Shown in pieces: positions 1 to 64,000 of a stretch of DNA of 64,000 bases. The stretch's first letter is position 1; each line of letters opens with the position of its first letter. A model generated the notes under the pieces. It was not told the origin of the DNA. It searched no databases and saw only the letters and a program-made list of their open reading frames with translations. The position numbers were made by a program, and so were the translations under genes. Source of the DNA: Actinoplanes nipponensis (lineage in GTDB: Bacteria; Actinomycetota; Actinomycetes; Mycobacteriales; Micromonosporaceae); the NCBI RefSeq assembly GCF_016862275.1, contig NZ_BOMQ01000052.1, positions 1 through 64,000 on the forward strand, written 5' to 3'.

Positions 1-2
1 CC

Positions 3-953
3 CGCCGGTACGACCGGCTGGCGGCCCAGGTGCGCGCGGCGTTCGCCCGCGAGTACGTGACCAGCTCCGGCCGGGTGCTCGGGGACGCGGCGACCACGTA
101 CGCCCTGGCGTTGCAGTGGTCCCTGCTGCCGGCCGAGGCGCAGCGGCTCCACGCCGGCCGGCGGCTGGCCGACCTGGTCCGGACGGCCGGCTTCCGGATC
201 AGCACCGGCTTCGTCGGCACGCCGCTGATGACCGACGCGCTGACCGACGCGGGCGAGCCCGAGCTGGCGTACCGGCTGCTGCTGCAGACCGGCTGCCCGT
301 CCTGGCTCTACGCGGTGACGATGGGCGCGACCACGGTCTGGGAGCGCTGGGACAGCATGCTGCCCGACGGCAGCATCAACCCCGGCGAGATGACCTCGTT
401 CAACCACTACGCGCTGGGCGCGGTGGCCGACTGGCTGCACCGGCGGGTCGCCGGGCTGGCCGCGGCCGCGCCGGGCTACCGGCGGCTGCTGGTCCGGCCG
501 GTCCCCGGTGCCGCGCTGACCTCCGCGTCGGCCCGGCACCTCACGCCGTACGGCGAGGCCGCCGTCTCGTGGCGGCGGGCGGACGGCCGGCTGCGGCTCA
601 CCGTCACCGTGCCGGTCGGGGCGGAGGCCGAGGTGCACGTGCCCGGGGCGGCGGCGGGGGTCGAGGTGCGTCACGGCACCCACGAGTGGACCGTGCCCGA
701 CCCGTACGCCCACGGCCCGGCGCTGGCCGCCGAGCCCACCATCCGCGAGGTCATGGACCACCCGCCGGCCTGGGACCAGGTCGTCGCGGCGGCCGCGGCG
801 GCCGGGGCCGGCGACGAGGCGCAGGTGGCGCAGCGGCTGCGGCCGTACCTCGACGCCCCGGCGACCGGCCTCGCCGACGCCCTCACCGCCGGCGGCTTCG
901 TCCCCGGCGCCGCCGAGCTGCAGGCGCGGCTCGCCGGCCTGTCCTTCCCGTAG
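3..953 (+). CDS. alpha-L-rhamnosidase (GH78), C-terminal part
   Basis: The reading frame is already open at the left edge, so only the last ~316 codons are present. The visible part has the end of the six-hairpin glycosidase barrel, including the motif GATTVWERWDSM with its conserved glutamate, then NHYALGAVADW and a C-terminal beta-sandwich (residues RLRLTVTVPVG...) typical of GH78. The enzyme releases terminal L-rhamnose from glycans or glycosides. It is followed 29 bp later by a sugar ABC importer, so the two probably act together on a rhamnose-containing substrate. No signal peptide can be judged because the N-terminus is missing. Confidence 0.88.
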   Translation, partial: RRYDRLAAQVRAAFAREYVTSSGRVLGDAATTYALALQWSLLPAEAQRLHAGRRLADLVRTAGFRISTGFVGTPLMTDALTDAGEPELAYRLLLQTGCPSWLYAVTMGATTVWERWDSMLPDGSINPGEMTSFNHYALGAVADWLHRRVAGLAAAAPGYRRLLVRPVPGAALTSASARHLTPYGEAAVSWRRADGRLRLTVTVPVGAEAEVHVPGAAAGVEVRHGTHEWTVPDPYAHGPALAAEPTIREVMDHPPAWDQVVAAAAAAGAGDEAQVAQRLRPYLDAPATGLADALTAGGFVPGAAELQARLAGLSFP

Positions 954-982
954 CCCGCACCCACTCCCCCGGAGGCACCCCG

Positions 983-2293
983 ATGAGATTCCGACCGCTG
1001 ATCCTGCTCGCCGTCACCGGGCTGGCCCTGTCCGCCTGCAGCGCCGGCAGCCTCGGCTCCAGCGACGACGAGGGCGGCGGCAAGGTCGCCCTGTCGTTCC
1101 TGGTGGACAACTCCGAGGACGCCGCGCGGATCGGCGAGCAGCTCGCCCGGGACTTCACCGCCGCCAACCCGGACATCACCGTCAAGGTCGAGACCCGGCC
1201 GCAGGGCGCCGAGGGCGACAACCTGATCAAGACGCGGCTGTCCACCGGCGACATGACCGACGTGTTCCAGTACAACTCCGGGTCGCTGTTCCAGGCCCTC
1301 GCCCCGCAGAAGAACCTGGTGTCGCTCGACGACCAGCCGTGGGTGGGCCACCTGGACGACAACTTCAGGACCACCGTGTCGACCGGCGGCCGGACCTACG
1401 GCGCGCCGTGGGGCGGGTTCATCGCCGGCGCGATCATGTACAACAAGGCGGTCTACGCCAGGCTCGGCCTCCAGGTGCCGAAGACCTGGGCCGCGTTCAT
1501 GGCCAACAACGCCCGGATCAAGGCGGCCGGCATCGCCCCGGTGATCCAGACCTACCAGGACACCTGGACCTCCCAGCTGTTCGTGCTGGGCGACTTCCAC
1601 AACGTCACGGCGGCCGAGCCCGACTTCCCCGCCCGCTACACGAGGAACCAGGCCAGGTACGCCACCTCGCCGGCCGCCCTGAAGGGCTTCCGGCACCTGC
1701 AGGAGGTGCACGACGCCGGCTACCTCAACAAGGACTTCGCGTCGGCCAAGTTCGACGACGGGCTGAAGAAGCTGGCCCGCGGCGAGGGCGCGCACTACCC
1801 GATGCTGTCCTCGGCGGTCAGCACCATCGTGGCCAACTACCCGCAGCAGGCCGGGGACATCGGCCTGTTCGCCATCCCGAGCGACGACGCGGCCCGCAAC
1901 GGCCTGACGGTCTGGTCCCCGGCCGGCGTCTACATCCCCACCTCCACCGCGGGCGCGAAGCTCGACGCGGCCAGGAAGTTCCTCGCCTTCATCGCCAGCC
2001 CGGCCGGGTGCGCCTCGACCGGCACGGCCAGCACGCCGGTCGGCCCGTACGCGGTCAAGGGCTGCCGGCTGCCGGCCGACGTCACCCAGGTGGCCAAGGA
2101 CACCCAGCAGTACCTGGACCGCCCGGGCGGCTCCAGCCTGGCGCTGGAGTTCCTCTCGCCGATCAAGGGCCCGGCCCTGGAGCAGATCACCGTCGAGGTG
2201 GGCTCCGGCATCCGCCCGGCGGCCGACGGGGCGGCGCTCTACGACCAGGACGTGCGCAAGCAGGCCCAGCAGCTCGGGCTCGAGGGCTGGTAG
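983..2293 (+). CDS. sugar ABC transporter substrate-binding lipoprotein
   Basis: This 436-residue protein begins with a lipoprotein signal peptide: positive MRFRPL, a hydrophobic stretch, then the lipobox LSAC with the lipidated cysteine near residue 19. The rest fits the MalE/family 1 solute-binding fold (for example NKAVYARLG and the hinge region ending in a GIRP segment). It captures a sugar outside the membrane and delivers it to the two permeases downstream. The ATG at 983 is preceded by GGAGG at 971-975, which fixes the start. The ligand is not readable, but the rhamnosidase gene just upstream suggests a rhamnose-containing oligosaccharide. No ATPase is encoded here; a shared MsiK-type ATPase is the usual partner in actinomycetes. 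Confidence 0.92.
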   Translation: MRFRPLILLAVTGLALSACSAGSLGSSDDEGGGKVALSFLVDNSEDAARIGEQLARDFTAANPDITVKVETRPQGAEGDNLIKTRLSTGDMTDVFQYNSGSLFQALAPQKNLVSLDDQPWVGHLDDNFRTTVSTGGRTYGAPWGGFIAGAIMYNKAVYARLGLQVPKTWAAFMANNARIKAAGIAPVIQTYQDTWTSQLFVLGDFHNVTAAEPDFPARYTRNQARYATSPAALKGFRHLQEVHDAGYLNKDFASAKFDDGLKKLARGEGAHYPMLSSAVSTIVANYPQQAGDIGLFAIPSDDAARNGLTVWSPAGVYIPTSTAGAKLDAARKFLAFIASPAGCASTGTASTPVGPYAVKGCRLPADVTQVAKDTQQYLDRPGGSSLALEFLSPIKGPALEQITVEVGSGIRPAADGAALYDQDVRKQAQQLGLEGW

Positions 2294-2301
2294 GACCCGC
2301 G

Positions 2302-3228
2302 ATGGCCACGACAACGATGCGCCGGACGCCGGCCGGACGCCGCGCCACGGGCGCCCCGGCGCCGGGGGTCGGGGCGCGCAGCCCGTACCCGTACTGGTTC
2401 TACCTGCCCGCGGCCGTGATCTACGGCCTGCTGTTCATCGTCCCGACCCTGACCGCGTTCTACTTCAGCCTGACCCGCTGGACGATCTTCGACGCGCAGT
2501 TCATCGGCCTGGACAACTACGTCACGTTCTTCCGGGAGCCGGCGCTGGTCTCCGGCCTGACCCACACTCTGGTGTACGCCGTGGTCACCTCGGGCGCCAA
2601 GGTCGTGCTCGGGATGCTGCTGGCGCTGCTGCTCACCTCGCGGATCGTCGGGCGCGGCTACCTGCGCTCGGTGGTGTTCTTCCCGGTGCTGGTCAGCACC
2701 ATCGGCGTCGGCCTGACCTTCACCGTGCTGATGAACCCGGACCAGGGCCTGATCAACGACGCGCTCGCGGTGACCGGCATCGACGGGCCGGCCTGGCTCA
2801 CCGACCCCCGGTACGCGCTGCTGTCGGTCGCCCTGGTCGACGTCTGGAAGGGCGTCGGGCTGGCCACGGTCATCTTCATCGCCGGCATCGTGAGCATCCC
2901 GCGCGAGTACTTCGAGGCCGCGAAGGTCGACGGGGCGGGCGCCTGGGACACCTTCCGGCGGATCGTCCTGCCGCTGTCCCGCCCGGCCACGGTCACGGTG
3001 ATCCTGTTGTCGCTGATCGGCGGCCTGCGGTCGTTCGACCTGATCTGGGCGATGACCCGCGGCGGGCCGGGCTTCACCTCCGACGTCATCGCCTCGGTGA
3101 TCTACAAGCAGTACCAGGCCGGCTTCTACGGCCTGTCCACCGCGGGCAACGTCGTGCTGTTCCTGGTCGTGACGGCGATCGTGGTCCCGCTGTCGCGGCT
3201 GCTCAACCGCAAGGAGGTCGACCTGTGA
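2302..3228 (+). CDS. carbohydrate ABC transporter permease, MalF type
   Basis: This 308-residue protein has six predicted membrane segments, starting with the hydrophobic run after YPYWFYLP near residue 30. The cytoplasmic EAA loop that contacts the ATPase reads EYFEAAKVDGAGAWDTFRRI. It is the first permease of the importer. The ATG lies 8 bp after the stop of the binding protein gene, and the stop overlaps the GTG of the next permease gene, so the three genes form one operon. The first ~30 residues are basic and Ala/Pro-rich and would be cytoplasmic. Confidence 0.92.
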   Translation: MATTTMRRTPAGRRATGAPAPGVGARSPYPYWFYLPAAVIYGLLFIVPTLTAFYFSLTRWTIFDAQFIGLDNYVTFFREPALVSGLTHTLVYAVVTSGAKVVLGMLLALLLTSRIVGRGYLRSVVFFPVLVSTIGVGLTFTVLMNPDQGLINDALAVTGIDGPAWLTDPRYALLSVALVDVWKGVGLATVIFIAGIVSIPREYFEAAKVDGAGAWDTFRRIVLPLSRPATVTVILLSLIGGLRSFDLIWAMTRGGPGFTSDVIASVIYKQYQAGFYGLSTAGNVVLFLVVTAIVVPLSRLLNRKEVDL

Positions 3229-4082
3229 GTGCCGTCCCCGCCCCCGGACCACGCCGCAAGCCGCGGCCGAACTACCTGCTCAGCGCGGTCGCGTTCCTGG
3301 CGTCGCTGGTCGTGTTCGTGGTGCCGTTCGTCTTCGTCGCGCTGACCGCGGTGAAGGACCGCCGGCAGGCGGCCGACCTGGACTTCTCCTGGCCACACCG
3401 GTTCCGGCTGGTGCAGAACTTCGTCGAGGTGATCCGGGCCCGCGACTACCTGCTGATCATCGCCTACATCAACAGCACCGTCCTGACGGTGGCCAGCGTG
3501 ACCCTCATGACCGTACTCGCGGCCATGGTCGCCTACGTGCTGCAGCGCCGGCGCGGCCGGTGGAACGGCCTGGTCGACTTCCTGGTGCTGGCCGGGCTGA
3601 TCATCCCGCCGGCGGTGGTGCCGACCATCTGGGTGCTGCAACGGCTCGGCCTGTTCCGCAGGATGCCCGGGCTGATCCTGGTCGAGGTGGCCTTCGGGCT
3701 GGCCTTCTGCGTGCTGCTGTTCCGGGCGTTCATCGCCACCATCCCGCGGGAGCTGGACGAGGCCGCGGTCCTCGACGGCGCCGGCCCGGCCCGGCTGTTC
3801 TTCCGGGTCATTCTGCCCCTGCTGCGCCCGGTCATCGTCACGGTGGTGCTGGTGCAGTCGGTGTTCGTCTACAACGACTTCGTCAACCCGCTGTACTTCC
3901 TGCCGGGCGAGCAGAACGCGACCGTGCAGCTGACCCTCTACAACTTCAACAGCCAGTTCAGCACCCAGTACAACCTGCTGTTCATGGACATCCTGCTGAT
4001 CACGATCCCGCCGCTGATCATGTTCCTGGCGTTCAACCGCCAGATCGTGGCCGGCATGACGGCGGGGGCGGTCAAGGGCTGA
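3225..4082 (+). CDS. carbohydrate ABC transporter permease, MalG type
   Basis: This 285-residue protein is the second permease, with six membrane segments and an EAA loop (ELDEAAVLDGAGPARLFFRV). The GTG start overlaps the preceding TGA by 4 bp, with AAGGAGG at 3211-3217 as the ribosome binding site. It completes the rhamnosidase, binding-protein, permease, permease operon. The gene ends 118 bp before the aldehyde dehydrogenase, which has its own promoter-like sequence, so the sugar operon probably ends here. Confidence 0.92.
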   Translation: MSAVPAPGPRRKPRPNYLLSAVAFLASLVVFVVPFVFVALTAVKDRRQAADLDFSWPHRFRLVQNFVEVIRARDYLLIIAYINSTVLTVASVTLMTVLAAMVAYVLQRRRGRWNGLVDFLVLAGLIIPPAVVPTIWVLQRLGLFRRMPGLILVEVAFGLAFCVLLFRAFIATIPRELDEAAVLDGAGPARLFFRVILPLLRPVIVTVVLVQSVFVYNDFVNPLYFLPGEQNATVQLTLYNFNSQFSTQYNLLFMDILLITIPPLIMFLAFNRQIVAGMTAGAVKG

Positions 4083-4109
4083 CCGGGCCGCTCGCGGCGG
4101 CGCCCCCGG

Positions 4110-4180
4110 TTGACCACCACCACCGGCCGGATTAACGTTTCCCCCACGGTTCGGTCCGAACAGCTGTTCGCATGCCGAAC
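4110..4180 (+). promoter_or_regulatory. promoter and nested palindromic operators of the aldehyde dehydrogenase gene
   Basis: A near-consensus promoter is visible: TTGACC at 4110-4115, a 17-nt spacer, and TAACGT at 4133-4138. Just downstream are overlapping inverted repeats: GTTCGG-T-CCGAAC (4149-4161), CGAACAGCTGTTCG (4157-4170, perfect), and GTTCG-N5-CGAAC (4166-4180). Their position at and after the expected transcription start suggests a repressor blocks RNA polymerase. The IclR-family regulator at 15732 is a candidate, since PcaR-type operators also begin GTTCG, but this is inference. Confidence 0.55.
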
Positions 4181-4200
4181 ACACCCCGGGAGGTGGCCCC

Positions 4201-5661
4201 GTGACCGAGAACCGAAGCCTGCTCATCGGCGGCGAGGAGGTGGCCGCCGCGGACGGGCGCACCACCGAGGACCTCAACCCGCACACCGGCGACGTCGTGG
4301 CCACCGTCGCGGCGGCCTCGCCGGCCGACGTCACCCGGGCCGTCGACGCGGCCGACGCCGCCTTCGCCGGCTGGTCGACCACCGCGCCCACCGAGCGCCG
4401 GCGGATCCTCACCCGGGCCGGCGACCTGCTGGAGGAGCGCGCCACCGAGGCCGCCGCGCTGATGGCCCGGGAGACCGGCGGCACGCTCGGCTGGTCGCTG
4501 TTCAACGTCGGGCTGGCCGCGAACATGTTCCGCGAGGCCGGCGCCCTGACCACACTGCCGGTCGGCGAGGTGCTGGCCGGCGCCGACCCCACCGCGCTGT
4601 CGCTGGCCATCCGCCAGCCGGCCGGGGTGGTCGCCGCGTTCGCGCCGTGGAACGCCCCGCTGATCCTCGGCGCGCGGGCCGTCGCCGCGCCGCTGGCCGT
4701 CGGCAACACCGTGGTGGTCAAGGCCAGCGAGGACGCGCCGCTGGCCTGCGCGCTGTTCCTGGCCGACGTGCTGCGCGCGGCCGGGCTGCCACCCGGCGCG
4801 CTCAACGTGCTCACCAACGACCGGGCCGACGCGGCCGTGGTGGCCGAGACGCTGATCGGCGACCGCCGGGTGCGCCGGGTCAACTTCACCGGCTCCACCG
4901 GCGTCGGCCGGCGCATCGGCGAGCTGGCCGCCCGCCACCTCACCCCGGCGGTGCTCGAGCTGGGCGGGAAGAACTCGGTGCTGGTGCTCGACGACGCCGA
5001 CCTGGAGTACGCGGTGAACGCGGTGGCCTTCGGCGCGTACCTGAACTCCGGGCAGATCTGCATGTCCGCGGACCGGGTGATCGTGCACCGGACGCTGGCC
5101 GACGAGTTCTCCGCCCGGCTCGCCGAGAAGGCCAAGGGCCTGCCCGCCGGCGACCCCACCGACCCGCACACCGTGATCGGGCCGCTGATCAACGCGCGCG
5201 CGGCCGAGCGGGTGGCCGGCCTGGTCGACCGGGCGGTGGCCGGCGGCGCCCGGGTGCTCACCGGCGGCGGCCCGCCGGACGGCGCGCACTACCCGGCCAC
5301 GGTCCTGGCCGGCGTGACGCCGGACATGGCCGTCCACACCGAGGAGATCTTCGGCCCGGTGGCGACCGTGCTCTCCGTGGCCGACGAGGAGCAGGCCATC
5401 GCGGTGGCCAACGACAGCCCGTACGGGCTCACCGCCGGGGTGCTGACCCGCGACGTGAACCGCGGCTTCGCCGTCGCGCGGCGGCTGCGCACCGGCATCG
5501 CCCACGTCAACGACCAGTCCGTGGACGACGACCCGACCGCCCCGTTCGGCGGCGTCGGCGACTCGGGCTACGGCCGGTTCGGCGGCCGGGCCGGGGCCGA
5601 GGCGTTCACCGATCTGCGCTGGATAACTCTCCAGCAGCGCCCGAAGCAGTACCCGTTCTAG
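4201..5661 (+). CDS. aldehyde dehydrogenase, vanillin/salicylaldehyde type
   Basis: This 486-residue enzyme oxidises an aldehyde to its acid with NAD(P)+. Catalytic residues are clear: Asn151 in FAPWNAP, Glu253 in LELGGKN, and Cys287 in SGQICMS. The GQICMS context is typical of aromatic aldehyde dehydrogenases such as vanillin and salicylaldehyde dehydrogenases, and the neighbouring pob/pca genes fit that role, with 4-hydroxybenzaldehyde or vanillin as possible substrates. Lactaldehyde from rhamnose breakdown is an alternative because of the sugar operon upstream. The GTG start follows GGGAGGTGG. The 3' end overlaps the convergent ATPase gene by 56 bp. Confidence 0.9.
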   Translation: MTENRSLLIGGEEVAAADGRTTEDLNPHTGDVVATVAAASPADVTRAVDAADAAFAGWSTTAPTERRRILTRAGDLLEERATEAAALMARETGGTLGWSLFNVGLAANMFREAGALTTLPVGEVLAGADPTALSLAIRQPAGVVAAFAPWNAPLILGARAVAAPLAVGNTVVVKASEDAPLACALFLADVLRAAGLPPGALNVLTNDRADAAVVAETLIGDRRVRRVNFTGSTGVGRRIGELAARHLTPAVLELGGKNSVLVLDDADLEYAVNAVAFGAYLNSGQICMSADRVIVHRTLADEFSARLAEKAKGLPAGDPTDPHTVIGPLINARAAERVAGLVDRAVAGGARVLTGGGPPDGAHYPATVLAGVTPDMAVHTEEIFGPVATVLSVADEEQAIAVANDSPYGLTAGVLTRDVNRGFAVARRLRTGIAHVNDQSVDDDPTAPFGGVGDSGYGRFGGRAGAEAFTDLRWITLQQRPKQYPF

Positions 5662-6403
5662 CCTTCGCCGCCTGGATCTGGGCGTAGACGCGGGTACGCA
5701 GGGCGGCGAAGCGCGGGTCGGCCCGGGTGTGCAGCTGGTCGCGCTCGGCCGGCAGGTCGACGGCCAGCTCGTCCTGCACGACCGTCGGGGACGCCGAGAG
5801 CATCAGCACCCGCTGGCCGAGGTAGACGGCCTCGTCGATGTCGTGCGTGACGAACAGGATCGTCACACCGAGCCGCTGCCACAGCGACCGGACCAGATCC
5901 TCCAGGTCGGCCCGGGTCTGCGCGTCGACCGCGGCGAACGGCTCGTCCATGAGCAGGATCGACGGCTCGTACGCCACGGCCCGGGCGATCGCCACCCGCT
6001 GCTGCATGCCCCCGGACAGCTGCCACGGGTACGCGGACTCCGTGCCGTCCAGCCCGACCGCGGTCAGCGCCTCGGCGACCAGCTCCCGGCGGCGTGCCCT
6101 GGCGACCTTCTTCTGCCGCAGCGGGAGGTCGACGTTGTCGCGGACCGTCAGCCACGGGAACAGGCTGCGGCCGTACTCCTGGAAGACGATCGCGAGGCCG
6201 CTCTTGTCGCCCACGGTGACCTCGCCGGAGGTCGGTTCGAGCAGACCCGCGATGCAGCGCAGCAGCGTGGTCTTGCCGCAGCCGGACGGCCCGACCAGGC
6301 AGACCAGCTCGCCCTCGGCCACGGTGAAGGTGAGGTCGCGCAGCGCCTCCACCTCGCGGCGGCCGGACCGGTAGACCTTGCGCAGGCCCTTGACCTCGAG
6401 CAT
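5606..6403 (-). CDS. ABC transporter ATP-binding protein, SsuB/TauB type
   Basis: This 265-residue ATPase has Walker A GPSGCGKTT, the signature LSGGMQQR, and Walker B ILLMDEPFAAVD. It energises the importer whose two permeases and binding protein lie upstream on the same strand. The family handles nitrate, sulfonate, taurine or aromatic acids. Position beside pobA and the divergent layout suggest uptake of an aromatic acid such as 4-hydroxybenzoate, which is inference. The last 56 bp overlap the convergent aldehyde dehydrogenase gene. Confidence 0.93.
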   Translation of the reverse strand: MLEVKGLRKVYRSGRREVEALRDLTFTVAEGELVCLVGPSGCGKTTLLRCIAGLLEPTSGEVTVGDKSGLAIVFQEYGRSLFPWLTVRDNVDLPLRQKKVARARRRELVAEALTAVGLDGTESAYPWQLSGGMQQRVAIARAVAYEPSILLMDEPFAAVDAQTRADLEDLVRSLWQRLGVTILFVTHDIDEAVYLGQRVLMLSASPTVVQDELAVDLPAERDQLHTRADPRFAALRTRVYAQIQAAKARTGTASGAAGELSSADR

Positions 6404-6415
6404 CGTCGTGCCTCC

Positions 6416-7192
6416 CTAGGAACGCCGCTGGGCGTCGCGCAGACCGTGGTACCAGGCCAGCGCGAAGTGCTCGGCCAGCCGGAACAGCTCGGACAGCCCG
6501 AAGCCCAGCAGCCCGAGCAGGATGATGCCGCTCCACATCTCCGGGATGGCGAAGCTGCGCTGGAACTGCACGATGGTGAAGCCCAGGCCGTTGCTGGCGG
6601 CGAACATCTCGCTGATCACCATGAGGATGATCGCGATGGACAGGGCCTGCCGCAGCCCGGCCACGATCCGCGGGGACGCCGCCGGCAGCAGCAGGTGGCG
6701 CAGCCGGGCCACGCCGGTGATGCCGTACGCGCGGGTGGTGTCGGACAGCACGCTGTCGGTGGACCGCACGCCCTCGACGGTGTTGAGCAGCACCGGCCAC
6801 ACGCAGCCGGAGACGATGACGATGACCTTCATGCCGTTGCCGATGCCGGCGAACAGCATGATGACCGGGACCAGCACCGGCGGCGGCACCGCCCGGAAGA
6901 ACTCCAGCACCGGCTCGGCCGCCGCGCGCAGCCGCGGGCTCGCGCCGATCGCCACGCCCGCCGCGATGCCGATCAGCCCGGCCAGCAGGTAGCCCGCGCC
7001 GAGGCGGGCCAGGCTGGGCAGCACGTCGGCGCGCAGCCGCTCGGGGGTCCAGGTGTCGGCGAAGGCGGCCAGGATCTGCCGCAGCGGGGGCGCGTAGAAG
7101 TTCTCGCTGTTCGCGCTGGCGGCGTACCAGGTCACGATCAGCGCCGCGGGCAGCCCCACGATCAGCAGCAGTCTCCGGAGCACGCCGGTCAT
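6416..7192 (-). CDS. ABC transporter permease, SsuC/TauC type
   Basis: This 258-residue membrane protein has about six transmembrane segments and a BPD_transp_1 core (RLRHLLLPAASPRIVAGLRQ as the ATPase-contacting loop). The ATG overlaps the stop of the preceding permease gene (ATGA), and 12 bp separate its stop from the ATPase start, so the four genes form one operon. It pairs with the second permease to make a heterodimeric channel. Confidence 0.91.
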   Translation of the reverse strand: MTGVLRRLLLIVGLPAALIVTWYAASANSENFYAPPLRQILAAFADTWTPERLRADVLPSLARLGAGYLLAGLIGIAAGVAIGASPRLRAAAEPVLEFFRAVPPPVLVPVIMLFAGIGNGMKVIVIVSGCVWPVLLNTVEGVRSTDSVLSDTTRAYGITGVARLRHLLLPAASPRIVAGLRQALSIAIILMVISEMFAASNGLGFTIVQFQRSFAIPEMWSGIILLGLLGFGLSELFRLAEHFALAWYHGLRDAQRRS

Positions 7193-7995
7193 GCCGCGAC
7201 CTCCCCGCGCACCGACTGGTGCCAGGCCAGGAAGTGGCGCTCGGCGCGGCGGGCGGCCAGGTTGATGGCCACGCCGATCAGGCCGGTGACCACGATGAGG
7301 GCGTACATGGTGGGGATGGCGCCGGAGGTCTGCGCGACCGCGATGACCGCGCCGAGGCCGGGGGCGCCGATCACCAGTTCGGCGGTGACGGCCAGCACCA
7401 GGGCCACCGAGGCGGCGAGGCGCACGCCGGTGAACACGTACGGCAGGGCCGTGGGCCAGAGCACGTACCGGATCCGGGCCGCGGCGGTGAACCGGAAGCT
7501 GCGGGCGGTCTCCTCGGCCACCGGGTCGACGTCGGCCACGCCGTACAGCACCTGGACGAGCACCTGCCAGAAGGCCGCGTAGACCACCAGCAGCAGGGTC
7601 GAGCCGAGGTCCGAGCCGTACAGCAGCACGGCGAGGGGGATCAGCGCGACCGACGGGATCGGGCGGAGGAACTCGACCGTCGAGGCGGTGACCGCGCGCA
7701 GCACCGGCACCGCGCCGATCAGCACGCCCACGGCCACCCCGGCCGCCACCGCGACGGCCAGGCCGATCGCCCAGGCCGTCAGGGTGTCGCCGACGGCCAC
7801 CCAGAACGCGGCGGTGGCCGCCTCGTCGGCCAGGGCGGCCAGGATCCGGCTGGTCGGCGGCAGGGAGCGGTCGGACACGATCCCGGCGCGGGGCAGCAGC
7901 TCGACCAGCACGAGCAGCCCGGCCAGGCCGGACAGGCCGAGCAGGGCCCGGCCCGCCGGCCGGACGCGCGCCACCCCGGCGCCGGCCGCGGTCAT
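7189..7995 (-). CDS. ABC transporter permease, SsuC/TauC type
   Basis: This 268-residue protein is a second SsuC-like permease, with segments such as LLGLSGLAGLLVLVELLP near the N-terminus and a contact loop RIRYVLWPTALPYVFTGVRL. The frame is open further upstream but that part is a shadow of the binding-protein gene. The ATG at 7995 overlaps that gene's TGA by 4 bp and gives the expected family length. Two unequal permeases in one operon suggest a heterodimer. Confidence 0.9.
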   Translation of the reverse strand: MTAAGAGVARVRPAGRALLGLSGLAGLLVLVELLPRAGIVSDRSLPPTSRILAALADEAATAAFWVAVGDTLTAWAIGLAVAVAAGVAVGVLIGAVPVLRAVTASTVEFLRPIPSVALIPLAVLLYGSDLGSTLLLVVYAAFWQVLVQVLYGVADVDPVAEETARSFRFTAAARIRYVLWPTALPYVFTGVRLAASVALVLAVTAELVIGAPGLGAVIAVAQTSGAIPTMYALIVVTGLIGVAINLAARRAERHFLAWHQSVRGEVAA

Positions 7996-8954
7996 GGCAG
8001 GATCTTGTCCAGGTCGGGGGTGGCGCCGCCGAAGATGCCGTCCTGCGCGCCGAGCTTGCTCAGCGTCTCGACCGACGGCTTGTTGATCTCGACCGGCCAC
8101 TTCGGCAGGGTCAGGCTCGCGCGCACCTTGGGATCGATCTTGGTGTACGAGCCGAGGATCTCCCGGACCTCCTCGGGGTGCGCCGAGGCGTAGGCCAACG
8201 ACTCGTTCATCGCCTCGGTGAACCGCTTGACCAGGTCGGGCTTGTCCGCGATGAGCTTGGTGGAGGCGAAGTAGGCGGCCACGGTGAGGTTCGGCGCCGC
8301 GTCGACGTAGTTCCAGGCGACCACCCGGCCGCCGGCGGCGGTCACGGCCGACAGCGACGGCTCGACCACCCAGGCGGCGTCGACCTGGCCGGCCTCGACG
8401 GCGGCCGGCATGTTCGGGAACGGCATCTCGACGAAGCTGATCGTGGACGGGTCGCCACCCGCCTTGCGGACCGACTCCCGCACGGTGGTGTCGCCGATGT
8501 TCTTCAGCGTGTTCACCGCGATCTTCTTGCCGGCCAGGTCGGCGGCCTTGGTGATCGGGCTGTCCTTCCGGACGACGACGCCGCCGAAGTCCTTGCCGGC
8601 CTCGCCGGTCGAGGCGACGCCGTTGCTCACCATCTTGACCGGCACGTTCTTGGTCTGGGCGAGGAGCAGGGAGGTGATGTTGCTGAAGCCGAACTGGAAC
8701 TGGCCGCTGACCACGCCGGGCACGATCGCCGCGCCGCCCTGGCCGCTCTCCATGGTCAGCTCGATCTTGCGGTTGCCGAAGAATCCCTGTTTCTGGCCCA
8801 GGTAGATGGGCGCGACGTCGACGATGGGGATGACCCCGACCTTGACCTGGTCGACCCCGCCGGCCGGGGCGGCCCCGGTGTCTTCGGACGACCCGCACCC
8901 GGCCCCGGCTCCGACGAGGGCGAGCACGGTCATCCCCGTGATGAACCGGCGCAT
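7992..8954 (-). CDS. ABC transporter substrate-binding lipoprotein, NMT1/SsuA type
   Basis: This 320-residue protein has a lipoprotein signal peptide (MRRFITGM..., cysteine in AGAGC near residue 20) and a periplasmic-binding-protein type II fold of the NMT1/SsuA group (IVDVAPIYLGQKQGFF, then GQFQFGFSNITSLL). The frame extends to 9077, but the ATG at 8954 has an AGGAGGT ribosome site 8 bp before it and gives a proper signal peptide. It is the first gene of a four-gene import operon transcribed away from pobA. Aromatic acid binding is inferred from context only. Confidence 0.91.
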   Translation of the reverse strand: MRRFITGMTVLALVGAGAGCGSSEDTGAAPAGGVDQVKVGVIPIVDVAPIYLGQKQGFFGNRKIELTMESGQGGAAIVPGVVSGQFQFGFSNITSLLLAQTKNVPVKMVSNGVASTGEAGKDFGGVVVRKDSPITKAADLAGKKIAVNTLKNIGDTTVRESVRKAGGDPSTISFVEMPFPNMPAAVEAGQVDAAWVVEPSLSAVTAAGGRVVAWNYVDAAPNLTVAAYFASTKLIADKPDLVKRFTEAMNESLAYASAHPEEVREILGSYTKIDPKVRASLTLPKWPVEINKPSVETLSKLGAQDGIFGGATPDLDKILP

Positions 8955-8999
8955 TACCGAACCTCCTGGAATCTGGTGTTGTGCGCTCTCCGCACGTAA

Positions 9000-9040
9000 G
9001 TTCTCATAGAGAACGTAGGGTGTGGTCCCGCTCACGTCAA
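9000..9040 (-). promoter_or_regulatory. promoter and operator of the aromatic ABC importer, in the intergenic region shared with pobA
   Basis: Read on the minus strand there is TTGACG (9040-9035), a 17-nt spacer, and TACGTT (9017-9012). A perfect inverted repeat, GTTCTC-ATA-GAGAAC, occupies 9000-9014 and overlaps the -10 element and likely start of transcription. It lies in the 113-bp gap between the divergent ABC operon and pobA, so one regulator could control both. A clear pobA promoter is not visible. Confidence 0.55.
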
Positions 9041-9067
9041 CGACCAACATCGATACGGAGGCCGGGC

Positions 9068-10210
9068 ATGCGCACACAGGTCGGCATCGTCGGGGCCGGG
9101 CCGGCCGGGCTCGTCCTGGCCCGGTTGCTGCACCGCGCCGGGATCGACGCGGTGGTGCTCGAACGCCGCTCGCGATCCTATGTGGAGAGCAGGGTCCGTG
9201 CGGGGGTGCTCGAGCACGGCACCGCCCAGCTGCTCGACGAGCTGGGGGTCGGGCAACGGATGCGCCGCGAGGGCATGGAGCACCGCGGCATCGAGCTGCG
9301 CTTCGGCGGCGCCGGGCACCGCATCGACCTGGCCGCGCTGACCGGGAAGACCATCACCGTGTACGGCCAGCAGGAGGTGGTCAAGGACCTCATCGCCGCC
9401 CGGCTCGCCGACGACCTGCCGCTGCACTTCGAGGCCGAGGTCACCGGCGTCGACGGCACCGTGCTGGAGTACCGGCAGAACGGCGTCCGGCACCGCCTGG
9501 AGTGCGACTTCGTGGCCGGCTGCGACGGCTCGCACGGCGTGGCCCGGATGGCGCTGCCGGACGGCGCGCTGCGGACGGCCGAGCGGGTGCACCCGTACGC
9601 CTGGCTCGGCATCCTGGCCCGCTCCCCCGCGGCCGCCGAGGAGCTGGTCTACGCCTACCACGAGCGCGGCTTCGCCCTGCACAGCATGCGGACCCCGGAC
9701 ATCACCCGGCTCTACCTGCAGGTGCCGCCCGGCACCGAGCTGGCCGACTGGCCCGACGCGCGGATCTGGGACGAGCTGCGCACCCGGCTCGACCTGCCGC
9801 TGCAGGAGGGAGAGATCCTGGAACGCGGCGTCACCGCGATGCGTAGCTTCGCCGTCGAGCCGATGCGCCACGACAAGCTGTTCCTGGCCGGCGACGCGGC
9901 GCACATCGTCCCCCCGACCGGCGCCAAGGGCATGAACCTGGCCGTCGCCGACGTCCGGGTGCTGGCCGAGGCGCTGGCCGCGCACTACCGCGACCACACC
10001 GACGAGCTGCTGGACAGCTACTCGGCGACCTGCCTGAGACGGGTCTGGCAGGTGCAACGCTTCTCCAACTGGATGACCACCATGCTGCACCGCCACGACG
10101 GCGACGACGAGTTCGGCCACCGGGTGCAGCTCGCCGAGCTGGAGTACGTGACCCGCTCCACCGCCGCGGCGACCACGCTCGCCGAGAACTACGTCGGGCT
10201 GCCCCGGTGA
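9068..10210 (+). CDS. pobA: 4-hydroxybenzoate 3-monooxygenase
   Basis: This 380-residue FAD enzyme converts 4-hydroxybenzoate to protocatechuate using NAD(P)H and O2. It shows the FAD-binding GAGPAG at residues 9-14, the substrate-side RVRAGVLE segment, and the second FAD motif GDAAHIVPPTGAKGMN that is nearly identical in characterised PobA proteins. The ATG at 9068 follows GGAGG at 9057-9061 by 6 bp. The gene overlaps the CoA-transferase gene by 4 bp and therefore leads the whole pca operon, feeding its product straight into ring cleavage. Confidence 0.95.
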   Translation: MRTQVGIVGAGPAGLVLARLLHRAGIDAVVLERRSRSYVESRVRAGVLEHGTAQLLDELGVGQRMRREGMEHRGIELRFGGAGHRIDLAALTGKTITVYGQQEVVKDLIAARLADDLPLHFEAEVTGVDGTVLEYRQNGVRHRLECDFVAGCDGSHGVARMALPDGALRTAERVHPYAWLGILARSPAAAEELVYAYHERGFALHSMRTPDITRLYLQVPPGTELADWPDARIWDELRTRLDLPLQEGEILERGVTAMRSFAVEPMRHDKLFLAGDAAHIVPPTGAKGMNLAVADVRVLAEALAAHYRDHTDELLDSYSATCLRRVWQVQRFSNWMTTMLHRHDGDDEFGHRVQLAELEYVTRSTAAATTLAENYVGLPR

Positions 10211-11010
10211 GCGGCCGGATCGTCCCGCTCGCCGACGCGGTCGCCGAGCTGGTGCACGACGGCGACACCGTGGCGCTGGAGGGCTTCACCCACCTGATCC
10301 CGGTCGCCGCCGGCCACGAGATCATCCGGCAGGGCCGGCGCGGGCTGACCCTGGTGCGGATGACCCCGGACATCGTCTACGACCAGCTCATCGGGGCCGG
10401 CTGCGCGGCCAAGCTGGTCTTCTCCTGGGCCGGCAACCCGGGCGTGGGCTCGCTGCACCGCTTCCGCGACGCCGTCCAGCACGCCTGGCCGGCGCCGCTG
10501 GAGATCGAGGAGCACAGCCACGCGGGGATGGCCAACCGGTACGTGGCCGGCGCGTCCGGGCTGCCGTTCGCCGTCCTGCGCGGCTACCTCGGCACCGACC
10601 TGCCCGCGCACACGGCCACCATCGCCCCGATCACCTGCCCGTTCACCGGCGAGACGCTGACCGCCGTGCCGGCGCTGAACCCCGACGTCGGCATCGTGCA
10701 CGCCCAGCGCGCCGACCGGGCCGGCAACGTGCAGTTCTGGGGCATCACCGGGGTGCACAAGGAGGTCGTGCTCGCCTCGGCCCGCTCCCTGGTCACCGTC
10801 GAGGAGGTGGTGGACGAGCTGACCCCGGTGCCCGGCGCGGTGGTGCTGCCCGGCTGGGCGGTCACCCGGGTCGCGCACGTGCCCGGCGGCGCGCATCCCT
10901 CGTACGCGATGGGGTACAGCGACCGCGACAACGACTACTACCAGGCCTGGGACGCGATCAGCCGGGACCGCGGCGCGTTCACCGAGTGGCTCGCGGGGGT
11001 GACCGCATGA
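10207..11010 (+). CDS. pcaI: 3-oxoadipate CoA-transferase, subunit A
   Basis: This 267-residue protein belongs to the family I CoA-transferase alpha chains, closest in pattern to the glutaconate/CatI-type subunits (GFTHLIPVAAGHE, RMTPDIVYDQLIG, AGNPGVGS). With the next gene it would transfer CoA from succinyl-CoA to 3-oxoadipate. GTG overlaps the pobA stop by 4 bp. The B subunit gene overlaps its own end by 4 bp, consistent with equimolar synthesis. Confidence 0.88.
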   Translation: MSGRIVPLADAVAELVHDGDTVALEGFTHLIPVAAGHEIIRQGRRGLTLVRMTPDIVYDQLIGAGCAAKLVFSWAGNPGVGSLHRFRDAVQHAWPAPLEIEEHSHAGMANRYVAGASGLPFAVLRGYLGTDLPAHTATIAPITCPFTGETLTAVPALNPDVGIVHAQRADRAGNVQFWGITGVHKEVVLASARSLVTVEEVVDELTPVPGAVVLPGWAVTRVAHVPGGAHPSYAMGYSDRDNDYYQAWDAISRDRGAFTEWLAGVTA

Positions 11011-11765
11011 GCTGGACCGCGGACGAGATGATGACCGTCGCGGCGGCCCGGGCCCTGCGCGGCGACACCCGCTGCTTCGTCGGCATCGGCCTGCCCAGCA
11101 CCGCGGCCAACCTGGCCCGCCGCACCCACGCCCCGGACCTGGTGCTGGTCTACGAGTCCGGCACGATCGGCGCCAAGCCGGACCGGCTGCCGCTGTCCAT
11201 CGGCGACGGGGTGCTGGCCGCCACCGCCGACGCGGTGGTCGGCGTGCCCGAGATGTTCAACTACTGGCTGCAGCCCGGCCGGATCGGCGTGGGCTTCCTG
11301 GGCGCGGCCCAGATCGACCGGCACGGCAACATCAACACCACGGTGATCGGCCCGGACTACGCCGACCCGCGGGTACGGCTGCCCGGCGCGGGCGGCGCCC
11401 CGGAGATCGCGGCGTCCTGCGGCGAGGTCATCGTGATCGTGCGGCAGAGCACCCGCACGTTCGTCGACCGGGTGGACTTCGTGACCTCGGTGGGCCACGG
11501 CGACGGACCCGGCGACCGGGCCCGGCTGGGCCTGCGCGGGCGGGGTCCGGTGCTGGTCATCACCGACCTGGGCGTGCTGGAGCCTGATCCGGACGACCGG
11601 GAGCTGACCCTGACCCGGCTGCACCCCGGGGTCACCGCCGAGCAGGCCGTCGCGGCCACCGGCTGGAAACTGCGCGTCGCCGACACGGTGACCACCACCG
11701 AGGCCCCCAGCGAGCCGGAACTGACCGCGCTGCGGGCGCTGACCGGAGCGAAGGAGCACCCATGA
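11007..11765 (+). CDS. pcaJ: 3-oxoadipate CoA-transferase, subunit B
   Basis: This 252-residue beta chain has the expected active-site region VLVYESGTIGAKP, where the glutamate forms the CoA thioester, and GVGFLGAAQIDRHGNINTT further on. An in-frame upstream start exists, but the ATG at 11007 overlaps the preceding stop (ATGA) and matches family length. It works with the A subunit in the final activation step of the beta-ketoadipate pathway. Confidence 0.88.
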   Translation: MSWTADEMMTVAAARALRGDTRCFVGIGLPSTAANLARRTHAPDLVLVYESGTIGAKPDRLPLSIGDGVLAATADAVVGVPEMFNYWLQPGRIGVGFLGAAQIDRHGNINTTVIGPDYADPRVRLPGAGGAPEIAASCGEVIVIVRQSTRTFVDRVDFVTSVGHGDGPGDRARLGLRGRGPVLVITDLGVLEPDPDDRELTLTRLHPGVTAEQAVAATGWKLRVADTVTTTEAPSEPELTALRALTGAKEHP

Positions 11766-12436
11766 CCTCTCCCCATCCGCCACTGCTGTCGCCGGGCTAC
11801 AAGTCGACGGTCCTGCGCGCGCCGCGGCAGGCGCCGATCCTGCTGCCGCACACCCTCACCGAGCTGACCGGGCCGGTGCTGGGCGAGGGCCCGGTCGCCG
11901 CCGCGGACGCCGACCTGACCCGCGACGGCGGCGGCGAGGCGCAGGGCCAGCGGATCGTGGTGCACGGCCAGGTCCGCGACGCCGACGGCCGGCCCGTGCC
12001 GGACACCCTGCTGGAGGTGTGGCAGGCCAACGCGGCGGGCCGCTACCGGCACAAGTGGGACGGCCACGACGCCCCGCTCGACCCGCACTTCGCCGGGGTG
12101 GGCCGGACCATGACCGACGCGCAGGGCCACTACCGCTTCGTGACGGTCAAGCCGGGGGCGTACCCGTGGGGCAACCACCCGAACGCGTGGCGGCCCGCGC
12201 ACATCCACTTCTCGCTGTTCGGCCGGGCGTTCACCCAGCGGCTGGTGACCCAGATGTACTTCCCCGACGACCCGCTGTTCGCCTACGACCCGATCTACCA
12301 CTCGGTGCCGGAGTTCGCCCGCGACCGCCTGGTCGCCGGCTTCGACCTGTCCGCGACCGTCGAGTCGTGGGCGCTGGGCTTCCGCTTCGACATCGTGCTG
12401 ACCGGGGCGGCCGCCACGCCGATGGAGACCCGGTGA
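11762..12436 (+). CDS. pcaH: protocatechuate 3,4-dioxygenase, beta subunit
   Basis: This 224-residue catalytic subunit carries the non-haem Fe(III) ligands Tyr95 (AGRYRH), Tyr134 (PGAYPW), His147 and His149 (PAHIHFS). Their spacing (39, 13, 2) is exactly that of the characterised Pseudomonas enzyme. It cleaves protocatechuate between its hydroxyls to 3-carboxy-cis,cis-muconate. The gene overlaps pcaJ and pcaG by 4 bp each. Confidence 0.95.
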   Translation: MTSPHPPLLSPGYKSTVLRAPRQAPILLPHTLTELTGPVLGEGPVAAADADLTRDGGGEAQGQRIVVHGQVRDADGRPVPDTLLEVWQANAAGRYRHKWDGHDAPLDPHFAGVGRTMTDAQGHYRFVTVKPGAYPWGNHPNAWRPAHIHFSLFGRAFTQRLVTQMYFPDDPLFAYDPIYHSVPEFARDRLVAGFDLSATVESWALGFRFDIVLTGAAATPMETR

Positions 12437-12948
12437 CCGCGCCCGGCACCCCGTCGCAGACCGTCGGGCCGTACCTGTCGATCGGGCTGAGCTGGGCCGA
12501 GGGCCCGGCCGTGGTCGCGGCCGACACGCCCGGGGCGGTGTGGTTGCGCGGCGAGATCCGCGACGGCGACGGCGCCGTGGTCAAGGATGCCCTGGTGGAG
12601 ACCTGGCAGGCGGACCCGGACGGCCGGTTCCACACCCCCGGCTTCCGCGGCCTCGGCCGCTGCCCGACCGGCGACGACGGCCGGTACGCCATCCGCACGG
12701 TCAAGCCGGGCGTGGTGGCGGACCAGGCGCCGCACCTGGCCGTGTCGGTGTTCGCCCGCGGGCTGCTGCACCGGGTGGTCACCCGCGTGTACTTCGCCGA
12801 CGAGGCGGCGGCGAACGCGGCGGACCCGGTCCTCGCCCGGGTCCCGGGTGAGCGGCGCGGCACGCTGATCGCGGAGCAGTCGGCGGACGGCTACCGCTTC
12901 GACATCATCCTGCAGGGGCCTGATGAGACCGTCTTCTTCGCCCTCTGA
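12433..12948 (+). CDS. pcaG: protocatechuate 3,4-dioxygenase, alpha subunit
   Basis: This 171-residue protein is the structural partner of PcaH and starts with the typical TPSQTVGPYLSIGL. It lacks the full iron-ligand set, as expected for alpha chains. The GTG at 12433 overlaps the pcaH stop by 4 bp. The end overlaps pcaB by 26 bp, a larger overlap than elsewhere in this operon. Confidence 0.94.
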   Translation: MTAPGTPSQTVGPYLSIGLSWAEGPAVVAADTPGAVWLRGEIRDGDGAVVKDALVETWQADPDGRFHTPGFRGLGRCPTGDDGRYAIRTVKPGVVADQAPHLAVSVFARGLLHRVVTRVYFADEAAANAADPVLARVPGERRGTLIAEQSADGYRFDIILQGPDETVFFAL

Positions 12949-14590
12949 GGACGCCGGCGCGCCGGGCCCGGCTTCTCCGGGGGCCGACAACGCCGGCTGG
13001 CCGCCCTCTCCTGGCCCGGCTTCTCCCGGCCCGGCCTCCCCCGAGGCCGGCTCGCCGGGCCGGGGCGGCGGGTTGTTCGACGGGGTGCTCGGGGCCGGGG
13101 ACGTGCGGGCGGCCGTCGGGGATGCGGCGTGGGTGCGGGCGATGCTCGACGCCGAGGCCGCGCTGGCCCGGGCGGCCGCCCGGTGCGGGACCGCCACCGC
13201 CGCGGATGCCGCAACGGTCGCCGCGGCCTGCGCGGAGCTGGCGGTGGACCCCGGTGAGCTGGGCGCCGAGGCCGCCGGCACGGGCAACCCGGTGGTGCCG
13301 CTCCTCGAGCGGTTGCGCGCGGCCCTGCCGGCCCCGGTCGCGCCGCTGGTGCACCGGGGCGCCACCAGCCAGGACATCATGGACACCGCCGCCATGCTGG
13401 TCACCCGGCGGGCGCTCGCGCCGCTGCTGGCCGACCTGAGCGCCGCGGCGGACCTGGCGGCCGGGCTCGCCGACCGGCACCGGGGCACGGTCCTGGCCGG
13501 GCGCACGCTGCTCCAGCAGGCGCTGCCCACCACGTTCGGGCTGGTCGCGGCGAACTGGCTGAGCGGGCTGGACAGCGCCCGGCGCCGACTGGCGGAGGTG
13601 CGCGAGCACCGCCTCGCCGCCCAGCTCGGCGGGGCCGCCGGCACGCTCGCCGCCTACGCCGCCACCGGCATCCCGGCCGGCCCACCGGACGCCGGCTCGC
13701 CGGACGCAGGCCCACCGAACTCAGGCCCACCGAACTCAGGCCCGGCAGGAGCCGACCCGGCAGGAGCCGACCCATCAGGCGCTGGGACGGCAGGCGCCGG
13801 GACGGCAGGCGCTGGGACGGCAGGCGCTGGGACGCCAAGCGCCGAAGGGGCGGGCCCACCGCCCGGGTCCGCCGCTTCGGCGTCCCTGGCCGACCCCGGC
13901 CTTCGCATGCTGGCCGCGTTCAGCGCCGAGGTCGGGCTGGCCGAGCCGGACCTGCCCTGGCACACCGAGCGGACCCGGATCGCCGACCTGGCCGGCGCGC
14001 TCGGCGCCGCCGCCGGGGCCGTGGGCAAGGTGGCCCGGGACCTGGTTCTGTTCGCCCAGACCGAGGTGGGCGAGCTCGCCGAGGGCGGCACCGGCGGCGG
14101 CTCCTCGACGCTGCCGCACAAGCACAACCCGGTCGCCGCGGTCAGCGCCGCCGCCGCGGCCGCCCAGGCCCCCGGGCTGGTCGCCACCCTGCTCGCCGCC
14201 ATGGCGCACGAGCACCAGCGGGCGGCCGGCGCCTGGCACGCCGAGTGGCAGCCGCTGCGCGCCCTGCTCGTCGCGACCGGCTCGGCCGCCCACCAGCTGC
14301 GCCGGGCGCTGGCCGGGCTGTGGGTCGACGCCGGCCGGATGCGCGCCAACCTCGAGCTCACCCGCGGCGCGCTGCTCGCCGAGCGGGTGGCCGGGGCGCT
14401 GCGCCCGGCCCTGGGCGCCGAGGCGCACGCCGTGGTGCGGGCGGCGGTCGCGCGCGGCGAGCTGGGCGCCGATCCGGTTCTGCTCGCCCACCTGGGCCCG
14501 GACCGGCTGGCCGGGCTGCTGGCCCCCGAGACGTACGTGGGCAGCGGCGACGCCCTGATCGACCGGGCCCTCGAGGCGGCGCGGCGGTGA
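12923..14590 (+). CDS. pcaB: 3-carboxy-cis,cis-muconate cycloisomerase with repeat insertions
   Basis: A fumarase/adenylosuccinate-lyase superfamily enzyme that lactonises carboxymuconate. Seen: HRGATSQDI (144-152), the signature loop GGGSSTLPHKHNP (391-403), and the C-terminal lyase domain. At 555 residues it is about 100 longer than usual PcaB. The excess lies in a Pro/Gly/Ser N-terminus (about 1-48) and a low-complexity insert (about 250-325) placed between AQLGGAAGTLAAY and the PWHTERTRIADL segment. The insert contains pentapeptide repeats (GAGTA, GPPNS, AGADP). The ATG at 12923 is chosen because it is the first in frame; a later start that removes the Pro-rich leader is possible. Confidence 0.88.
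   Translation: MRPSSSPSEDAGAPGPASPGADNAGWPPSPGPASPGPASPEAGSPGRGGGLFDGVLGAGDVRAAVGDAAWVRAMLDAEAALARAAARCGTATAADAATVAAACAELAVDPGELGAEAAGTGNPVVPLLERLRAALPAPVAPLVHRGATSQDIMDTAAMLVTRRALAPLLADLSAAADLAAGLADRHRGTVLAGRTLLQQALPTTFGLVAANWLSGLDSARRRLAEVREHRLAAQLGGAAGTLAAYAATGIPAGPPDAGSPDAGPPNSGPPNSGPAGADPAGADPSGAGTAGAGTAGAGTAGAGTPSAEGAGPPPGSAASASLADPGLRMLAAFSAEVGLAEPDLPWHTERTRIADLAGALGAAAGAVGKVARDLVLFAQTEVGELAEGGTGGGSSTLPHKHNPVAAVSAAAAAAQAPGLVATLLAAMAHEHQRAAGAWHAEWQPLRALLVATGSAAHQLRRALAGLWVDAGRMRANLELTRGALLAERVAGALRPALGAEAHAVVRAAVARGELGADPVLLAHLGPDRLAGLLAPETYVGSGDALIDRALEAARR
13670..13897 (+). repeat. in-frame minisatellite insert inside pcaB
   Basis: This segment encodes the low-complexity loop of PcaB. 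It is built of 15-bp direct repeats: four units at 13778-13837 encoding GAGT(A/P), two units encoding GPPNS around 13715-13744, and two encoding AGADP just after. All units are multiples of 3 bp, so the frame is kept. Slippage-type expansion is the likely origin. Confidence 0.75.
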
Positions 14591-15354
14591 GCGCGGTGGC
14601 GGTGCACCACCGGGTGGACGGGCCGCCGGACGCCCCCGTCCTGCTGATGATCAACTCCCTGGGCGCGGACCTGAGCATGTGGGAGCCGCAGCTGCCGGCG
14701 CTGACCCCGCGGTTCCGGGTGATCCGCTACGACGCGCGCGGTCACGGTCGTTCCCCCGTACCCCCGGGCCGGTATGCCCTGGCCGACCTCGGCCGCGACG
14801 CGCTCGCGCTGCTGGACCGGCTCGGGGTCGCGCGGGCCCACGTCTGCGGGCTGTCGCTGGGCGGCATGACCGCCATGTGGCTCGCCGCGCACGCCGCGGC
14901 GCGGGTCGACCGGCTGGTCCTGGTCTGCACGTCCGCGCTGCTCGGGCCGGCCTCGGCCTGGGCCGAGCGGGCCGCCACGGTGCGCGCCGAGGGCACCGGC
15001 GCGATCGCCGACGCCGTCGTGGACCGCTGGGTCACGCCCGGCTACGCCGCGGCCCACCCGGGCGAGGTGCGCCGGCTGCGGGACATGGTCGCGGCCACCC
15101 CGGCGGCCGGGTACGCGGGCGCCTGCGCCGCCATCGAGGAGATGGACCTGCGCCCCGACCTGCCCGGCATCCGCGCACCCACGCTGGTGGTGGCCGGGGC
15201 CGAGGACCCGGCCACCCCGCCCGCCCACGGCGCCCTCATCGCCGCCGGCGTCCCCGGCGCCCGGCTCGAGGTCGTCAGCCCGGCGGCCCACCTGGCCAGC
15301 TACGAGCGGGCCGGGACCGCGAACCGACTCATCCTGGAGGCGCTCGATGGCTGA
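14587..15354 (+). CDS. pcaD: 3-oxoadipate enol-lactonase
   Basis: This 255-residue alpha/beta hydrolase has the nucleophile elbow GLSLGG, the acid in AGAEDPATPP, and the histidine in AAHLAS near the C-terminus. It hydrolyses the enol-lactone to 3-oxoadipate. GTG overlaps the pcaB stop by 4 bp. Many actinomycetes fuse this activity to the decarboxylase (PcaL); here the two are separate overlapping genes. Confidence 0.9.
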   Translation: MSAVAVHHRVDGPPDAPVLLMINSLGADLSMWEPQLPALTPRFRVIRYDARGHGRSPVPPGRYALADLGRDALALLDRLGVARAHVCGLSLGGMTAMWLAAHAAARVDRLVLVCTSALLGPASAWAERAATVRAEGTGAIADAVVDRWVTPGYAAAHPGEVRRLRDMVAATPAAGYAGACAAIEEMDLRPDLPGIRAPTLVVAGAEDPATPPAHGALIAAGVPGARLEVVSPAAHLASYERAGTANRLILEALDG

Positions 15355-15727
15355 GGACTACGACCGGGGCATGGCCGTACGGCGGGCGGTGCTCGGCGAC
15401 GCGCACGTGGACCGGGCGGTCGCGGCCACCACCGGCTTCACCGCGCCGTTCCAGGAGTTCATCACCCGCACCGCCTGGGGGCAGGTGTGGACCCGCGACG
15501 GGCTGGACCGGCGGACCCGCTCCTGCGTCACGCTGGCCCTGCTGACCGCGCTGCAGTGCCACGACGAGCTGGCGATGCACGTCCGCGCGGCCCGCCGCAA
15601 CGGGCTGAGCCCCGACGAGATCGCCGAGGTCCTGCTGCACACCGCCGTGTACGCCGGCGTGCCCGCCGCCAACGCCGCCTTCAAGATCGCCGAGGCCGTG
15701 CTGGCCGACGACGGCGCCGGGGCGTGA
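15347..15727 (+). CDS. pcaC: 4-carboxymuconolactone decarboxylase
   Basis: This 126-residue CMD-family protein shows WGQVWTRDGLDRRTRS and the helical segment with ALQCHDELAMHVRAA and EVLLHTAVYAGVPAA. It decarboxylates gamma-carboxymuconolactone to the enol-lactone used by PcaD. The ATG overlaps the pcaD end by 8 bp. It is the last catabolic gene of the operon; only pcaF would be needed to finish the pathway. Confidence 0.93.
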   Translation: MAEDYDRGMAVRRAVLGDAHVDRAVAATTGFTAPFQEFITRTAWGQVWTRDGLDRRTRSCVTLALLTALQCHDELAMHVRAARRNGLSPDEIAEVLLHTAVYAGVPAANAAFKIAEAVLADDGAGA

Positions 15728-15731
15728 CGCC

Positions 15732-16529
15732 GTGGTGCGACCGATCGGCGACCAGGCCCGCGAGCCGCACTTCGTGCAGTCCCTGGAGCGCGGGCTCGCG
15801 GTGATCCGCGCCTTCGACGCCCACCACCGGGAGCTGACCCTCAGCGAGGTGGCCCGGATCTGCGAGCTCACCCGCGCCGCCGCCCGCCGCTTCCTGCTCA
15901 CCCTCACCGACCTGGGCTACGTCCGCACCGACGGGCGGCTGTTCTCGCTGACGCCGCGGGTGCTCGAGCTCGGGTACGCGTTCCTGTCCAGCCTGTCGCT
16001 GCCCGAGGTGGCCGAGCCGCACCTGGAGCAGCTCTCGGCCGAGGTGCACGAGTCGTCGTCGATCTCGGTGCTGGACGGCGACGACATCGTCTACGTGGCC
16101 CGGGTGCCGACCCGGCGGATCATGGCCGTCGCGATCAACGTGGGCACCCGGTTCCCGGCGTACGCGACGTCGATGGGCCGGGTGCAGATCGCCTACCTGC
16201 CGGACGAGCAGCGGCAGGCGTACCTGGCCCGGGTCCGCCTGGAGCGGCTGACGGCGCGGACGGTCGCCACGGCCGGCGAGCTGCGCGACGAGCTGCGGCG
16301 CGTCCGGGAGCAGGGCTACGCCATCGTCGACCAGGAGCTCGAGGAGGGGCTGCGGTCGATGGCCGCTCCCGTGTTCGACCGGTCCGGCAACGTCGCCGCC
16401 GCGGTCAACGTCTCGGTGCACGCCAGCCGTACCTCGGTGGCGGTGATGCGGGCCGAGCTGCTGCCGCCGCTGCTGACCGCCGCCGAGCGGATCACCGCCG
16501 ACCTGCGGGTCACCACACCGGTGCGTTAG
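15732..16529 (+). CDS. IclR-family transcriptional regulator, PcaR/PobR-like
   Basis: This 265-residue protein has an N-terminal winged helix-turn-helix (QSLERGLAVIRAF, then LSEVARICELTRAAARRFLLTL) and an IclR effector domain (GTRFPAYATSMGR, VDQELEEGLRSMAAPV). The wording is close to the PcaR/PcaU/PobR group that senses protocatechuate, 4-hydroxybenzoate or 3-oxoadipate. It starts 4 bp after pcaC, so it is probably cotranscribed and controls the upstream operon. The GTG at 15735 is an alternative start. It overlaps the convergent cyclase gene by 20 bp. Confidence 0.9.
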   Translation: MVRPIGDQAREPHFVQSLERGLAVIRAFDAHHRELTLSEVARICELTRAAARRFLLTLTDLGYVRTDGRLFSLTPRVLELGYAFLSSLSLPEVAEPHLEQLSAEVHESSSISVLDGDDIVYVARVPTRRIMAVAINVGTRFPAYATSMGRVQIAYLPDEQRQAYLARVRLERLTARTVATAGELRDELRRVREQGYAIVDQELEEGLRSMAAPVFDRSGNVAAAVNVSVHASRTSVAVMRAELLPPLLTAAERITADLRVTTPVR

Positions 16530-17565
16530 CCCGCCGCTTCTCGCGGTACATGGCCGCGTCGGCGGCGGCGGCCAGCCGGGCGAAGTCCTCGCCGGCCGTG
16601 CCGAGCGCGTAGCCCACGCTCGCCCCGATGCGGTACACCCCGGTCGTGCCGTAGATCGGCTCGCGGATCGCCTCGCGCAGCCGCTGGGCCGTCTCGGGCA
16701 GCGCCCGGGAGAGGTCGTCGCCGGTCAGCACCGCGACGAACTCGTCGCCGCCGGTGCGGGCGAGCACGTCGTCGGGGCGCAGGTGGTGCTGGAGCCGCTG
16801 GGCGACGATGCGCAGCACCTCGTCGCCGGCCTCGTGCCCGGCGTCGTCGTTGACCTTCTTGAAGCCGTCCAGGTCGACCACCAGCACCCCGACGTCCGGC
16901 GCGCCCGCTCCGGGCAGGGCCTCGACGCGGCGCTTGAGCAGGGCGCGGTTGGCCAGGCCGGTGAGGCTGTCGTGGGTGGCCGCGTACTCCGCCTCGGCCT
17001 GGCTGCGCTCGAGCTGGGAGTGCAGCCGGGCGTGCTGGATGGCGATGGCGGCGTGCTCGGCGAACAGGGCCAGGATCTCCTGCTGGTGGATGTCCGGGCG
17101 GCGGCCGTCGGCGGGCAGGTCGACGCTGAGCACACCCACCCAGTCCCCCGACGGGGCCATCAGCGGCGCGAAGAGGCTGTCCAGCGGGTGCCACATCTCC
17201 GGGTCGTCGGACGGCTCGATGTCGGGCACCCAGACGTAGAGCGACTCCGGCACGCCCTTGCGGTGGTCGACGAAGTAGAGCGAGCCCCAGCGCTCCGCCC
17301 GGTCGAAGAGCTCCTGCCAGTTCTCCGCGGCGCCGCGGGTGCCCAGCAGCTCGCGGCGCACCTCGTCGTTGCCGGCCACGGCCACGGTGCTGTAGTCGCC
17401 GTTGTCCTCGACCAGGTTGACGGCGGCCAGGCCGAAGCCGGACGCCTCGACGACCCCGGTGACCACCGCGTCGAGGGTCTGGGTGAGGTCGAGGCTGGCG
17501 TGGACACGCTTGGTCACCGCGTGCAGGGCCCGCAGGGCCTGCAGCTGCGGATCGGAGGCCGTCAC
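16510..17565 (-). CDS. GAF-GGDEF diguanylate cyclase
   Basis: A soluble protein of about 351 residues that makes cyclic di-GMP. The first ~170 residues form a GAF sensor domain. The cyclase domain has an intact GGDEF (about 272-276), and an RPDD product-inhibition site five residues before it, so it should be active and feedback-controlled. The frame opens at a GTG at 17583, but the GTG at 17565 has AAGGGAG just upstream and is preferred. No membrane segment is seen, so the signal is probably a cytosolic small molecule. Confidence 0.88.
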   Translation of the reverse strand: MTASDPQLQALRALHAVTKRVHASLDLTQTLDAVVTGVVEASGFGLAAVNLVEDNGDYSTVAVAGNDEVRRELLGTRGAAENWQELFDRAERWGSLYFVDHRKGVPESLYVWVPDIEPSDDPEMWHPLDSLFAPLMAPSGDWVGVLSVDLPADGRRPDIHQQEILALFAEHAAIAIQHARLHSQLERSQAEAEYAATHDSLTGLANRALLKRRVEALPGAGAPDVGVLVVDLDGFKKVNDDAGHEAGDEVLRIVAQRLQHHLRPDDVLARTGGDEFVAVLTGDDLSRALPETAQRLREAIREPIYGTTGVYRIGASVGYALGTAGEDFARLAAAADAAMYREKRRANAPVW

Positions 17566-17863
17566 CCGCGCTCCCTTCGCCACACCGTGATCAACCGACC
17601 GTAGTGCATCCGCCTACGGTTCGTGGACCCCGTTCATCGGTGGCCGCGCCCGCAAGCTGAGCTGTCCGGCCTCGCGGCCGCACGGGGCGCAGGCCGTCCA
17701 CGCTATCCGGCACCCGGACCTCAAGGGGCCCGCGGCTCGCCGACGGCGATTTCCGCGCGGCCGGCGCGGCCGGGCGACGGCCCGTGGACCGCCCGCTTCC
17801 CCCTCCGGCCGACGTTCGAGCTGGTCGCGCGGCACGGGACCGCTCGTTCGGCAGCCGTACCCG

Positions 17864-19270
17864 TCACCGGGCGCCCCGAGCGCCCAGCACCTGGCCCATC
17901 CGCCGCGCCGCCTCGAGCAGCCGGTCCGGCGCCACCGCCGCGTAACCGAGCACCAGGCCGGGCGGCCCGTCGAGCTGCCGGTGCCAGGAGAGCGGGTGGG
18001 CGCGGACGCCGGCCCGCTCCAGCCGGCGCGCCAGCTCGGTGTCGTCGCCGGCCCCGGGCAGGGTGATCAGCAGGTGCAGCCCGGCGGCGACGCCTTCCAC
18101 CCGGGCCTGCGGCACGTGCTCGCGCAGGCCCTGCAGCAGCGCGTCGCGCCGGCGGACCTGACGCCGGCGCACCGTGCGCAGGTGGCGTTCGTAGTCGCCG
18201 GTGGCCAGCAGCCGGGCGAAGACCAGCTGCGGCAGGGCCGGGTTGCCCAGGTCGCTGGCGTGCTTGGCGGCCACCAGCTCGGCGTGCCGGTCGCGCGGGG
18301 CGAGCAGCCAGCCCAGGCGCATCCCGGGCGCCAGGGACTTGGAGACGCTGCCGGCGTACGCGACCCGGTCGGGCGCCGACGCCTGCAGCGCGGCCACCGG
18401 GGCGCGGTCGTAGCGGTGCTCGGCGTCGTAGTCGTCCTCGATGATCAGGCCGGGCCCCGCGAGCAGGGCCCGGCGACGGGCCGGGCTCAGCACCACCCCG
18501 GTCGGGAACTGGTGGGCGGGGGTCAGCAGCACGGTCTCGAGGCCGGTGGCGGCCAGCAGGTCGACCCGCAGGCCCTCCCGGTCGACCGGGACGCTGACCG
18601 GACGCAGACCCCAGTGGGTCAGCTCGTCGCGGGTGCCGCGGGACCCCGGGTCCTCGACCGCGACCTCGGTGACCCCCCGTGCGCGTACCGTCTGCGAGAG
18701 CAGGGCCAGCGCCTGGGCGACGCCGCCGACCACGATGAGGTCGTCGGGGCCGGCGTGCACCCCGCGGGTCCGGGCCAGCCAGCCGGCCAGCTCGGTGCGC
18801 AGCCGCGGGTTGCCGCGCGGGTCGCCGTACCCCAGGTCGGCGTTGGTCGCGGCCGCGAGCACGGCCCGCTCGGCGCGCAACCAGGCCGCGCGGGGAAAGG
18901 CCGACAGATCCGGTACGCCGGGTGAGAGGTCGAGATCGACGCCGGGCGCGGGCGGCAACGGCAGCCGCATCGCGGGCTCGTCGCGGGGCCGGGCGGACGG
19001 GGCGGGTGTGGTCGCCGGCCCGGAGACCACGGTGCCCGCCCCGGTACGGCCGCTGAGCAGCCCCTCGTCGGTGAGCCGCTGGTACGCCTCGACCACCACG
19101 CCCCGGGACAGCCCGAGATCGCCGGCCAGCACCCGGGTCGCGGGCAGCCGGGCCCCGGCGCCGAGCCGGCCGTCGGCGATGGCGGCGCGCAACGCGTCGA
19201 CCAGCCAGGCGGTCACGCCGCGGGCGGGGGCGGCGCCGCGGTGCAGCTCCAGGAAGTCGATTTGGTCCAC
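17864..19270 (-). CDS. MocR-family transcriptional regulator (GntR domain fused to aminotransferase domain)
   Basis: This 468-residue protein has a GntR-type DNA-binding domain at about 15-85 (LPATRVLAGDLGLSRGVVVEAYQRL) and a fold-type I aminotransferase domain. The PLP-binding lysine is in AGSVSKSLAPGMRLG. MocR proteins use PLP or amino compounds as effectors and often control a divergent gene. Here the divergent neighbour is an EamA exporter, and TGGTCC boxes sit in the gap and over the start codon. The start is a GTG. Confidence 0.92.
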   Translation of the reverse strand: MDQIDFLELHRGAAPARGVTAWLVDALRAAIADGRLGAGARLPATRVLAGDLGLSRGVVVEAYQRLTDEGLLSGRTGAGTVVSGPATTPAPSARPRDEPAMRLPLPPAPGVDLDLSPGVPDLSAFPRAAWLRAERAVLAAATNADLGYGDPRGNPRLRTELAGWLARTRGVHAGPDDLIVVGGVAQALALLSQTVRARGVTEVAVEDPGSRGTRDELTHWGLRPVSVPVDREGLRVDLLAATGLETVLLTPAHQFPTGVVLSPARRRALLAGPGLIIEDDYDAEHRYDRAPVAALQASAPDRVAYAGSVSKSLAPGMRLGWLLAPRDRHAELVAAKHASDLGNPALPQLVFARLLATGDYERHLRTVRRRQVRRRDALLQGLREHVPQARVEGVAAGLHLLITLPGAGDDTELARRLERAGVRAHPLSWHRQLDGPPGLVLGYAAVAPDRLLEAARRMGQVLGARGAR

Positions 19271-19305
19271 TCCTCAAGCCCGCAATTGGTCCTTCTGGTG
19301 GACCA
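19263..19305. promoter_or_regulatory. putative MocR operator (TGGTCC boxes)
   Basis: Three half-sites lie between the divergent MocR and EamA genes: TGGTCC at 19263-19268 and again at 19287-19292 (24 bp apart, same orientation), and the inverted GGACCA at 19300-19305. MocR regulators typically bind such direct and inverted repeat sets. The first box overlaps the MocR start codon, which would give autorepression. Confidence 0.55.
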
Positions 19306-19319
19306 TACCCGCGACGAGC

Positions 19320-20297
19320 ATGGTCGGCATGTCCCGTCTCCTGCCCCTCGCCGCCGGGTCCGCGGCCATGACCTGCGTCGGCGGCAGCGTCGCCGTCTCG
19401 GCCGAGATCGCCGGCGCCCCGCTGTTCACCGTCCAGAGCCTGCGCTACGCCCTGGCCTGCCTGCTCCTGCTCGGCTTGGCCGCGCTGACCCGGTACCGGC
19501 CGGTGCGCCCCCGCGGCGCCGAGTGGCTCTGGCTGACCGGGATCGCGGCCACCGGGCTGGTGCTCTTCAACCTGGCGCTCGTGCAGGGCGCCCGGCACGC
19601 CGAGCCGGCGGTGCTGGGTGTCGCGGTCGCCTGCGTGCCGGTGCTGCTGGCGGCCATCGGCCCGCTGCTGGAGGGCCGCGGCCCGGCGCCGTCGGTGCTG
19701 GCGGGCGCCGTGGTCGTGACGGCCGGGGCCGGGCTGGTGCAGGGCGTCGGCCGCGCCGACGGCGCCGGGCTGGCCTGGGCGGCCGTGGCGTTCGGCTGCG
19801 AGGCGGCGTTCACCCTGCTCGCGGTGCCGGTGCTGGGCCGGCACGGTCCGGTCGGGGTGTCGGTGCACACGACCTGGCTGGCCGCGGCGATGCTGGCGGT
19901 GCTGGGCGTGCTGCACGAGGGACCGGCGGCGGCGCTGCGGCTCACCGGGCCGGACCTGCTCGCCGGGGCGTACCTGGCGGTGGCGGTGACGGCGGTGGCG
20001 TTCGTGCTCTGGTACGCCTGCGTGTCCCGGATCGGCGCCGGGCGGGCGGGGCTGCTCACCGGCATCGCGCCGATCGCCGCGGCGCTGGCCGGGGTGGCGC
20101 TGGGCGGTCCCGCGCCGCGTCCGCTGGTCTGGGTGGGCATCGCCGTGGTGGCGCTGGGCCTGGCCGTCGGCCTGCGCACCTCGCCACCCGACCCCGGCCC
20201 GACACCCGACCCCGGCCCGCCGGCCGCCCGCCCGGCCGACGCCGCGCCGCCCGGTCCCGTGCTCGCCGCCGTCGCCGGTGGCCGGGTGATCGCATGA
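19320..20297 (+). CDS. EamA/DMT-superfamily exporter
   Basis: This 325-residue membrane protein has about ten hydrophobic segments in two EamA halves and a proline-rich cytoplasmic tail of about 40 residues (PPDPGPTPDPGPPAARP). The family exports amino acids and other metabolites. It is divergent from MocR and overlaps the B3/B4 gene by 4 bp, so all three probably form one regulatory unit. ATG at 19329 is an alternative start; neither has a strong ribosome site. Confidence 0.85.
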   Translation: MVGMSRLLPLAAGSAAMTCVGGSVAVSAEIAGAPLFTVQSLRYALACLLLLGLAALTRYRPVRPRGAEWLWLTGIAATGLVLFNLALVQGARHAEPAVLGVAVACVPVLLAAIGPLLEGRGPAPSVLAGAVVVTAGAGLVQGVGRADGAGLAWAAVAFGCEAAFTLLAVPVLGRHGPVGVSVHTTWLAAAMLAVLGVLHEGPAAALRLTGPDLLAGAYLAVAVTAVAFVLWYACVSRIGAGRAGLLTGIAPIAAALAGVALGGPAPRPLVWVGIAVVALGLAVGLRTSPPDPGPTPDPGPPAARPADAAPPGPVLAAVAGGRVIA

Positions 20298-20962
20298 TGT
20301 TCCGTCACCACGACGACATCTGGCGGGACTTCCCGGGCCTGGCCGCCGGCGCCCTGCTCGTACCGCAACCGCCCGCCCCCGGCGAGGCCGCCGCGATCGT
20401 CGCCCGGCACCTGACGACCGCGCGGGAACGCCTCGCCGCCGGCCCCGAGGGACAGTTCCCGGCGATCCAGGCCTGGCGGCGGGCCTTCACCGCCATGGGC
20501 CTGCGCGCGACGCAGTACCGCTGCGCCAGCGAGTCCCTGCTGCGCCGGCTGCGGCGCGACGGCGACCTGCCCCGGGTGCACCCGCTGGTCGACGTGTGCA
20601 ACGCGGTGTCCGCCGCCTTCGCCGTACCGGTCGCGGCCCTCGACCTCGCGCGGATCGACGGCGACCTGGAGGTCCGGTACGCCACCGGCGACGAGGTCCA
20701 CCTGACCTTCGGCGGCGACCGGGAACACCCGGCGCCCGGCGAGGTGACGTTCGCCGACACCGGCGGCAACGCCCACGCCCGGCGCTGGGCCCACCGGCAG
20801 AGCGGGCTGTCCGCGGTGAGCGCGCGGACCGGGGCGGCGCTGATCGTCGCGGAGGCCCACCACGGCTCCGGCGTCGAGGCGGTCGTGGCGGCGCTGGCGG
20901 AGGCGCTGGCGCCGGCGCGGGCCTCCGTGCTGACCCGGGACGCGCCCCGGTTCACCCCATAG
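20294..20962 (+). CDS. B3/B4 domain protein (PheT-like tRNA-binding domain)
   Basis: This 222-residue protein matches the stand-alone B3/B4 domain found in the phenylalanyl-tRNA synthetase beta chain (FPAIQAWRRAF, LRATQYRCASESLLRRL, HPLVDVCNAVSAAFAVPV). In the synthetase the domain edits mischarged tRNA; the role of free versions is not settled. They often accompany MocR and EamA genes, as here. ATG overlaps the exporter's stop by 4 bp. Confidence 0.85.
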   Translation: MMFRHHDDIWRDFPGLAAGALLVPQPPAPGEAAAIVARHLTTARERLAAGPEGQFPAIQAWRRAFTAMGLRATQYRCASESLLRRLRRDGDLPRVHPLVDVCNAVSAAFAVPVAALDLARIDGDLEVRYATGDEVHLTFGGDREHPAPGEVTFADTGGNAHARRWAHRQSGLSAVSARTGAALIVAEAHHGSGVEAVVAALAEALAPARASVLTRDAPRFTP

Positions 20963-20977
20963 GGTCCACACACGACG

Positions 20978-21002
20978 AAGGGCCGCCCGGTGGGCGGCCC
21001 TT
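20978..21002. terminator. intrinsic terminator between convergent genes
   Basis: A perfect 11-bp stem (AAGGGCCGCCC paired with GGGCGGCCCTT) with a 3-nt loop is followed by a short T-containing tract. It lies between the B3/B4 gene (+) and fliQ (-) and is symmetric, so it could stop both. Confidence 0.85.
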
Positions 21003-21019
21003 TCTCGTCAGCTTCGCGC

Positions 21020-21289
21020 TCAGGCGACCAGCGTCGGGATCCTCTCGAACAGCTGCGTCGTGAACGTCACCATCTCATGCAACATCCAGTTCCCCGAGAA
21101 CAGAATCGCCGCACCCACCCCCACCGCCTTGGGCACGAACGACAACGTCGCCTCCTGGATCTGGGTCACCGACTGGAACAACGAGATCGCGAACCCGATC
21201 AGCAACGCCGTCAACAACACCGGCGCACACATCTTCGCCGCGATCGTCATGGCCTGCAGCCCCAGCTCAACAATCTGCGTGTCCGTCAT
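21020..21289 (-). CDS. fliQ: flagellar export apparatus protein FliQ (orphan)
   Basis: This 89-residue protein has two membrane segments and the FliQ core QSVTQIQEATLSFVPK; the length is the family standard. FliQ is part of the export gate of the flagellar type III secretion system. The frame extends upstream, but ATG at 21289 gives the canonical N-terminus MTDTQIVELG. No other flagellar gene is next to it in this window, which is odd because fliP, fliQ and fliR normally adjoin. It may be a duplicate or relocated copy. Motile spores in Actinoplanes would explain why such a gene is kept. Confidence 0.9.
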   Translation of the reverse strand: MTDTQIVELGLQAMTIAAKMCAPVLLTALLIGFAISLFQSVTQIQEATLSFVPKAVGVGAAILFSGNWMLHEMVTFTTQLFERIPTLVA

Positions 21290-22188
21290 GCCAACCCCAT
21301 CGGGACACCGCCCGAGCCGGGGAGCGCAGATCGGGGGCGCCCGGGTTGCCGTTCGGTTCGGGCCCGGCGAATCCTCAAGTCCGCCCTTCCGCGACCCCGC
21401 ACACACCCTCTAGAGCGTCCTAGGATGATGGGGTCGGGGCGAGGGGATCGCGGGCGGAAGAAGGTCGCCCGTCGCGGTCGGGCGCCGCCTGAGGGCGGCC
21501 GAGCGGGCCCGGGGGCGAGGCCCGCGGCGCGGAAGCAGGCCGCCCGGCACGGTCCGACGCTGCCTGAGGGCGGCCGAGCGGGCCCGGGGCGAGGGTGCGG
21601 GCGGGAAGGGTGTGGTCTGCGGCTGCTCGGGCAGGCGCCGGAGGACCGGCGGCCCGAGGTGCGAAGGTCCGGGGCCCGACGGCATGGCCGGGGTGAGGTC
21701 CGGGATGGTCGGGCGTGGCCGGGGAAGTTCGGGCAGGCCGGGACGGGCGGCGGCCCTGGGCGGCGACGGTCCACGGCCGAAAGAGCGTGACACGCGTGTA
21801 GCCCGTGCTGGTCGGGCGGGCAGGCCCGGGCTGGTCGGGCGGGCGGGCCGGGCGGACGGGCCCGGGACGGGGATCCGCGGCGGAAGGGCGTGACCGCAAC
21901 GATCGGGCGGGCTCGCGGCGAAAGGCCGTGGCCCGGATCGGCTGGCGGGCCGGGAGCCGTGCTGCTTCCCGGTCGGGGCCGCTCCCCCGCTGCGCCCACG
22001 CCGGGGTCGAAGGAGCGGCAGGCGGCCCCACAGTCGCTCGCTCCCCCGGCGATCTGGTTGCGAAACGGTGGTTTCCCGCCGTGTCACCTCTCACGGATGG
22101 ATCTTGTCAGCCGGTCCCCCGGAGGCCCGATGGGGCAGGAGGCCGGAACGCTCCGGCCGTCTCCCTTCCCCACGACCGGATATGGATC
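21290..22188. other. gene-poor GC-rich stretch with short repeats
   Basis: I find no supportable gene here. All six frames have long open stretches, but their products are Arg/Pro/Gly/Ala-rich and look like shadows of high GC. A block reading TGAGGGCGGCCGAGCGGGCC occurs twice (near 21490 and 21565), and GGGCGGG/GGTCGGGC runs recur. It separates orphan fliQ from the PQ-loop gene and may be decayed coding sequence. Confidence 0.5.
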
Positions 22189-23097
22189 ATGCACTCCACT
22201 GCTCTGCTCGGCTGGTTCGGCGCCGCCCTGTCCATCGTTCTCCCCTGGCCCCAGGTCTGGCGATCGGTCGCCCGCGGCCGCACGAAGGGGCTCTCCGCGA
22301 CGGCCTGCTGGCAGGGCGTGGCGATGCCGGTCGGCTGGATCACCTACGGCCTGCTGACCGGGGAGCTGGTGCAGGTGGTGACCAACACCGTGACGGGTGT
22401 GGCCGGGCTGGCGGTGCTGGTGACGGTGCTCGTGAAGCAGGGTGAGCTGCGTACCGGCCGCAACCTGGCGATGAGCGCGGCCGGTGCGGCCATCGTGGTG
22501 TCGGCGGCGGCGGCCAGCGCGGTCGCCGGGTGGCTGGCCGGCGTCGGCGGCGCCCGGTCGGCGGCGTTCCTCGGGGCGGTGCTGGCGTGCGCCGCCGTCC
22601 TCGGCGCGATCCCCCAGCCGCTGTCGCTGCTGCGGGACCGGCGGCAGGACCTGGCCGGGCTGTCCCCGCTGCGCTGGTGGCTGGCCGCCGCCGCGTGCGC
22701 CTGCTGGTGCTCGTACGGGCTGGCGACCGGCCAGCTCGCCGTCTGGTCGTCCGCGCTGGTGGGCCTGAGCAGTGCGCTGATCGTCTGCTGGCGGCTCGTC
22801 GCCGACCGGCGCGACCGGGCCGCGGCCGCCGGCCGTACCGTCGCCCCGGCGGTCCGGGTGGCGCACAGCCCGGCCCGGGTCGTCCGCCCGGCCGGCGCCG
22901 GTGGCCTGCTGCCCGTTCGCGGCGTCGCCTCGGCCTCGGCGCGCATCGTGCGGCCGGCGCCGACCGCGGCCCGGCCGGTGGCCGGCCCGGCGCGGGTCCG
23001 GTCCGCCCCGGCCCGCCCGGCCCGTGGGGTGGCCCGCGTGCCCCGGGCGGCCCCGCCCGCGACCGTGGTCCTGGCGCGGGTGCTCGCCCCCGCCTGA
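22189..23097 (+). CDS. PQ-loop repeat membrane protein with basic C-terminal tail
   Basis: This 302-residue protein has about seven membrane segments. Two PQ-loop motifs are visible, LPWPQVWRSVARGRTKGLS near residue 17 and IPQPLSLLRDRRQDLAGLS near residue 143, as in SemiSWEET/cystinosin-type transporters. After about residue 215 there is an unusual Ala/Pro/Arg-rich tail with repeated (R)(V/I)VRPA units (ARVVRPAGAG, ARIVRPAPTA). The substrate is unknown. ATG 22189 is chosen because it directly precedes the first membrane segment; no clear ribosome site is seen. Confidence 0.75.
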   Translation: MHSTALLGWFGAALSIVLPWPQVWRSVARGRTKGLSATACWQGVAMPVGWITYGLLTGELVQVVTNTVTGVAGLAVLVTVLVKQGELRTGRNLAMSAAGAAIVVSAAAASAVAGWLAGVGGARSAAFLGAVLACAAVLGAIPQPLSLLRDRRQDLAGLSPLRWWLAAAACACWCSYGLATGQLAVWSSALVGLSSALIVCWRLVADRRDRAAAAGRTVAPAVRVAHSPARVVRPAGAGGLLPVRGVASASARIVRPAPTAARPVAGPARVRSAPARPARGVARVPRAAPPATVVLARVLAPA

Positions 23098-23198
23098 CCG
23101 CCCCGCACGACCGCCGGGCCCGCCGCGGCCGACCGCTCATCCGTGGCCGCGGCGCGCCGATCAGGGAGCCGGAACAGTTGACGAGACGGGGGTTTTCC

Positions 23199-25430
23199 AT
23201 GCGCGGTTGGCTGCCGGCCGGCGGCGGCCTGCGCGACGAGGACTGGGCTCGTCGCCATCGGCTGCTGACGCTGCTCCTGGCCTCGAGTCTGCTCGCGCTG
23301 ACCGCGTTCGGGGCGCTGCGCCACGGGCCGGCGGCGGACTGGCTGCTGACCGTGCTGCTGGTCTTGCCGTGCATCGTGGGCGCGGTGCTGCTGCCGGCCC
23401 GCCGGCTGCCCTCGATCGCCGTCGCGGTGGGCTTCACCGTCGCCTGCGCCGGCTTCGTCGCCGTGTCGGGCGGCCTCACCGAGGCCCACTTCGGCTTCTT
23501 CATCGCGGTCGCCGCGCTCGCGCTGTACCGCGACTGGGCCCCGTTCGGGGTGTTCCTGCTGGGCACGACGCTGCACCACGCCGTGTTCGGCACGATCGTC
23601 AGCGACCTCACCTACGACCACCACAGCGCCATGGCCCACCCGTGGCTCTGGGCCCTGCTGCACGGGCTGGCGGTGCTGTTCGCCGCCGCGTTCCAGGTGG
23701 TCGCCTGGGGGCTGACCGAGGCCGAGGAACGCCGCGCCGAGGACCACCTGGCCGAGAGCCGGGCGCAGCTCAGCGTCGCCTTCGACGAGACGCCGGTGCC
23801 GATGGCGATGCTCGCCCTGGACGGGCGGCTGCTGCGCACCAACTCGGCGTACCGGTCCTGGCTGGGCCTGCCGGCGGAGCTGCCGCCGGGGTTCGCGGTG
23901 ACCGACCTGCCGCTCACCCCGGTCGACCCGGCCGACGCGGACGTCTTCGCCTCCCTGGCCGACGCCCCGGACGCCGTGACGTTCACGACCGCCTACCGGC
24001 GCCACGACGACGGCTCCGTGATGCACGTCGAGGTGCACAGCAACGGGCTGCGGGACCGCTCCGGCGCGCTCCAGCTCATCTTCGTGCACTGCCTGGACGT
24101 CACCCGGCAGCAGGAGCACGAGGCGGCCCTGCGCCGGCAGGTGCGCCAGGACGCGCTCACCGGGCTGCTGTCCCGCGCGGCCTTCGAGGTCGACCTGGTG
24201 GCGCGGCTCGGCGCCGACCCGGGCCCGGTCTCGGTGCTCTACCTCGACGTGGACCGCTTCAAGACGATCAACGACGGTTCCGGGCACGCCGTCGGCGACG
24301 AGGTGCTCCGGGCGGTGGCCGGCCGGGTCGCGGGGGCCGTCCCGGCCGGCGCGCTGGTCGCCCGGCTCGGCGGTGACGAGTTCGTGGTGGCGCTGCCCGG
24401 CCCGCCGGAGATCGCGCTGGGGGTGGGCCGGGCGATCCTGGCCGCGCTGGCCGAGCCGCTGCCCGTCGCCGGCGCCCAGCTGCCGGTAGCGGTGAGCATC
24501 GGCCTGGCCACCGGGCACGGGCCGGACCAGGCCGAGCAGACCGTGCTCTCCGCCGACACCGCCATGTACGCGGCCAAGCGCGCCGGCGGCAACCGCCTCG
24601 AGGTGTTCAGCGACGACATGCGGGTGGCGGTGCGGCAGCGCATCACCGCGGAGTCCCGGCTGCGGCAGGCCCTGGCCGGGCGGCGCGAGGCGACCCTGCC
24701 GGTCTGGTTCCAGCCCATCGTCTCGCCCGCCACCGGCCGGATCGTCGGCGCCGAGGCGCTGGTCCGGATGTGGACCACCGAGGGCGAGCTGCTGGCGCCC
24801 GGCCACTTCATCGCCGCCGCCGAGGAGACCGGCCTGGTCGTCCCGCTCGGCGAGCACGTGCTGGCCCAGGCCCTGCGGCACCTCGGCCGGTGGCGCCACG
24901 AGCTCGGGTACGTGTCGGTCAACGTCAGCCCGCGCCAGCTGGCCGAGCCGGGGTTCGTGCCGATGCTGGCCCGGGTGCTGGCGGCCGGCGCCCTGGACGA
25001 CCCGGCCCGGCTGGTCCTGGAGATCACCGAGACGGCGCTGCTGGCCGACTCCGGCGACCTGCAGGACCGGCTGCACGCGATCAAAGCCCTGGGCGTACGG
25101 ATCGCCCTCGACGACTTCGGCACCGGCTACAGCTCGCTGACCTGGCTGCAGTCCGTGCCGGCCGACATCGTCAAGCTGGACCGCTCGTTCGTGGCGGGGC
25201 TGGCGCACGACCCGCGCAAGGCGTCGATCATCTCGGCGGTGCTGTGGCTGGCCCGGTCGCTCGGCCTGTCGGTGGTCGCCGAGGGCGTGGAGGACATCGC
25301 GGACTGGGACGCGCTGCGCACCGCCGACTGCCCGGCGATCCAGGGCTACTACTTCAGCCGGCCGGTGACCCCGGGCGACTTCGAGGCGATGCTGGCCGAG
25401 CGCGGCGCGGCCGCCCTGCAGACGGTGTAG
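23199..25430 (+). CDS. membrane GGDEF-EAL protein with PAS domain
   Basis: This 743-residue protein has several N-terminal membrane segments (about 20-175) containing paired histidines (TLHHAVF, YDHHSAM), a PAS domain (about 190-303), a GGDEF domain with intact GGDEF at 391-395, and an EAL domain with intact EAL at 519-521 and DDFGTGYSS further on. It could both make and break cyclic di-GMP. No RxxD inhibition site precedes GGDEF. The start ATG follows a hydrophilic gap; the long frame upstream is a shadow. Confidence 0.9.
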   Translation: MRGWLPAGGGLRDEDWARRHRLLTLLLASSLLALTAFGALRHGPAADWLLTVLLVLPCIVGAVLLPARRLPSIAVAVGFTVACAGFVAVSGGLTEAHFGFFIAVAALALYRDWAPFGVFLLGTTLHHAVFGTIVSDLTYDHHSAMAHPWLWALLHGLAVLFAAAFQVVAWGLTEAEERRAEDHLAESRAQLSVAFDETPVPMAMLALDGRLLRTNSAYRSWLGLPAELPPGFAVTDLPLTPVDPADADVFASLADAPDAVTFTTAYRRHDDGSVMHVEVHSNGLRDRSGALQLIFVHCLDVTRQQEHEAALRRQVRQDALTGLLSRAAFEVDLVARLGADPGPVSVLYLDVDRFKTINDGSGHAVGDEVLRAVAGRVAGAVPAGALVARLGGDEFVVALPGPPEIALGVGRAILAALAEPLPVAGAQLPVAVSIGLATGHGPDQAEQTVLSADTAMYAAKRAGGNRLEVFSDDMRVAVRQRITAESRLRQALAGRREATLPVWFQPIVSPATGRIVGAEALVRMWTTEGELLAPGHFIAAAEETGLVVPLGEHVLAQALRHLGRWRHELGYVSVNVSPRQLAEPGFVPMLARVLAAGALDDPARLVLEITETALLADSGDLQDRLHAIKALGVRIALDDFGTGYSSLTWLQSVPADIVKLDRSFVAGLAHDPRKASIISAVLWLARSLGLSVVAEGVEDIADWDALRTADCPAIQGYYFSRPVTPGDFEAMLAERGAAALQTV

Positions 25431-25465
25431 GAGCCGGCCCGGCCCGGGTGAGGCATGATCGACAC

Positions 25466-26503
25466 ATGCTGCCCGTGGAGTTCGGCCTGGACACGTTCGG
25501 CGACGTCACCGTCGGCCCGGACGGCGTACCGCTGCCGTATGCGCAGGTCATCCGCAACGTCGTGGAGCAGGCGGTGCTGGCCGACGAGACCGGGGTGGAC
25601 GCGTTCGGGCTCGGCGAGCACCACCGCGACGACTTCGCGGTCTCGGCGCCGGAGATCGTGCTGGCCGCGATCGCCAGCCGCACCCGGCGGATCCGGCTCG
25701 GCACCGCCGTGACCGTGCTCAGCTCCGACGACCCGGTCCGGGTCTACGAGCGTTTCGCCACCCTCGACGCCGTGTCCCACGGGCGGGCGGAGATCACCCT
25801 GGGCCGCGGCTCGTTCACCGAGTCGTTCCCGCTGTTCGGCTACGACCTGGACGACTACGACCGGCTCTTCGCGGAGAAGGCCGACCTGATGGCGGAGCTG
25901 CTCCGGGAGGACGCGGTGACCTGGCACGGCACCGTACGGGCGCCGCTGGAGGCCCAGCAGGTATACCCCAAGACGGCGTCCGGGCGGATCACCACCTGGG
26001 TCGGCGTGGGCGGCAGCCCGGAGTCGGTGGTACGGGCCGCCCGCTACGGTTTCCCGCTGGTGCTGGCCGTCATCGGCGGCGACCCGGCCCGCTTCGCCCC
26101 GTACGTGGAGCTGTACCACCGGGCCCTGGACCAGTACGAGCGCGAGCCGCTGCCGATCGCGGTGCATGCGCCCGGCTTCGTCGCCGCCACCGACGAGGAG
26201 GCGGTCGAGACGCTGTGGCCGCACGCCCGGGCCATGCTCACCCGGATCGGCGCCGAGCGCGGCTGGCCGCCGCTGACCCGGGAGCGCTTCGAGGCCGACA
26301 TCGCCGAGGGCGCCTGGCACGTCGGCTCGCCGGAGACCGTGGCCCGCAAGATCGCCCGGACCGTGCACGTGCTGGACGTGCAGCGTTTCGACCTGAAGTA
26401 TTCGGCCGGGACGCTGCCGCACGAGGCGATGATGACCGCGATCCACCTCTACGGCACCGAGGTGATCCCCCGGGTCCGCGAGCTGTTGGAGAACCAGGAC
26501 TGA
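25466..26503 (+). CDS. LLM-class flavin-dependent oxidoreductase
   Basis: This 345-residue protein has the bacterial luciferase-like fold: FGLGEHHRDDFAVSAPE near residue 50, IRLGTAVTVLSSDDPVRVYE, and GRGSFTESFPLFGYDLDDY. It matches the subgroup often annotated as LLM class oxidoreductases of unknown substrate. It uses FMNH2 or F420. The ATG is 35 bp after the GGDEF-EAL stop, so cotranscription is possible, but the functional link is not evident. Confidence 0.88.
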   Translation: MLPVEFGLDTFGDVTVGPDGVPLPYAQVIRNVVEQAVLADETGVDAFGLGEHHRDDFAVSAPEIVLAAIASRTRRIRLGTAVTVLSSDDPVRVYERFATLDAVSHGRAEITLGRGSFTESFPLFGYDLDDYDRLFAEKADLMAELLREDAVTWHGTVRAPLEAQQVYPKTASGRITTWVGVGGSPESVVRAARYGFPLVLAVIGGDPARFAPYVELYHRALDQYEREPLPIAVHAPGFVAATDEEAVETLWPHARAMLTRIGAERGWPPLTRERFEADIAEGAWHVGSPETVARKIARTVHVLDVQRFDLKYSAGTLPHEAMMTAIHLYGTEVIPRVRELLENQD

Positions 26504-26524
26504 CCGGCCCGCGGCCCGGCCGGC

Positions 26525-27343
26525 TCAGGGCTTGCGGGCCACCCCGGCGACCACGGCCATGTCGCCCGGTGCGCCGTCGCCGCCGGACGGCCACTCGTGC
26601 ACCCAGACCAGGCCGGGCGGCTCCAGCACCGCGTCTCCGAAGAAGCGCATGATCTGCGCCCGGCTGCGCCCGGTCGCGGTGGACACGTCCGTGCGGCGGT
26701 AGAGGTCGGCGACGCCGTCGGTGGCCGCGTCGGCCGCGGTCTCCGAGACGCCGTGCGAGATCGCCACGTACGACCCCGGCGGCAGGCTCGCCACCAGCCG
26801 CTCGACCGCCGGGTACGCGTCGTCGTCCGGCACGAAGTGCAGCATGGCCACCAGCAGCAGCCCGATCGGCCGGTCCGGGTCGAGCAGCCGCCGCACACCC
26901 GGGTGGCCGAGGATGGCCTCGGGGAACCGCATGTCGGCCTGCACCGCCGTGGCGTGCCGGTTGTCCCGCAGGATCTCGCCGGCGTGCGCGACGGCGACCG
27001 GGTCGATGTCGACGTAGACCACCCGGGCGTCGGGGACCCGGCTCTGGGCGATCTCGTGGACGTTGCCGACGGTCGGGATGCCGCTGCCGATGTCGAGGAA
27101 CTGCCGCACGCCGGCGTCCAGCATGAACTGCACGGCCCGGTGCAGGAACGCGCGGTTGGCCCGGGCCATCTCGCCGGCGGCCGGCAGCATCGCCAGCAGC
27201 CGCTTGGCCGCCTCGCGGTCGGCGGAGAAGTTGTGGCTGCCGCCGAGCAGGGCGTCGTAGATCCGGGCGCTGCTGGGCCGGCTGGAGTAGTCCGCGTCAG
27301 CGTTGCCCATGCCGAGGAAGCTTACTCCACTGTGGTCGGTCAT
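26525..27343 (-). CDS. SAM-dependent methyltransferase (DUF574 type)
   Basis: This 272-residue protein fits the large actinomycete-specific methyltransferase family: ARIYDALLGGSHNFSADREAA near the N-terminus, the SAM motif QFLDIGSGIPTVGNVHE, and VVYVDIDPVAVAHAGEIL. The substrate is not known for the family. Its ATG overlaps the stop of the GGDEF-EAL-like gene, so it is the third gene of an operon starting with a sigma factor. Confidence 0.9.
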   Translation of the reverse strand: MTDHSGVSFLGMGNADADYSSRPSSARIYDALLGGSHNFSADREAAKRLLAMLPAAGEMARANRAFLHRAVQFMLDAGVRQFLDIGSGIPTVGNVHEIAQSRVPDARVVYVDIDPVAVAHAGEILRDNRHATAVQADMRFPEAILGHPGVRRLLDPDRPIGLLLVAMLHFVPDDDAYPAVERLVASLPPGSYVAISHGVSETAADAATDGVADLYRRTDVSTATGRSRAQIMRFFGDAVLEPPGLVWVHEWPSGGDGAPGDMAVVAGVARKP

Positions 27344-29406
27344 GAGGCCACCCGCCGGTCCGCCAGGGCGACCAGGGCGGGCACCCGCAGCAGCGCGCCC
27401 ACCTGGTGCGGAGTGCCGGGCGGACCGAACCGCAGGCCCTGGGCCCCGTCGACGCCCGTGCCGGCCAGCCTCGCCTGGGCGTCGTCGTCGTCGACGCCGT
27501 GCACGGTGAGGGTCAGCCCGAGGGCGTGCGCGACCCGGGTCAACCCGGCGAGCAGCTCCCGGTCGGTGTCGACGCCGCAGGCCGGGGACTGCACCCGCGA
27601 AGCCGGGGTGCGCAGACCGTGCAGCGGCAGCTCCCGCAGATACGCCAGGCTGCCTCCGCCGGAGCCGAAGTCGTCCAGTTCGAGCCGGACGCCGAGGGCG
27701 GCCAGCGCGGTCAGCACGGTCTGGCTGTGCTCCCCGGCCGGCACGGCGTCCAGCCCGGACAGGTGCAGGTGCAGCCGCTCGGGCGGCAGGCCGCTGCCGG
27801 TGAGCGCGTCCCGGACCAGGTCGACGACGTCCGGGTAGCCGATCTGGTGCACCGGCAGGTCGAGGCCGACGAACGGGCCCGTACGGCCGCCGTCCCAGGC
27901 CATCGCCTGCCGGCAGGCCTGGTCCAGCAGGCTGCCGGCGAGCCGGGTGGTGGTGTCGCGGTCGCCGGTGAGCTGGCCGATCCGCCGCAGATCGAGCACG
28001 CCCAGGTGCGGGTGCCGCCAGGCCATCCGGGTGTGCAGCCCGGCCACCCGGCCGGTGCCCAGCCGCACCACCGGCTGGTACGAGGGCGGCCCGGTGACCA
28101 GGCCGCTGACGCCGGTGGCGGAGCCGGCCCGGCGGGGACCGGCCGGGCGCGGGTCGTACACCGCCCAGCCGCTGGTGCCGGCCCGGGCCTGGCGCAGCGC
28201 GATCTCGGCGTCGACCAGGACGCGGGTGACGTCCAGCCCCGAGGTCGGCACGTCCACGACACCGACCGCGGCGTGCAGCGCGGCGGTCAGCCCGGTGCCG
28301 GGCAGCGAGGCCGGCTCGGCCAGCTCGCGGGTCAGGCGCTCGGCCAGCTCGGCCAGGTGGGCCAGGCCGCCGCTGTCCTGCACCAGCAGCACGAACGCGT
28401 GCGCGCCACAGCGGGCCAGCAGGTAGTCCGGGTGCCGGGCGACCCGCTGGAGCCGGCGGGCCACCTCGGCCAGCACGTGGTCGCCGGCGTCGGCGCCGAA
28501 CTGCTCGCCGACCGCGGCCAGCCCGCCCAGGTCGACCAGGCAGAGCCCGACGTGCCGGGCCGGGTCGTCGCCGTTGGCCGACTGCCGCAGGCGCTGCACC
28601 AGGCGGGCCTTGTTGGCCAGGCCGGTCACCGGGTCGTAGTAGGCGAGCCGGTGGTAGCGGGCCTCGCTGTGCTGCAGCGCGGACTGGAACTCGCGGGCGG
28701 CCCGCTGGGTGGCCCGGTGCAGCGACTCCTGCTGGGCCAGGGTGCGGGCCTGCAGCGCGGCGGCGAACCCGGCGGCGAAGGCGCTCGCGACCTGGCGAGC
28801 CGGGCGGCTCACGGTGTCCCCGTGGCCCAGGTGGTCGAGCAGCAGCGTCATGGTGGCGGGCAGCGCCTCGGTCCGGCTGATCCCGAGGGCGACGGCCTCC
28901 GCGCCCACCCGGTAGGCGGCGTCCAGGTCCGGCGGGTCGGCCGCGGCCGCGCGGGCCAGGCAGTCGGCGTACGCCCCGAGGGTGCGGGCCGCGACCTCGC
29001 CGGCCATCGGCAGGTAGACACCGGCCGCGGTGGTGGCGGCGTACCAGCTGTCGCCCACGCTGCGGCCGGCCGCGCCGGGGGCCGGGAGGGTGGCCGGCTC
29101 CAGCGGACCCGCCGGCAGGCAGCCGGGCGTGTGCCGGGCGCTGAGCACCGTACGGGCCGCCTGCTCGAGGGCGGCGTCCGTGTACTGCACCGCGGTCTCG
29201 AGGGCGGCGGCGACGATGCCGTCGGCGCGGTGCCGGGCGTCCTCGATCAGCCTGTCCACTTCCCCGCCGGCCGCGGCCGGCTCCGCCTCGCCGGGCACCG
29301 GGTCGTAGCCGCACTCCGCGAGGATCTCGTTGAGCGCGGCGATCATCATCGCGTGGGTGAGCCCGCCGTCGTCCGGCGGGAACCCCTCGTCGCGCGCAGT
29401 GGTCAT
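27340..29406 (-). CDS. degenerate GGDEF-EAL protein
   Basis: This 688-residue protein has an N-terminal helical region of about 270 residues, a GGDEF-like domain beginning YDPVTGLANKARLV, and an EAL-like domain. The GGDEF motif reads CGAHAF, and the EAL position reads TRMAW, while the distal loop reads LDDFGSGGGSL. Both catalytic sites look lost, so it is probably a binding or signalling protein rather than an enzyme. It sits between a sigma factor gene and a methyltransferase gene with 4-bp overlaps on both sides. Confidence 0.85.
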   Translation of the reverse strand: MTTARDEGFPPDDGGLTHAMMIAALNEILAECGYDPVPGEAEPAAAGGEVDRLIEDARHRADGIVAAALETAVQYTDAALEQAARTVLSARHTPGCLPAGPLEPATLPAPGAAGRSVGDSWYAATTAAGVYLPMAGEVAARTLGAYADCLARAAAADPPDLDAAYRVGAEAVALGISRTEALPATMTLLLDHLGHGDTVSRPARQVASAFAAGFAAALQARTLAQQESLHRATQRAAREFQSALQHSEARYHRLAYYDPVTGLANKARLVQRLRQSANGDDPARHVGLCLVDLGGLAAVGEQFGADAGDHVLAEVARRLQRVARHPDYLLARCGAHAFVLLVQDSGGLAHLAELAERLTRELAEPASLPGTGLTAALHAAVGVVDVPTSGLDVTRVLVDAEIALRQARAGTSGWAVYDPRPAGPRRAGSATGVSGLVTGPPSYQPVVRLGTGRVAGLHTRMAWRHPHLGVLDLRRIGQLTGDRDTTTRLAGSLLDQACRQAMAWDGGRTGPFVGLDLPVHQIGYPDVVDLVRDALTGSGLPPERLHLHLSGLDAVPAGEHSQTVLTALAALGVRLELDDFGSGGGSLAYLRELPLHGLRTPASRVQSPACGVDTDRELLAGLTRVAHALGLTLTVHGVDDDDAQARLAGTGVDGAQGLRFGPPGTPHQVGALLRVPALVALADRRVAS

Positions 29407-30035
29407 GACCGGCCTCCCTCGGACTCGGGCGCCACGGCGGGGCCCGGCCCCGGCCCGCGCTGCGGCGGGACCGCCTGCCACATCGCCACCGCCTGCTTGC
29501 GGCCCAGCTTGAGCGCCGTGCGGACCGCCTCCGGCGTCTTGCCGACCAGCTGGGCGATCTCGGTCGGGGTCAGGCCCTGGGCGGACAGCTCGAGCGCCTC
29601 GCGGCGGGCCGGCGGCAGCTGGGCCAGCACCCCGGCGAACCACTCCATCAGCTCGTACTCGACCAGGTCGGGATCGGCCCGGCCGGCGCCGAGCTCGCCG
29701 ACGTCGGCCACCAGCACCTCGACGTCGCCCGGCCCGGCGCTGCGCCGCTGCTTGAGCCAGTACGACCGGGCCGCCGTACGCACCCAGGCCACCGGATGGG
29801 TCAGCTCGGACCAGCGGCGCAGCGCCTCCCGGATCGCCTCGGCAACGGCGTCCTGGGCCTCCCAGCGGTCGGCGCCCTCCCGCAGCAGGCTGCGCACGAG
29901 GCCCGCCCAGTAGCGCCGGAAGAACTCCTCGATCTGCTCGGCGGGCGGCGGGTCGGGGATGCCCGCCCGGGGCGGCGCGGGCGACGGCGCACTGTCCACA
30001 TCGTCCGTGTCGTGCGTGTCGTGCGTGTCCTGCAC
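29403..30035 (-). CDS. sigma-70 family (ECF-like) RNA polymerase sigma factor
   Basis: This 210-residue protein has a region 2-like helix set (RRYWAGLVRSLLREGADRWEAQ...) and a region 4 helix-turn-helix (LPPARREALELSAQGLTPTEIAQLVGKTPEAVRTALKL). It would direct RNA polymerase to specific promoters. The N-terminus has an odd DTHDTHDTDD run. The GTG start has GGAGA 7 bp before it. It heads the operon with the degenerate GGDEF-EAL protein and the methyltransferase. No anti-sigma factor gene is seen. Confidence 0.85.
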   Translation of the reverse strand: MQDTHDTHDTDDVDSAPSPAPPRAGIPDPPPAEQIEEFFRRYWAGLVRSLLREGADRWEAQDAVAEAIREALRRWSELTHPVAWVRTAARSYWLKQRRSAGPGDVEVLVADVGELGAGRADPDLVEYELMEWFAGVLAQLPPARREALELSAQGLTPTEIAQLVGKTPEAVRTALKLGRKQAVAMWQAVPPQRGPGPGPAVAPESEGGRS

Positions 30036-30117
30036 CGATGTCTCCGTTCGCCCGGGAACTCCCCCTAGTTAGGTCTCCGGGAGCCGGTCTCCGTGACATC
30101 GACGGCCAAGATTCTTT

Positions 30118-31104
30118 TCAGGCGCGGGCGAGCGCCTCCCGCATCGCGGTGGCCAGCCGCACGGTCGCCGCGAGATCGGCGCGCCCGGCGGCCGCGGCGG
30201 CCGCGACCCCGAGCCGGTACGTGACCCGCCCGCGCGCGGTCATGGTGCCCCACCGCCAGTCCGCCCGCAGCAGCCGGGCGAAGTGGTCGGCGCCGTCCCG
30301 CTCGGCCCGCTCGACCAGGGCGTCGCCCCGGATCACCCAGCCCACGCAGGCGTCCGCGAGGTCCCCGGGCGGGTCGCCGCCGGCCAGCGACCGCCAGGTG
30401 TCCCGGTACGCCTGCTCGGCTTCGCGCAGCACGGGCTCCGGTGTGGACCGTACGCACCAGCAGGTCGGGAAGCCGATCCGCAGGTAGGCCAGCTCGCCGA
30501 TCCCGGGGCCGGCGGCCGCGCCCTCCAGGTCGACGAAGCGCACCCCGCCGGCGGTGGAGATCTCGTTGCCCGGACAGGGGTCGCCGTGCAGCAGCGCCGC
30601 GGCCCCCGCCCCGCGGATCCGGCCGAGCAGGGCGTGCAGTTCCGCCTCGGCGCCGGACGGGACGGCGACGCCGAGGCCGCGGGCCAGGGCCAGGAACGCC
30701 CGCACGTCCGGCCCGCCGGGTCCGGGGTCGGCGGGCAGCTCGCCGGGGCCGACCGCGTGCAGGCGGGCCAGCGCGGAGGCGTAAAGGACCGGCCAGGGCC
30801 CGCCGTCCGGCCCGGCGGCCAGGTGTTCGAGCACCAGCACGCGCCGCTCGGGGTCGGCGGCGAGCACCTCGGGGACGACGGGCGGGCGCGCGGCCCCGGC
30901 CCGGCGCAGGGCGGTCAGCTCGCGGGCGAACCGGCCGGCGGGGTCGGCGCCCCCGACGATCTGCTTGACGACGGCCGGCGTACCGGCGAACTCGGCCCGC
31001 CAGACCCGCGACCGGGGGCTGCTGGCGAGGCGGCGGACGCGGCGCGGCCGGCCCAGCCGTTCGCGCAGGGCGGGCCCGAGCGGCAGGGCCCGCCGGAGGA
31101 TCAC
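30118..31104 (-). CDS. aminoglycoside phosphotransferase-family kinase
   Basis: This 328-residue protein has the APH/choline-kinase fold: VVKQIVGGAD for nucleotide binding, HGDPCPGNE as the catalytic loop, and FVDLEGAAAGPG as the metal-binding DFE-like motif. The substrate is unknown; these proteins phosphorylate antibiotics, sugars or other small molecules. The frame is open further upstream, but GTG 31104 overlaps the stop of the small membrane protein by 4 bp and fits family length. Confidence 0.82.
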   Translation of the reverse strand: MILRRALPLGPALRERLGRPRRVRRLASSPRSRVWRAEFAGTPAVVKQIVGGADPAGRFARELTALRRAGAARPPVVPEVLAADPERRVLVLEHLAAGPDGGPWPVLYASALARLHAVGPGELPADPGPGGPDVRAFLALARGLGVAVPSGAEAELHALLGRIRGAGAAALLHGDPCPGNEISTAGGVRFVDLEGAAAGPGIGELAYLRIGFPTCWCVRSTPEPVLREAEQAYRDTWRSLAGGDPPGDLADACVGWVIRGDALVERAERDGADHFARLLRADWRWGTMTARGRVTYRLGVAAAAAAGRADLAATVRLATAMREALARA

Positions 31105-31406
31105 GCGGCGATCATCCGGATGATCGCGTTGCCGCCGAGCATCAGCACGTCGGCGCCGGCCACCAGGGCCATGGCCAGGTGCATCCGCCGGCTGGTCAGC
31201 TCCGGGTCGCCGCCGGTCAGGCCCAGCGCGGCGATGACCAGCGCGAGCAGCACCAGCGGGATGCCGAAGATCAGCAGCACCCCGACCGAGCCGGGGGTGC
31301 GGCCCTGCGCCACGAGCAGGGTGAGCATCACCGCCGGTCCGATGCCGAAGAACAGCACGGCGAGCCCGCCGTACCACCGCAGCGACCGCGTCGCGTCCGT
31401 CACCAT
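31101..31406 (-). CDS. small three-helix membrane protein, function unknown
   Basis: This 101-residue protein has three predicted membrane segments (about 12-34, 40-63, 76-97) and few charged residues between. I do not recognise a named family. GGAGG precedes the ATG by 3 nt and the next codon, GTG at 31403, by 6 nt, so the true start may be the GTG. It overlaps the kinase gene by 4 bp and is likely cotranscribed with it. Confidence 0.7.
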   Translation of the reverse strand: MVTDATRSLRWYGGLAVLFFGIGPAVMLTLLVAQGRTPGSVGVLLIFGIPLVLLALVIAALGLTGGDPELTSRRMHLAMALVAGADVLMLGGNAIIRMIAA

Positions 31407-31450
31407 GCACCTCCGATGCGGTGGCCATGGTATCCAGCGGCGGCGCCGGG

Positions 31451-32404
31451 TCAGTGGCTCCGGGTCCGGAACATCGACCGGTACGCCTGCGGCGTGGTGT
31501 CCAGCCGGTGCCCGAAGTGGTGGCGCAGGGTGGCGGCGCTGCCGAAGCCGGCCCGGACCGCGATCGCGTCCACGCCGAGGTCGGACTCCTCCAGCAGCCG
31601 GCGGGCCAGCAGCACGCGCTGGCCGGTGAGCCAGTCGTGCGGCGTGGCGCCGGTTTCGGCCCGGAACCGGCGGGCGAAGGTGCGCGGCGCCATGTGCGCC
31701 CGCGCGGCGAGCGTCTCCACGGTGTGCGGCTGGTCCAGGCTGCCCAGCACGTGGGACAGCAGCGGTTGCAGCGTCTCGCACTCGACCGGCTGCACCGGGG
31801 TCTCGATGAACTGGGCCTGGCCGCCGTCGCGGTGCGGGGGCACCACCATGCGGCGGGCCAGCTGGGTCGCCACGGCGGAGCCCTGCTCCTCGCGGATCAG
31901 GTGCAGGGCGCAGTCCACCGCCGCGGCGGTGCCGGCGCTGGTGATCACGGTGCCGTCGGCGACGTACAGCACACCGGGGTCGACCTTCGCCCGGGGGAAG
32001 CGGGCCGCCAGCGCGTCGGTGTGCCGCCAGTGGGTGGTGCAGCGGCGGTCGTCGAGCAGCCCCGCCTCGCCGAGGGCGAACGCGCCGGTGCACACGCTCA
32101 TCACCCACGCGCCGCGGGCGTGCGCGCGGCGCAGCACGTCGAGGACCGCCCCGGGCGGCGTCAGCTCGGTGTCGCTGGGCACGACCGCGACCAGGTCGGC
32201 CCGATCGGCCGGTCCCAGGTCGTGGCCGGGCGAGATGGTGAAGCCCGCATGGGTACGCACGTCGCGCCCGTCGGCGCTGCACACGGCGAACTCGTAGCCG
32301 GGCAGCCCCTCGGCGGTGCGGTCGTAGCCGAAGAGCTCGCAGAGCACGCCGAGCTCGAAGACGGCCACGTCGGGCAGGGCGATGACGGCGACGCTGCGCA
32401 ACAT
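31451..32404 (-). CDS. GlxA-type regulator (DJ-1/PfpI domain with AraC DNA-binding domain)
   Basis: This 317-residue protein has an N-terminal DJ-1/PfpI-like domain (about 5-190, with the nucleophile-elbow segment VMSVCTGAFALGEAGLL) and a C-terminal AraC domain with two helix-turn-helix motifs (TVETLAARAHMAPRTFARRF and GVDAIAVRAGFGSAATLRHHF). Members regulate catabolic or stress genes. No obvious target gene is adjacent; the APH kinase unit downstream on the same strand is one possibility. Confidence 0.9.
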   Translation of the reverse strand: MLRSVAVIALPDVAVFELGVLCELFGYDRTAEGLPGYEFAVCSADGRDVRTHAGFTISPGHDLGPADRADLVAVVPSDTELTPPGAVLDVLRRAHARGAWVMSVCTGAFALGEAGLLDDRRCTTHWRHTDALAARFPRAKVDPGVLYVADGTVITSAGTAAAVDCALHLIREEQGSAVATQLARRMVVPPHRDGGQAQFIETPVQPVECETLQPLLSHVLGSLDQPHTVETLAARAHMAPRTFARRFRAETGATPHDWLTGQRVLLARRLLEESDLGVDAIAVRAGFGSAATLRHHFGHRLDTTPQAYRSMFRTRSH

Positions 32405-32548
32405 GCCGCCACCCTACGACGCGCTGGCAGGATTTTGAAGATGTATGGCATCCCTGCCACTGTCGGCCGACCGGCGACCGGCGCATGCTGGGTGTCGCAA
32501 CCCGGTGCGCACCGGCCCTCCACCAGCCGGAACAAGGGTGTGAACGTC

Positions 32549-32680
32549 ATGGGCATCGCCATCCTGCTCTTCTTCGTCGCCATCGCCGTCGCCTCGGGCG
32601 CCGGGCTCACCTTCGACAGCCGCGACAGCGGCGACTGGAAGCCGACCGCCGACGGCGTGCGGGCGCCGGATCGATGGTGA
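32549..32680 (+). CDS. 43-residue single-pass membrane protein
   Basis: This very short protein starts MGIAILLFFVAIAVASGAG, one membrane segment, followed by a conserved-looking polar tail with DSRDSGDWKP. I recall similar small actinomycete proteins with a DSRD motif, but no function is known to me. AAGGGTG lies about 10 bp before the ATG. A strong bidirectional hairpin follows 14 bp after the stop, which supports a real transcription unit. Confidence 0.6.
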   Translation: MGIAILLFFVAIAVASGAGLTFDSRDSGDWKPTADGVRAPDRW

Positions 32681-32693
32681 CCCGCAGGCGAAC

Positions 32694-32735
32694 GGCGCCG
32701 GCCCGGCCCGCGTGAGCGCGGGACGGGCCGGCGCC
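32694..32735. terminator. bidirectional terminator hairpin
   Basis: Two 19-nt arms (32694-32712 and 32717-32735) pair with a single mismatch around a TGAG loop. It separates the 43-residue protein gene (+) and the repeat-rich protein gene (-), which converge here. No T-run follows, which is common for actinomycete terminators. Confidence 0.8.
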
Positions 32736-32750
32736 GCCGGGTCCGTGCGG

Positions 32751-33542
32751 TTACTTCTTCTTCGGGGCCTGCTCCGCGGCGCCGGCCTGCTCGTCGGCAC
32801 CGGCCTGCTCGTCGGCACCGGCCTGCTCGTCGGCACCGGCCGCGTCACCGGCGCCCGCGGCCTCGGCCGCGGCGGCCTTGGCGGCCGACAGGTCCAGGCA
32901 GGCGACCAGCAGGGCCGCCCGGGCGTCGGTGACCGCGGCGTCGAGGTCCGCGGCGCCCGCCTCCTGGCCGGCTCCGGCTTCCTCGCCCGCGCCCGCCTCC
33001 TCGGCAGCGCCCTTCTGCTTGCCGCCCTTGGCGTTCCCGCCCTTGGCGTTCCCGGCCTTGGCGTTGCCGGCCTTCGCGCCCATCTTCCTGGCGTACTTCT
33101 TGGCCACGGCCTTCTTGGCCTTCTTGGACATCTCGGCCGGGGCGGCCCCGTCCCCGGCGGCGCCCGCCTCCCCGGCCCCGGCCGCGGCCTCGGCGTCCGC
33201 GGCGGCCTGGTCGATGGCGAACTGGTCGCACGAATCCTCGAGCGCCTGCGCCGACGCGGCGGCGGCCTGGGCGGCGCTGATCTCCTGCTCCGGCGCCAAC
33301 GGCTCGCCGTCACAGACCACGGCGCCCGCGTTGATCTCCAATTTCTCGCAGCCGGCGATGTCGAAGTTCTGACCGTCGACCACCACGATCTCCGACGCCT
33401 GGGCCTGCTCGCCCGCCGAGGCCAGCTGCAGCCCGGAGACCCCACCCAGCACCAGCACCCCGGCGATGACCGCGCCGCCGACCGCCTTCCGGTTGACCCC
33501 GGTCCTGCCGGCTCCGATGCGTCGTCGCTGTCGCAGTCTCAT
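32751..33542 (-). CDS. exported or membrane-anchored Ala/Gly/Glu-rich repeat protein
   Basis: This 263-residue protein has a basic N-terminus (MRLRQRRR) and one hydrophobic segment (AVGGAVIAGVLVLGGVSGLQLA) ending ASAGEQAQA, so it is secreted or anchored. The early part has cysteines in AGCEKL and AVVCDGEP, later ones in DSCDQF and VACLDL. The rest is charge-patterned repeats: basic NAKAGNAKGGNAKGG, acidic GAGEEAGAGQEAGA, and DEQAGADEQAGADEQAG near the end, finishing KKK. I do not recognise a family. ATG 33542 has GAGGAG before it; GTG codons just upstream are less likely. Confidence 0.7.
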   Translation of the reverse strand: MRLRQRRRIGAGRTGVNRKAVGGAVIAGVLVLGGVSGLQLASAGEQAQASEIVVVDGQNFDIAGCEKLEINAGAVVCDGEPLAPEQEISAAQAAAASAQALEDSCDQFAIDQAAADAEAAAGAGEAGAAGDGAAPAEMSKKAKKAVAKKYARKMGAKAGNAKAGNAKGGNAKGGKQKGAAEEAGAGEEAGAGQEAGAADLDAAVTDARAALLVACLDLSAAKAAAAEAAGAGDAAGADEQAGADEQAGADEQAGAAEQAPKKK

Positions 33543-33746
33543 CACCACTCCTCGTCGTCGGTCGGCACTTGTCGTTCGGCAGCAAGTACGCGACCGCGCG
33601 GCGATCGGGTTCAGATTCGCGGCGAATTCATCCGGTTCAAAATACCGGCGACCATTTTCCGCAGATCATGAGAACAGCGGCCCGGGTCACAGCTTGTCCC
33701 GCCGTCGGCGCGATTAGCCGGGCACCGAACGGAGAATGGTGGGGCC

Positions 33747-35141
33747 ATGGCAACTGCGAAGACGGTTTTCGTGCTGTTCGGGGCGACCGGGGACCTGGCG
33801 CGGCGGATGGTGCTGCCCGCCTTCTACACCCTGGCCATCGAGGGACTGCTGCCGCCCGGGTGGGCGCTGATCGGCAACGGCCGCGGCGACGTGGCGCACG
33901 AGGACTTCCGCAAGCACGTGCACGACGCGCTGGTCGAGTTCGGACCGCACCCGGACCAGGGGCCGTGGCGCGAGTTCGAGCGGCGGTTGTACTTCGCCGG
34001 CGGCGGCTTCGACACCGACTCCCCCGGCAGCCTGCTGGATGTGATCGGCCACGTCCGCCGCGAGCTCGGCCCCCGCCCGGAGCTGGTGCACTACCTGGCC
34101 GTGCCGCCGCAGGCCTTCCCCGGGCTGACCCGGGCGCTGGGACAGCACGGCCTGGCCGAGGGCGCCCGCGTGGTCTACGAGAAGCCGTACGGCACCTCGC
34201 CGAAGAACTTCCGGTCGCTCAACCGCATCGTGCACACCGTGCTGGACGAGTCGCAGGTCTACCGGATCGACCACTTCCTCGGCAAGGAGGCCACCCAGAA
34301 CCTGCACGTGCTGCGCTTCGCCAACGAGCTGTTCGCGGCGAACTGGCACCGCGACCACATCGAGAGCGTGCAGATCGACGTGCCCGAGACCCTCGGCGTG
34401 GCCGACCGGGCGGCCTTCTACGACGCGACCGGCGCCGTGCTCGACATGCTCGTCACGCACCTGTTCCAGGTCGCCGCCGAGGTCGCCATGGAGCCGCCGG
34501 CCAGCCTGGGCGCCGCCGACCTGCAGTCCGCCCGGGAGCGGGTGATCCGCTCGTTCCGGCCGCTGGACCCGGCCGAGGTGGTGCTGGGCCAGTTCGACGG
34601 CTACCGCGACGTCAAGGGGATCGCGGCGCGGTCGCGGACGGACACGTACGTCGCCGCGAAGCTGTGGATCGACAACGCGCGCTGGAAGGGGGTGCCGTTC
34701 CTGCTGCGTACCGGCAAGCGGATGGCGGCCGGCGAGCAGCGGGTCACCCTCGTGCTGCGCACCCCGCCGCGGCCGCTGAAGGGCCTGCCGGCCCAGGCCA
34801 ACGCGCTGACGTTCTCGCTGGCCGGCGACGGGCAGATCGAGCTGCGGCTGCTGGCCAAGAAGCCCGGGGTGGAGCTGCAGGTCGAGCCCGCGACCGTCAC
34901 GCTGCCGCTGGCCGAGCTGCCGGACGCCGAGCCGCTGCCGCCGTACGTGCGGCTGATCCACGACGTGCTGCTCGGCGACCGGTCGCTGTTCACCCGCCCG
35001 GACGGGCTCTCGGCGGCCTGGCGGGCCGTGCAGCCGATCCTGGACGCGCCGCCGCGCCTGGCCAGGTACCCGCAGGGCTCCTGGGGCCCGGCCGCGGCCC
35101 GCAAGCTCGCGGCGCCGCACGGGTGGCTGCTCGGCCAGTGA
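33747..35141 (+). CDS. zwf: glucose-6-phosphate 1-dehydrogenase
   Basis: This 464-residue enzyme oxidises glucose 6-phosphate with NAD(P)+, the entry to the oxidative pentose phosphate route. It shows the nucleotide-binding LFGATGDLARR near residue 10, the signature RIDHFLGKE with the catalytic histidine region, and EKPYGTS. It is not next to a transaldolase or opcA gene, so it is probably a second, isolated zwf of the kind common in actinomycetes. ATG follows a G-rich ribosome site. It ends 60 bp before the first tRNA-like element. Confidence 0.93.
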   Translation: MATAKTVFVLFGATGDLARRMVLPAFYTLAIEGLLPPGWALIGNGRGDVAHEDFRKHVHDALVEFGPHPDQGPWREFERRLYFAGGGFDTDSPGSLLDVIGHVRRELGPRPELVHYLAVPPQAFPGLTRALGQHGLAEGARVVYEKPYGTSPKNFRSLNRIVHTVLDESQVYRIDHFLGKEATQNLHVLRFANELFAANWHRDHIESVQIDVPETLGVADRAAFYDATGAVLDMLVTHLFQVAAEVAMEPPASLGAADLQSARERVIRSFRPLDPAEVVLGQFDGYRDVKGIAARSRTDTYVAAKLWIDNARWKGVPFLLRTGKRMAAGEQRVTLVLRTPPRPLKGLPAQANALTFSLAGDGQIELRLLAKKPGVELQVEPATVTLPLAELPDAEPLPPYVRLIHDVLLGDRSLFTRPDGLSAAWRAVQPILDAPPRLARYPQGSWGPAAARKLAAPHGWLLGQ

Positions 35142-35201
35142 CGCCGGTTCCGCCGGGGTCGTGCGGAGACCCGGACCGGCGGTGGCGCTAGAGTCCTGCC
35201 C

Positions 35202-35279
35202 CGGCGGGCCGTAGCGCAGAGGTCGTCGCGCCGCACTGCACATGCGGAGGACGCCGGTTCGATTCCGGCCGGTCCGCCG
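35202..35279 (+). tRNA. tRNA-like element 1 (nominal anticodon GCA, 10-bp terminal helix)
   Basis: The sequence folds as a cloverleaf. The terminal helix is 10 bp (35202-35211 with 35270-35279, one G-U pair) instead of 7. Then come UA, a 3-bp D stem with a loop containing AGAGGUC, a 5-bp anticodon stem (35231-35235/35243-35247) with loop CUGCACA, a 5-nt variable loop AGGAC, and a T arm GCCGG-UUCGAUU-CCGGC. The loop would present GCA (Cys) after U33. No CCA is encoded, and no U73 is available as CysRS needs. It ends 21 nt before the GTG of the ankyrin gene, so it may be a structured leader, a processed small RNA, or a non-standard tRNA. Confidence 0.7.
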
Positions 35280-35300
35280 CCTGCACGGGAGGGGGCCGGC

Positions 35301-36854
35301 GTGGAGCGGCGACGGGAACGCCTGCGGTACCTGCGCGCGCTGAACCTGGCCGCGCCGGCCGGGATGGTCGCCGCGGCCACCGAGCGCCGGCTCGCCGGGG
35401 ACTGGCGGGGCGCGTGCACGGCCGCGCTCGTCGACGTGCCCTTCGACCTGCGCTCGGTCGCGTCGACGTACGGCGCCGCGCACGCCGCGCGCATCGAGGC
35501 CGAGCTGGCCGGTCTCGCCCCCGACCTGCTGCGCCGGTTCCTGCCCCGGGCCCAGGGCCGGCTGATCCCGCGGGCCACCGTGGTGCTGTCCCGCGCCGAC
35601 GAACCCTGCCGCGGCGCCCGCGCGGGCTCCCGCCGGGCCGGCCCGGTGCTCGTGGCCACCCTGCCCAGGAGCTGGCAGGTGGCCCGGCAGGGCATCACGC
35701 TGCAGGTGACCCACCGCCTGCCCGCCACGTTCCACGACCTGCCGGACTGGTGCTGGCACGCGGACGCCGTCGCCGACCGGCGCTGGGCGTACGGCGCCGG
35801 CCCGGACCGCCTGGCCTGGCACTTCGCCGACGGGTCGCCGTACCCCCAGGGCACCGTGACCCCCGCCGAGCAGGCGGCCGACCGCCCGGGCGAGGTCGAG
35901 CGGACCGCCGCGCTGCTGAGCGCCCACCGGCCGGTGCGGGCGTTCGAGGCGGCGGGCTTCACCGTCGACGAGTCGACGCCCCACCGCTACGGCCCGGACC
36001 TGCCCGCGCTGCTGACCCGGCTGGGCCCCGCGCTGCCGATGGCCCGGGCCGAGCTGCTCCGGCTCGTCCGCCGCTACCAGCAGGAGGAGTTCTCCGCGCT
36101 GTACGGCCAGATCGGCGTGGCCCGCCTGACCGTGCGCCGGCAGGGCCACTCCGCCCTCGCCGGCCCGTGGATGTTCGGGGTGCCCGCCCCGGTCGAGGCG
36201 GCGCTGCTGCGCTTCGGCGACCTCGGCCCGGAAGAGCTGCACCCGCTGGCCCACGAGGCCCTGTTCCCGGGCCGGACCCAGCGCCGGCGGACGCTGGTAC
36301 CGCACGCGCCGGAGGCGATCCGGGTCCGCTGCGGCACCGAGTGGCACACGGTGCTGGCCACCGGCGGGCAGCTGCGCACCCCGCACCACGACGACGCGGA
36401 GATCCGGCGCGAGTTCCTGCTGGCCGGCCTGGGCGGGCCGATCAGCGGCTGCGCCGCCGCGCTGCGGGGCTGGCGCACCGGCAGCCGGCCGATGGCCAAG
36501 GACGTCCGCAAGGACCGGCAGGCGCTGTTCGCCCTGGCGCTGCACGGCGACACCGACGGGCTGCTGGCCCGGCTGGCCGGCGGGCTCGATCCGGCGTTGC
36601 GCGGCCCGGGCGGCGGCACCCTGCTGCACTGGCTCGCCCACCTCGACCACGACCGCCTGCTGCCGGTGCTGCTCGGCGCCGGGCTGTCGACGGACGACCG
36701 CGACCACGAGGGCCGGACCCCGCTGCACGCCGCGGCCGAGTCGGCCGCCGAGGCCACGATGGCCGCCCTGGTCGCCGCCGGCGCCGACCCGGACGCCCGG
36801 GACCAGCGCGGCCGGACGCCGGCGACGGTGCTGGCGCAGGTACGCGCGCCGTAG
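35301..36854 (+). CDS. ankyrin-repeat protein with large unknown N-terminal region
   Basis: This 517-residue protein begins MERRRERLRYLRALNL. Its first ~400 residues match nothing I can name; the region is rich in Trp/His motifs (FHDLPDWCWHADAVADRRW). The last ~90 residues are ankyrin repeats: GTLLHWLAHLDHDRLLPVLL, then EGRTPLHAAAESAAEATMAAL and a final GADPDARDQRGRTP. It is probably a protein-protein interaction module. The GTG lies directly after tRNA-like element 1, with GGGAGGGGG as ribosome site. It is the first protein gene of the RNA-protein cassette that runs to 41798. Confidence 0.75.
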   Translation: MERRRERLRYLRALNLAAPAGMVAAATERRLAGDWRGACTAALVDVPFDLRSVASTYGAAHAARIEAELAGLAPDLLRRFLPRAQGRLIPRATVVLSRADEPCRGARAGSRRAGPVLVATLPRSWQVARQGITLQVTHRLPATFHDLPDWCWHADAVADRRWAYGAGPDRLAWHFADGSPYPQGTVTPAEQAADRPGEVERTAALLSAHRPVRAFEAAGFTVDESTPHRYGPDLPALLTRLGPALPMARAELLRLVRRYQQEEFSALYGQIGVARLTVRRQGHSALAGPWMFGVPAPVEAALLRFGDLGPEELHPLAHEALFPGRTQRRRTLVPHAPEAIRVRCGTEWHTVLATGGQLRTPHHDDAEIRREFLLAGLGGPISGCAAALRGWRTGSRPMAKDVRKDRQALFALALHGDTDGLLARLAGGLDPALRGPGGGTLLHWLAHLDHDRLLPVLLGAGLSTDDRDHEGRTPLHAAAESAAEATMAALVAAGADPDARDQRGRTPATVLAQVRAP

Positions 36855-36909
36855 CGCGGACCGCGGACGCCCCCGGGCGGGATGGCCGCGGTTGGCTATG
36901 CTTCCGCGC

Positions 36910-36987
36910 GGCGGGGCCGTAGCGCAGAGGTCGACGCACCCGCCCATCAAGCGGGGGGACGCCGGTTCGATTCCGGCCGGTCCCGCC
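36910..36987 (+). ncRNA. tRNA-like element 2 (anticodon loop without U33)
   Basis: This cloverleaf is a close copy of element 1: a 10-bp terminal helix (36910-36919/36978-36987, one G-U), UA, the same D arm and an identical T arm. Stem CCCGC/GCGGG closes the loop CCAUCAA; by position the anticodon would be AUC, but residue 33 is C instead of U, so ordinary decoding is unlikely. The variable loop is GGGAC. It ends 20 nt before the GTG of the zinc-knuckle/SDR gene, the same arrangement as element 1. Only the anticodon arm differs much between the two, which suggests that arm sets specificity. Confidence 0.7.
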
Positions 36988-37007
36988 CCGGGCCGGAGGG
37001 GGACGCG

Positions 37008-38333
37008 GTGCCGATCGACCGGACGCAGCTGGCGGCGTGCCTGGCCGTGCTCGAGCGGCTCGACGACCCCGACCTCGACGAGGCCAGCCGGCTGGAGCTG
37101 GAACGCGCGGTCACCGCCGCGGCCCGCACCGTCAAGCGGCGCGCCAAGGCCCGCCGCGCCGCGCAGACCCGGGCGGCGGACCGGGCCGTGCTGGCCGCCG
37201 CGACCCGCTTCCACACCGAGATCCCGCCGGCGGCGCCCGGGCCGGCTCCGGCCGCCGGTCCCGGCACGCTGCGGCGCGACCGGTTCTGCTACGTCTGCAA
37301 GGCGCGGTACCGGCGGGTCGACGCCGACTACCACATGCTCTGCCCGCCCTGCGCCGACGAGAACAGGGCCCGCCGGCATGCCCGCTGCGACCTGTCCGGG
37401 CGTACCGCCGTGGTCACCGGCGGGCGCGTGAAGATCGGCTTCCACACCGCGCTCAAGCTGCTCCGCGACGGCGCCGAGGTGCTGGTCACCACCCGGTTCC
37501 CCCGCGACGCCGCCCGCCGGTACGCGGCCGTGCCCGACTTCGGCGACTGGGCGCACCGGCTGTCCGTGCACGGGCTGGACCTGCTCGACCTGCGCGCCAC
37601 CCTGGACTTCGTGGCCACGGCCGGGCGGCGCTGGGCCGGGCTCGACATCCTGGTCAACAACGCCGCGCAGACGCTGTACCGGCCCGCGGCGTACCACCGG
37701 GAGGTGCGCGCGGCCGAGGCCGCCGCCCTGGCCGGGCCGGCCGCCCGCGTCGCGATCACCGCGGGCGGCCCGGCGCTGCCGTCCACCGCCGGCGACCCGC
37801 TGTTCCCGGCCGGGCAGCACGACGAGACCGGCCACCAGCTGGACCTGCGCGAGGTCAACTCGTGGGTGCTGCACGACGCCGAGGTCAGCCCGCACGAGTG
37901 GCTGCAGGTGCACGTCGTCAACGCGTTCGCGCCGTTCCTGCTGACCTCCCGGCTGCGCCCGCTGCTGGCCGCCAGCCGGCACCCGCAGCGGCACGTCGTG
38001 CAGGTGTCGGCGATGGAGGGCAGCTTCTCGCGGCGGGGCAAGACCGTGCGGCACCCGCACACCAACATGGCCAAGGCGTCGCTGAACATGCTGGTGCGCA
38101 CGGTCGCCCCCGACTACGCCCGGGACGGCATCCACATGAACAGCGTCGACACCGGCTGGGTCACCGACGAGCGCCCGCACCCGGGCAAGTCCGCCCAGCG
38201 CGCGGCGGGCTTCCGGCCGCCGCTGGACGTCGTGGACGGCGCCGCCCGGGTGTACGACCCGATCGTGCGCGGCCTGGGCGGCGAACCGGTGAGCGGCCAG
38301 TTCCTCAAGGACTACCGGAGCGTGCCCTGGTGA
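37008..38333 (+). CDS. zinc-knuckle protein fused to a short-chain dehydrogenase-like domain
   Basis: This 441-residue protein has a helical basic N-terminus (VKRRAKARRAAQTRAADRA), a four-cysteine zinc site (Cys94, Cys97, Cys112, Cys115: CYVCK and CPPC), and an SDR Rossmann domain from about 129. TGGRVKIG (137-144) and NNAA (217-220) are present, and Ser334 and Lys356 are in place, but the active-site tyrosine of YxxxK is Thr352 (TNMAK). It may bind NAD(P) without usual dehydrogenase chemistry. The basic arm plus zinc site could bind RNA, which is inference. GTG follows tRNA-like element 2; the end overlaps the LRR gene by 4 bp. Confidence 0.82.
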   Translation: MPIDRTQLAACLAVLERLDDPDLDEASRLELERAVTAAARTVKRRAKARRAAQTRAADRAVLAAATRFHTEIPPAAPGPAPAAGPGTLRRDRFCYVCKARYRRVDADYHMLCPPCADENRARRHARCDLSGRTAVVTGGRVKIGFHTALKLLRDGAEVLVTTRFPRDAARRYAAVPDFGDWAHRLSVHGLDLLDLRATLDFVATAGRRWAGLDILVNNAAQTLYRPAAYHREVRAAEAAALAGPAARVAITAGGPALPSTAGDPLFPAGQHDETGHQLDLREVNSWVLHDAEVSPHEWLQVHVVNAFAPFLLTSRLRPLLAASRHPQRHVVQVSAMEGSFSRRGKTVRHPHTNMAKASLNMLVRTVAPDYARDGIHMNSVDTGWVTDERPHPGKSAQRAAGFRPPLDVVDGAARVYDPIVRGLGGEPVSGQFLKDYRSVPW

Positions 38334-39466
38334 CCGAACCGAACCCGGTGCGCTGCCCGGCCCTCGCCGGCCCGGACGCCGGCCCACCCGGCCCGGCCGA
38401 CCTCGCGCCGCTGCTGGCCCGCCTGGCCACCACGGCCGCGGTGGCCCGGCCCGAGCGGTTCCCGCGCGGGACGGTGCAGCCCGACGGCCGGCTCGACCTG
38501 TGCAAGCAGGCGCTGGGCCCGGACCAGGCGGCCCGGGTGGTCGCGGCGGCGGTCGGCTCCCCGCTGGTTCGCCACCTCCTGCTGGGCACCAACGGCCTGG
38601 GCACCGAGGGCGCCCGGGCGGTCGCCGGCGCCCTGCGGCCCGGGCACCACGTCGAGACGCTCTACCTGGGCTGCAACCGGATCGGCCCGGAGGGCGTGGA
38701 CGCGCTGGCCGCCCGGCTGGCCGACGACGACACCGTGCGGGCGTTGTGGCTCAAACGCAACCCGGTCGGCGACGACGGCGTGGCCCGGCTGGCCGCGGCC
38801 CTGCGGCGCAACGCCACCGTCCGCACCCTGGACCTGGTCAACGTCGGCCTGACCGTCCGCGGGCTGACCGCGCTGGCCGGCGCGCTGGCCGCCCGCCCGG
38901 CCCGGCTGCAGCGGCTCTTCCTCGGCGGCAACGGCTTCGGGCCCGAGGTGGCGCCGGCGCTGGGCACGCTGATCCACGCGGCCGGGGTCCGCGAGATCTC
39001 CCTGGCCGCCAACCACCTCGGCGACGCCGGGGCGGCCGCGCTGGCGGAGCTGGCCGAGGGCGTGCCGCTGACCCTCGGGCTCGGCGGCAACGGCCTGACC
39101 CCCGTGGGGGCGGGCGCGCTGGCCGGCCGCCTGGGCGCGTGGACGGCCCTGGATCTGGCCCGGCCGCCGTCGCAGCGCGCGCTCGGCGCGCACGGCAACG
39201 TGGTCGGCGACGAGGGCGCGTACGCGCTGGCCGACGCGCTCGGCCGGGCCCGGCTGCGGCGGCTGGACCTGCGGCGGACGGAGATCGGCGGGCGCGGCGC
39301 CCGGCGGCTGGTGGCGGCGGTGGAGGGGCATCCGACGATGGCGTACCTGGGGCTCAACGGCGGGGTGCCGCGCCGGCAACGGCGCCGGGCGGCGGAGCTG
39401 CTCGCCGGGCAGCCGGCGCCGGTGGCGCACGAGGACGTGCGGGCGATCGCGAGCGTCTACCGGTGA
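38330..39466 (+). CDS. leucine-rich-repeat protein (ribonuclease-inhibitor type)
   Basis: This 378-residue protein has an N-terminal leader of about 75 residues, then repeats of ~28 residues in the RNase-inhibitor style: LGTNGLGTEGARAVAGAL, LGCNRIGPEGVDALAARL, LKRNPVGDDGVARLAAAL, and LAANHLGDAGAAALAEL. Such curved repeats bind proteins. No signal peptide is seen, so it acts in the cytoplasm. It overlaps its neighbours by 4 bp on both sides and belongs with the MoxR/VWA pair. Confidence 0.88.
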   Translation: MTEPNPVRCPALAGPDAGPPGPADLAPLLARLATTAAVARPERFPRGTVQPDGRLDLCKQALGPDQAARVVAAAVGSPLVRHLLLGTNGLGTEGARAVAGALRPGHHVETLYLGCNRIGPEGVDALAARLADDDTVRALWLKRNPVGDDGVARLAAALRRNATVRTLDLVNVGLTVRGLTALAGALAARPARLQRLFLGGNGFGPEVAPALGTLIHAAGVREISLAANHLGDAGAAALAELAEGVPLTLGLGGNGLTPVGAGALAGRLGAWTALDLARPPSQRALGAHGNVVGDEGAYALADALGRARLRRLDLRRTEIGGRGARRLVAAVEGHPTMAYLGLNGGVPRRQRRRAAELLAGQPAPVAHEDVRAIASVYR

Positions 39467-40632
39467 CCGCCCTCGACGCCGCCGACCGGCTGGTCGCGGC
39501 GACCCGGGCCGGGCGGCTCGAGCCCACCGAGGAGCCGCGGGCCGAGGCGCTCGCCCTGGCCGTCGCCGCGAACCTGCCCGTGCTGATCTGGGGCGAGCCG
39601 GGCATCGGCAAGTCGGCCACGCTGCTGCAGCTGGCGGCCGGGCTGGGCCTGCCGATGGAGACGGTCATCGCCAGCGTGCACGAGCCGTCGGACTTCGCCG
39701 GGCTGCCCATCGTCGGTGACTCCCCCGCCACCGACGGCGTGCCGATGGCCCCGCCGGACTGGGCGGTGCGCCTGGCCCGTACCGGATCGGGCCTGATCTT
39801 CTTCGACGAGCTGTCCTCGGCGCCGCCGGCCGTGCAGGCCGCCCTGCTGCGGGTCGTCCTGGAACGCCGGGTGGGCAGCCTGCGCCTGCCGGAGCCGATC
39901 CGGATCGTGGCCGCCGCCAACCCGCCGGCCAGCGCCGCCGACGGCTGGCACCTGGCGCCGCCGCTGGCCAACCGCTTCGTGCACCTGCCGTGGGCCCACG
40001 ACCCGCGCACGGTCGCCCGCGGCCTGGCCGGCACCTGGCCGGCGGTCACCGTGCCGGTGGTCCGGCCGGAACGCGCCGGGGCCGCCCTGGCCCGGGCCCG
40101 CGGGGCCCTGGCCGGCTTCCTGACCGCCCGCCCCGGGCTCACCCACCACCTGCCGGCGGACGCGGAGAGCCGCGGCGGGGCCTGGCCGTCGCCGCGGACC
40201 TGGGAGATGGTGCTGCGGCTGCTGACGTTCCACTACAGCGCCCGGACCGGCCGGGAGGCGCTGGCCCTCGCCGTCGCCGGCGCGGTGGGCCCCGGCGCCG
40301 GGCTGGAGTTCGTCACGTACCTGGAGAACCTCGACCTGCCGGACCCCGAGCGGGTGCTGGCCGACCCGGCGGCGTTCACGCTGCCCGAGCGCGGCGACCG
40401 GCAGCTGGCGTTCCTCACCGCGGTGATCTCGGCGGTGCGCGCGGACGTCACCCGCCCGCGGTGGGAGGCCGGCTGGGTGGTGCTGGAGAAGGCCGTCGCG
40501 GCCGGCGTGCCCGACGTGGCCGCCCGCGCGGCGGCCGACCTGGCCGCGCTGCGCGAGCCGGGCTGGCCGGTGCCGGCCACTGTGGAGGCCTTCGCCGAGG
40601 TGCTGTCGCTGTCCGGCCTGCTGCCCGGGTGA
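39463..40632 (+). CDS. MoxR-family AAA+ ATPase
   Basis: This 389-residue ATPase has Walker A GEPGIGKSA (44-52), Walker B LIFFDELSS (Asp115, Glu116), and sensor 1 Asn153 (AAANPP). MoxR ATPases act as chaperone-like remodelling machines with a VWA partner, as in RavA-ViaA. The partner gene follows with a 4-bp overlap. The target is unknown; the LRR and ankyrin proteins could recruit it. Confidence 0.92.
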   Translation: MTALDAADRLVAATRAGRLEPTEEPRAEALALAVAANLPVLIWGEPGIGKSATLLQLAAGLGLPMETVIASVHEPSDFAGLPIVGDSPATDGVPMAPPDWAVRLARTGSGLIFFDELSSAPPAVQAALLRVVLERRVGSLRLPEPIRIVAAANPPASAADGWHLAPPLANRFVHLPWAHDPRTVARGLAGTWPAVTVPVVRPERAGAALARARGALAGFLTARPGLTHHLPADAESRGGAWPSPRTWEMVLRLLTFHYSARTGREALALAVAGAVGPGAGLEFVTYLENLDLPDPERVLADPAAFTLPERGDRQLAFLTAVISAVRADVTRPRWEAGWVVLEKAVAAGVPDVAARAAADLAALREPGWPVPATVEAFAEVLSLSGLLPG

Positions 40633-41798
40633 GCGGCGCCCTGGACCGGACCCGGCTGCTGGCGGCCCGCTACCGGGCGGCGCAGGACCGGCCGTACCTG
40701 GCGACGGCGCTGTTCAGCCTGACCGTGGTGGAGTCGCCGCACGTTGCCACGATGGGCGTGGACCGGCGGTGGCGCTGCCACGTGTCGCCCGCGTTCGTGG
40801 CCCGCACGCCGGTGCCCCAGCTGGCCGCGGTCTGGATCCACGAGGTCGCCCACCTGCTGCGGGACCATCACGGCCGGGCGGACCGGCTGCCGGCCGGCGC
40901 CACGCCCGACCATCTGCGGATCAACGTGGCCCAGGACTGCGAGATCAACGACGACCTGCTGGCCGACCGGCTGCCGCTGCCGGCCGACCGGGTCGAGCCG
41001 GCCACCTACGGCCTGCCCGCGGGCCTGCTGTTCGAGCAGTACCTGACGTTGCTGCCGCCGGAGGTGCGGGCCCGGTCCGACTGCGGCTGCGGCGCGCACG
41101 GCGCCGAGCGGCCGTGGGAACGCGACGGGGCCGGCGGCGTCAGCCCGGCCGAGGCCGAGGCGATCCGGCGGGACACCGCCCGGCAGATCCTCGGCCGGGG
41201 CGACGTGCCGGCCGGCTGGCGGCGCTGGGCCGGCCGGACCCTCGAGCCGCGGGTGGACTGGCGGCGGCAGCTCAGCGGCGCGGTCCGGGAGGCGCTGGCC
41301 TGGGCCGGCGGGGCGGTGGACTACACGTACGCGCGGCCGTCGCGGCGCTCGGCGGCGCTGCGCGGGGTGGTCCTGCCCCGCCTGCGCCGCCCGGTGCCGC
41401 GGGTGGCGATCGTGGTGGACACCTCGGGGTCGATGGGTGAGCCGGAGCTGGCGGCGGCGCTGGCCGAGGTGGCCGGGGTGCTGCGCGTGGTCGGCGTCGG
41501 CGGCAACCGGACCACCGTGCTGTCCTGCGACGCGGCCGTGCACGTGGCCCGGGCGGTCTACACGGTCGGCGAGGTGCGGCTCTCCGGCGGCGGCGGCACG
41601 GACATGCGGGTGGGCGTCGCCGAGGCGCTGAAGTACCGGCCCCAGGTGGTGATCGTGCTGACCGACGGCCTCACCCCGTGGCCCGACACGCCCCCGGAGT
41701 CGGCCCGGCTGATCGCCGCGCTGATCGGCCCGGCCGCGCCCCGGCCGCCGGACTGGATCACGACCGTGGCCGTGGACGGACCGGTCAGCGGGCGGTGA
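40629..41798 (+). CDS. VWA-domain protein with N-terminal HExxH metallopeptidase-like domain
   Basis: This 389-residue protein has HEVAH at 71-75 in a DUF2201-type N-terminal domain, a cysteine cluster DCGCG near 151-155, and a C-terminal VWA-like domain with an intact metal site: DTSGS (264-268), Thr324 (GGGTDM) and Asp346 (LTDG). It is the expected partner of the MoxR ATPase. The HExxH suggests a zinc peptidase-like site that could be delivered by the ATPase. The 3' end overlaps the convergent deaminase gene by 14 bp. Confidence 0.9.
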   Translation: MSGALDRTRLLAARYRAAQDRPYLATALFSLTVVESPHVATMGVDRRWRCHVSPAFVARTPVPQLAAVWIHEVAHLLRDHHGRADRLPAGATPDHLRINVAQDCEINDDLLADRLPLPADRVEPATYGLPAGLLFEQYLTLLPPEVRARSDCGCGAHGAERPWERDGAGGVSPAEAEAIRRDTARQILGRGDVPAGWRRWAGRTLEPRVDWRRQLSGAVREALAWAGGAVDYTYARPSRRSAALRGVVLPRLRRPVPRVAIVVDTSGSMGEPELAAALAEVAGVLRVVGVGGNRTTVLSCDAAVHVARAVYTVGEVRLSGGGGTDMRVGVAEALKYRPQVVIVLTDGLTPWPDTPPESARLIAALIGPAAPRPPDWITTVAVDGPVSGR

Positions 41799-42288
41799 CC
41801 TGCTCGTACAGCCGGAACGGCGCGGCCGCGTCGGCCCCGGTGCGTCCGGCGCGGGCGATGCCCGGCAGCACCTGGGTGACGGCGTCGATGAGCCGGGCCG
41901 TGGTGTCCGGGTCGGGGTCGACGGACGCCGCGACCAGCGCCTTGTCGGCCGCGTAGACGATCTCGCGGATCCCGGCCGCGGCGGCGACCAGCCGGCAGAT
42001 CGCGCAGGGCTCGCAGTTGGCGTAGACGACGGCGCCGGACAGGTCGGCCGTGCCGAGCCGGCGGGTGGCGTCCCGGACGGCGGCGACCTCGCCGTGCCCG
42101 GACGGGTCGTGGTCGTCCAGCAGGGTGTTGACGCCGCCGCCGAGCACGACCCCGTCGCGGACGACCAGCGCCGCGAAGGGCAGCCGGCCGGCGGCGGCCC
42201 GGGCCAGGGCCAGCTCGACGGCGCGGGCCAGCGCCGTGCTCTCGTCGAGCCGGGCGCCGATCAGGGATTCGACATCGACCGTCGTCAT
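41785..42288 (-). CDS. nucleoside/guanine deaminase-like cytidine deaminase superfamily protein
   Basis: This 167-residue protein has the zinc and catalytic motifs HGEVAA and CEPCAIC of the CMP/dCMP/guanine deaminase group. The motif spacing fits nucleoside deaminases of the guanine deaminase type rather than cytidine deaminase proper. It would hydrolyse an amino group from a purine or pyrimidine base. It overlaps the VWA gene by 14 bp but on the opposite strand, so it is probably not part of that cassette. Confidence 0.85.
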   Translation of the reverse strand: MTTVDVESLIGARLDESTALARAVELALARAAAGRLPFAALVVRDGVVLGGGVNTLLDDHDPSGHGEVAAVRDATRRLGTADLSGAVVYANCEPCAICRLVAAAAGIREIVYAADKALVAASVDPDPDTTARLIDAVTQVLPGIARAGRTGADAAAPFRLYEQVTAR

Positions 42289-42306
42289 GCCCCGACTGTA
42301 GAACGG

Positions 42307-42873
42307 TCAGCGGCGTCGCGGTGGCCCCGGGAACACCGCCTCGGTGATCGTGGCCACGCCGACGAGGCGCTGCCGCTCATGCATGGTGATCCGGTCGCCG
42401 GGGGTCAGGTGGTGCCAGCGGGCCGCGGTCAGCGGGGCCAGCCGGACCGGGCCGGCCCCGCCGGGCGGCAGGTCCTCGGCGAACTCGACCCAGATCAGCG
42501 CCACGGCCGGGTCCGGCGCCCCGGCCGGGGTGACCAGGCCGATGTCCCACAGGGGACGCACCCGCCCGGCGCCCGGCACCGGCTCGCGCCGGGCCCCGGG
42601 GAGCAGCCGCAGCTCGGCCCGGATGACGCCGTGCAGCACCTCCCGGCGCCGCCACGCGCACCAGGCGGCGCTGCGCTCCAGGCCCAGCCGGTGCGCGGCC
42701 TCCTCGAGGTGCTGGAAGAAGGACGTCGTCGCCGGATAGTCGTCGCCCCGGTCGAGCAGCACGTCGAGGGCGAGCGCCCACTCCCGCTGGGCCAGGCACT
42801 CGTCGAGGTCGGCCCGGGGCAGCCCGGCGGGCAGCTCGCCCGCCGCCTGGCGCAGGAGATCGGGCACATCCAC
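42307..42873 (-). CDS. unknown protein with C-terminal beta-barrel-like region
   Basis: This protein of about 188 residues starts VDVPDLLRQAAGELP (GTG). The first ~95 residues are helical (DLDECLAQREWALALDVLL, then FFQHLEEAAHRLGLERSAAW). The last ~60 residues (VRLAPLTAARWHHLTPGDRI and VGVATITEAVFPG) resemble a small EF-Tu-like barrel found at the end of many unknown or immunity-type proteins. I do not assign a function. The open frame extends far upstream, but that part overlaps other genes and is a shadow. Confidence 0.65.
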   Translation of the reverse strand: MDVPDLLRQAAGELPAGLPRADLDECLAQREWALALDVLLDRGDDYPATTSFFQHLEEAAHRLGLERSAAWCAWRRREVLHGVIRAELRLLPGARREPVPGAGRVRPLWDIGLVTPAGAPDPAVALIWVEFAEDLPPGGAGPVRLAPLTAARWHHLTPGDRITMHERQRLVGVATITEAVFPGPPRRR

Positions 42874-42932
42874 GCCAGCGATTGTGCCGCCCCGGCGATC
42901 CGCGCGCGCCGCGCACCCGGGCCGGGTGCCGG

Positions 42933-43373
42933 CTACCGGACCGCGACGATGTCCGACACGACCGCGGGCCGGGTGGACGGGTGGTCCACCGCGCCGCCGG
43001 TGAGCTGGCTGATGACCCCGTCGATGAGGTCGGCCACGGCGGCGTAGCCCTCCGCCGACGCGGCCAGGTTCCAGGGCAGGACCACGCCCACCGCTCCGCG
43101 GGGCGTCTCCACGGTCAGCCGGCGCAGCGCCGACCCGGCCGGCGGGGGCGACGCCGGCCCGGCCGGGAAACCGGCCTGCTCCAGTCCGCGCCACAGGGCC
43201 CGCACCGCGGCGGGCGGGATCCGGCCGGTCCAGGACCGCGGCCCGGGCGACACCGGGAAGTGGTGGTCCAGCCGGGTCACGCCGTCCGGCTCGATCACCA
43301 GCTCGCTGCGGCCCCAGGGGTCGCCCGGGTCGTGCTCGTTGCCGACGCTGTAGCGGTAGCGGCGTTCCGTCAT
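42933..43373 (-). CDS. unknown 146-residue protein
   Basis: The product begins MTERRYRYSVGNEHDPGDPW and has no membrane segment. A conserved-looking core reads RIPPAAVRALWRGLEQAGFP, followed by a mostly beta segment (RRLTVETPRGAVGVVLPW). I do not recognise a family. Its ATG overlaps the stop of the upstream membrane protein by 4 bp, so it is translated as part of a minus-strand operon with that gene and the HEAT-repeat gene. Confidence 0.65.
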   Translation of the reverse strand: MTERRYRYSVGNEHDPGDPWGRSELVIEPDGVTRLDHHFPVSPGPRSWTGRIPPAAVRALWRGLEQAGFPAGPASPPPAGSALRRLTVETPRGAVGVVLPWNLAASAEGYAAVADLIDGVISQLTGGAVDHPSTRPAVVSDIVAVR

Positions 43374-43855
43374 GTCCCATCCCATCGGGCTCGCCGGAAA
43401 GAAATGCCCAGGGCGGCCGCGGCCAACGCCGCGGCCAGCGCCGGCCCGAGGATCCACCCGGCACCGGTACGCCCGGCCCAGACGCCCAGGCCGGCGAGCG
43501 CGACCGCGTTGCCGAGCGCCGCCACCCCGAGGTGAGCATAGTTCTGGCTCAACAACGCCAGGCAGCCCGCGCCGAGCGCCACCGCACCACCGAGGACCGC
43601 CGCCGCCCCGACTGCGACGTCGGAGCCCAGGACGGCGGACCCCGCCACTGCGGCGGCGCCGCCCAGCCCGGTGACCGTCGCGCCGAACAACAGGGCGTCG
43701 GCGCGCAGCAGCGCCACGCCGGCCAGGACGATCCCGGTCCCCACGGCGAAGAGCGAGACTCGCAGCAGATCCCCGCCCGCGCTCTGGACGGCGACCCCGT
43801 AGAGCAGCGCGGCGCCGAGCACCATGACCGCGGCCGCCATCGGACGCCTACTCAT
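43370..43855 (-). CDS. unknown multi-pass membrane protein
   Basis: This 161-residue protein is almost entirely hydrophobic with about five to six membrane segments and ends with a basic tail (SFRRARWDGT). No family is recognised. It overlaps the HEAT-repeat gene by 8 bp and the next gene by 4 bp, so the three are one operon. Confidence 0.7.
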   Translation of the reverse strand: MSRRPMAAAVMVLGAALLYGVAVQSAGGDLLRVSLFAVGTGIVLAGVALLRADALLFGATVTGLGGAAAVAGSAVLGSDVAVGAAAVLGGAVALGAGCLALLSQNYAHLGVAALGNAVALAGLGVWAGRTGAGWILGPALAAALAAAALGISFRRARWDGT

Positions 43856-45617
43856 GCCGGCCGCCGAGCACCTCGACGGCGTCCCAGGTGAGCTCGTGCG
43901 AGTCGTCGAACCGGCCGTGGGTCATGCTCAGGCGTATCCGGGCCCGGCCGGCGGCGCCGCACGCCGCGCACTCCCCCGCCAGCTCGCCGGCGTAGCCGTC
44001 CTCGGACTCGGCCACCCGGTCGTCGTCGTGATACCGCCACTGCACCGGACCGGCCACCCGCAGGGGCACGCCGCAGCCCGGGCAGGGCACCTGGAGCACG
44101 GCGGACACCGGTGGCCAGCTGAACCGCAGCGCGAGGGGCCGGCGCAGCTGGAGCGCCGGCGACGGGCGCGGGAAGTGCGTGCCGACCCGCAGCGCGTCCG
44201 GACCGTGCCGCAGCAGGGGGCTCAGCGGGCCGGGCGGCAGCGGGTGGACGCCGGCGCGGATCTGCCGGGCCGTGCCGAGGTGGACGAGGCGGGTCAGCTC
44301 GGCCGCCCGGTCCTCGTCGGCGGCCGGGCCGAGCCGTTCCCAGCCGGGGGCCGGGTCGCTGCGGGCGGCCTGCCGGGCGGCCCGGATCCCGGCGGTCAGC
44401 GCCCGCGGCAGGTCGCCGGAGACGGCGGCGTGCAGGCACTCCGCCGCCACGCCGGCGCCGAACCAGTCCAGCTCGGTCACCCACCGGTCGGCGGTGTCGT
44501 CGTCCGGCGCCGCCAGCCAGGCCCGCAGGCCACCCAGCGGGTCCTCGGCCCCGTCGTCGCCCGGCGCGGCCCCGGCCGACTCGAGCGCGGCGAGCGCCCA
44601 GCGCAGGGCCTCCCGCAGCAGCCGGGCCCGCTGGGCGGCGTCCAGGCCGTCCGCCGGATCCGCCCCGGGGTACGCCGCCGCGCCGGCCGCCAGCGCCTGC
44701 GTCAGGCTCCGGCGCAGGGGGTCGGACGGCGTGTGCCGGTGCAGGTGCTCCAGCGGGGCGCGCAGCTCGGGCACGTGCCGGAGCAGGTGCTCGTACGCCA
44801 CCAGCTCCGGCAGGTCCCGCTCGTCCGGATGGACCAGGATCCGGGTAGCGATCGCCGCGGCCACCCCCGGATCGTCCGCGTGCGCCAGGGCACCGGCCGC
44901 CGTCCGCTGCACGTACCCGTCAGCGGCCAGATACCCGACCAGGGCCGCCTGCACCGCGTCGGTACGCCGGCGCCAGATCAGCCCCGGCAGGAACGCCTCG
45001 CGCACCTTCGGCTCGGTCTCGGCGCACGCCGCGACGACGTAGGCGACGCTGTCGGCGGCGTACCGCAGGCTCTGCGCCGCCGCGAGCCGCACCGGCGGGG
45101 CCGGATCGCTCAGCATCCGCTCCAGCTCGGCCAGGGTGACGCCCTTGGCGCCCTCGATCGCCTCGACCCGCACCGCCGGCGACGGGTCGGCCAGGCCCCG
45201 CCGGGTCAGCTCGCCGGTGCGGTGCAGCGACAGCATGGCCTTGAGCGCCCGCAGCCGCAGCCGTTCCTCGCCGCTGTCCGCCAGTTCCCGGCGCACCGGC
45301 TCGTAGCGCCCGCCCAGGTAGTAGAGCAGCGTGCCGACCCGCTCGTCGTCCTCGGTCAGGTCGAACGCGGCGGCGCGGATCCGCTCGTCGAGCCCGTCCT
45401 GCCGGTCCAGGATCCGGCGCAGCCCGGACGCGGCGGCGCTGCCGACGTGCTCGTAGACCTCGGCGATCCCCCCGGTGGTCCGCACCTCGGTGGGGTCGTG
45501 CAGCGCCAGGTCCAGCAGCCGGCCGACGAGCTCGGCGCCGCCCTCGTCGCCGGCCCGCCGGGTGGCCCGGAGCCGGACGTGGTCGTCGGAGCTGTCGAGC
45601 TCCTCGATCAGTGACAT
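43848..45617 (-). CDS. HEAT-repeat protein with C-terminal zinc ribbon
   Basis: This 589-residue protein consists of HEAT-like helical repeats through most of its length (for example RRGLADPSPAVRVEAIEGAK, ERMLSDPAPPVRLAAAQSLR). Near the C-terminus is a four-cysteine site, CPGCG then CAACG about 45 residues later. It is likely a scaffold. ATG at 45617 gives MSLIEELDSSDDHVRLRA. It leads an operon with two unknown genes. Confidence 0.78.
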   Translation of the reverse strand: MSLIEELDSSDDHVRLRATRRAGDEGGAELVGRLLDLALHDPTEVRTTGGIAEVYEHVGSAAASGLRRILDRQDGLDERIRAAAFDLTEDDERVGTLLYYLGGRYEPVRRELADSGEERLRLRALKAMLSLHRTGELTRRGLADPSPAVRVEAIEGAKGVTLAELERMLSDPAPPVRLAAAQSLRYAADSVAYVVAACAETEPKVREAFLPGLIWRRRTDAVQAALVGYLAADGYVQRTAAGALAHADDPGVAAAIATRILVHPDERDLPELVAYEHLLRHVPELRAPLEHLHRHTPSDPLRRSLTQALAAGAAAYPGADPADGLDAAQRARLLREALRWALAALESAGAAPGDDGAEDPLGGLRAWLAAPDDDTADRWVTELDWFGAGVAAECLHAAVSGDLPRALTAGIRAARQAARSDPAPGWERLGPAADEDRAAELTRLVHLGTARQIRAGVHPLPPGPLSPLLRHGPDALRVGTHFPRPSPALQLRRPLALRFSWPPVSAVLQVPCPGCGVPLRVAGPVQWRYHDDDRVAESEDGYAGELAGECAACGAAGRARIRLSMTHGRFDDSHELTWDAVEVLGGRHE

Positions 45618-45700
45618 GGCAGCAATGTAGAAGCCGGCGGGCGGGCGGCGGCTCCCCCCATCGTGCCGCGACGGTCCCGCCCGGCCGGCGGCCGGTCAGC

Positions 45701-46669
45701 TCACGCCTTGTCGGCCTGCCTCAGCAACTCGCTCGCCCGGCGGTCGGCGAACCCGGTGACGGCCTGCTGCCCGGCGCCGAAGACGACGGCCACGCCCAGC
45801 AGCGCGGCCACGGTCCCGACCGTCACGCCGGCCAGCCCGCCCAGGATCAGCATGATGCCGACGATCGCCACCAGCGGGCCGATGGCCAGCTTCAGCAGGG
45901 CCTGCTGGGTCGGCAGCCGGTACGGCAGGCCACCCGACCGGGAGCTGATCATCGACGGCACGCCGCTGACGAAGGCGCCCAGCGCGCCGGCGAGCATCAC
46001 GAAACCGAGCAGCTTCCACGGCGCCGTCGCGCTCGCGTCGGACGGCGCGGTGATCAGCCGGAGATCGTCGCTGCGCCACTGCACGAGCAGCAGCACGGCC
46101 TCGGCGAGCAGCGCGGCCGACGAGATGCCGAGCATCCGGTTGCGCAGCCGCCGGGCGGATTCGTGGAACTCGTCGGAGGCCGCGTGGCAGGCCCGCATCA
46201 GCGTCTGGACGGCGGCCCGCAGGGTCGGCTCGTTCTGGCGTTCCTCCGGCGTCAGGGCGCCCAGGGCCGCCAGCGCCGGGTGGTCCCCGGGCAGGTACCG
46301 GGCGGCCGCGGCGACGTGCCCCGGTAGCCGTCCCACCAGGTCTGCGCGGCTGCGCAGCGCCACCATGGCCTCTTCCACGGCATGGATGGTCTGCCAGGCG
46401 TACTCGACGTCGCCGCCCCGCAGCCACCGCATCGGCCCGCCGCCGCGCAGGGCGGACTCGGCCTCGGTCAGCTGTCCGCTCAGGTCGGCGACGCTCTCGC
46501 CGTGGTCCGCGTTCAGCTCCCGCAACTGCCGGCGCAGGTCCTCGATCCTCGTCCGGGCCCTGACCTGCCAGGCCGCGCGGGGGACGCCGGGTAGCGGCGC
46601 GGGCGGGCCGCCGCCGATGGTCCCGTCGGCGACCGGGACGGGCTCGGCTGTCAGGTCGCGAGTTGTCAT
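45701..46669 (-). CDS. unknown membrane protein with coiled-coil N-terminal half
   Basis: This 322-residue protein has a soluble N-terminal half with helical, coiled-coil-prone stretches (RTRIEDLRRQLRELNADHG) and about four membrane segments in the C-terminal half (AALLAEAVLLLVQW, LLGFVMLAGALGAFVSGV, LAIGPLVAIVGIMLILGG, and one more). I do not recognise a family. It stands alone between the HEAT gene and the carboxylase terminator. Confidence 0.7.
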   Translation of the reverse strand: MTTRDLTAEPVPVADGTIGGGPPAPLPGVPRAAWQVRARTRIEDLRRQLRELNADHGESVADLSGQLTEAESALRGGGPMRWLRGGDVEYAWQTIHAVEEAMVALRSRADLVGRLPGHVAAAARYLPGDHPALAALGALTPEERQNEPTLRAAVQTLMRACHAASDEFHESARRLRNRMLGISSAALLAEAVLLLVQWRSDDLRLITAPSDASATAPWKLLGFVMLAGALGAFVSGVPSMISSRSGGLPYRLPTQQALLKLAIGPLVAIVGIMLILGGLAGVTVGTVAALLGVAVVFGAGQQAVTGFADRRASELLRQADKA

Positions 46670-46765
46670 CGGTCCGTCCTCCTTCGGCCGGCCGTGGTCC
46701 CTCCTTCCCCGATCAGAACGCGACGGCGCCGGCCGCGGTAGGGCAGAAAGCCCCGCGACGGCCGG

Positions 46766-46792
46766 ACCGCGGCGCCGGACCGGCGCCGCGGT
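46766..46792 (-). terminator. terminator of the acyl-CoA carboxylase gene
   Basis: A perfect 13-bp inverted repeat (ACCGCGGCGCCGG and its complement, one base between the arms) lies 9 bp past the stop codon of the carboxylase gene. In practice a few central pairs would open to form the loop. No T-run follows. Confidence 0.75.
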
Positions 46793-46800
46793 GTGCCGGG

Positions 46801-49800
46801 TCAGCGCTTCAGGCCGTGCTCGATCGCCTCGATGATGCGCGGCCGCAGCTCGGCGGCCCTGATGATGGCGTCCACGGAGCCCACCTCGACCGCGCGCTGG
46901 ATGCTGTGCACCCGGTCGAACTCGGCGGCGACCTGCCCGAGCTTCTCCGCCCGCACGGCCGACTGCACCTCGGCGAGCTGCACGTTCAGCGCGGCCCGCT
47001 CGGCGCCGCTGGCCGCCGAGACCCGCGCCTGCAGCTCGGTCACCCGCGGGTCGGTCGCGGTACGGGTGTTCACCTCACCGGAGAACACCACCGCCGCGGC
47101 CGGGGCGCCGCCGAGCACCGACGCGAACGAGCCCTCCAGGGCCAGGACGGTCATGTTCGGGTTGAGGGCCTTGGAGAACACGACGAACGCGCCGCCGTGG
47201 TAGCGGGAGATCACGCAGAACACGATCGGGCCGGCGAAGTTGACGATCGCGCGGCCGATCTCGGCGCCGTACTCCAGCTGGAGCTTGCGCATGGACTCCG
47301 GCGAGCCGTCGAAACCGGACAGGTTGGCCAGCACCACCAGCGGCCGGTTGCCCGACGCCGCGTTGATCGCCCGGGCCGTCTTCTTCGACGACCGGGGGAA
47401 CAGCGTACCGGCGGTGTAGGTGTCCGGCCCGTCGGTGGGCGGGAACCCCCGCCGCGGCACCGACCGGGACTCGATCCCGATGAGGCACACCGGCCAGCCG
47501 CCGATGTGCACGTCCTGCACCGCGGCGGTGTCGGCGTCGGCCATGCCGGCCCAGCGCTCCAGCACCGGGTGATCCTGATCGGACAGCGCGCGCATGACCG
47601 TACGGATGTCGAAGGCCTTCTTGCGGTCCGGGTTGTGCTCGGCCGAGAAGATCTCCCCGACGGTGCCGAAGTCGCTGCCCGCGACCGCGTGCGGGAACGC
47701 CGAGACGTCGCGATCCACCGGGTCGCTGGTGGGCGCCCGGCGCGGCCCGGTCTCGCCCGGCGCCACGTAGCTGTGGTCGTAGTGGGCCATCAGCACGTCG
47801 CGGGCGGCCGGCAGGGTCGGCGCCCAGTACTGCGCCTGGCCGTTCGGGCCCATCACTCGGTCGTAGCCGCCGATGCCGAAGTTGTCCTCGGCGGACACGC
47901 CGCCGGAGAAGTCCAGCGACTGCTTGCCGGTCAGCACCATCGCCGAGTCGGGCGTCATCACCAGGATGCCCTTGGTGTGCATCAGCATCGTGGCCTCGGC
48001 GTTCCAGTACGGCTGGGCACCCACGTTGATCCCCGCGACCACGATGTTGATCTCGCCGCCGGCCTGGGTGAACGTGACGATTCGCTTGAGCGCGGCGGCC
48101 ACCCAGTCCATGTTCTCGGTGCCCGAGGACATCGAGATGCGCGCGCCCGCCGACAGCGCGAACCACTCCAGCGGCACCCGCATCCGCTCGGCCAGGTCCA
48201 GCGCCGCGATCACCCGGGAGCACTCCGGCTCCGACAGCGCGCCCAGCGCCTTGGTCGGGTCGCCGAGCAGCACGACGCGGGTGACGCCCTCGGCGTACCG
48301 CTCGGTGGGGGTGGTGACGACGCCGGCCACGATGGCCGCGGTGTTGCGGCCCTTGGGCCGGTCCACCGGCACGAGGGCGCCGTGGGCGTCCAGGTCGTGC
48401 TCGACGAAGCTGCCCCGCGGGCCGGCGAGCAGGCCGGTCAGCTCGTACGGGTAGACGTTGCCGCGCCGGGCGGCCCGCAGCACCTTCTGGCGGTAGTCGT
48501 CCAGCGGCTGCACCGGCTCGGTCGACGGCTTGTCGACGTGCAGGGTCGCGCCGTTGCCCGGGTCCAGGGTGATCCGCACGGCCACCTCGCGCAGGTCCCC
48601 GCCGGCGTTGCGCTGGCGGGCCACGAACTGGACCTCCTCCAGCCCGGCGCCCGCCGACGTCGGCAGGATGCGCTGGACCAGGGCGGTCAGCTCCTCGCCG
48701 GTCAGGTCGGTGGCCGGCCAGACGTACATCATGATCCGGTTGGTGTCGAGCCGCTTGTTCGGCGGGCGCTGGGCCTGGATGTTGCGGATGGCGTCCAGGC
48801 CGGCGGTGATCGCGTCCTCGACCGCGGGCAGCGCGACCAGCCGGCCGTCGGACTCGCGCAGCGGCGTGAGGTCGCGCACCTGGCCCATCGCGAAGAGCCG
48901 CTCGTCGGCCGGGTTGCTCTTGGCGACCGCCTTGAACAGGTAGATCTCCTCGTCGGCCGAGGGCAGCCGGGTGAGGTCGAACTCGCGCAGCCGCTGCAGT
49001 TGCAGGCGCCGCGCGATCTGCGGGTGCAGGCCGCGGATCAGCCTGTCCTCGGTGAAGCCGGCGCCGTCGGGGCGGAAGGTGAAGTGGTGATGCATCGCGC
49101 CGGTGGTGCCGACGACGGTCGTGGTGACCCGGCGGACCCCGGCCGGCAGCGGGCGCTCGGCGAGCAGCTCGGCCAGCCGGACCGCCATCGCGTCGGCGTC
49201 GGGCTGGCCCGCCCACGTGACGTAGAGGTCGGCGACCAGCCCGCGCTCGGCCACCTCGGCGGCGAGCGTGCCGGCCGCGGCGAGGGCGTCGGGCAGCGCG
49301 GCGATGTCGACCGCGGTGGTGGCCACCCGGGTCACGCGCTCGGCCCCGGTGTGCTCGGCCGTGACGAACCGGCAGCCCCCGACGTCCCGGGCGGACACCC
49401 CGGACAGGCCGCGGTTGCCGTAGTAGCGCCGGGTCAGCACCTCCAGCAGGGCGGCGTGGTCGCGTCCGGGCCGGCCCATCCGCTGGCCGACCAGCCGGAC
49501 CAGCGGCTCGGCGCTGGCCACCATGGCCTGGATGCGCTGGGCGCGGTCGGGCGCGTCCGGGTTGCGGTCCAGGTGGCGCAGCTCCGCCCGGACGGCCGCG
49601 TAGACCTTGGCGCGGTTGCGGCGCAGCAGGGGCTGGACGAACCAGCGGAACACCACCCCGCGGGCCAGGTCGGTCACCGCGGGGAAGCGCACCTGGGTGG
49701 CCTCCACCAGGTGTTCCAGGGTGAGCCCGGCCCGCTCGCCGAGCGCGTCGACCGGCGGCGCGCCGGCCAGCCAGCCGCGCAGCACCTCGGAGACGACCAC

Positions 49801-52278
49801 CGCGTCGGCGGACAGCCGCTGCTGGGCCAGGAAGATCCGGAAGACCGCGGCCTCCAGCTCCGGCGTACGGTCCAGATCGGCCACGCCGTAGTGCCCGAGC
49901 ACCCGCCTCAGCTTGGCCTGGAAGCCCTCGGTGACGCCGGCGCGTTCCACGTCGAGGCTCTGCAGGTAGCTGTGGAAGTACTCGCGGGGGCTGTGCACCG
50001 GGCTGCCCGGCTCGACCTCCACGTCGCCGGCCGGCTTGTTGCGGCTCAGCTCCGACAGGTCGGCGAACACCGTCAGCAGCTCCAGCTCGCCGGGCAGCGG
50101 CTGGCCGCCGAGCTCGGCGCGGGCGGCCACGTAGCCCGACAGCAGGCGCTTGCGGTCCTGCGGGTCGACGTCGAAGCCCAGCAGCAGGCTGCGCAGGTCG
50201 CGCAGGCTGTGGGTGATCCGGTCGGCGGCGGACACGTCGGCCGGCGCGGCCGGCAGGTCGATCTCGACGGTCTCGGTGGGCGCCGCGGCCTGCTCGGCGG
50301 CGCCGTCGGCGAGCGGCTCGAGGCGCATCAGCGGCGTGCCGGTCTCGACCTGGCTGCCCACCGACACGGGGCACTCGCGGACCCGGGCCCGGAACGGCGC
50401 GCGCAGCACCGTCTCCATCTTCATGCTCTCCAGCACCAGGATCGGCGCGCCCGCGTCGACCTCGTCCCCGACGGCCAGCGGGGTCGCCACCACCAGCGCG
50501 GGCGCCGGCGACCGCACGACGCCGCCCTCGTCGCGGCTGATCCGGTGGGTGACCCCGTCGACCTCGACCAGGTGGATCGGGCCGTGCGTGGCCGACACCA
50601 CCCGGAAGCGGTGGCCGTTGACCAGCACCCGGCCGCTGTGCGCGTCGAACCGCTCGACCTCGACGTCGGCCGGGTGCATCTCGCCGCCGCCGGAGATGCC
50701 GACCCGGAAGCGCTGCGGGCCGACCCGGGCGACGCTGACCCGGTAGCCGACGCCGCGCAGCTTGAGGTCCAGCGGGCGGCTCTCGTGCCGCACCTGCGGG
50801 CGGCCGCCGTGCGCGGTGGCCAGCAGCCGCTGCCGGCTGACCTCCTCGACGTCCTGGTACGCCTCGATGGCGGCCGCGGCCAGGGCGACCGCGGAGTGCC
50901 GGTGGCTGACCAGCCGGCCCTGGGCGCGGACCCGGTCGATCCAGCCGGTGTCGGCGCTGCCGTCGATCACCTCGGGCTGGTCCAGCAGGTCGAGCACGAA
51001 GCTCTTGTTGGTCGTGCCGCCCTCGATGATCACCGTGGTGTCGGCCATCGCGCGGCGCAGCCGGGCCAGCGCCTCCTCCCGGTCCCGCCCGTACGCGATG
51101 ATCTTGGCGATCATCGAGTCGAAGTCGGCCGGGATGGTGTCGCCCTCGCTGACCCCGGTGTCCACCCGGATGCCCGGGCCGGTGGGCAGCACCAGCCGGG
51201 CGATGCGACCCGGCGACGGGGCGAAGTCGCGGTCGGGGTCCTCGGCGTTCAGCCGCGCCTCGACCGCGTGGCCCGCCTCGGCCGGCTGGGCGCCCTCGAG
51301 CTTGCCGCCCTCCGCCACGTGCAGCTGCAACCGGACCAGGTCGGTGCCGGTGGTGATCTCGGTGATCGGGTGCTCGACCTGGAGCCGGGTGTTGACCTCG
51401 AGGAACGCGAACAGCTTGTCGCCCGGGTGGTAGAGGAACTCGACGGTGCACGCGCCGCGATAGCCGACCGCGACCGCCAGGCGCTCGGCCGAGGCCTTGA
51501 GCTCGGCCGCCTGCTCGGGGGCCAGCACCGGGGAGGCGGACTCCTCGATGACCTTCTGGTTGCGCCGCTGCACCGAGCAGTCGCGCACGCCCAGCGCCCA
51601 GGCGGTGCCCTGCCCGTCGGCGATGACCTGCACCTCGACGTGCCGGGCCCCGGTGACCAGCCGCTCCAGGAACACCACGCCGGAGCCGAACGCGCGCAGC
51701 GCCTCCTGGCTGGTCCGCTCGTACGCCTCGGCCAGCTCGTCGCCCGAGGCGACCATCCGGATGCCGCGCCCGCCGCCACCGGCGGTGGCCTTGAGCATCA
51801 GCGGGTAACCGATCTCGGCGCCGGCGCGCAGCGCGTCGGCCAGCGTGGCGACCTCGCCGCGGCTCCACGGCGCGACCGGGACACCCACCTGCTCCGCGAT
51901 CAGCTTCGCGCCGATCTTGTCGCCCAGCTTGCGCATCGCCTCCGCGCCCGGCCCCACGAACGTGACGCCGATCTTGTCGCAGAGCTCGGCGAACGCCGGG
52001 TCCTCGGCGACGAAACCCCAGCCCACCCAGGCCGCGTCGGCGCCGGTCTCGACCAGCGCCCGCTCCAGCACGGCGAGGTCGAGGTAGGGGCGGGCCGAGG
52101 CCGGGCCCAGCGGGTAGGCGATGTCCGCCTCCCGCACGAACGTCGCGGTGCGGTCGGCGTCGGTGTAGAGGGCGACCGTCTCGATCCGCGTCCCGGTCTC
52201 GGCGGAAAGATCCCGGACCGCATGGATGAGCCGCATGGCGGCCTCACCACGGTTGACGATGGCGACACGACTGAACAC
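46801..52278 (-). CDS. single-chain biotin-dependent acyl-CoA carboxylase (acetyl/propionyl-CoA carboxylase type)
   Basis: This 1,825-residue enzyme carries all functions in one chain. Biotin carboxylase is at about 1-450 (ATP-grasp GGGGRGI at 167-173, EVNTRLQVEH at 294-303), the biotin carrier has Lys620 in LESMKMET, a central region follows (about 660-1250), and the carboxyltransferase occupies the C-terminal third (GARISMSSGTENMDWVAAAL). This order is that of eukaryotic ACC and differs from the split AccA/AccD subunits usual in actinomycetes. It makes malonyl- or methylmalonyl-CoA. The start is a GTG with GGAGG 9 bp upstream; the frame beyond 52278 is not needed. Confidence 0.9.
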   Translation of the reverse strand: MFSRVAIVNRGEAAMRLIHAVRDLSAETGTRIETVALYTDADRTATFVREADIAYPLGPASARPYLDLAVLERALVETGADAAWVGWGFVAEDPAFAELCDKIGVTFVGPGAEAMRKLGDKIGAKLIAEQVGVPVAPWSRGEVATLADALRAGAEIGYPLMLKATAGGGGRGIRMVASGDELAEAYERTSQEALRAFGSGVVFLERLVTGARHVEVQVIADGQGTAWALGVRDCSVQRRNQKVIEESASPVLAPEQAAELKASAERLAVAVGYRGACTVEFLYHPGDKLFAFLEVNTRLQVEHPITEITTGTDLVRLQLHVAEGGKLEGAQPAEAGHAVEARLNAEDPDRDFAPSPGRIARLVLPTGPGIRVDTGVSEGDTIPADFDSMIAKIIAYGRDREEALARLRRAMADTTVIIEGGTTNKSFVLDLLDQPEVIDGSADTGWIDRVRAQGRLVSHRHSAVALAAAAIEAYQDVEEVSRQRLLATAHGGRPQVRHESRPLDLKLRGVGYRVSVARVGPQRFRVGISGGGEMHPADVEVERFDAHSGRVLVNGHRFRVVSATHGPIHLVEVDGVTHRISRDEGGVVRSPAPALVVATPLAVGDEVDAGAPILVLESMKMETVLRAPFRARVRECPVSVGSQVETGTPLMRLEPLADGAAEQAAAPTETVEIDLPAAPADVSAADRITHSLRDLRSLLLGFDVDPQDRKRLLSGYVAARAELGGQPLPGELELLTVFADLSELSRNKPAGDVEVEPGSPVHSPREYFHSYLQSLDVERAGVTEGFQAKLRRVLGHYGVADLDRTPELEAAVFRIFLAQQRLSADAVVVSEVLRGWLAGAPPVDALGERAGLTLEHLVEATQVRFPAVTDLARGVVFRWFVQPLLRRNRAKVYAAVRAELRHLDRNPDAPDRAQRIQAMVASAEPLVRLVGQRMGRPGRDHAALLEVLTRRYYGNRGLSGVSARDVGGCRFVTAEHTGAERVTRVATTAVDIAALPDALAAAGTLAAEVAERGLVADLYVTWAGQPDADAMAVRLAELLAERPLPAGVRRVTTTVVGTTGAMHHHFTFRPDGAGFTEDRLIRGLHPQIARRLQLQRLREFDLTRLPSADEEIYLFKAVAKSNPADERLFAMGQVRDLTPLRESDGRLVALPAVEDAITAGLDAIRNIQAQRPPNKRLDTNRIMMYVWPATDLTGEELTALVQRILPTSAGAGLEEVQFVARQRNAGGDLREVAVRITLDPGNGATLHVDKPSTEPVQPLDDYRQKVLRAARRGNVYPYELTGLLAGPRGSFVEHDLDAHGALVPVDRPKGRNTAAIVAGVVTTPTERYAEGVTRVVLLGDPTKALGALSEPECSRVIAALDLAERMRVPLEWFALSAGARISMSSGTENMDWVAAALKRIVTFTQAGGEINIVVAGINVGAQPYWNAEATMLMHTKGILVMTPDSAMVLTGKQSLDFSGGVSAEDNFGIGGYDRVMGPNGQAQYWAPTLPAARDVLMAHYDHSYVAPGETGPRRAPTSDPVDRDVSAFPHAVAGSDFGTVGEIFSAEHNPDRKKAFDIRTVMRALSDQDHPVLERWAGMADADTAAVQDVHIGGWPVCLIGIESRSVPRRGFPPTDGPDTYTAGTLFPRSSKKTARAINAASGNRPLVVLANLSGFDGSPESMRKLQLEYGAEIGRAIVNFAGPIVFCVISRYHGGAFVVFSKALNPNMTVLALEGSFASVLGGAPAAAVVFSGEVNTRTATDPRVTELQARVSAASGAERAALNVQLAEVQSAVRAEKLGQVAAEFDRVHSIQRAVEVGSVDAIIRAAELRPRIIEAIEHGLKR

Positions 52279-52413
52279 CGGCTGAGCCTCCCGAGACCTG
52301 CGCGCGGCAGGCGACGTCCGGGTCCCGGACCGCCGCCTGCACCTAGATCTCCCAGCCTGCTGGATGAGCACCCGGTAAACCAATGCCGGGACCACGCACG
52401 CCGGAGCCGGTGT

Positions 52414-52432
52414 TTTGTGGGAATCCCACAAA
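52414..52432. promoter_or_regulatory. 19-bp perfect palindrome upstream of the carboxylase gene
   Basis: TTTGTGGGA and TCCCACAAA flank a single A. The site is 136 bp before the carboxylase GTG and 140 bp before the chemoreceptor GTG, in a divergent 293-bp gap. It is AT-richer than its surroundings and has the size and symmetry of a repressor operator. The binding protein is unknown; a fatty-acid regulator is plausible because of the carboxylase. Confidence 0.6.
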
Positions 52433-52571
52433 GACGGTTGGTCAGCGGGCCACCGCCGCCTCGACGTGCCGATCTTGACGGCGGATCCGCTCAGCAACGG
52501 CGGCCGGCGGCCGATCGGAGGACAGGGGCTCGCCGCGTCGGGCCCGGCGCAGCGGACGAAAGGCTCACCAC

Positions 52572-54182
52572 GTGCGGCGGTTCACGATCGGCGCCCGGCT
52601 CTCCGGGACGTTCGCCGCGGTCCTGGTCCTGCTGCTCGGGGTGGCCGCGATGGCCTTCGCGACCATCGTCGAGCAGCGCGACGCGGCGGATCGGGTCCGG
52701 CGGCTGGAGGTGCTCACCCGGCAGGGCGAGGCCATCAAGACCCACGCCGCCACCCTGAACGGCTGGCAGGCCGCCTCGATCAACGACATCTACCGGCTCG
52801 GCGCCGCCCGCGCGCTCGGCGGCGACTCGGTGGCGTACCAGGCCTGGCAGCAGGAACGCGACCGGTTCCGAGAGTTCCTCGACCGGGTCGGCGAGGGCGC
52901 GCTCACCGCGGGCGAGCGCGAGCTGTTCGACCGGGTACGGGCCGAGCTGGCGACCTACGTGCAGGTCAACGACCGGCTGGTGGCCGCGTACCGGCCGGGC
53001 ACACCGCAGGCGCTGTGGAACGCCGACCAGATCGCCATGTACGACAGCTGGAACAGCTACTACCGGATCATGGTGGCGGCCCAGCAGCTCGCCGCCTCCG
53101 TGGACGCGCGCAGCGTCGCCGCCGTACGCTCCTCGGCCCGCGACGCCGAGCGGGCGCAGTGGGCCATCGGGCTGGTCACCGCCCTGGCGCTGCTGCTCGG
53201 CGCGGTCTCGGCGTACGTGGTGACCCGCAGCATCGTCCGCCCGGTCGCCGCCGCCCGCGACGCCCTGCGCCGGGTCGCCGACCGCGACCTCACCGTCGCC
53301 GCGGTCCCGGCCGGGGCCGGCCGCGACGAGGTCGCCCAGCTGGCCACCGCGCTGGGCCAGGCCGTCTCGGCCGTGCGCACCGTGGTGTCCGACGTGGCCG
53401 GGCAGGCCGCGGCGCTGGCCCGGACCTCCGCCGAGCTGGATGCCGTGTCGGGCGCCTTCACCCGGTCCGTCGGGGAGACCTCGCAGCAGGCCGACCTGGT
53501 GGCCGGGGCCGCCGAGGACGTCAGCCGCAACGTCGACGCGATGGCCGCCGGCAGCGAGGAGATGGGCATCTCGATCGGGGAGATCGCCCGCAACGCGACC
53601 GACGCCGCGCACGTGGCGGCCGAGGCGGTCGCCGCCGCCGACACCGCGAACCGGACCGTCGCCAACCTGGGCACGTCGTCGCAGGCCATCGGCGACGCCG
53701 TACGCCTGATCACCAGCATCGCCGCGCAGACCAACCTGCTCGCCCTCAACGCCACCATCGAGGCCGCCCGGGCGGGTGAGCTGGGCAAGGGCTTCGCGGT
53801 GGTGGCCGGCGAGGTCAAGGATCTGGCCCAGGAGAGCGCCCGCGCCGCCGAGGAGATCGACGGCCTGGTCCGGGCCATCCAGGACGACACCGGGGCCGCG
53901 GTCACCGCGATCGGGCACATCGGCGGGGTGATCGCCCGGATCAGCGACTTCCAGACCAGCATCGCCGGCGCCGTGGAGGAGCAGACCGCGACCACCGGCG
54001 AGATGAGCCGCGGCGCGGTCGCCGCCTCCAGCGGCACGTCGAGCATCGCCGAGAACATCCGGGCCGTCGCGGCCGCCGCCTCGGCCACGTCCAGCGAGGT
54101 CACCCGGTCCCGCGAGGCCGCGGCCGAACTGACCCGCATGTCCACCACGCTGCGCGACGCCGTCGCCCAGTTCCGGTACTGA
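52572..54182 (+). CDS. methyl-accepting chemotaxis protein
   Basis: This 536-residue chemoreceptor has one membrane segment at about 10-32, an extracellular sensor of about 160 residues (four-helix-bundle-like), a second membrane segment at about 197-217, a HAMP domain, and a signalling domain with the conserved hairpin [18 protein letters not shown]. It controls CheA and hence flagellar motion. AAAGG precedes the GTG. A binding-protein gene follows 8 bp later, then a second chemoreceptor. Confidence 0.92.
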
Positions 54183-54190
54183 GGATGCTG

Positions 54191-55219
54191 ATGCGCCAGA
54201 GAATCGTCGCCGCCCTGCTGGTCGCGGCCCTGTCCGGGTGCGCGGCGACGCCGGCCGCCGTCTCCAGCGACGCGCTGACCGGGCTGGGCGCGGAGGTGAT
54301 CCACGTCGGGGTCGCGTACGACACCGCCGGACGCGGGGACAAGAGCTTCAACGACGCGGCCGGGGCCGGGCTGGACCGGGCCCGCAAGGAGCTGCTGGTC
54401 GAGGCCACCGAGGTCACCGCCGCGGCGGAGAACGACGAGGGCCGCGCGGCCAGCCTGCGCCAGCTCGCCGCCGGCGGCAGCAACCCGGTGATCGCCGTCG
54501 GCTTCCTGTACGCCGCGGCGATCGGCACGGTGGCCCAGGAGTTCCCGGACACCCTGTTCGCGATCATCGACGACGCCTCGGTCACCGCGGACAACGTCGT
54601 GTCGCTGCTGTTCGCCGAGGAGCAGGGGTCGTTCCTGGTCGGCGCCGCGGCCGCGCTGGCCTCCCGGACGGGGCGGGTCGGCTTCGTGGGCGGGGTCGAC
54701 GTGCCGCTGATCCGCAAGTTCGAGGCCGGCTACACCGCGGGCGCCCGCAGCGTCGACGGCGACATCCGGGTCGACGTGCGCTACCTGAGCCGGCCGCCGG
54801 ACTTCAGCGGCTTCGGCGCGCCGGACAAGGGCCGGGCGGCGGCCGCCCGGCTGCTCGCCGACGGGGCCGACGTGGTCTACGCCGCGGCCGGCGGCTCCGG
54901 CGCCGGGGCGTTCGAGGCCGTCGCGGCGGTGCCCGGGGCGTGGGCCATCGGCGTCGACTCCGACCAGTACCTGAGCGCGCCCGAAGCGGTGCGGCCCCGG
55001 GTGCTCACCTCCATGCTCAAGCGGGTCGACAACGGCGTGTTCCAGGAGATCCAGGCGTACATCAAGGGCGACCGCAAGGGCGGGGTCAAACGGTACGACC
55101 TCAAGGTCGACGGCGTCGGCTACGCCACCAGCAACCCGGCGGTCCGCAAGTACCGGCCGCAGCTCGAACAGGCCCGCTACCGCATCCTCAGCGGCGCGGT
55201 CCGGGTGCCGTCGAGCTGA
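54191..55219 (+). CDS. BMP-family substrate-binding lipoprotein
   Basis: This protein of about 342 residues has a lipoprotein signal ([10 protein letters not shown]..., lipobox LSGC) and a Med/BMP-type fold: [36 protein letters not shown], and [20 protein letters not shown]. Family members bind nucleosides or purines. ATG 54191 is preferred over 54185 because GAGG then sits 6 bp upstream. There is no permease or ATPase gene beside it; instead it lies between two chemoreceptors, so it may act as a ligand-binding partner for taxis. Confidence 0.88.
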
Positions 55220-55314
55220 CCGGACGCACGGCATTGGCGATAAAGGCTACGACTGCCGCCCCGGTGGCCGAAGCTGGGAGCGACGGGGTGAACGGCGGAC
55301 GAAGGAGAGACAGC

Positions 55315-56913
55315 GTGGCTGGACGCGGCGGTTTGGGCTCGGCGTTCGACAATCGTCCATTGCGGGTGAAGATCGGCGCGGCCGTGCTGGTCGCCACCGT
55401 GATGGGCGTGATCATCGCGACGGTCTCGCTGCAGACGCTGTACCGGATGAGCGACACGTCGATCTCCGCACAGCGGCACGACCTCACCGTGCTGAAGGCG
55501 TCGTCGTCGGTCGGGCAGAACCTGGAGGGCTTCGTCGCGTCGACCAGCTCGATGGTCGCGTACCCGGCGATCGCCGGTGAGATCGCCAAGGGCATGGCGG
55601 TCCAGCAGCAGACCGTCGACGAGGGGCTGCGGACGCTGGCCGCCAACCTCGACGACGCGACCGGCCGGGCCCTGATCACCCGCATGCAGGCCGACTGGGC
55701 GGCGTTCCAGAAGTTCTTCGCCGAGCCCGCGCCGTCCGGGGCCCCGGCCCCGCCCAGCGAGATGGCCGCCGCCCTGGCGAAGTTCGACGAGCTGCACAGC
55801 GCCCTGGTCGCCGACCAGACCGCGGTCGAGAAGTACGTCGCCGACGGCGTCGCCGCCCAGATCGCCGACGCCGAGGACCGCAAGAGCAGCGCGGTGCGCA
55901 CCGTGGTCATCCTGCTGGTGGTCGGCGTCGTGGTGAGCCTGTACCTGGGCATGCGGGTCGCCAACCGGGTGCGCCGCGCGGTCGCCGGGGTCTCGCACGC
56001 CGCCGAGGGCCTGGCCGAGGGCGACCTGACCCGCTCCTGCAACGTGACCGAGCGCGACGAGGTGGGCCGGATGGCCGCGCTGCTCGACCGCGGCATCGGC
56101 CGGCTGCGCCAGGACATCGTGCAGCTCGCCGGGAACGCGACCACCCTGCAGAACTCGGCCGAGCAGCTGACCGCGGTCTCCAGCGCGGTCGGCTCGGCCG
56201 CCACCGAGGCCTCCGTGCAGGCCGGTTCGGTCGCCGCGGCGGCCGACGTCGTCTCCAACAACCTGCAGATCGTCTCCAGCGGCTCGCAGGACGTCGGCGC
56301 GTCCATCCGCGAGATCAGCGCCTCGACCTCGGAGGCGACCGGCGTCGCGGCCAAGGCGGTCGAGGTCGCGGCGGCCACCAACGCCACCGTCGCGCGGCTC
56401 GGCGAGTCGTCCACCGAGATCGCCACCGTCGTCAAGGTGATCACCGCGATCGCCGAGCAGACCAACCTGCTGGCCCTCAACGCGACCATCGAGGCGGCCC
56501 GCGCGGGTGACGCCGGCAAGGGCTTCGCCGTGGTCGCCAGCGAGGTCAAGGACCTGGCCCAGGAGACCGCCAAGGCCACCGAGGACATCGTGCGCCGGGT
56601 GGAGACGATCCAGTCCGACACCTCCGGCGCGGTGGCCGCGATCGGCGAGATCAGCGCGATCATCGAACAGATCAACGGCATCCAGGTGACGATCGCGTCC
56701 GCGGTCGAGGAGCAGACCGCCACCACCGGCGAGATGAACCGGACCCTCTCGGAGGCCGCCGACGGGGCGGGCAACATCGCCGCGACCATCGCCGGGGTCT
56801 CCGACGCCACCCGGCGCACCACCGACACCGTCGACGAGACCAGCCGGGCCGCCGGCGAGCTGGCCGTGATGTCGCGCCAGCTGCAGGACCTGGTGTCGCG
56901 GTTCCGGTACTGA
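55315..56913 (+). CDS. methyl-accepting chemotaxis protein
   Basis: This 532-residue chemoreceptor has membrane segments at about 18-40 and 197-217, an extracellular helical sensor, HAMP, and the signalling tip [18 protein letters not shown]. It ends in the same LVSRFRY-type tail as the first receptor (QFRY), so the two are paralogues. The GTG at 55315 has GGAG about 8 bp upstream; the frame stays open through the end of the binding-protein gene but that part is a shadow. Confidence 0.9.
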
Positions 56914-56926
56914 CCCGGGAGCGCCG

Positions 56927-57217
56927 GTGAGCGACGAGAACACCTACGTCCGCGACCAGAACGCGCGGGTCGACCCGCTCCTCACGATGGGCACGCTGAC
57001 GGTGGGCGGCCTGCGCGAGCTGCTGGAGGACCTGCCGGACGACGCGGTGGTGGTCGTCGGTGGCGACGACGACTGCGTCCCGCTGGCCGACGTGCAGGAG
57101 TGCTGGTACTTCCCCGCCTCCCGGCAGTACGCGCCGCTCGGGCGCGACGCCGACGGCAACGTCCACGAGCCGGGGCCGCGCGACCTGTACGCCGTCCTGC
57201 TGCAGCCCGCGGAGTGA
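56927..57217 (+). CDS. small acidic protein, function unknown
   Basis: This 96-residue protein starts MSDENTYVRDQNARVDPLLT (GTG, GGGAG 4 bp upstream) and contains MGTLTVGGLRELLEDLPDDA followed by VVVVGGDDD. The pattern resembles short proteins described as controlling or reporting a percentage-like output (TVGELREAL...LPDD), but no function is established. It is 13 bp after the second chemoreceptor and probably cotranscribed. Confidence 0.7.
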   Translation: MSDENTYVRDQNARVDPLLTMGTLTVGGLRELLEDLPDDAVVVVGGDDDCVPLADVQECWYFPASRQYAPLGRDADGNVHEPGPRDLYAVLLQPAE

Positions 57218-57226
57218 GCGCCGGGC

Positions 57227-58150
57227 TCAGCCCAGCCAGGCGGCCACCGCCACCAGCGTCACCACCGCCACCGCCGTCGACAGCACGATGGTGTCGCGGG
57301 CGAACCCCGTGCTCCGGCCGAAGCGGCCGGCGAAGATGAAGACGTTCTGCGCGGTGGGCAGGGCCGCGGTGACCACCGCGGCCAGCAACGCCGGCCCGGC
57401 CAGGTGCAGCAGGTGCCGGCCGATCAGGTAGGCCAGCAGCGGATGGACCAGGGTCTTGAGCCCGACGGCCAGCCAGCGCTCGGACGCGCCGGGTCCCGGG
57501 CGCAGCGGCCGGCTACCGCACAACGACATGCCCAGCGCCAGCAGCGTCATCGGGACGGCGGCCCCGCCCAGCAGCACGAACGGTTGCAGCAGCGGTTGCG
57601 GTATCCGCCAGTGGGCCAGCGCCACGGTGATGCCGGCCGCCGAGGCGATCATCAGCGGGTTGCGGGCCGGCATCGCCGCCAGCCGGCGCAGCGACGGCCG
57701 TTCCTCGCCGGTGGCCACCTCGAGCACGGCGAGCGCCGTCGGGGCGGCCAGCAGCACCTGGAACATCAGCACCGGGGCGATGTAGGCGACGTCGCCCAGG
57801 ACGTAGGCGGCGATCGGGATGCCCAGGTTGCCGGCGTTGACGTAGCCGGCGGCGAGGGCGCCCACGGTCAGGTCGGCGACCGGACGCCGCCACAGCAGCC
57901 GGGCCAGCGTGATCGAGAGGGCGGCCACCAGCAGTGTGCTGAGCACGAACGCGGCCAGCGCCCCGGTGAGGATCCGGCCCAGCGTGGACGTGGCGAGCGT
58001 GACGAACAGCAGCGCCGGCGCGGTCACGAAGAACGCGAGCCGGGTCAGCGTGTCCAGCCCGGCCGGGCCGAGCAGCCCGGACCGGCCGACCAGGTAGCCG
58101 GCCAGGACCAGCGCCCACACGACGGCGAACCCGGTGACGACCTCACGCAC
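57227..58150 (-). CDS. AEC-family transporter (auxin efflux carrier type)
   Basis: This 307-residue membrane protein has about ten segments and the family patterns AGYVNAGNLGIPIAAYVLGD and LKTLVHPLLAYLIG. AEC proteins export small organic acids. GTG start at 58150. It converges on the small acidic protein gene with only 9 bp between, and it stands alone as a unit. Confidence 0.88.
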   Translation of the reverse strand: MREVVTGFAVVWALVLAGYLVGRSGLLGPAGLDTLTRLAFFVTAPALLFVTLATSTLGRILTGALAAFVLSTLLVAALSITLARLLWRRPVADLTVGALAAGYVNAGNLGIPIAAYVLGDVAYIAPVLMFQVLLAAPTALAVLEVATGEERPSLRRLAAMPARNPLMIASAAGITVALAHWRIPQPLLQPFVLLGGAAVPMTLLALGMSLCGSRPLRPGPGASERWLAVGLKTLVHPLLAYLIGRHLLHLAGPALLAAVVTAALPTAQNVFIFAGRFGRSTGFARDTIVLSTAVAVVTLVAVAAWLG

Positions 58151-58306
58151 CCGGGCCGCCCGGGGGCCGGGGCTCGATCAGATTCTCCACGACCGCAGCA
58201 GTGTGCCACGGTCCCGGTGGGCACGGCCGGGCCGCCGGGGCCGGGCGGGAGCCGGGCCGCCCGGCCGGTGTCGCCGTGGCTCACCGCGCGCGCCCGGGCT
58301 CCTCCG

Positions 58307-58747
58307 TCAGCGCCGGCGCAGCCGCGGGGCCTTGATCGTGATCGGGGGCCGGAACCGGCGCGCCGCGACCGGCCGCCGCGACCCCGCCCGGGCCTGCACG
58401 ATCGCGCGGGCCAGCAGCAGCCCGGCCACCGCCACCACCTGGCCACCCATGATGATCTTGTTGACGTCCACGGCCGGCATCCACTTGACCCGGCCGTCCC
58501 GCAGCACGTACACCCCGAGCGCCTTGGCGGTCATGCCGAAGCCGCCGCCGGTGCCCCCGGTGGGCTGGCCCTGCTCGGCCGGGCCGGTGCCGCCCCCGCC
58601 GCCCCCGCCGCCGCCGACCCGGGCGACCGGCAGCACGATCGTGCCGGCCTGGCTGACCGGCGGTCCGAACGCCTTGCCGGCGTCGGCGTTGCCGACGAGC
58701 TCCCGCAGACCGGCGAAGACGTCGGTGTCGTGCGAAGTCTGGGTCAT
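58307..58747 (-). CDS. GerW-family sporulation protein (YtfJ-like)
   Basis: This 146-residue protein has the GerW features: FAGLRELVGNADAGKAFGPPV, a glycine-rich linker with nine consecutive glycines, GGGFGMTAKALGVYVLRDG, and WMPAVDVNKIIMGGQ. In Bacillus GerW is a spore germination protein; in actinomycetes the role is less clear, though a sporulating host fits. The basic C-terminus (PRLRRR) may bind membranes or nucleic acid. Confidence 0.85.
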   Translation of the reverse strand: MTQTSHDTDVFAGLRELVGNADAGKAFGPPVSQAGTIVLPVARVGGGGGGGGGTGPAEQGQPTGGTGGGFGMTAKALGVYVLRDGRVKWMPAVDVNKIIMGGQVVAVAGLLLARAIVQARAGSRRPVAARRFRPPITIKAPRLRRR

Positions 58748-58891
58748 GGCAGGCCCCTCTCTGACGCCGCGGGGCCGGCGGTCCCGCTCCTGGCAGCCGT
58801 CCACCGGCAACGTTCGCGCCGGACCGCCGTCCGGTCAAGGGCCACGCGACCCGGAAACCGTGCGGGCCGCGCGGCGGCGGGCCCGCCGGGC

Positions 58892-58905
58892 AGGTCGAAA
58901 GTCCC
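58892..58905. promoter_or_regulatory. DosR-box-like site upstream of the universal stress gene
   Basis: AGGTC-GAAA-GTCCC resembles the DosR/DevR consensus (two GGGAC half-sites around four bases). It lies 77 bp before the universal stress protein ATG. A second site with the same layout occurs before the nitroreductase gene, and both precede genes of types found in the DosR regulon. Confidence 0.5.
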
Positions 58906-58981
58906 TGGCCATTGGTGACCAGCCGCTCTGCCGGGCCGCGCCGGCCGCCCGCATGATCGAGCGATGGAGAGGAGACCCGCC

Positions 58982-59854
58982 ATGACGACTTCGGCCATCG
59001 CCGTCGGCACCGACGGCACCCCGACGAGCGAGGCCGCCGTGCGGTGGGCCGCCGCCGAGGCTGCCTGCCGAGGCCTGCCGCTGCGCATCGTGTACGCCTA
59101 CGGCGACGCCCGCGACACCGCCGAGCACCTGCTGGCCGGCGCCGTGCTGGACGCCGCCGTGCGTCAGGCCCAGGCCGCCGCGGCCGATGTGGCCGTCAGC
59201 GCCGAGGCGGTGTGCGGCGAGCCGACCCCGGTGCTCCTCGACCTCGACGACGTGGACCTCATCGTGCTCGGGCACCGCGGGCGCGGCGGCTTCCTCAGCC
59301 TGCTCCTGGGTTCGGTCGGCCGGCAGGTCGCCACCCACGCGCGGGTGCCCGTCGTCGTCGTACGGGGCCGGGCCGACACGGCCCGCGGCCCGGTCGTGGC
59401 CGGGCTCGACGGGTCGGAGACCGACGACGGCGTCCTCGACGGCGCGTTCGCCGCCGCCGCCCGGTACGGCTGCCCGCTGGTCGTGCTGCGCACCCACACC
59501 CCGCCCACCCCGCTGTGGGTGGGTGACATCCCGACGGCCGACGACGGCGTCCCGGCGCTCGACACCGTGGCGCGGAACCGGCTGCAGCAGCAGCTGGCCC
59601 CCTGGCGGGTCGCCTATCCCGAGGTGGACGCCGAGGCCGTGGTGTCGCCGGACGACGTGAGCGCCGTGCTGGTCGCGGTGTCGCACAACGCCCGGCTGGT
59701 GGTGGTCGGGCACCCGGGGCACGGCCCGGTGGTCGACGCCCTGGTCGGCTCGACCGGCCTGCACCTGCTGCACCACGCGGGCTGCCCGGTACTGGTCGCA
59801 CCCCGGCCCGCGGTGGCCTCGCTAGCATCTGCTCATGGTCACGCCGAAGGGTAA
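58982..59854 (+). CDS. tandem-domain universal stress protein
   Basis: This 290-residue protein has two UspA domains. The first keeps the ATP-binding motif GHRGRGGFLSLLLGS; the second has GHPGHGPVVDALVGS. ATG follows GGAGAGGAG. Such proteins are induced in hypoxia or dormancy in actinobacteria. It overlaps the GAF kinase gene by 20 bp, and a DosR-like box lies upstream. Confidence 0.92.
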   Translation: MTTSAIAVGTDGTPTSEAAVRWAAAEAACRGLPLRIVYAYGDARDTAEHLLAGAVLDAAVRQAQAAAADVAVSAEAVCGEPTPVLLDLDDVDLIVLGHRGRGGFLSLLLGSVGRQVATHARVPVVVVRGRADTARGPVVAGLDGSETDDGVLDGAFAAAARYGCPLVVLRTHTPPTPLWVGDIPTADDGVPALDTVARNRLQQQLAPWRVAYPEVDAEAVVSPDDVSAVLVAVSHNARLVVVGHPGHGPVVDALVGSTGLHLLHHAGCPVLVAPRPAVASLASAHGHAEG

Positions 59855-61502
59855 CGAGCAACCGTCGCTGGGACTGACCCCGCTGTCCCGGGTCCGGCTC
59901 GACGAGCTGCTGCAGGAGATGCTGGTCCGGGTCGGGGAGGTCGTCACCAGCCGGGAGCGGCTGCGCGCCCTGCTGGACGCGGTCGTCGGCATCGGCACCG
60001 ACCTCGACCTGCGCAGCACGCTGCAGCGCATCGTCGAGTCCGCGTGCGCGCTGGCCGGCGCCCGCTACGGCGCGCTCGGCGTCATCGGGGCCGACATGCA
60101 GCTCTCCGACTTCATCACGCACGGCATCGACCCCGCCGCGCACGCCCGGATCGGCGATCTCCCGCACGGCCGCGGCGTCCTCGGCCTGCTCATCACCGAC
60201 CCGCACCCGGTACGCATGCCGGACATCACCAAGCACCCCCGCTCGTACGGCTTCCCGCCGAACCACCCGCCGATGCACAGCTTCCTCGGCGTCCCGGTCC
60301 GCACCCGGGACCAGATCTTCGGCAACCTGTACCTGGCCGAGAAGCAGGGCGCCGACGAGTTCACCGAGGACGACGAGGAGATCATGGTCGCCCTCGCCGC
60401 CGCCGCGGGCGTGGCCATCGACAACGCCCGGCTGTTCGCCCTGGCCCAGCGGCGCGAGCGCTGGCTGTCGGCGGCCGCCGAGATCACCGGGGTGCTGCTC
60501 GGCACGGTCCGGCGTACCGAGGCGCTGCGGCTGATCGCCCGCCGGGCCCGCGAGATCGCCGGCGCCGAGCTCGTGCTCGTCCTGCTGGCCGGGGACGACG
60601 GGAGCCGGTACACGATCGAGGTCGCCGACGGCGGGGACGAGATGGTGGGCAAGGTGCTGGCCGTGGACGTGGAGGCGTTGCGCGCGGAGGGCGCCGAGCT
60701 GGGTGACGTCGCGGACTGGCCGGCTCCCGTACCGTCCGGCCCGGTGCTGGCGGCGCCGCTGGCCGGCGCCGACCTGCCCCAGGGCGTGCTGATCGTGGCC
60801 GGGGTCACCGGCAGCGGCGAGGACGACGCCGCGCTGCTGGCCAGCTTCGCCGGCCAGGCCGCGCTGGCCCTCGAGCGGGCCCGGGCCCAGGAGGAGCGCG
60901 AGCAGCTCGTGGTCCTCGAGGACCGCGAGCGCATCGCCCGCGACCTGCACGACGTCGTCATCCAGCGGCTGTTCGCCACCGGCATGCAGTTGCAGGGGGT
61001 GGCGCCGCAGGCGCTGCGCCCGGAGGCCGCCAAGCGGATCAACGCGGCCGTCGACGACCTGGACGCCACCATCCGCGACATCCGCCGGTCGATCTTCGAG
61101 CTGCGGGCGCCGGTGGGCGCCTCGCTGCGGACCGAGCTGCGCGACGCGGTCGAGGCGGCGACCACCGCCCTGGGCTTCCGGCCGGTCCTGGACGTATCGG
61201 GCCCGGTGGACAGCGCCGTGCCCGACGACGTGGTGCCGGAGGTGCTCGCCGTGCTGCGTGAGGCGCTGTCGAACGTGGCCCGGCACGCCCGGGCCAGCAC
61301 GGCACGGGTGTCGGTGCGGGCGGCCGGCGGCGAGGTGGTGGTCCAGATCGAGGACGACGGCGTGGGCACCGACCCCGCGACCGCCCGCGGCGGCCTGGTC
61401 AACATGGAGGAACGCGCCGCCGACCTGGGCGGCAGCTGCGCGGTGAGCCCGGCCGAGGGTGGCGGCACGGTGATCACCTGGCGGGTGCCGATCGGCGCCT
61501 GA
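59835..61502 (+). CDS. DevS/DosS-like GAF sensor histidine kinase
   Basis: This 555-residue kinase has two GAF domains (about 55-205 and 220-355), a HisKA_3 dimerisation motif with the phosphorylated histidine in RIARDLHDVVIQRLF, and a HATPase_c domain (LREALSNVARHA, EDDGVG). In mycobacterial DevS the first GAF binds haem through a histidine in a region like the NHPPM motif here (His144), so redox, O2 or NO sensing is likely. No response regulator gene is adjacent in the window. It overlaps the stress protein gene by 20 bp. Confidence 0.9.
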   Translation: MVTPKGNEQPSLGLTPLSRVRLDELLQEMLVRVGEVVTSRERLRALLDAVVGIGTDLDLRSTLQRIVESACALAGARYGALGVIGADMQLSDFITHGIDPAAHARIGDLPHGRGVLGLLITDPHPVRMPDITKHPRSYGFPPNHPPMHSFLGVPVRTRDQIFGNLYLAEKQGADEFTEDDEEIMVALAAAAGVAIDNARLFALAQRRERWLSAAAEITGVLLGTVRRTEALRLIARRAREIAGAELVLVLLAGDDGSRYTIEVADGGDEMVGKVLAVDVEALRAEGAELGDVADWPAPVPSGPVLAAPLAGADLPQGVLIVAGVTGSGEDDAALLASFAGQAALALERARAQEEREQLVVLEDRERIARDLHDVVIQRLFATGMQLQGVAPQALRPEAAKRINAAVDDLDATIRDIRRSIFELRAPVGASLRTELRDAVEAATTALGFRPVLDVSGPVDSAVPDDVVPEVLAVLREALSNVARHARASTARVSVRAAGGEVVVQIEDDGVGTDPATARGGLVNMEERAADLGGSCAVSPAEGGGTVITWRVPIGA

Positions 61503-61548
61503 CCGCACCGGGCCGCCAGTGGTCCCGTCCGGGTGGGCGGGGCGACTC

Positions 61549-61562
61549 GGGTCTTTCGGCCC
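61549..61562. promoter_or_regulatory. DosR-box-like site upstream of the nitroreductase pair
   Basis: GGGTC-TTTC-GGCCC matches the two-half-site layout of DosR boxes and of the site at 58892. It lies 59 bp before the nitroreductase ATG. The assignment is by pattern only. Confidence 0.5.
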
Positions 61563-61620
61563 TGCTCACCGCCGTGCCGGGGCACGATCGTAGAGGGAGA
61601 CCGACCAGGAGGATCCCACG

Positions 61621-62613
61621 ATGACCGCGCACCTGTCCGAGGCCACCCGGCAGCTCGAATCGGCCGCCGAGGCCGCCTTGCACGCCCCCTCGGTCTTCAA
61701 CACCCAGCCGTGGCGCTGGCGGATCACCGGCGACACCCTGGAGCTGTACGCGGACCCCGACCGCCAGCTCGCCGCGACCGACCCGGAGGGCCGGCTGCTG
61801 CTGCTCAGCTGCGGCACCGCGCTGCACCACGCCCGTACCGCCCTGGCCGCGGCCGGCTGGTCGAGCACCGTGGAGCGGCTGCCCGAGCCGGCCCGTCCGG
61901 AGCTGCTGGCCCGCGTCCACCTCGGGCCGGCCGTCCCGGCCGACCCCGAGGCGCAGCGGATGGCCGCCGCGATCAGCCGCCGGCGCACCGACCGGCGGGC
62001 CTTCGGTGACCAGCCGGTCACCGACGAGACGCTGACCCGGCTGCGCCGCTTCGTCGAGTTCGAGGGTGCCTACCTGCACGTCGTGCCCGGCGACCAGGTG
62101 CCGGCGCTGGCCATCTCGACCGAGCGCGCGGCCGGCGCGCAGCAGGACGACCCGGCGTACCGGGAGGAGCTGGCCCGCTGGACGAGCCGCCCGCAGGGCA
62201 GCGGTGACGGCGTGCCGCCCACGACGGCGGTGGAGCCCGCGCTGCGCCGGGTGCCGATCCGGGACTTCGCCCCCGAGGGCAACGCCGGCCTGACCGCCGG
62301 GGCGGGCGTCGACAAGGGCGCCGCCTACGTCATCGTCTTCGGGCTGACCGACCAGCGCGTCGATCTGCTGCGCGGCGGCGAGGCGCTGTCCGCGCTGCTG
62401 CTGCTGGCCACCGCCGAGGGCCTGGCCACCGCGCCGCTGAGCGAGGCCGTCGAGGTGGCCTGGTCGCGGTACGCGCTCACCGGCCTGCTCGCGGGCATCG
62501 GCGAGCCGTACATCGCTGTCCGGCTCGGCTACCCGCTCGACCGCGAGCCGTTGCCGCCCCAGGCCCGGCGTGCCGCGGCCGAAACGATCGAGATCGAACG
62601 GGACCCGTCATGA
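61621..62613 (+). CDS. Acg-family FMN-binding nitroreductase-like protein
   Basis: This 330-residue protein has the Acg pattern: HAPSVFNTQPWRWRI near residue 22, RRRTDRRAFGDQPV, and a C-terminal TALTG-like FMN region (ALSALLLLATAEGLATAPLS). Mycobacterial Acg is DosR-induced and thought to sequester or use flavin. GGAGG precedes the ATG. It overlaps a second family member by 4 bp. Confidence 0.9.
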   Translation: MTAHLSEATRQLESAAEAALHAPSVFNTQPWRWRITGDTLELYADPDRQLAATDPEGRLLLLSCGTALHHARTALAAAGWSSTVERLPEPARPELLARVHLGPAVPADPEAQRMAAAISRRRTDRRAFGDQPVTDETLTRLRRFVEFEGAYLHVVPGDQVPALAISTERAAGAQQDDPAYREELARWTSRPQGSGDGVPPTTAVEPALRRVPIRDFAPEGNAGLTAGAGVDKGAAYVIVFGLTDQRVDLLRGGEALSALLLLATAEGLATAPLSEAVEVAWSRYALTGLLAGIGEPYIAVRLGYPLDREPLPPQARRAAAETIEIERDPS

Positions 62614-63566
62614 CGACCTACGACGAAGCCGACCTGCGCCACGCCGCCGCCGCCGCGGTCCGGGCGCCCTCCCTGCACAACAGCCAGCCGTGGCGGTTCC
62701 GGCTGCGGGCCGGCGCGATCGAGGTCCTGGCCGACCCCGCCCGCCAGCTGGCGGTGGCCGACAGCACCGGCTGGGCGGTCCGGATCGCCGGCGGCGCCGC
62801 CATCCTGAACGCCCGGCTGGCGCTGGCCGCCGCGGGCACCCCGGCCGAGCTCGTGCTGCGTCCCGACCGCGCCGAGCCGCACCTGCTCGCCCGGCTGACC
62901 CCCGGCCCCGCGCGGCCGCCGACCTACACCGAGGTGGACCTCGCCGCGGCCATCCCCCGCCGGCACAGCAACCGCCAGCCGTTCTGGCCGGACCCGGTCC
63001 CGCCGGAGGCGCGGCAGCGCCTGATCGAGGCGGCCCGGGCCGAGTCCGGCTGGCTCGACCTGCTCGTCGGGATGACGGCGCTGAGCGGCTTCGCGGAGAT
63101 CGCCCAGAGCGCCGACCGGGTGCTGCGCCGCGACGCCGGCTACCAGGCCGAGATGTCGACGTGGACCCACGCCGACAGCGCGCCCGACGGGATCGCGGTG
63201 CTGGCCGGCGCCCCCCGCGCCGAACCGCAGGACCTGCTCCCCCAGCGTGCCTTCGCCGACCGGCGGCGGGCGCCGGGCCGCGACTTCGAGCCCGAGCCGC
63301 TGGTGGCGGTCCTCGGCACCGCCGGTGACCGGCCCCAGGACCAGCTCATCGCCGGCCAGGCCCTGCAGCGGGTGCTGCTCACCGTCACCGACGCGGGGCT
63401 GGCCTGCTCGATGATCTCGCAGCCGATCGAGGTGCCGGCGGCCCGCGATCAGCTGCGCCGCTCGCTCGGGCGGTCCGGCATGCCGCAGATGGCCCTGCGG
63501 ATCGGCTACGGGCAGCCCGGGCATCCCACCCAGCGGCGGGCCGTCGAGGACGTGCTGAGCGACTGA
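62610..63566 (+). CDS. Acg-family FMN-binding nitroreductase-like protein
   Basis: This 318-residue paralogue has RAPSLHNSQPWRFRL and PRRHSNRQPFWPDPVPPEAR, with the typical C-terminal region (ALQRVLLTVTDAGLACSMIS). It overlaps the first copy by 4 bp. Two tandem copies suggest heterodimers or different flavin states. A strong hairpin follows 31 bp after the stop. Confidence 0.9.
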   Translation: MTTYDEADLRHAAAAAVRAPSLHNSQPWRFRLRAGAIEVLADPARQLAVADSTGWAVRIAGGAAILNARLALAAAGTPAELVLRPDRAEPHLLARLTPGPARPPTYTEVDLAAAIPRRHSNRQPFWPDPVPPEARQRLIEAARAESGWLDLLVGMTALSGFAEIAQSADRVLRRDAGYQAEMSTWTHADSAPDGIAVLAGAPRAEPQDLLPQRAFADRRRAPGRDFEPEPLVAVLGTAGDRPQDQLIAGQALQRVLLTVTDAGLACSMISQPIEVPAARDQLRRSLGRSGMPQMALRIGYGQPGHPTQRRAVEDVLSD

Positions 63567-63597
63567 GCCGGTCCGGCGCGGTCGGTTCGACAGCGAC

Positions 63598-63629
63598 GGG
63601 GCCGGGCGGGCCGAGGCCCGCCCGGCCCC
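63598..63629 (+). terminator. terminator after the nitroreductase pair
   Basis: A perfect 15-bp inverted repeat (63598-63612 and 63615-63629) with 2 nt between arms lies 31 bp past the last stop codon. The central pairs would open to form the loop. It closes the stress/kinase/nitroreductase unit. Confidence 0.82.
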
Positions 63630-64000
63630 GCTCATCTGCCGAGGTAGTTGTCGTCGCAGGTTGATGTCCGCGGCACAGACGATCCCACTGATCGCCTGCC
63701 GGCTGTTGAAGCAGGCCGGAATGGATCCCTCGCGCAGGTTCCATTCGTGGTGCCCGTTCTTCCGGGAATTCCATTTCAGGCGTTCTGCCGGCGCTCCGCC
63801 CTCACCGCGGCCGCGGCGACGGCGCCCTGCGCCGCGCGCGCCCAGCACCGCGCACTGCAACAAACCTGCACATCGATTCCATTGACTCTCATATATCGGC
63901 GAGTAAGGATTTCGGCACGGAACAACCGTCCCGGAAACCGCCGAAGCCGATCCCGGGCAGGTGCCGCACGCTGCGGTGACGACCGCTCCCGGCCGTATCC
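63630..64000. other. right-edge stretch without a supportable gene
   Basis: No frame here gives a product I trust. On the minus strand a short Trp/Cys-containing reading (WNLREGSIPACFNS) and, in another frame, a segment ending TCDDNYLGR before a stop are visible, but neither has a start and ribosome site that fit. Around 63880-63920 the sequence is less GC-rich (CTCATATATCGGCGAG), which could hold a promoter for a gene beyond the edge. Confidence 0.45.

Follow-up and report, generated by a model that had tools for sequence, protein, structure and literature searches.

Features of the locus

The window, that is, the whole 64,000-nt stretch of DNA that was analysed, contains two tRNA-like elements, one directly upstream of an ankyrin protein gene and the other upstream of an SDR-zinc gene that begins a row of further protein genes (Table 1). 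The elements were called by ARAGORN at 35205-35278 (anticodon GCA) and 36912-36988 (AUC), and gave the only two matches in the window above the Rfam gathering score, both to tRNA (RF00005); the spans in Table 1 are longer, as the extended acceptor helix is counted in. The pair of tRNA-like elements reported in a preliminary description of this DNA is thus present. Their description as near-identical holds for the D and T arms, where 2 of 36 bases differ, but not for the anticodon arms, which differ widely. The 4-bp overlaps noted between the consecutive SDR-zinc, LRR, MoxR-like and HExxH-VWA genes agree with the coordinates.

Table 1. Coordinates of RNA elements, -10 boxes and protein genes in the window (gene coordinates include the stop codons)
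Feature	Coordinates	Strand	Basis or remarks
tRNA-like element 1, GCA anticodon loop, extended acceptor helix	35201..35280	+	Upstream of ankyrin gene; R1 97.4 bits; ARAGORN; Rfam tRNA 52.2 bits; covariation
-10 box TAGAGT of element 1	35189..35194	+	Position -12 to -7 before element
tRNA-like element 2, loop CCATCAA	36909..36988	+	Upstream of SDR-zinc gene; R1 93 bits; ARAGORN; Rfam tRNA 54.6 bits
-10 box TATGCT of element 2	36897..36902	+	Comparison of elements
Ankyrin protein gene	35301..36854	+	N-terminal region of ~395 residues (ANKN) without Pfam match; C-terminal ankyrin repeats
SDR-zinc gene	37008..38333	+	Helical N-terminus, CxxC...CxxC motif, Rossmann SDR domain, TxxxK
Leucine-rich repeat protein gene (LRR_6)	38330..39466	+	
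MoxR-like AAA ATPase gene	39463..40632	+	Apparently accessory
HExxH metallopeptidase-like and VWA protein gene	40629..41798	+	Pfam DUF2201_N and DUF2201; apparently accessory

Thermodynamic folding alone is weak evidence at such G+C: the z values were -1.16 and -2.05 for elements 1 and 2, and 25 and 6 of 200 shuffles, respectively, folded equally well. The cloverleaf is supported instead by covariation across homologues. Since a genuine tRNA-Cys(GCA) and tRNA-Asp(GUC) occur in the same genome, among 45 further tRNAs inspected, neither element is needed for decoding.

Covariation, detection and promoters of the RNA family

Comparison with homologues places both cloverleafs in a family of tRNA-like RNAs that have the conserved D- and T-loop bases and a covarying acceptor helix of 9-10 bp. 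The canonical tRNA acceptor has 7 bp. Acceptor pairs 8, 9 and 10 are formed in 43, 44 and 35 of 49 elements, compared with only 9, 13 and 18 of 45 true tRNAs. The base-pair covariation expected earlier was found: in the element alignment, 17 of the 24 pairs have changed on both sides, and variation without covariation was clearly not seen. The covariation score, computed on a MAFFT alignment with a structure written by hand after the tRNA cloverleaf, was 0.489, against 0.170 for shuffled and at most 0.128 for slid controls. An encoded CCA is not conserved among the elements, and in Rfam they match nothing except tRNA.

The covariance model R1 rests on 49 elements: of 75, 58 were non-redundant, and nine of these were set aside because of their length, distance or irregular arms. 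It favours a 10-bp helix because this is what it models. In 16 genomes it found 51 elements that score at least 77.3 bits, and no other match exceeded 65.5 bits, a gap that is not absolute, given that some elements adjoining partner genes score 48-76 bits (L109, L131, L133, L158, L166, L167, L170, L173 and L195). In a survey of the phylum, R1 matches of 60-73 bits were common and are taken to be ordinary tRNAs.

A consensus promoter and terminator scan predicted no promoter in the window, and the -10 boxes become visible only when elements are compared. The pattern TANNNT occupies positions -12 to -7 before the first base in 135 of 142 non-inner elements; among random 11-mers, the background is 27 of 7100. 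Because this box lies just before the first element base, the first acceptor-helix base is probably the transcription start.

Could the elements flank these genes by chance, as ordinary tRNA genes, decaying ones or the att sites of mobile cassettes? They do score as tRNAs, and their distribution within the phylum is patchy. But the covarying helix exceeds a tRNA acceptor, a -10 box stands at the helix, no encoded CCA is conserved and the same gene families recur beside the elements in independent genomes, so that we regard this as very unlikely. Plain tRNA genes in particular were rejected on the long covarying acceptor, the -10 box and the R1 score gap. A phage or plasmid origin was likewise rejected on phage, viral-contig and plasmid searches. 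Protein P0002 had no match at E 1e-30 among 50,697 phage records; the exact D-arm pattern occurs in two viral contigs (L226 and L227), which score only 20-23 bits and are unseen by ARAGORN; and ANKN has partial matches in eight plasmid records from Streptomyces and Embleya, with no element in the four stretches inspected.

Genomic context and distribution

Of the 186 distinct elements, 114 have an SDR-zinc, ankyrin or LRR gene next in line, 40 have a further element and 32 have neither; the loci behind these counts were picked because an element or SDR relative was present. Counts by genome, which are less biased but ignore kinship between genomes, cover 200 genomes of the family: an element is present in 43/43 genomes with the LRR gene versus 17/157 without it (Fisher p 3.5e-30), and in 37/39 of those bearing ANKN. 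The distance from element to SDR-zinc, ANKN or LRR gene is mostly 20-130 nt. Elements stand singly or in short tandem runs, at times with two or three copies before a protein gene, and also precede lone ankyrin genes and LRR-first cassettes without an SDR gene. Together, these observations make it very probable that a conserved, covarying RNA family is coupled to SDR-zinc, ankyrin and LRR genes. The earlier idea of RNAs dedicated to the cassette therefore stands as regards their systematic placement upstream of these gene families; the link is not to the cassette as a whole, as the lone-ankyrin, LRR-first and solitary cases indicate.

Homologous loci lacking the element, which the preliminary description would have held against such a link, do exist. 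A large SDR clade of 69 rows, mostly Streptomycetaceae, has none (the tree was made by a quick method and gave long-branch warnings); L103 and L105 have only remnants, and L104 and L106 not even these.

The short distance to the start codon and the element's own -10 box would suit a cis-acting leader, in which the tRNA-like fold forms the 5' untranslated region of the message. The encoded protein, or an enzyme that binds or processes tRNA, would bind this fold and so control the gene's expression; tRNA-mimicking leaders regulate some aminoacyl-tRNA synthetase mRNAs. We consider this unlikely, as 29 elements (the 32 above minus the rows of L065, L069 and L076) have neither a partner gene start within 700 nt nor a following element within 300 nt. 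The -10 box is kept in 22 of 25 solitary non-inner elements, and related genomes have solitary elements at corresponding sites, in the pairs L149/L189, L150/L191 and L144/L152. Tandem runs and an anticodon arm varying on a fixed core would also be unexpected if the leader were recognised by its own product. The solitary copies suggest action in trans.

Another alternative is a pair resembling type III toxin-antitoxin systems, in which the RNA restrains a downstream ANKN, SDR or LRR protein that becomes toxic once the RNA is lost. In line with this, the RNA gene immediately precedes a protein gene, at times in two or three tandem copies, and a single genome can have several diverged element-ANKN units (G184 and G174, for example, have two each). 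It is nevertheless distinctly improbable in our judgement: no known type III toxin domain was recognised, the design includes neither solitary RNAs nor a fixed scaffold bearing a hypervariable anticodon loop, and about 22 ANKN genes, counted by eye, lie in cassettes without an element of their own.

Beyond the phylum, tRNA-like genes also precede an SDR gene in Cyanobacteriota, Armatimonadota, SAR324 and Thiotrichaceae. R1 gives these only 33-52 bits and misses those of L010 at E 1e-4; we infer that they belong to the same RNA family because of their place before the SDR gene and the 8-9-bp acceptors of most. Carriers include filamentous or mycelial groups. The MoxR-vWA conflict systems (PMC7159879) show a similar preference.

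Partner proteins

The structure model of the SDR-zinc protein (pLDDT 91.5) has a Rossmann SDR fold, and its best PDB matches are SDR enzymes. It lacks the YxxxK active site of catalytic SDR oxidoreductases: Thr at the Tyr position and the Lys are invariant in 34/34 aligned rows, and the same motif is found in a 122-row alignment. The model of the ankyrin protein is poor (pLDDT 54.0). In Pfam, AAA_5 (MoxR-like) and DUF2201 (VWA protein) exceeded their cut-offs; the cassette showed no recognisable nuclease or repair domain. None of the PADLOC models for complete defence systems gave a match, and PADLOC and PHROGs yielded only ankyrin, AAA, SDR and VWA-like relatives.

MoxR-VWA pairs had been pointed out earlier as known chaperone-like machines. 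Here the pair looks accessory, because the relatives L081, L086 and L091 carry an element with ANK, SDR or LRR genes and no MoxR or VWA match within the 15-kb stretch, and VWA paralogues occur in 25 of the 200 family genomes without any element. This bears on a further possibility, quality control of the Y-RNA kind, in which the RNAs would be scaffolds gating RNA substrates into a ring machine, with MoxR-VWA replacing Ro60. A tRNA-like module as in YrlA (PMC7790460) and a VWA domain with a ring ATPase in the same operon speak for it. Elements with SDR or ANKN alone and no MoxR-VWA nearby (the three loci above and L140) speak against it, as do the lack of a Y-RNA family match in the window and of a TROVE domain in the six proteins scanned (Pfam), and we rate it as quite improbable. 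The elements were rejected as Y RNAs on the last two grounds, and the Y-RNA or RNA-repair link suggested earlier found no direct evidence in these searches.

The anticodon arm

In two same-genus orthologue sets, the anticodon arm is the most variable part, with identities of 0.71 and 0.86 against 0.90-1.00 and 0.96-1.00 elsewhere in the element. A third set, the class CCTTGACTGCAAGCTGG and its kin before SDR or LRR genes, has a constant arm, identical in 8/8 genus-g17 elements compared, and here the acceptor is more variable than the arm. Arms were parsed for 141 of the 186 elements (45 unparsed); 97 have a standard arm, and U33 is absent from 31 of these. Among 81 distinct arms, seven match a genuine tRNA arm of the genome that contains the window (Glu, Asp, Trp or Ala) at 16 or 17 of 17 positions, compared with a mean of 1.98 and a maximum of 5 in 500 re-dealt controls, whereas 58 match at 13 or fewer; at a threshold of 14 of 17, the arms fare no better than the re-dealt controls (83 of 500). 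The loop equals a real tRNA loop in 12 of 76 cases (null 4.4; 0 of 2000). Pairing through the loop as a guide RNA was set aside, as 7 nt is short.

Proposed role and significance

The recurrence of the RNA-gene pairing in many relatives and some distant bacteria points to an undescribed RNA-protein system, and a dedicated, modular set of small tRNA-mimic RNAs with partner proteins is the best reading of the sequence comparisons. As for its role, we prefer the reading that the RNAs serve a ribonuclease-sensing conflict system as tRNA-mimic baits or decoys, with a probability of about 0.35. An ~80-nt RNA with a tRNA cloverleaf and a 9-10-bp acceptor helix, directly behind its own -10 box, would be transcribed from the first helix base, so that 5' processing would be unnecessary. 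The long helix would exclude it from translation, and it would work in trans, bound by the adjacently encoded proteins, with the variable anticodon arm as the part that is read. The mimics would bait ribonucleases that attack tRNA anticodon loops, whether toxins of competitors, of phages or of the cell itself. Damage to a mimic, or its occupancy, would be signalled via the SDR, LRR and ankyrin proteins and, in full cassettes, passed on to the MoxR-VWA-HExxH machine.

Covariation, the R1 gap, the -10 box, the contexts of the elements, gene coupling, variable arms, matches to tRNA arms and loops, and the filamentous or mycelial carriers count for the bait or decoy role. The missing U33, the many arms unlike real tRNAs, the constant-arm class, the many SDR relatives and some cassettes without an element, the absence of a recognised nuclease or repair domain in the cassette, and the lack of a PADLOC match to a complete defence system count against it. 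More tentatively still, an exchangeable bank of tRNA mimics with variable-arm baits might form an innate guard of tRNA integrity, watched by dedicated proteins and executed by a MoxR-VWA metallopeptidase machine, in actinobacteria and, in an SDR-centred form, in other phyla.

To our knowledge, few bacterial RNAs imitate tRNA without a role in translation. An RNA family anchored to specific protein families, widely conserved and with the anticodon arm as a natural readout, would offer a concrete test system for whether bacteria guard tRNA integrity with decoys. It also gives roles to try for unannotated domains, namely ANKN, the SDR-zinc protein without catalytic tyrosine and DUF2201.

Comparison with known systems

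No known family tested fits the system, and no description of it was found in the open-licence papers of PubMed Central, in keeping with the earlier impression that it is undescribed. With canonical elongator tRNA (RF00005), the elements share the cloverleaf, U8, A14, G18G19, the T-loop TTCRA, a variable loop of 5 and, in several cases, the anticodon arm. They differ in the acceptor, the -10 box at the helix, the unconserved CCA and an anticodon arm untied from decoding, and R1 separates the two in 16 genomes.

In type III toxin-antitoxin systems, a small structured RNA, sometimes repeated, lies directly upstream of a protein gene. This arrangement is shared, but the RNA here is a tRNA mimic with a variable anticodon arm that also occurs alone, and the proteins are ANK, SDR or LRR; no known toxin family was matched among the cassette proteins (Pfam).

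The MoxR-vWA ternary conflict systems of mycelial actinobacteria and cyanobacteria (PMC7159879) likewise combine a MoxR AAA ATPase with a VWA protein. The window proteins, in contrast, had no Pfam match to VMAP, iSTAND, FtsH or a beta-propeller, profiles of all four of which may not be in Pfam, and the bpMoxR match in the cassette is below its cut-off. In the text of that source, neither "ankyrin" nor "leucine-rich" occurs, and the single "tRNA" is in the reference list.

The YrlA RNA with Rsr/Ro60 and the Rtc operon (PMC7790460) also sets a tRNA-like RNA beside genes that include one for a VWA protein. A YrlA-Rtc repair operon was rejected here, with no RtcA or RtcB among the six proteins scanned; that source raises a role as competitive inhibitor against an anticodon nuclease.

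The elements as an RNA family

The positions of two tRNA-like cloverleafs and five genes, as proposed in the preliminary description, were borne out by sequence, gene and domain scans of the window, which lies on contig C52 of an 8.95 Mb genome (G000). This genome holds 66 tRNA matches, three of which are elements of the RNA family described here. Relatives of the SDR-zinc gene were collected and their flanking DNA was inspected; at most cassette loci, a same-strand tRNA-like element was found immediately 5' of the SDR gene. With the D and T arms as anchors, most elements show an acceptor helix of 9-10 bp; pairs 8, 9 and 10 are formed in 43, 44 and 35 of 49 elements, whereas the 45 true tRNAs examined from the host genome form them in 9, 13 and 18 cases. 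Across 49 aligned elements, both sides change in 17 of 24 pairs, none of 500 shuffles reaches any of five covariation measures, and the signal is lost when the pairing partner is slid. The covariance model of the elements (R1) matches 51 elements in 16 genomes at 77.3 bits or more, the next-best match being 65.5; some variant elements adjoining partner genes score beneath this gap. Rfam matched the elements as tRNA only, and searches of open-licence PubMed Central papers brought up no description of them. The elements very probably form a new RNA family.

Coordinates of the elements, their upstream boxes and side observations (C, contig; G, genome; L, fetched locus)
Sequence	Position	Strand	Feature
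Window	33747-35141	+	Neighbour outside cassette, presumably a glucose-6-phosphate dehydrogenase-like gene, judged by sequence
Window	35189-35194		TANNNT box
Window	35201-35280		Element
Window	36897-36902		TANNNT box
Window	36909-36988		Element
Window	41785-42288	-	Cytidine/deoxycytidylate-deaminase-family gene, neighbour outside cassette
C17, host genome	33261-33342		Element
G000:C64 (L206)	11272-12596		Densely packed array: roughly a dozen tRNA genes, of which several score low
G000:C70	28073-29194		Second VWA/DUF2201 paralogue
L076	4220-4557		At least three tandem tRNA-like genes 5' of a 315-aa ORF without Pfam match
L133	6010-7310		Alternation of incomplete SDR-like ORFs and two tRNA-like element pairs; a 31-nt anticodon arm in one
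G503:C261 (Aureispira, source of L063)	1252		D-arm pattern match away from SDR locus
G503:C677	11357		D-arm pattern match away from SDR locus

Dispersed copies of the C64 array's tRNA genes occur elsewhere in G000, and the array looks imported.

Promoter and gene context

Of 142 elements (inner tandem members excluded), 135 have a TANNNT box within 15 to 5 nt upstream of their first base, against a background of 27 in 7100 random 11-mers. The box precedes 44/45 elements in the context of ANKN (the N-terminal region of the ankyrin protein), 26/26 in that of SDR, 9/9 of LRR and 3/3 of ANKC, together with 22/25 solitary elements and 31/34 tandem heads; by position counts, about ten of the 34 inner tandem elements have one. 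Since the box stands just before the element, transcription probably starts at the acceptor helix itself.

The context census covered 186 distinct elements in fetched loci, the loci having been selected because they contain an element or an SDR relative. The next match downstream is SDR in 51, ANKN in 51, LRR in 9 and ANKC in 3, while another element follows in 40 and neither element nor partner gene in 32. Among these 32, L065 and one L069 row resemble ordinary tRNAs and the L076 element heads a run unseen by the model; their removal leaves 29 solitary elements, downstream of which no recurring gene family was seen. Some solitary elements are kept at the same sites between related genomes (L149/L189, L150/L191 and L144/L152). 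LRR-first cassettes (element-LRR-ANKN-MoxR-VWA) without an adjoining SDR gene were found at L122, L123, L128, L129, L131 and L134, and once outside the host's family (G381, L204). Two otherwise intact cassettes (L103, L105) retain, immediately 5' of the SDR start, truncated element remnants that comprise the T arm and a portion of the acceptor.

Genome counts over 200 genomes of the host's family are less biased than this census. Elements occur in 60 and the LRR gene in 43, the element being present in 43/43 genomes with LRR versus 17/157 without (Fisher 3.5e-30, kinship ignored), in 37/39 with ANKN and in 51/76 with VWA, paralogues included. By eye, 20 of 58 ANKN stretches have an element no more than 100 nt from their start, and about 22 further ones fall within cassettes. 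A draw of 296 genomes from across the phylum gave matches above 77 bits in G000 and G381 only, and the distribution is therefore patchy.

The second VWA/DUF2201 paralogue, about 50-55% identical, is widespread in the host's family and occurs also in 25 element-free genomes among the 200; an ANKN gene lies within a few kb of it in G062, G100, G104 and G129. Three Streptomyces plasmids (L228, L229, L230) carry a unit of ANKN-domain protein, MoxR ATPase and VWA-like protein, with which no tRNA-like element was found.

Distant phyla and the SDR tree

With ARAGORN, tRNA-like genes were found immediately 5' of SDR in two members of the Cyanobacteriota (L010, L066), in Armatimonadota (L055), SAR324 (L045) and Thiotrichaceae (L005), and in a bacterium of unplaced lineage (L076); no element was seen at L006, L007, L063, L071 or L080. 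The acceptor is 8-9 bp in most distant elements measured and 7 in one. R1 gives them low scores of 33-52 bits and does not find L010. Of seven exact D-arm pattern matches in ten distant genomes, five are the SDR-linked loci and two are those of the Aureispira genome G503. The tandem run of L076 lies 2.5 kb upstream of its element-SDR-LRR unit. On a tree of 128 SDRs, built by a quick method with long-branch warnings, the element and LRR labels need 13 changes versus 47.9 when shuffled, and elements are absent from a clade of 69 rows, mostly Streptomycetaceae. The simplest reading is an old element-SDR association with later loss, transfer being a possible alternative.

The encoded proteins

SDR-zinc is modelled confidently (pLDDT 91.5) with an SDR fold. 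Thr occupies the catalytic Tyr position and Lys is kept in 34/34 aligned rows, likewise in a 122-row alignment, so classical dehydrogenase chemistry is doubtful. The 395 residues of ANKN have no Pfam match in any of 29 members but conserved Cys/His/Trp positions, and the ankyrin protein model is poor (pLDDT 54.0). Pfam assigns the VWA protein to DUF2201_N/DUF2201 and MoxR to the AAA_5-type ATPases. No MoxR-VWA match was found beside L081, L086 and L091, and the pair thus appears dispensable for the element-gene association.

Anticodon arm and proposed role

In three pre-SDR orthologues of one genus, anticodon-arm identity is 0.71 versus 0.90-1.00 in other parts, and in same-genus pre-ankyrin orthologues (loops CTGCACA, CTGCGGA and TTGCCCA) 0.86 versus 0.96-1.00. 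In a third set (eight elements, one genus), all members share one anticodon arm, and variation falls in the acceptor. The 97 parsed standard arms contain 60 distinct loops, with U33 in 66 and A37 in 57. Comparing 81 distinct element arms with 45 true tRNAs of the host genome, against re-dealt arms, 7 match at 16 or 17 of 17 positions (mean 1.98, maximum 5 in 500), including exact Glu-CUC and Asp-GUC as well as Trp-CCA and Ala-UGC; 13 match at 15 or more (7.71; reached in 9/500) and 23 at 14 or more (19.79; 83/500). Loops equal a real tRNA loop in 12/76 (null 4.38; 0/2000). These counts suggest that some arms imitate tRNAs faithfully, most only loosely.

Structure, promoter placement, gene association and uneven evolution of the elements are established at the level of sequence. 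We propose that the elements may act in trans, would be bound by proteins and excluded from translation, and could serve as bait or decoy. Competing explanations would make them a cis leader, an RNA antitoxin of type III-like design or a scaffold resembling Y RNA. The elements combine a fixed tRNA scaffold with a changing anticodon arm that is in part copied from real tRNAs, and such a design would be expected of a lure for anticodon-loop nucleases. Work on the Salmonella repair operon considers a role of this kind, against an anticodon nuclease, for YrlA (PMC7790460), and MoxR-vWA pairs have been proposed as effector switches in conflict systems of multicellular prokaryotes (PMC7159879).
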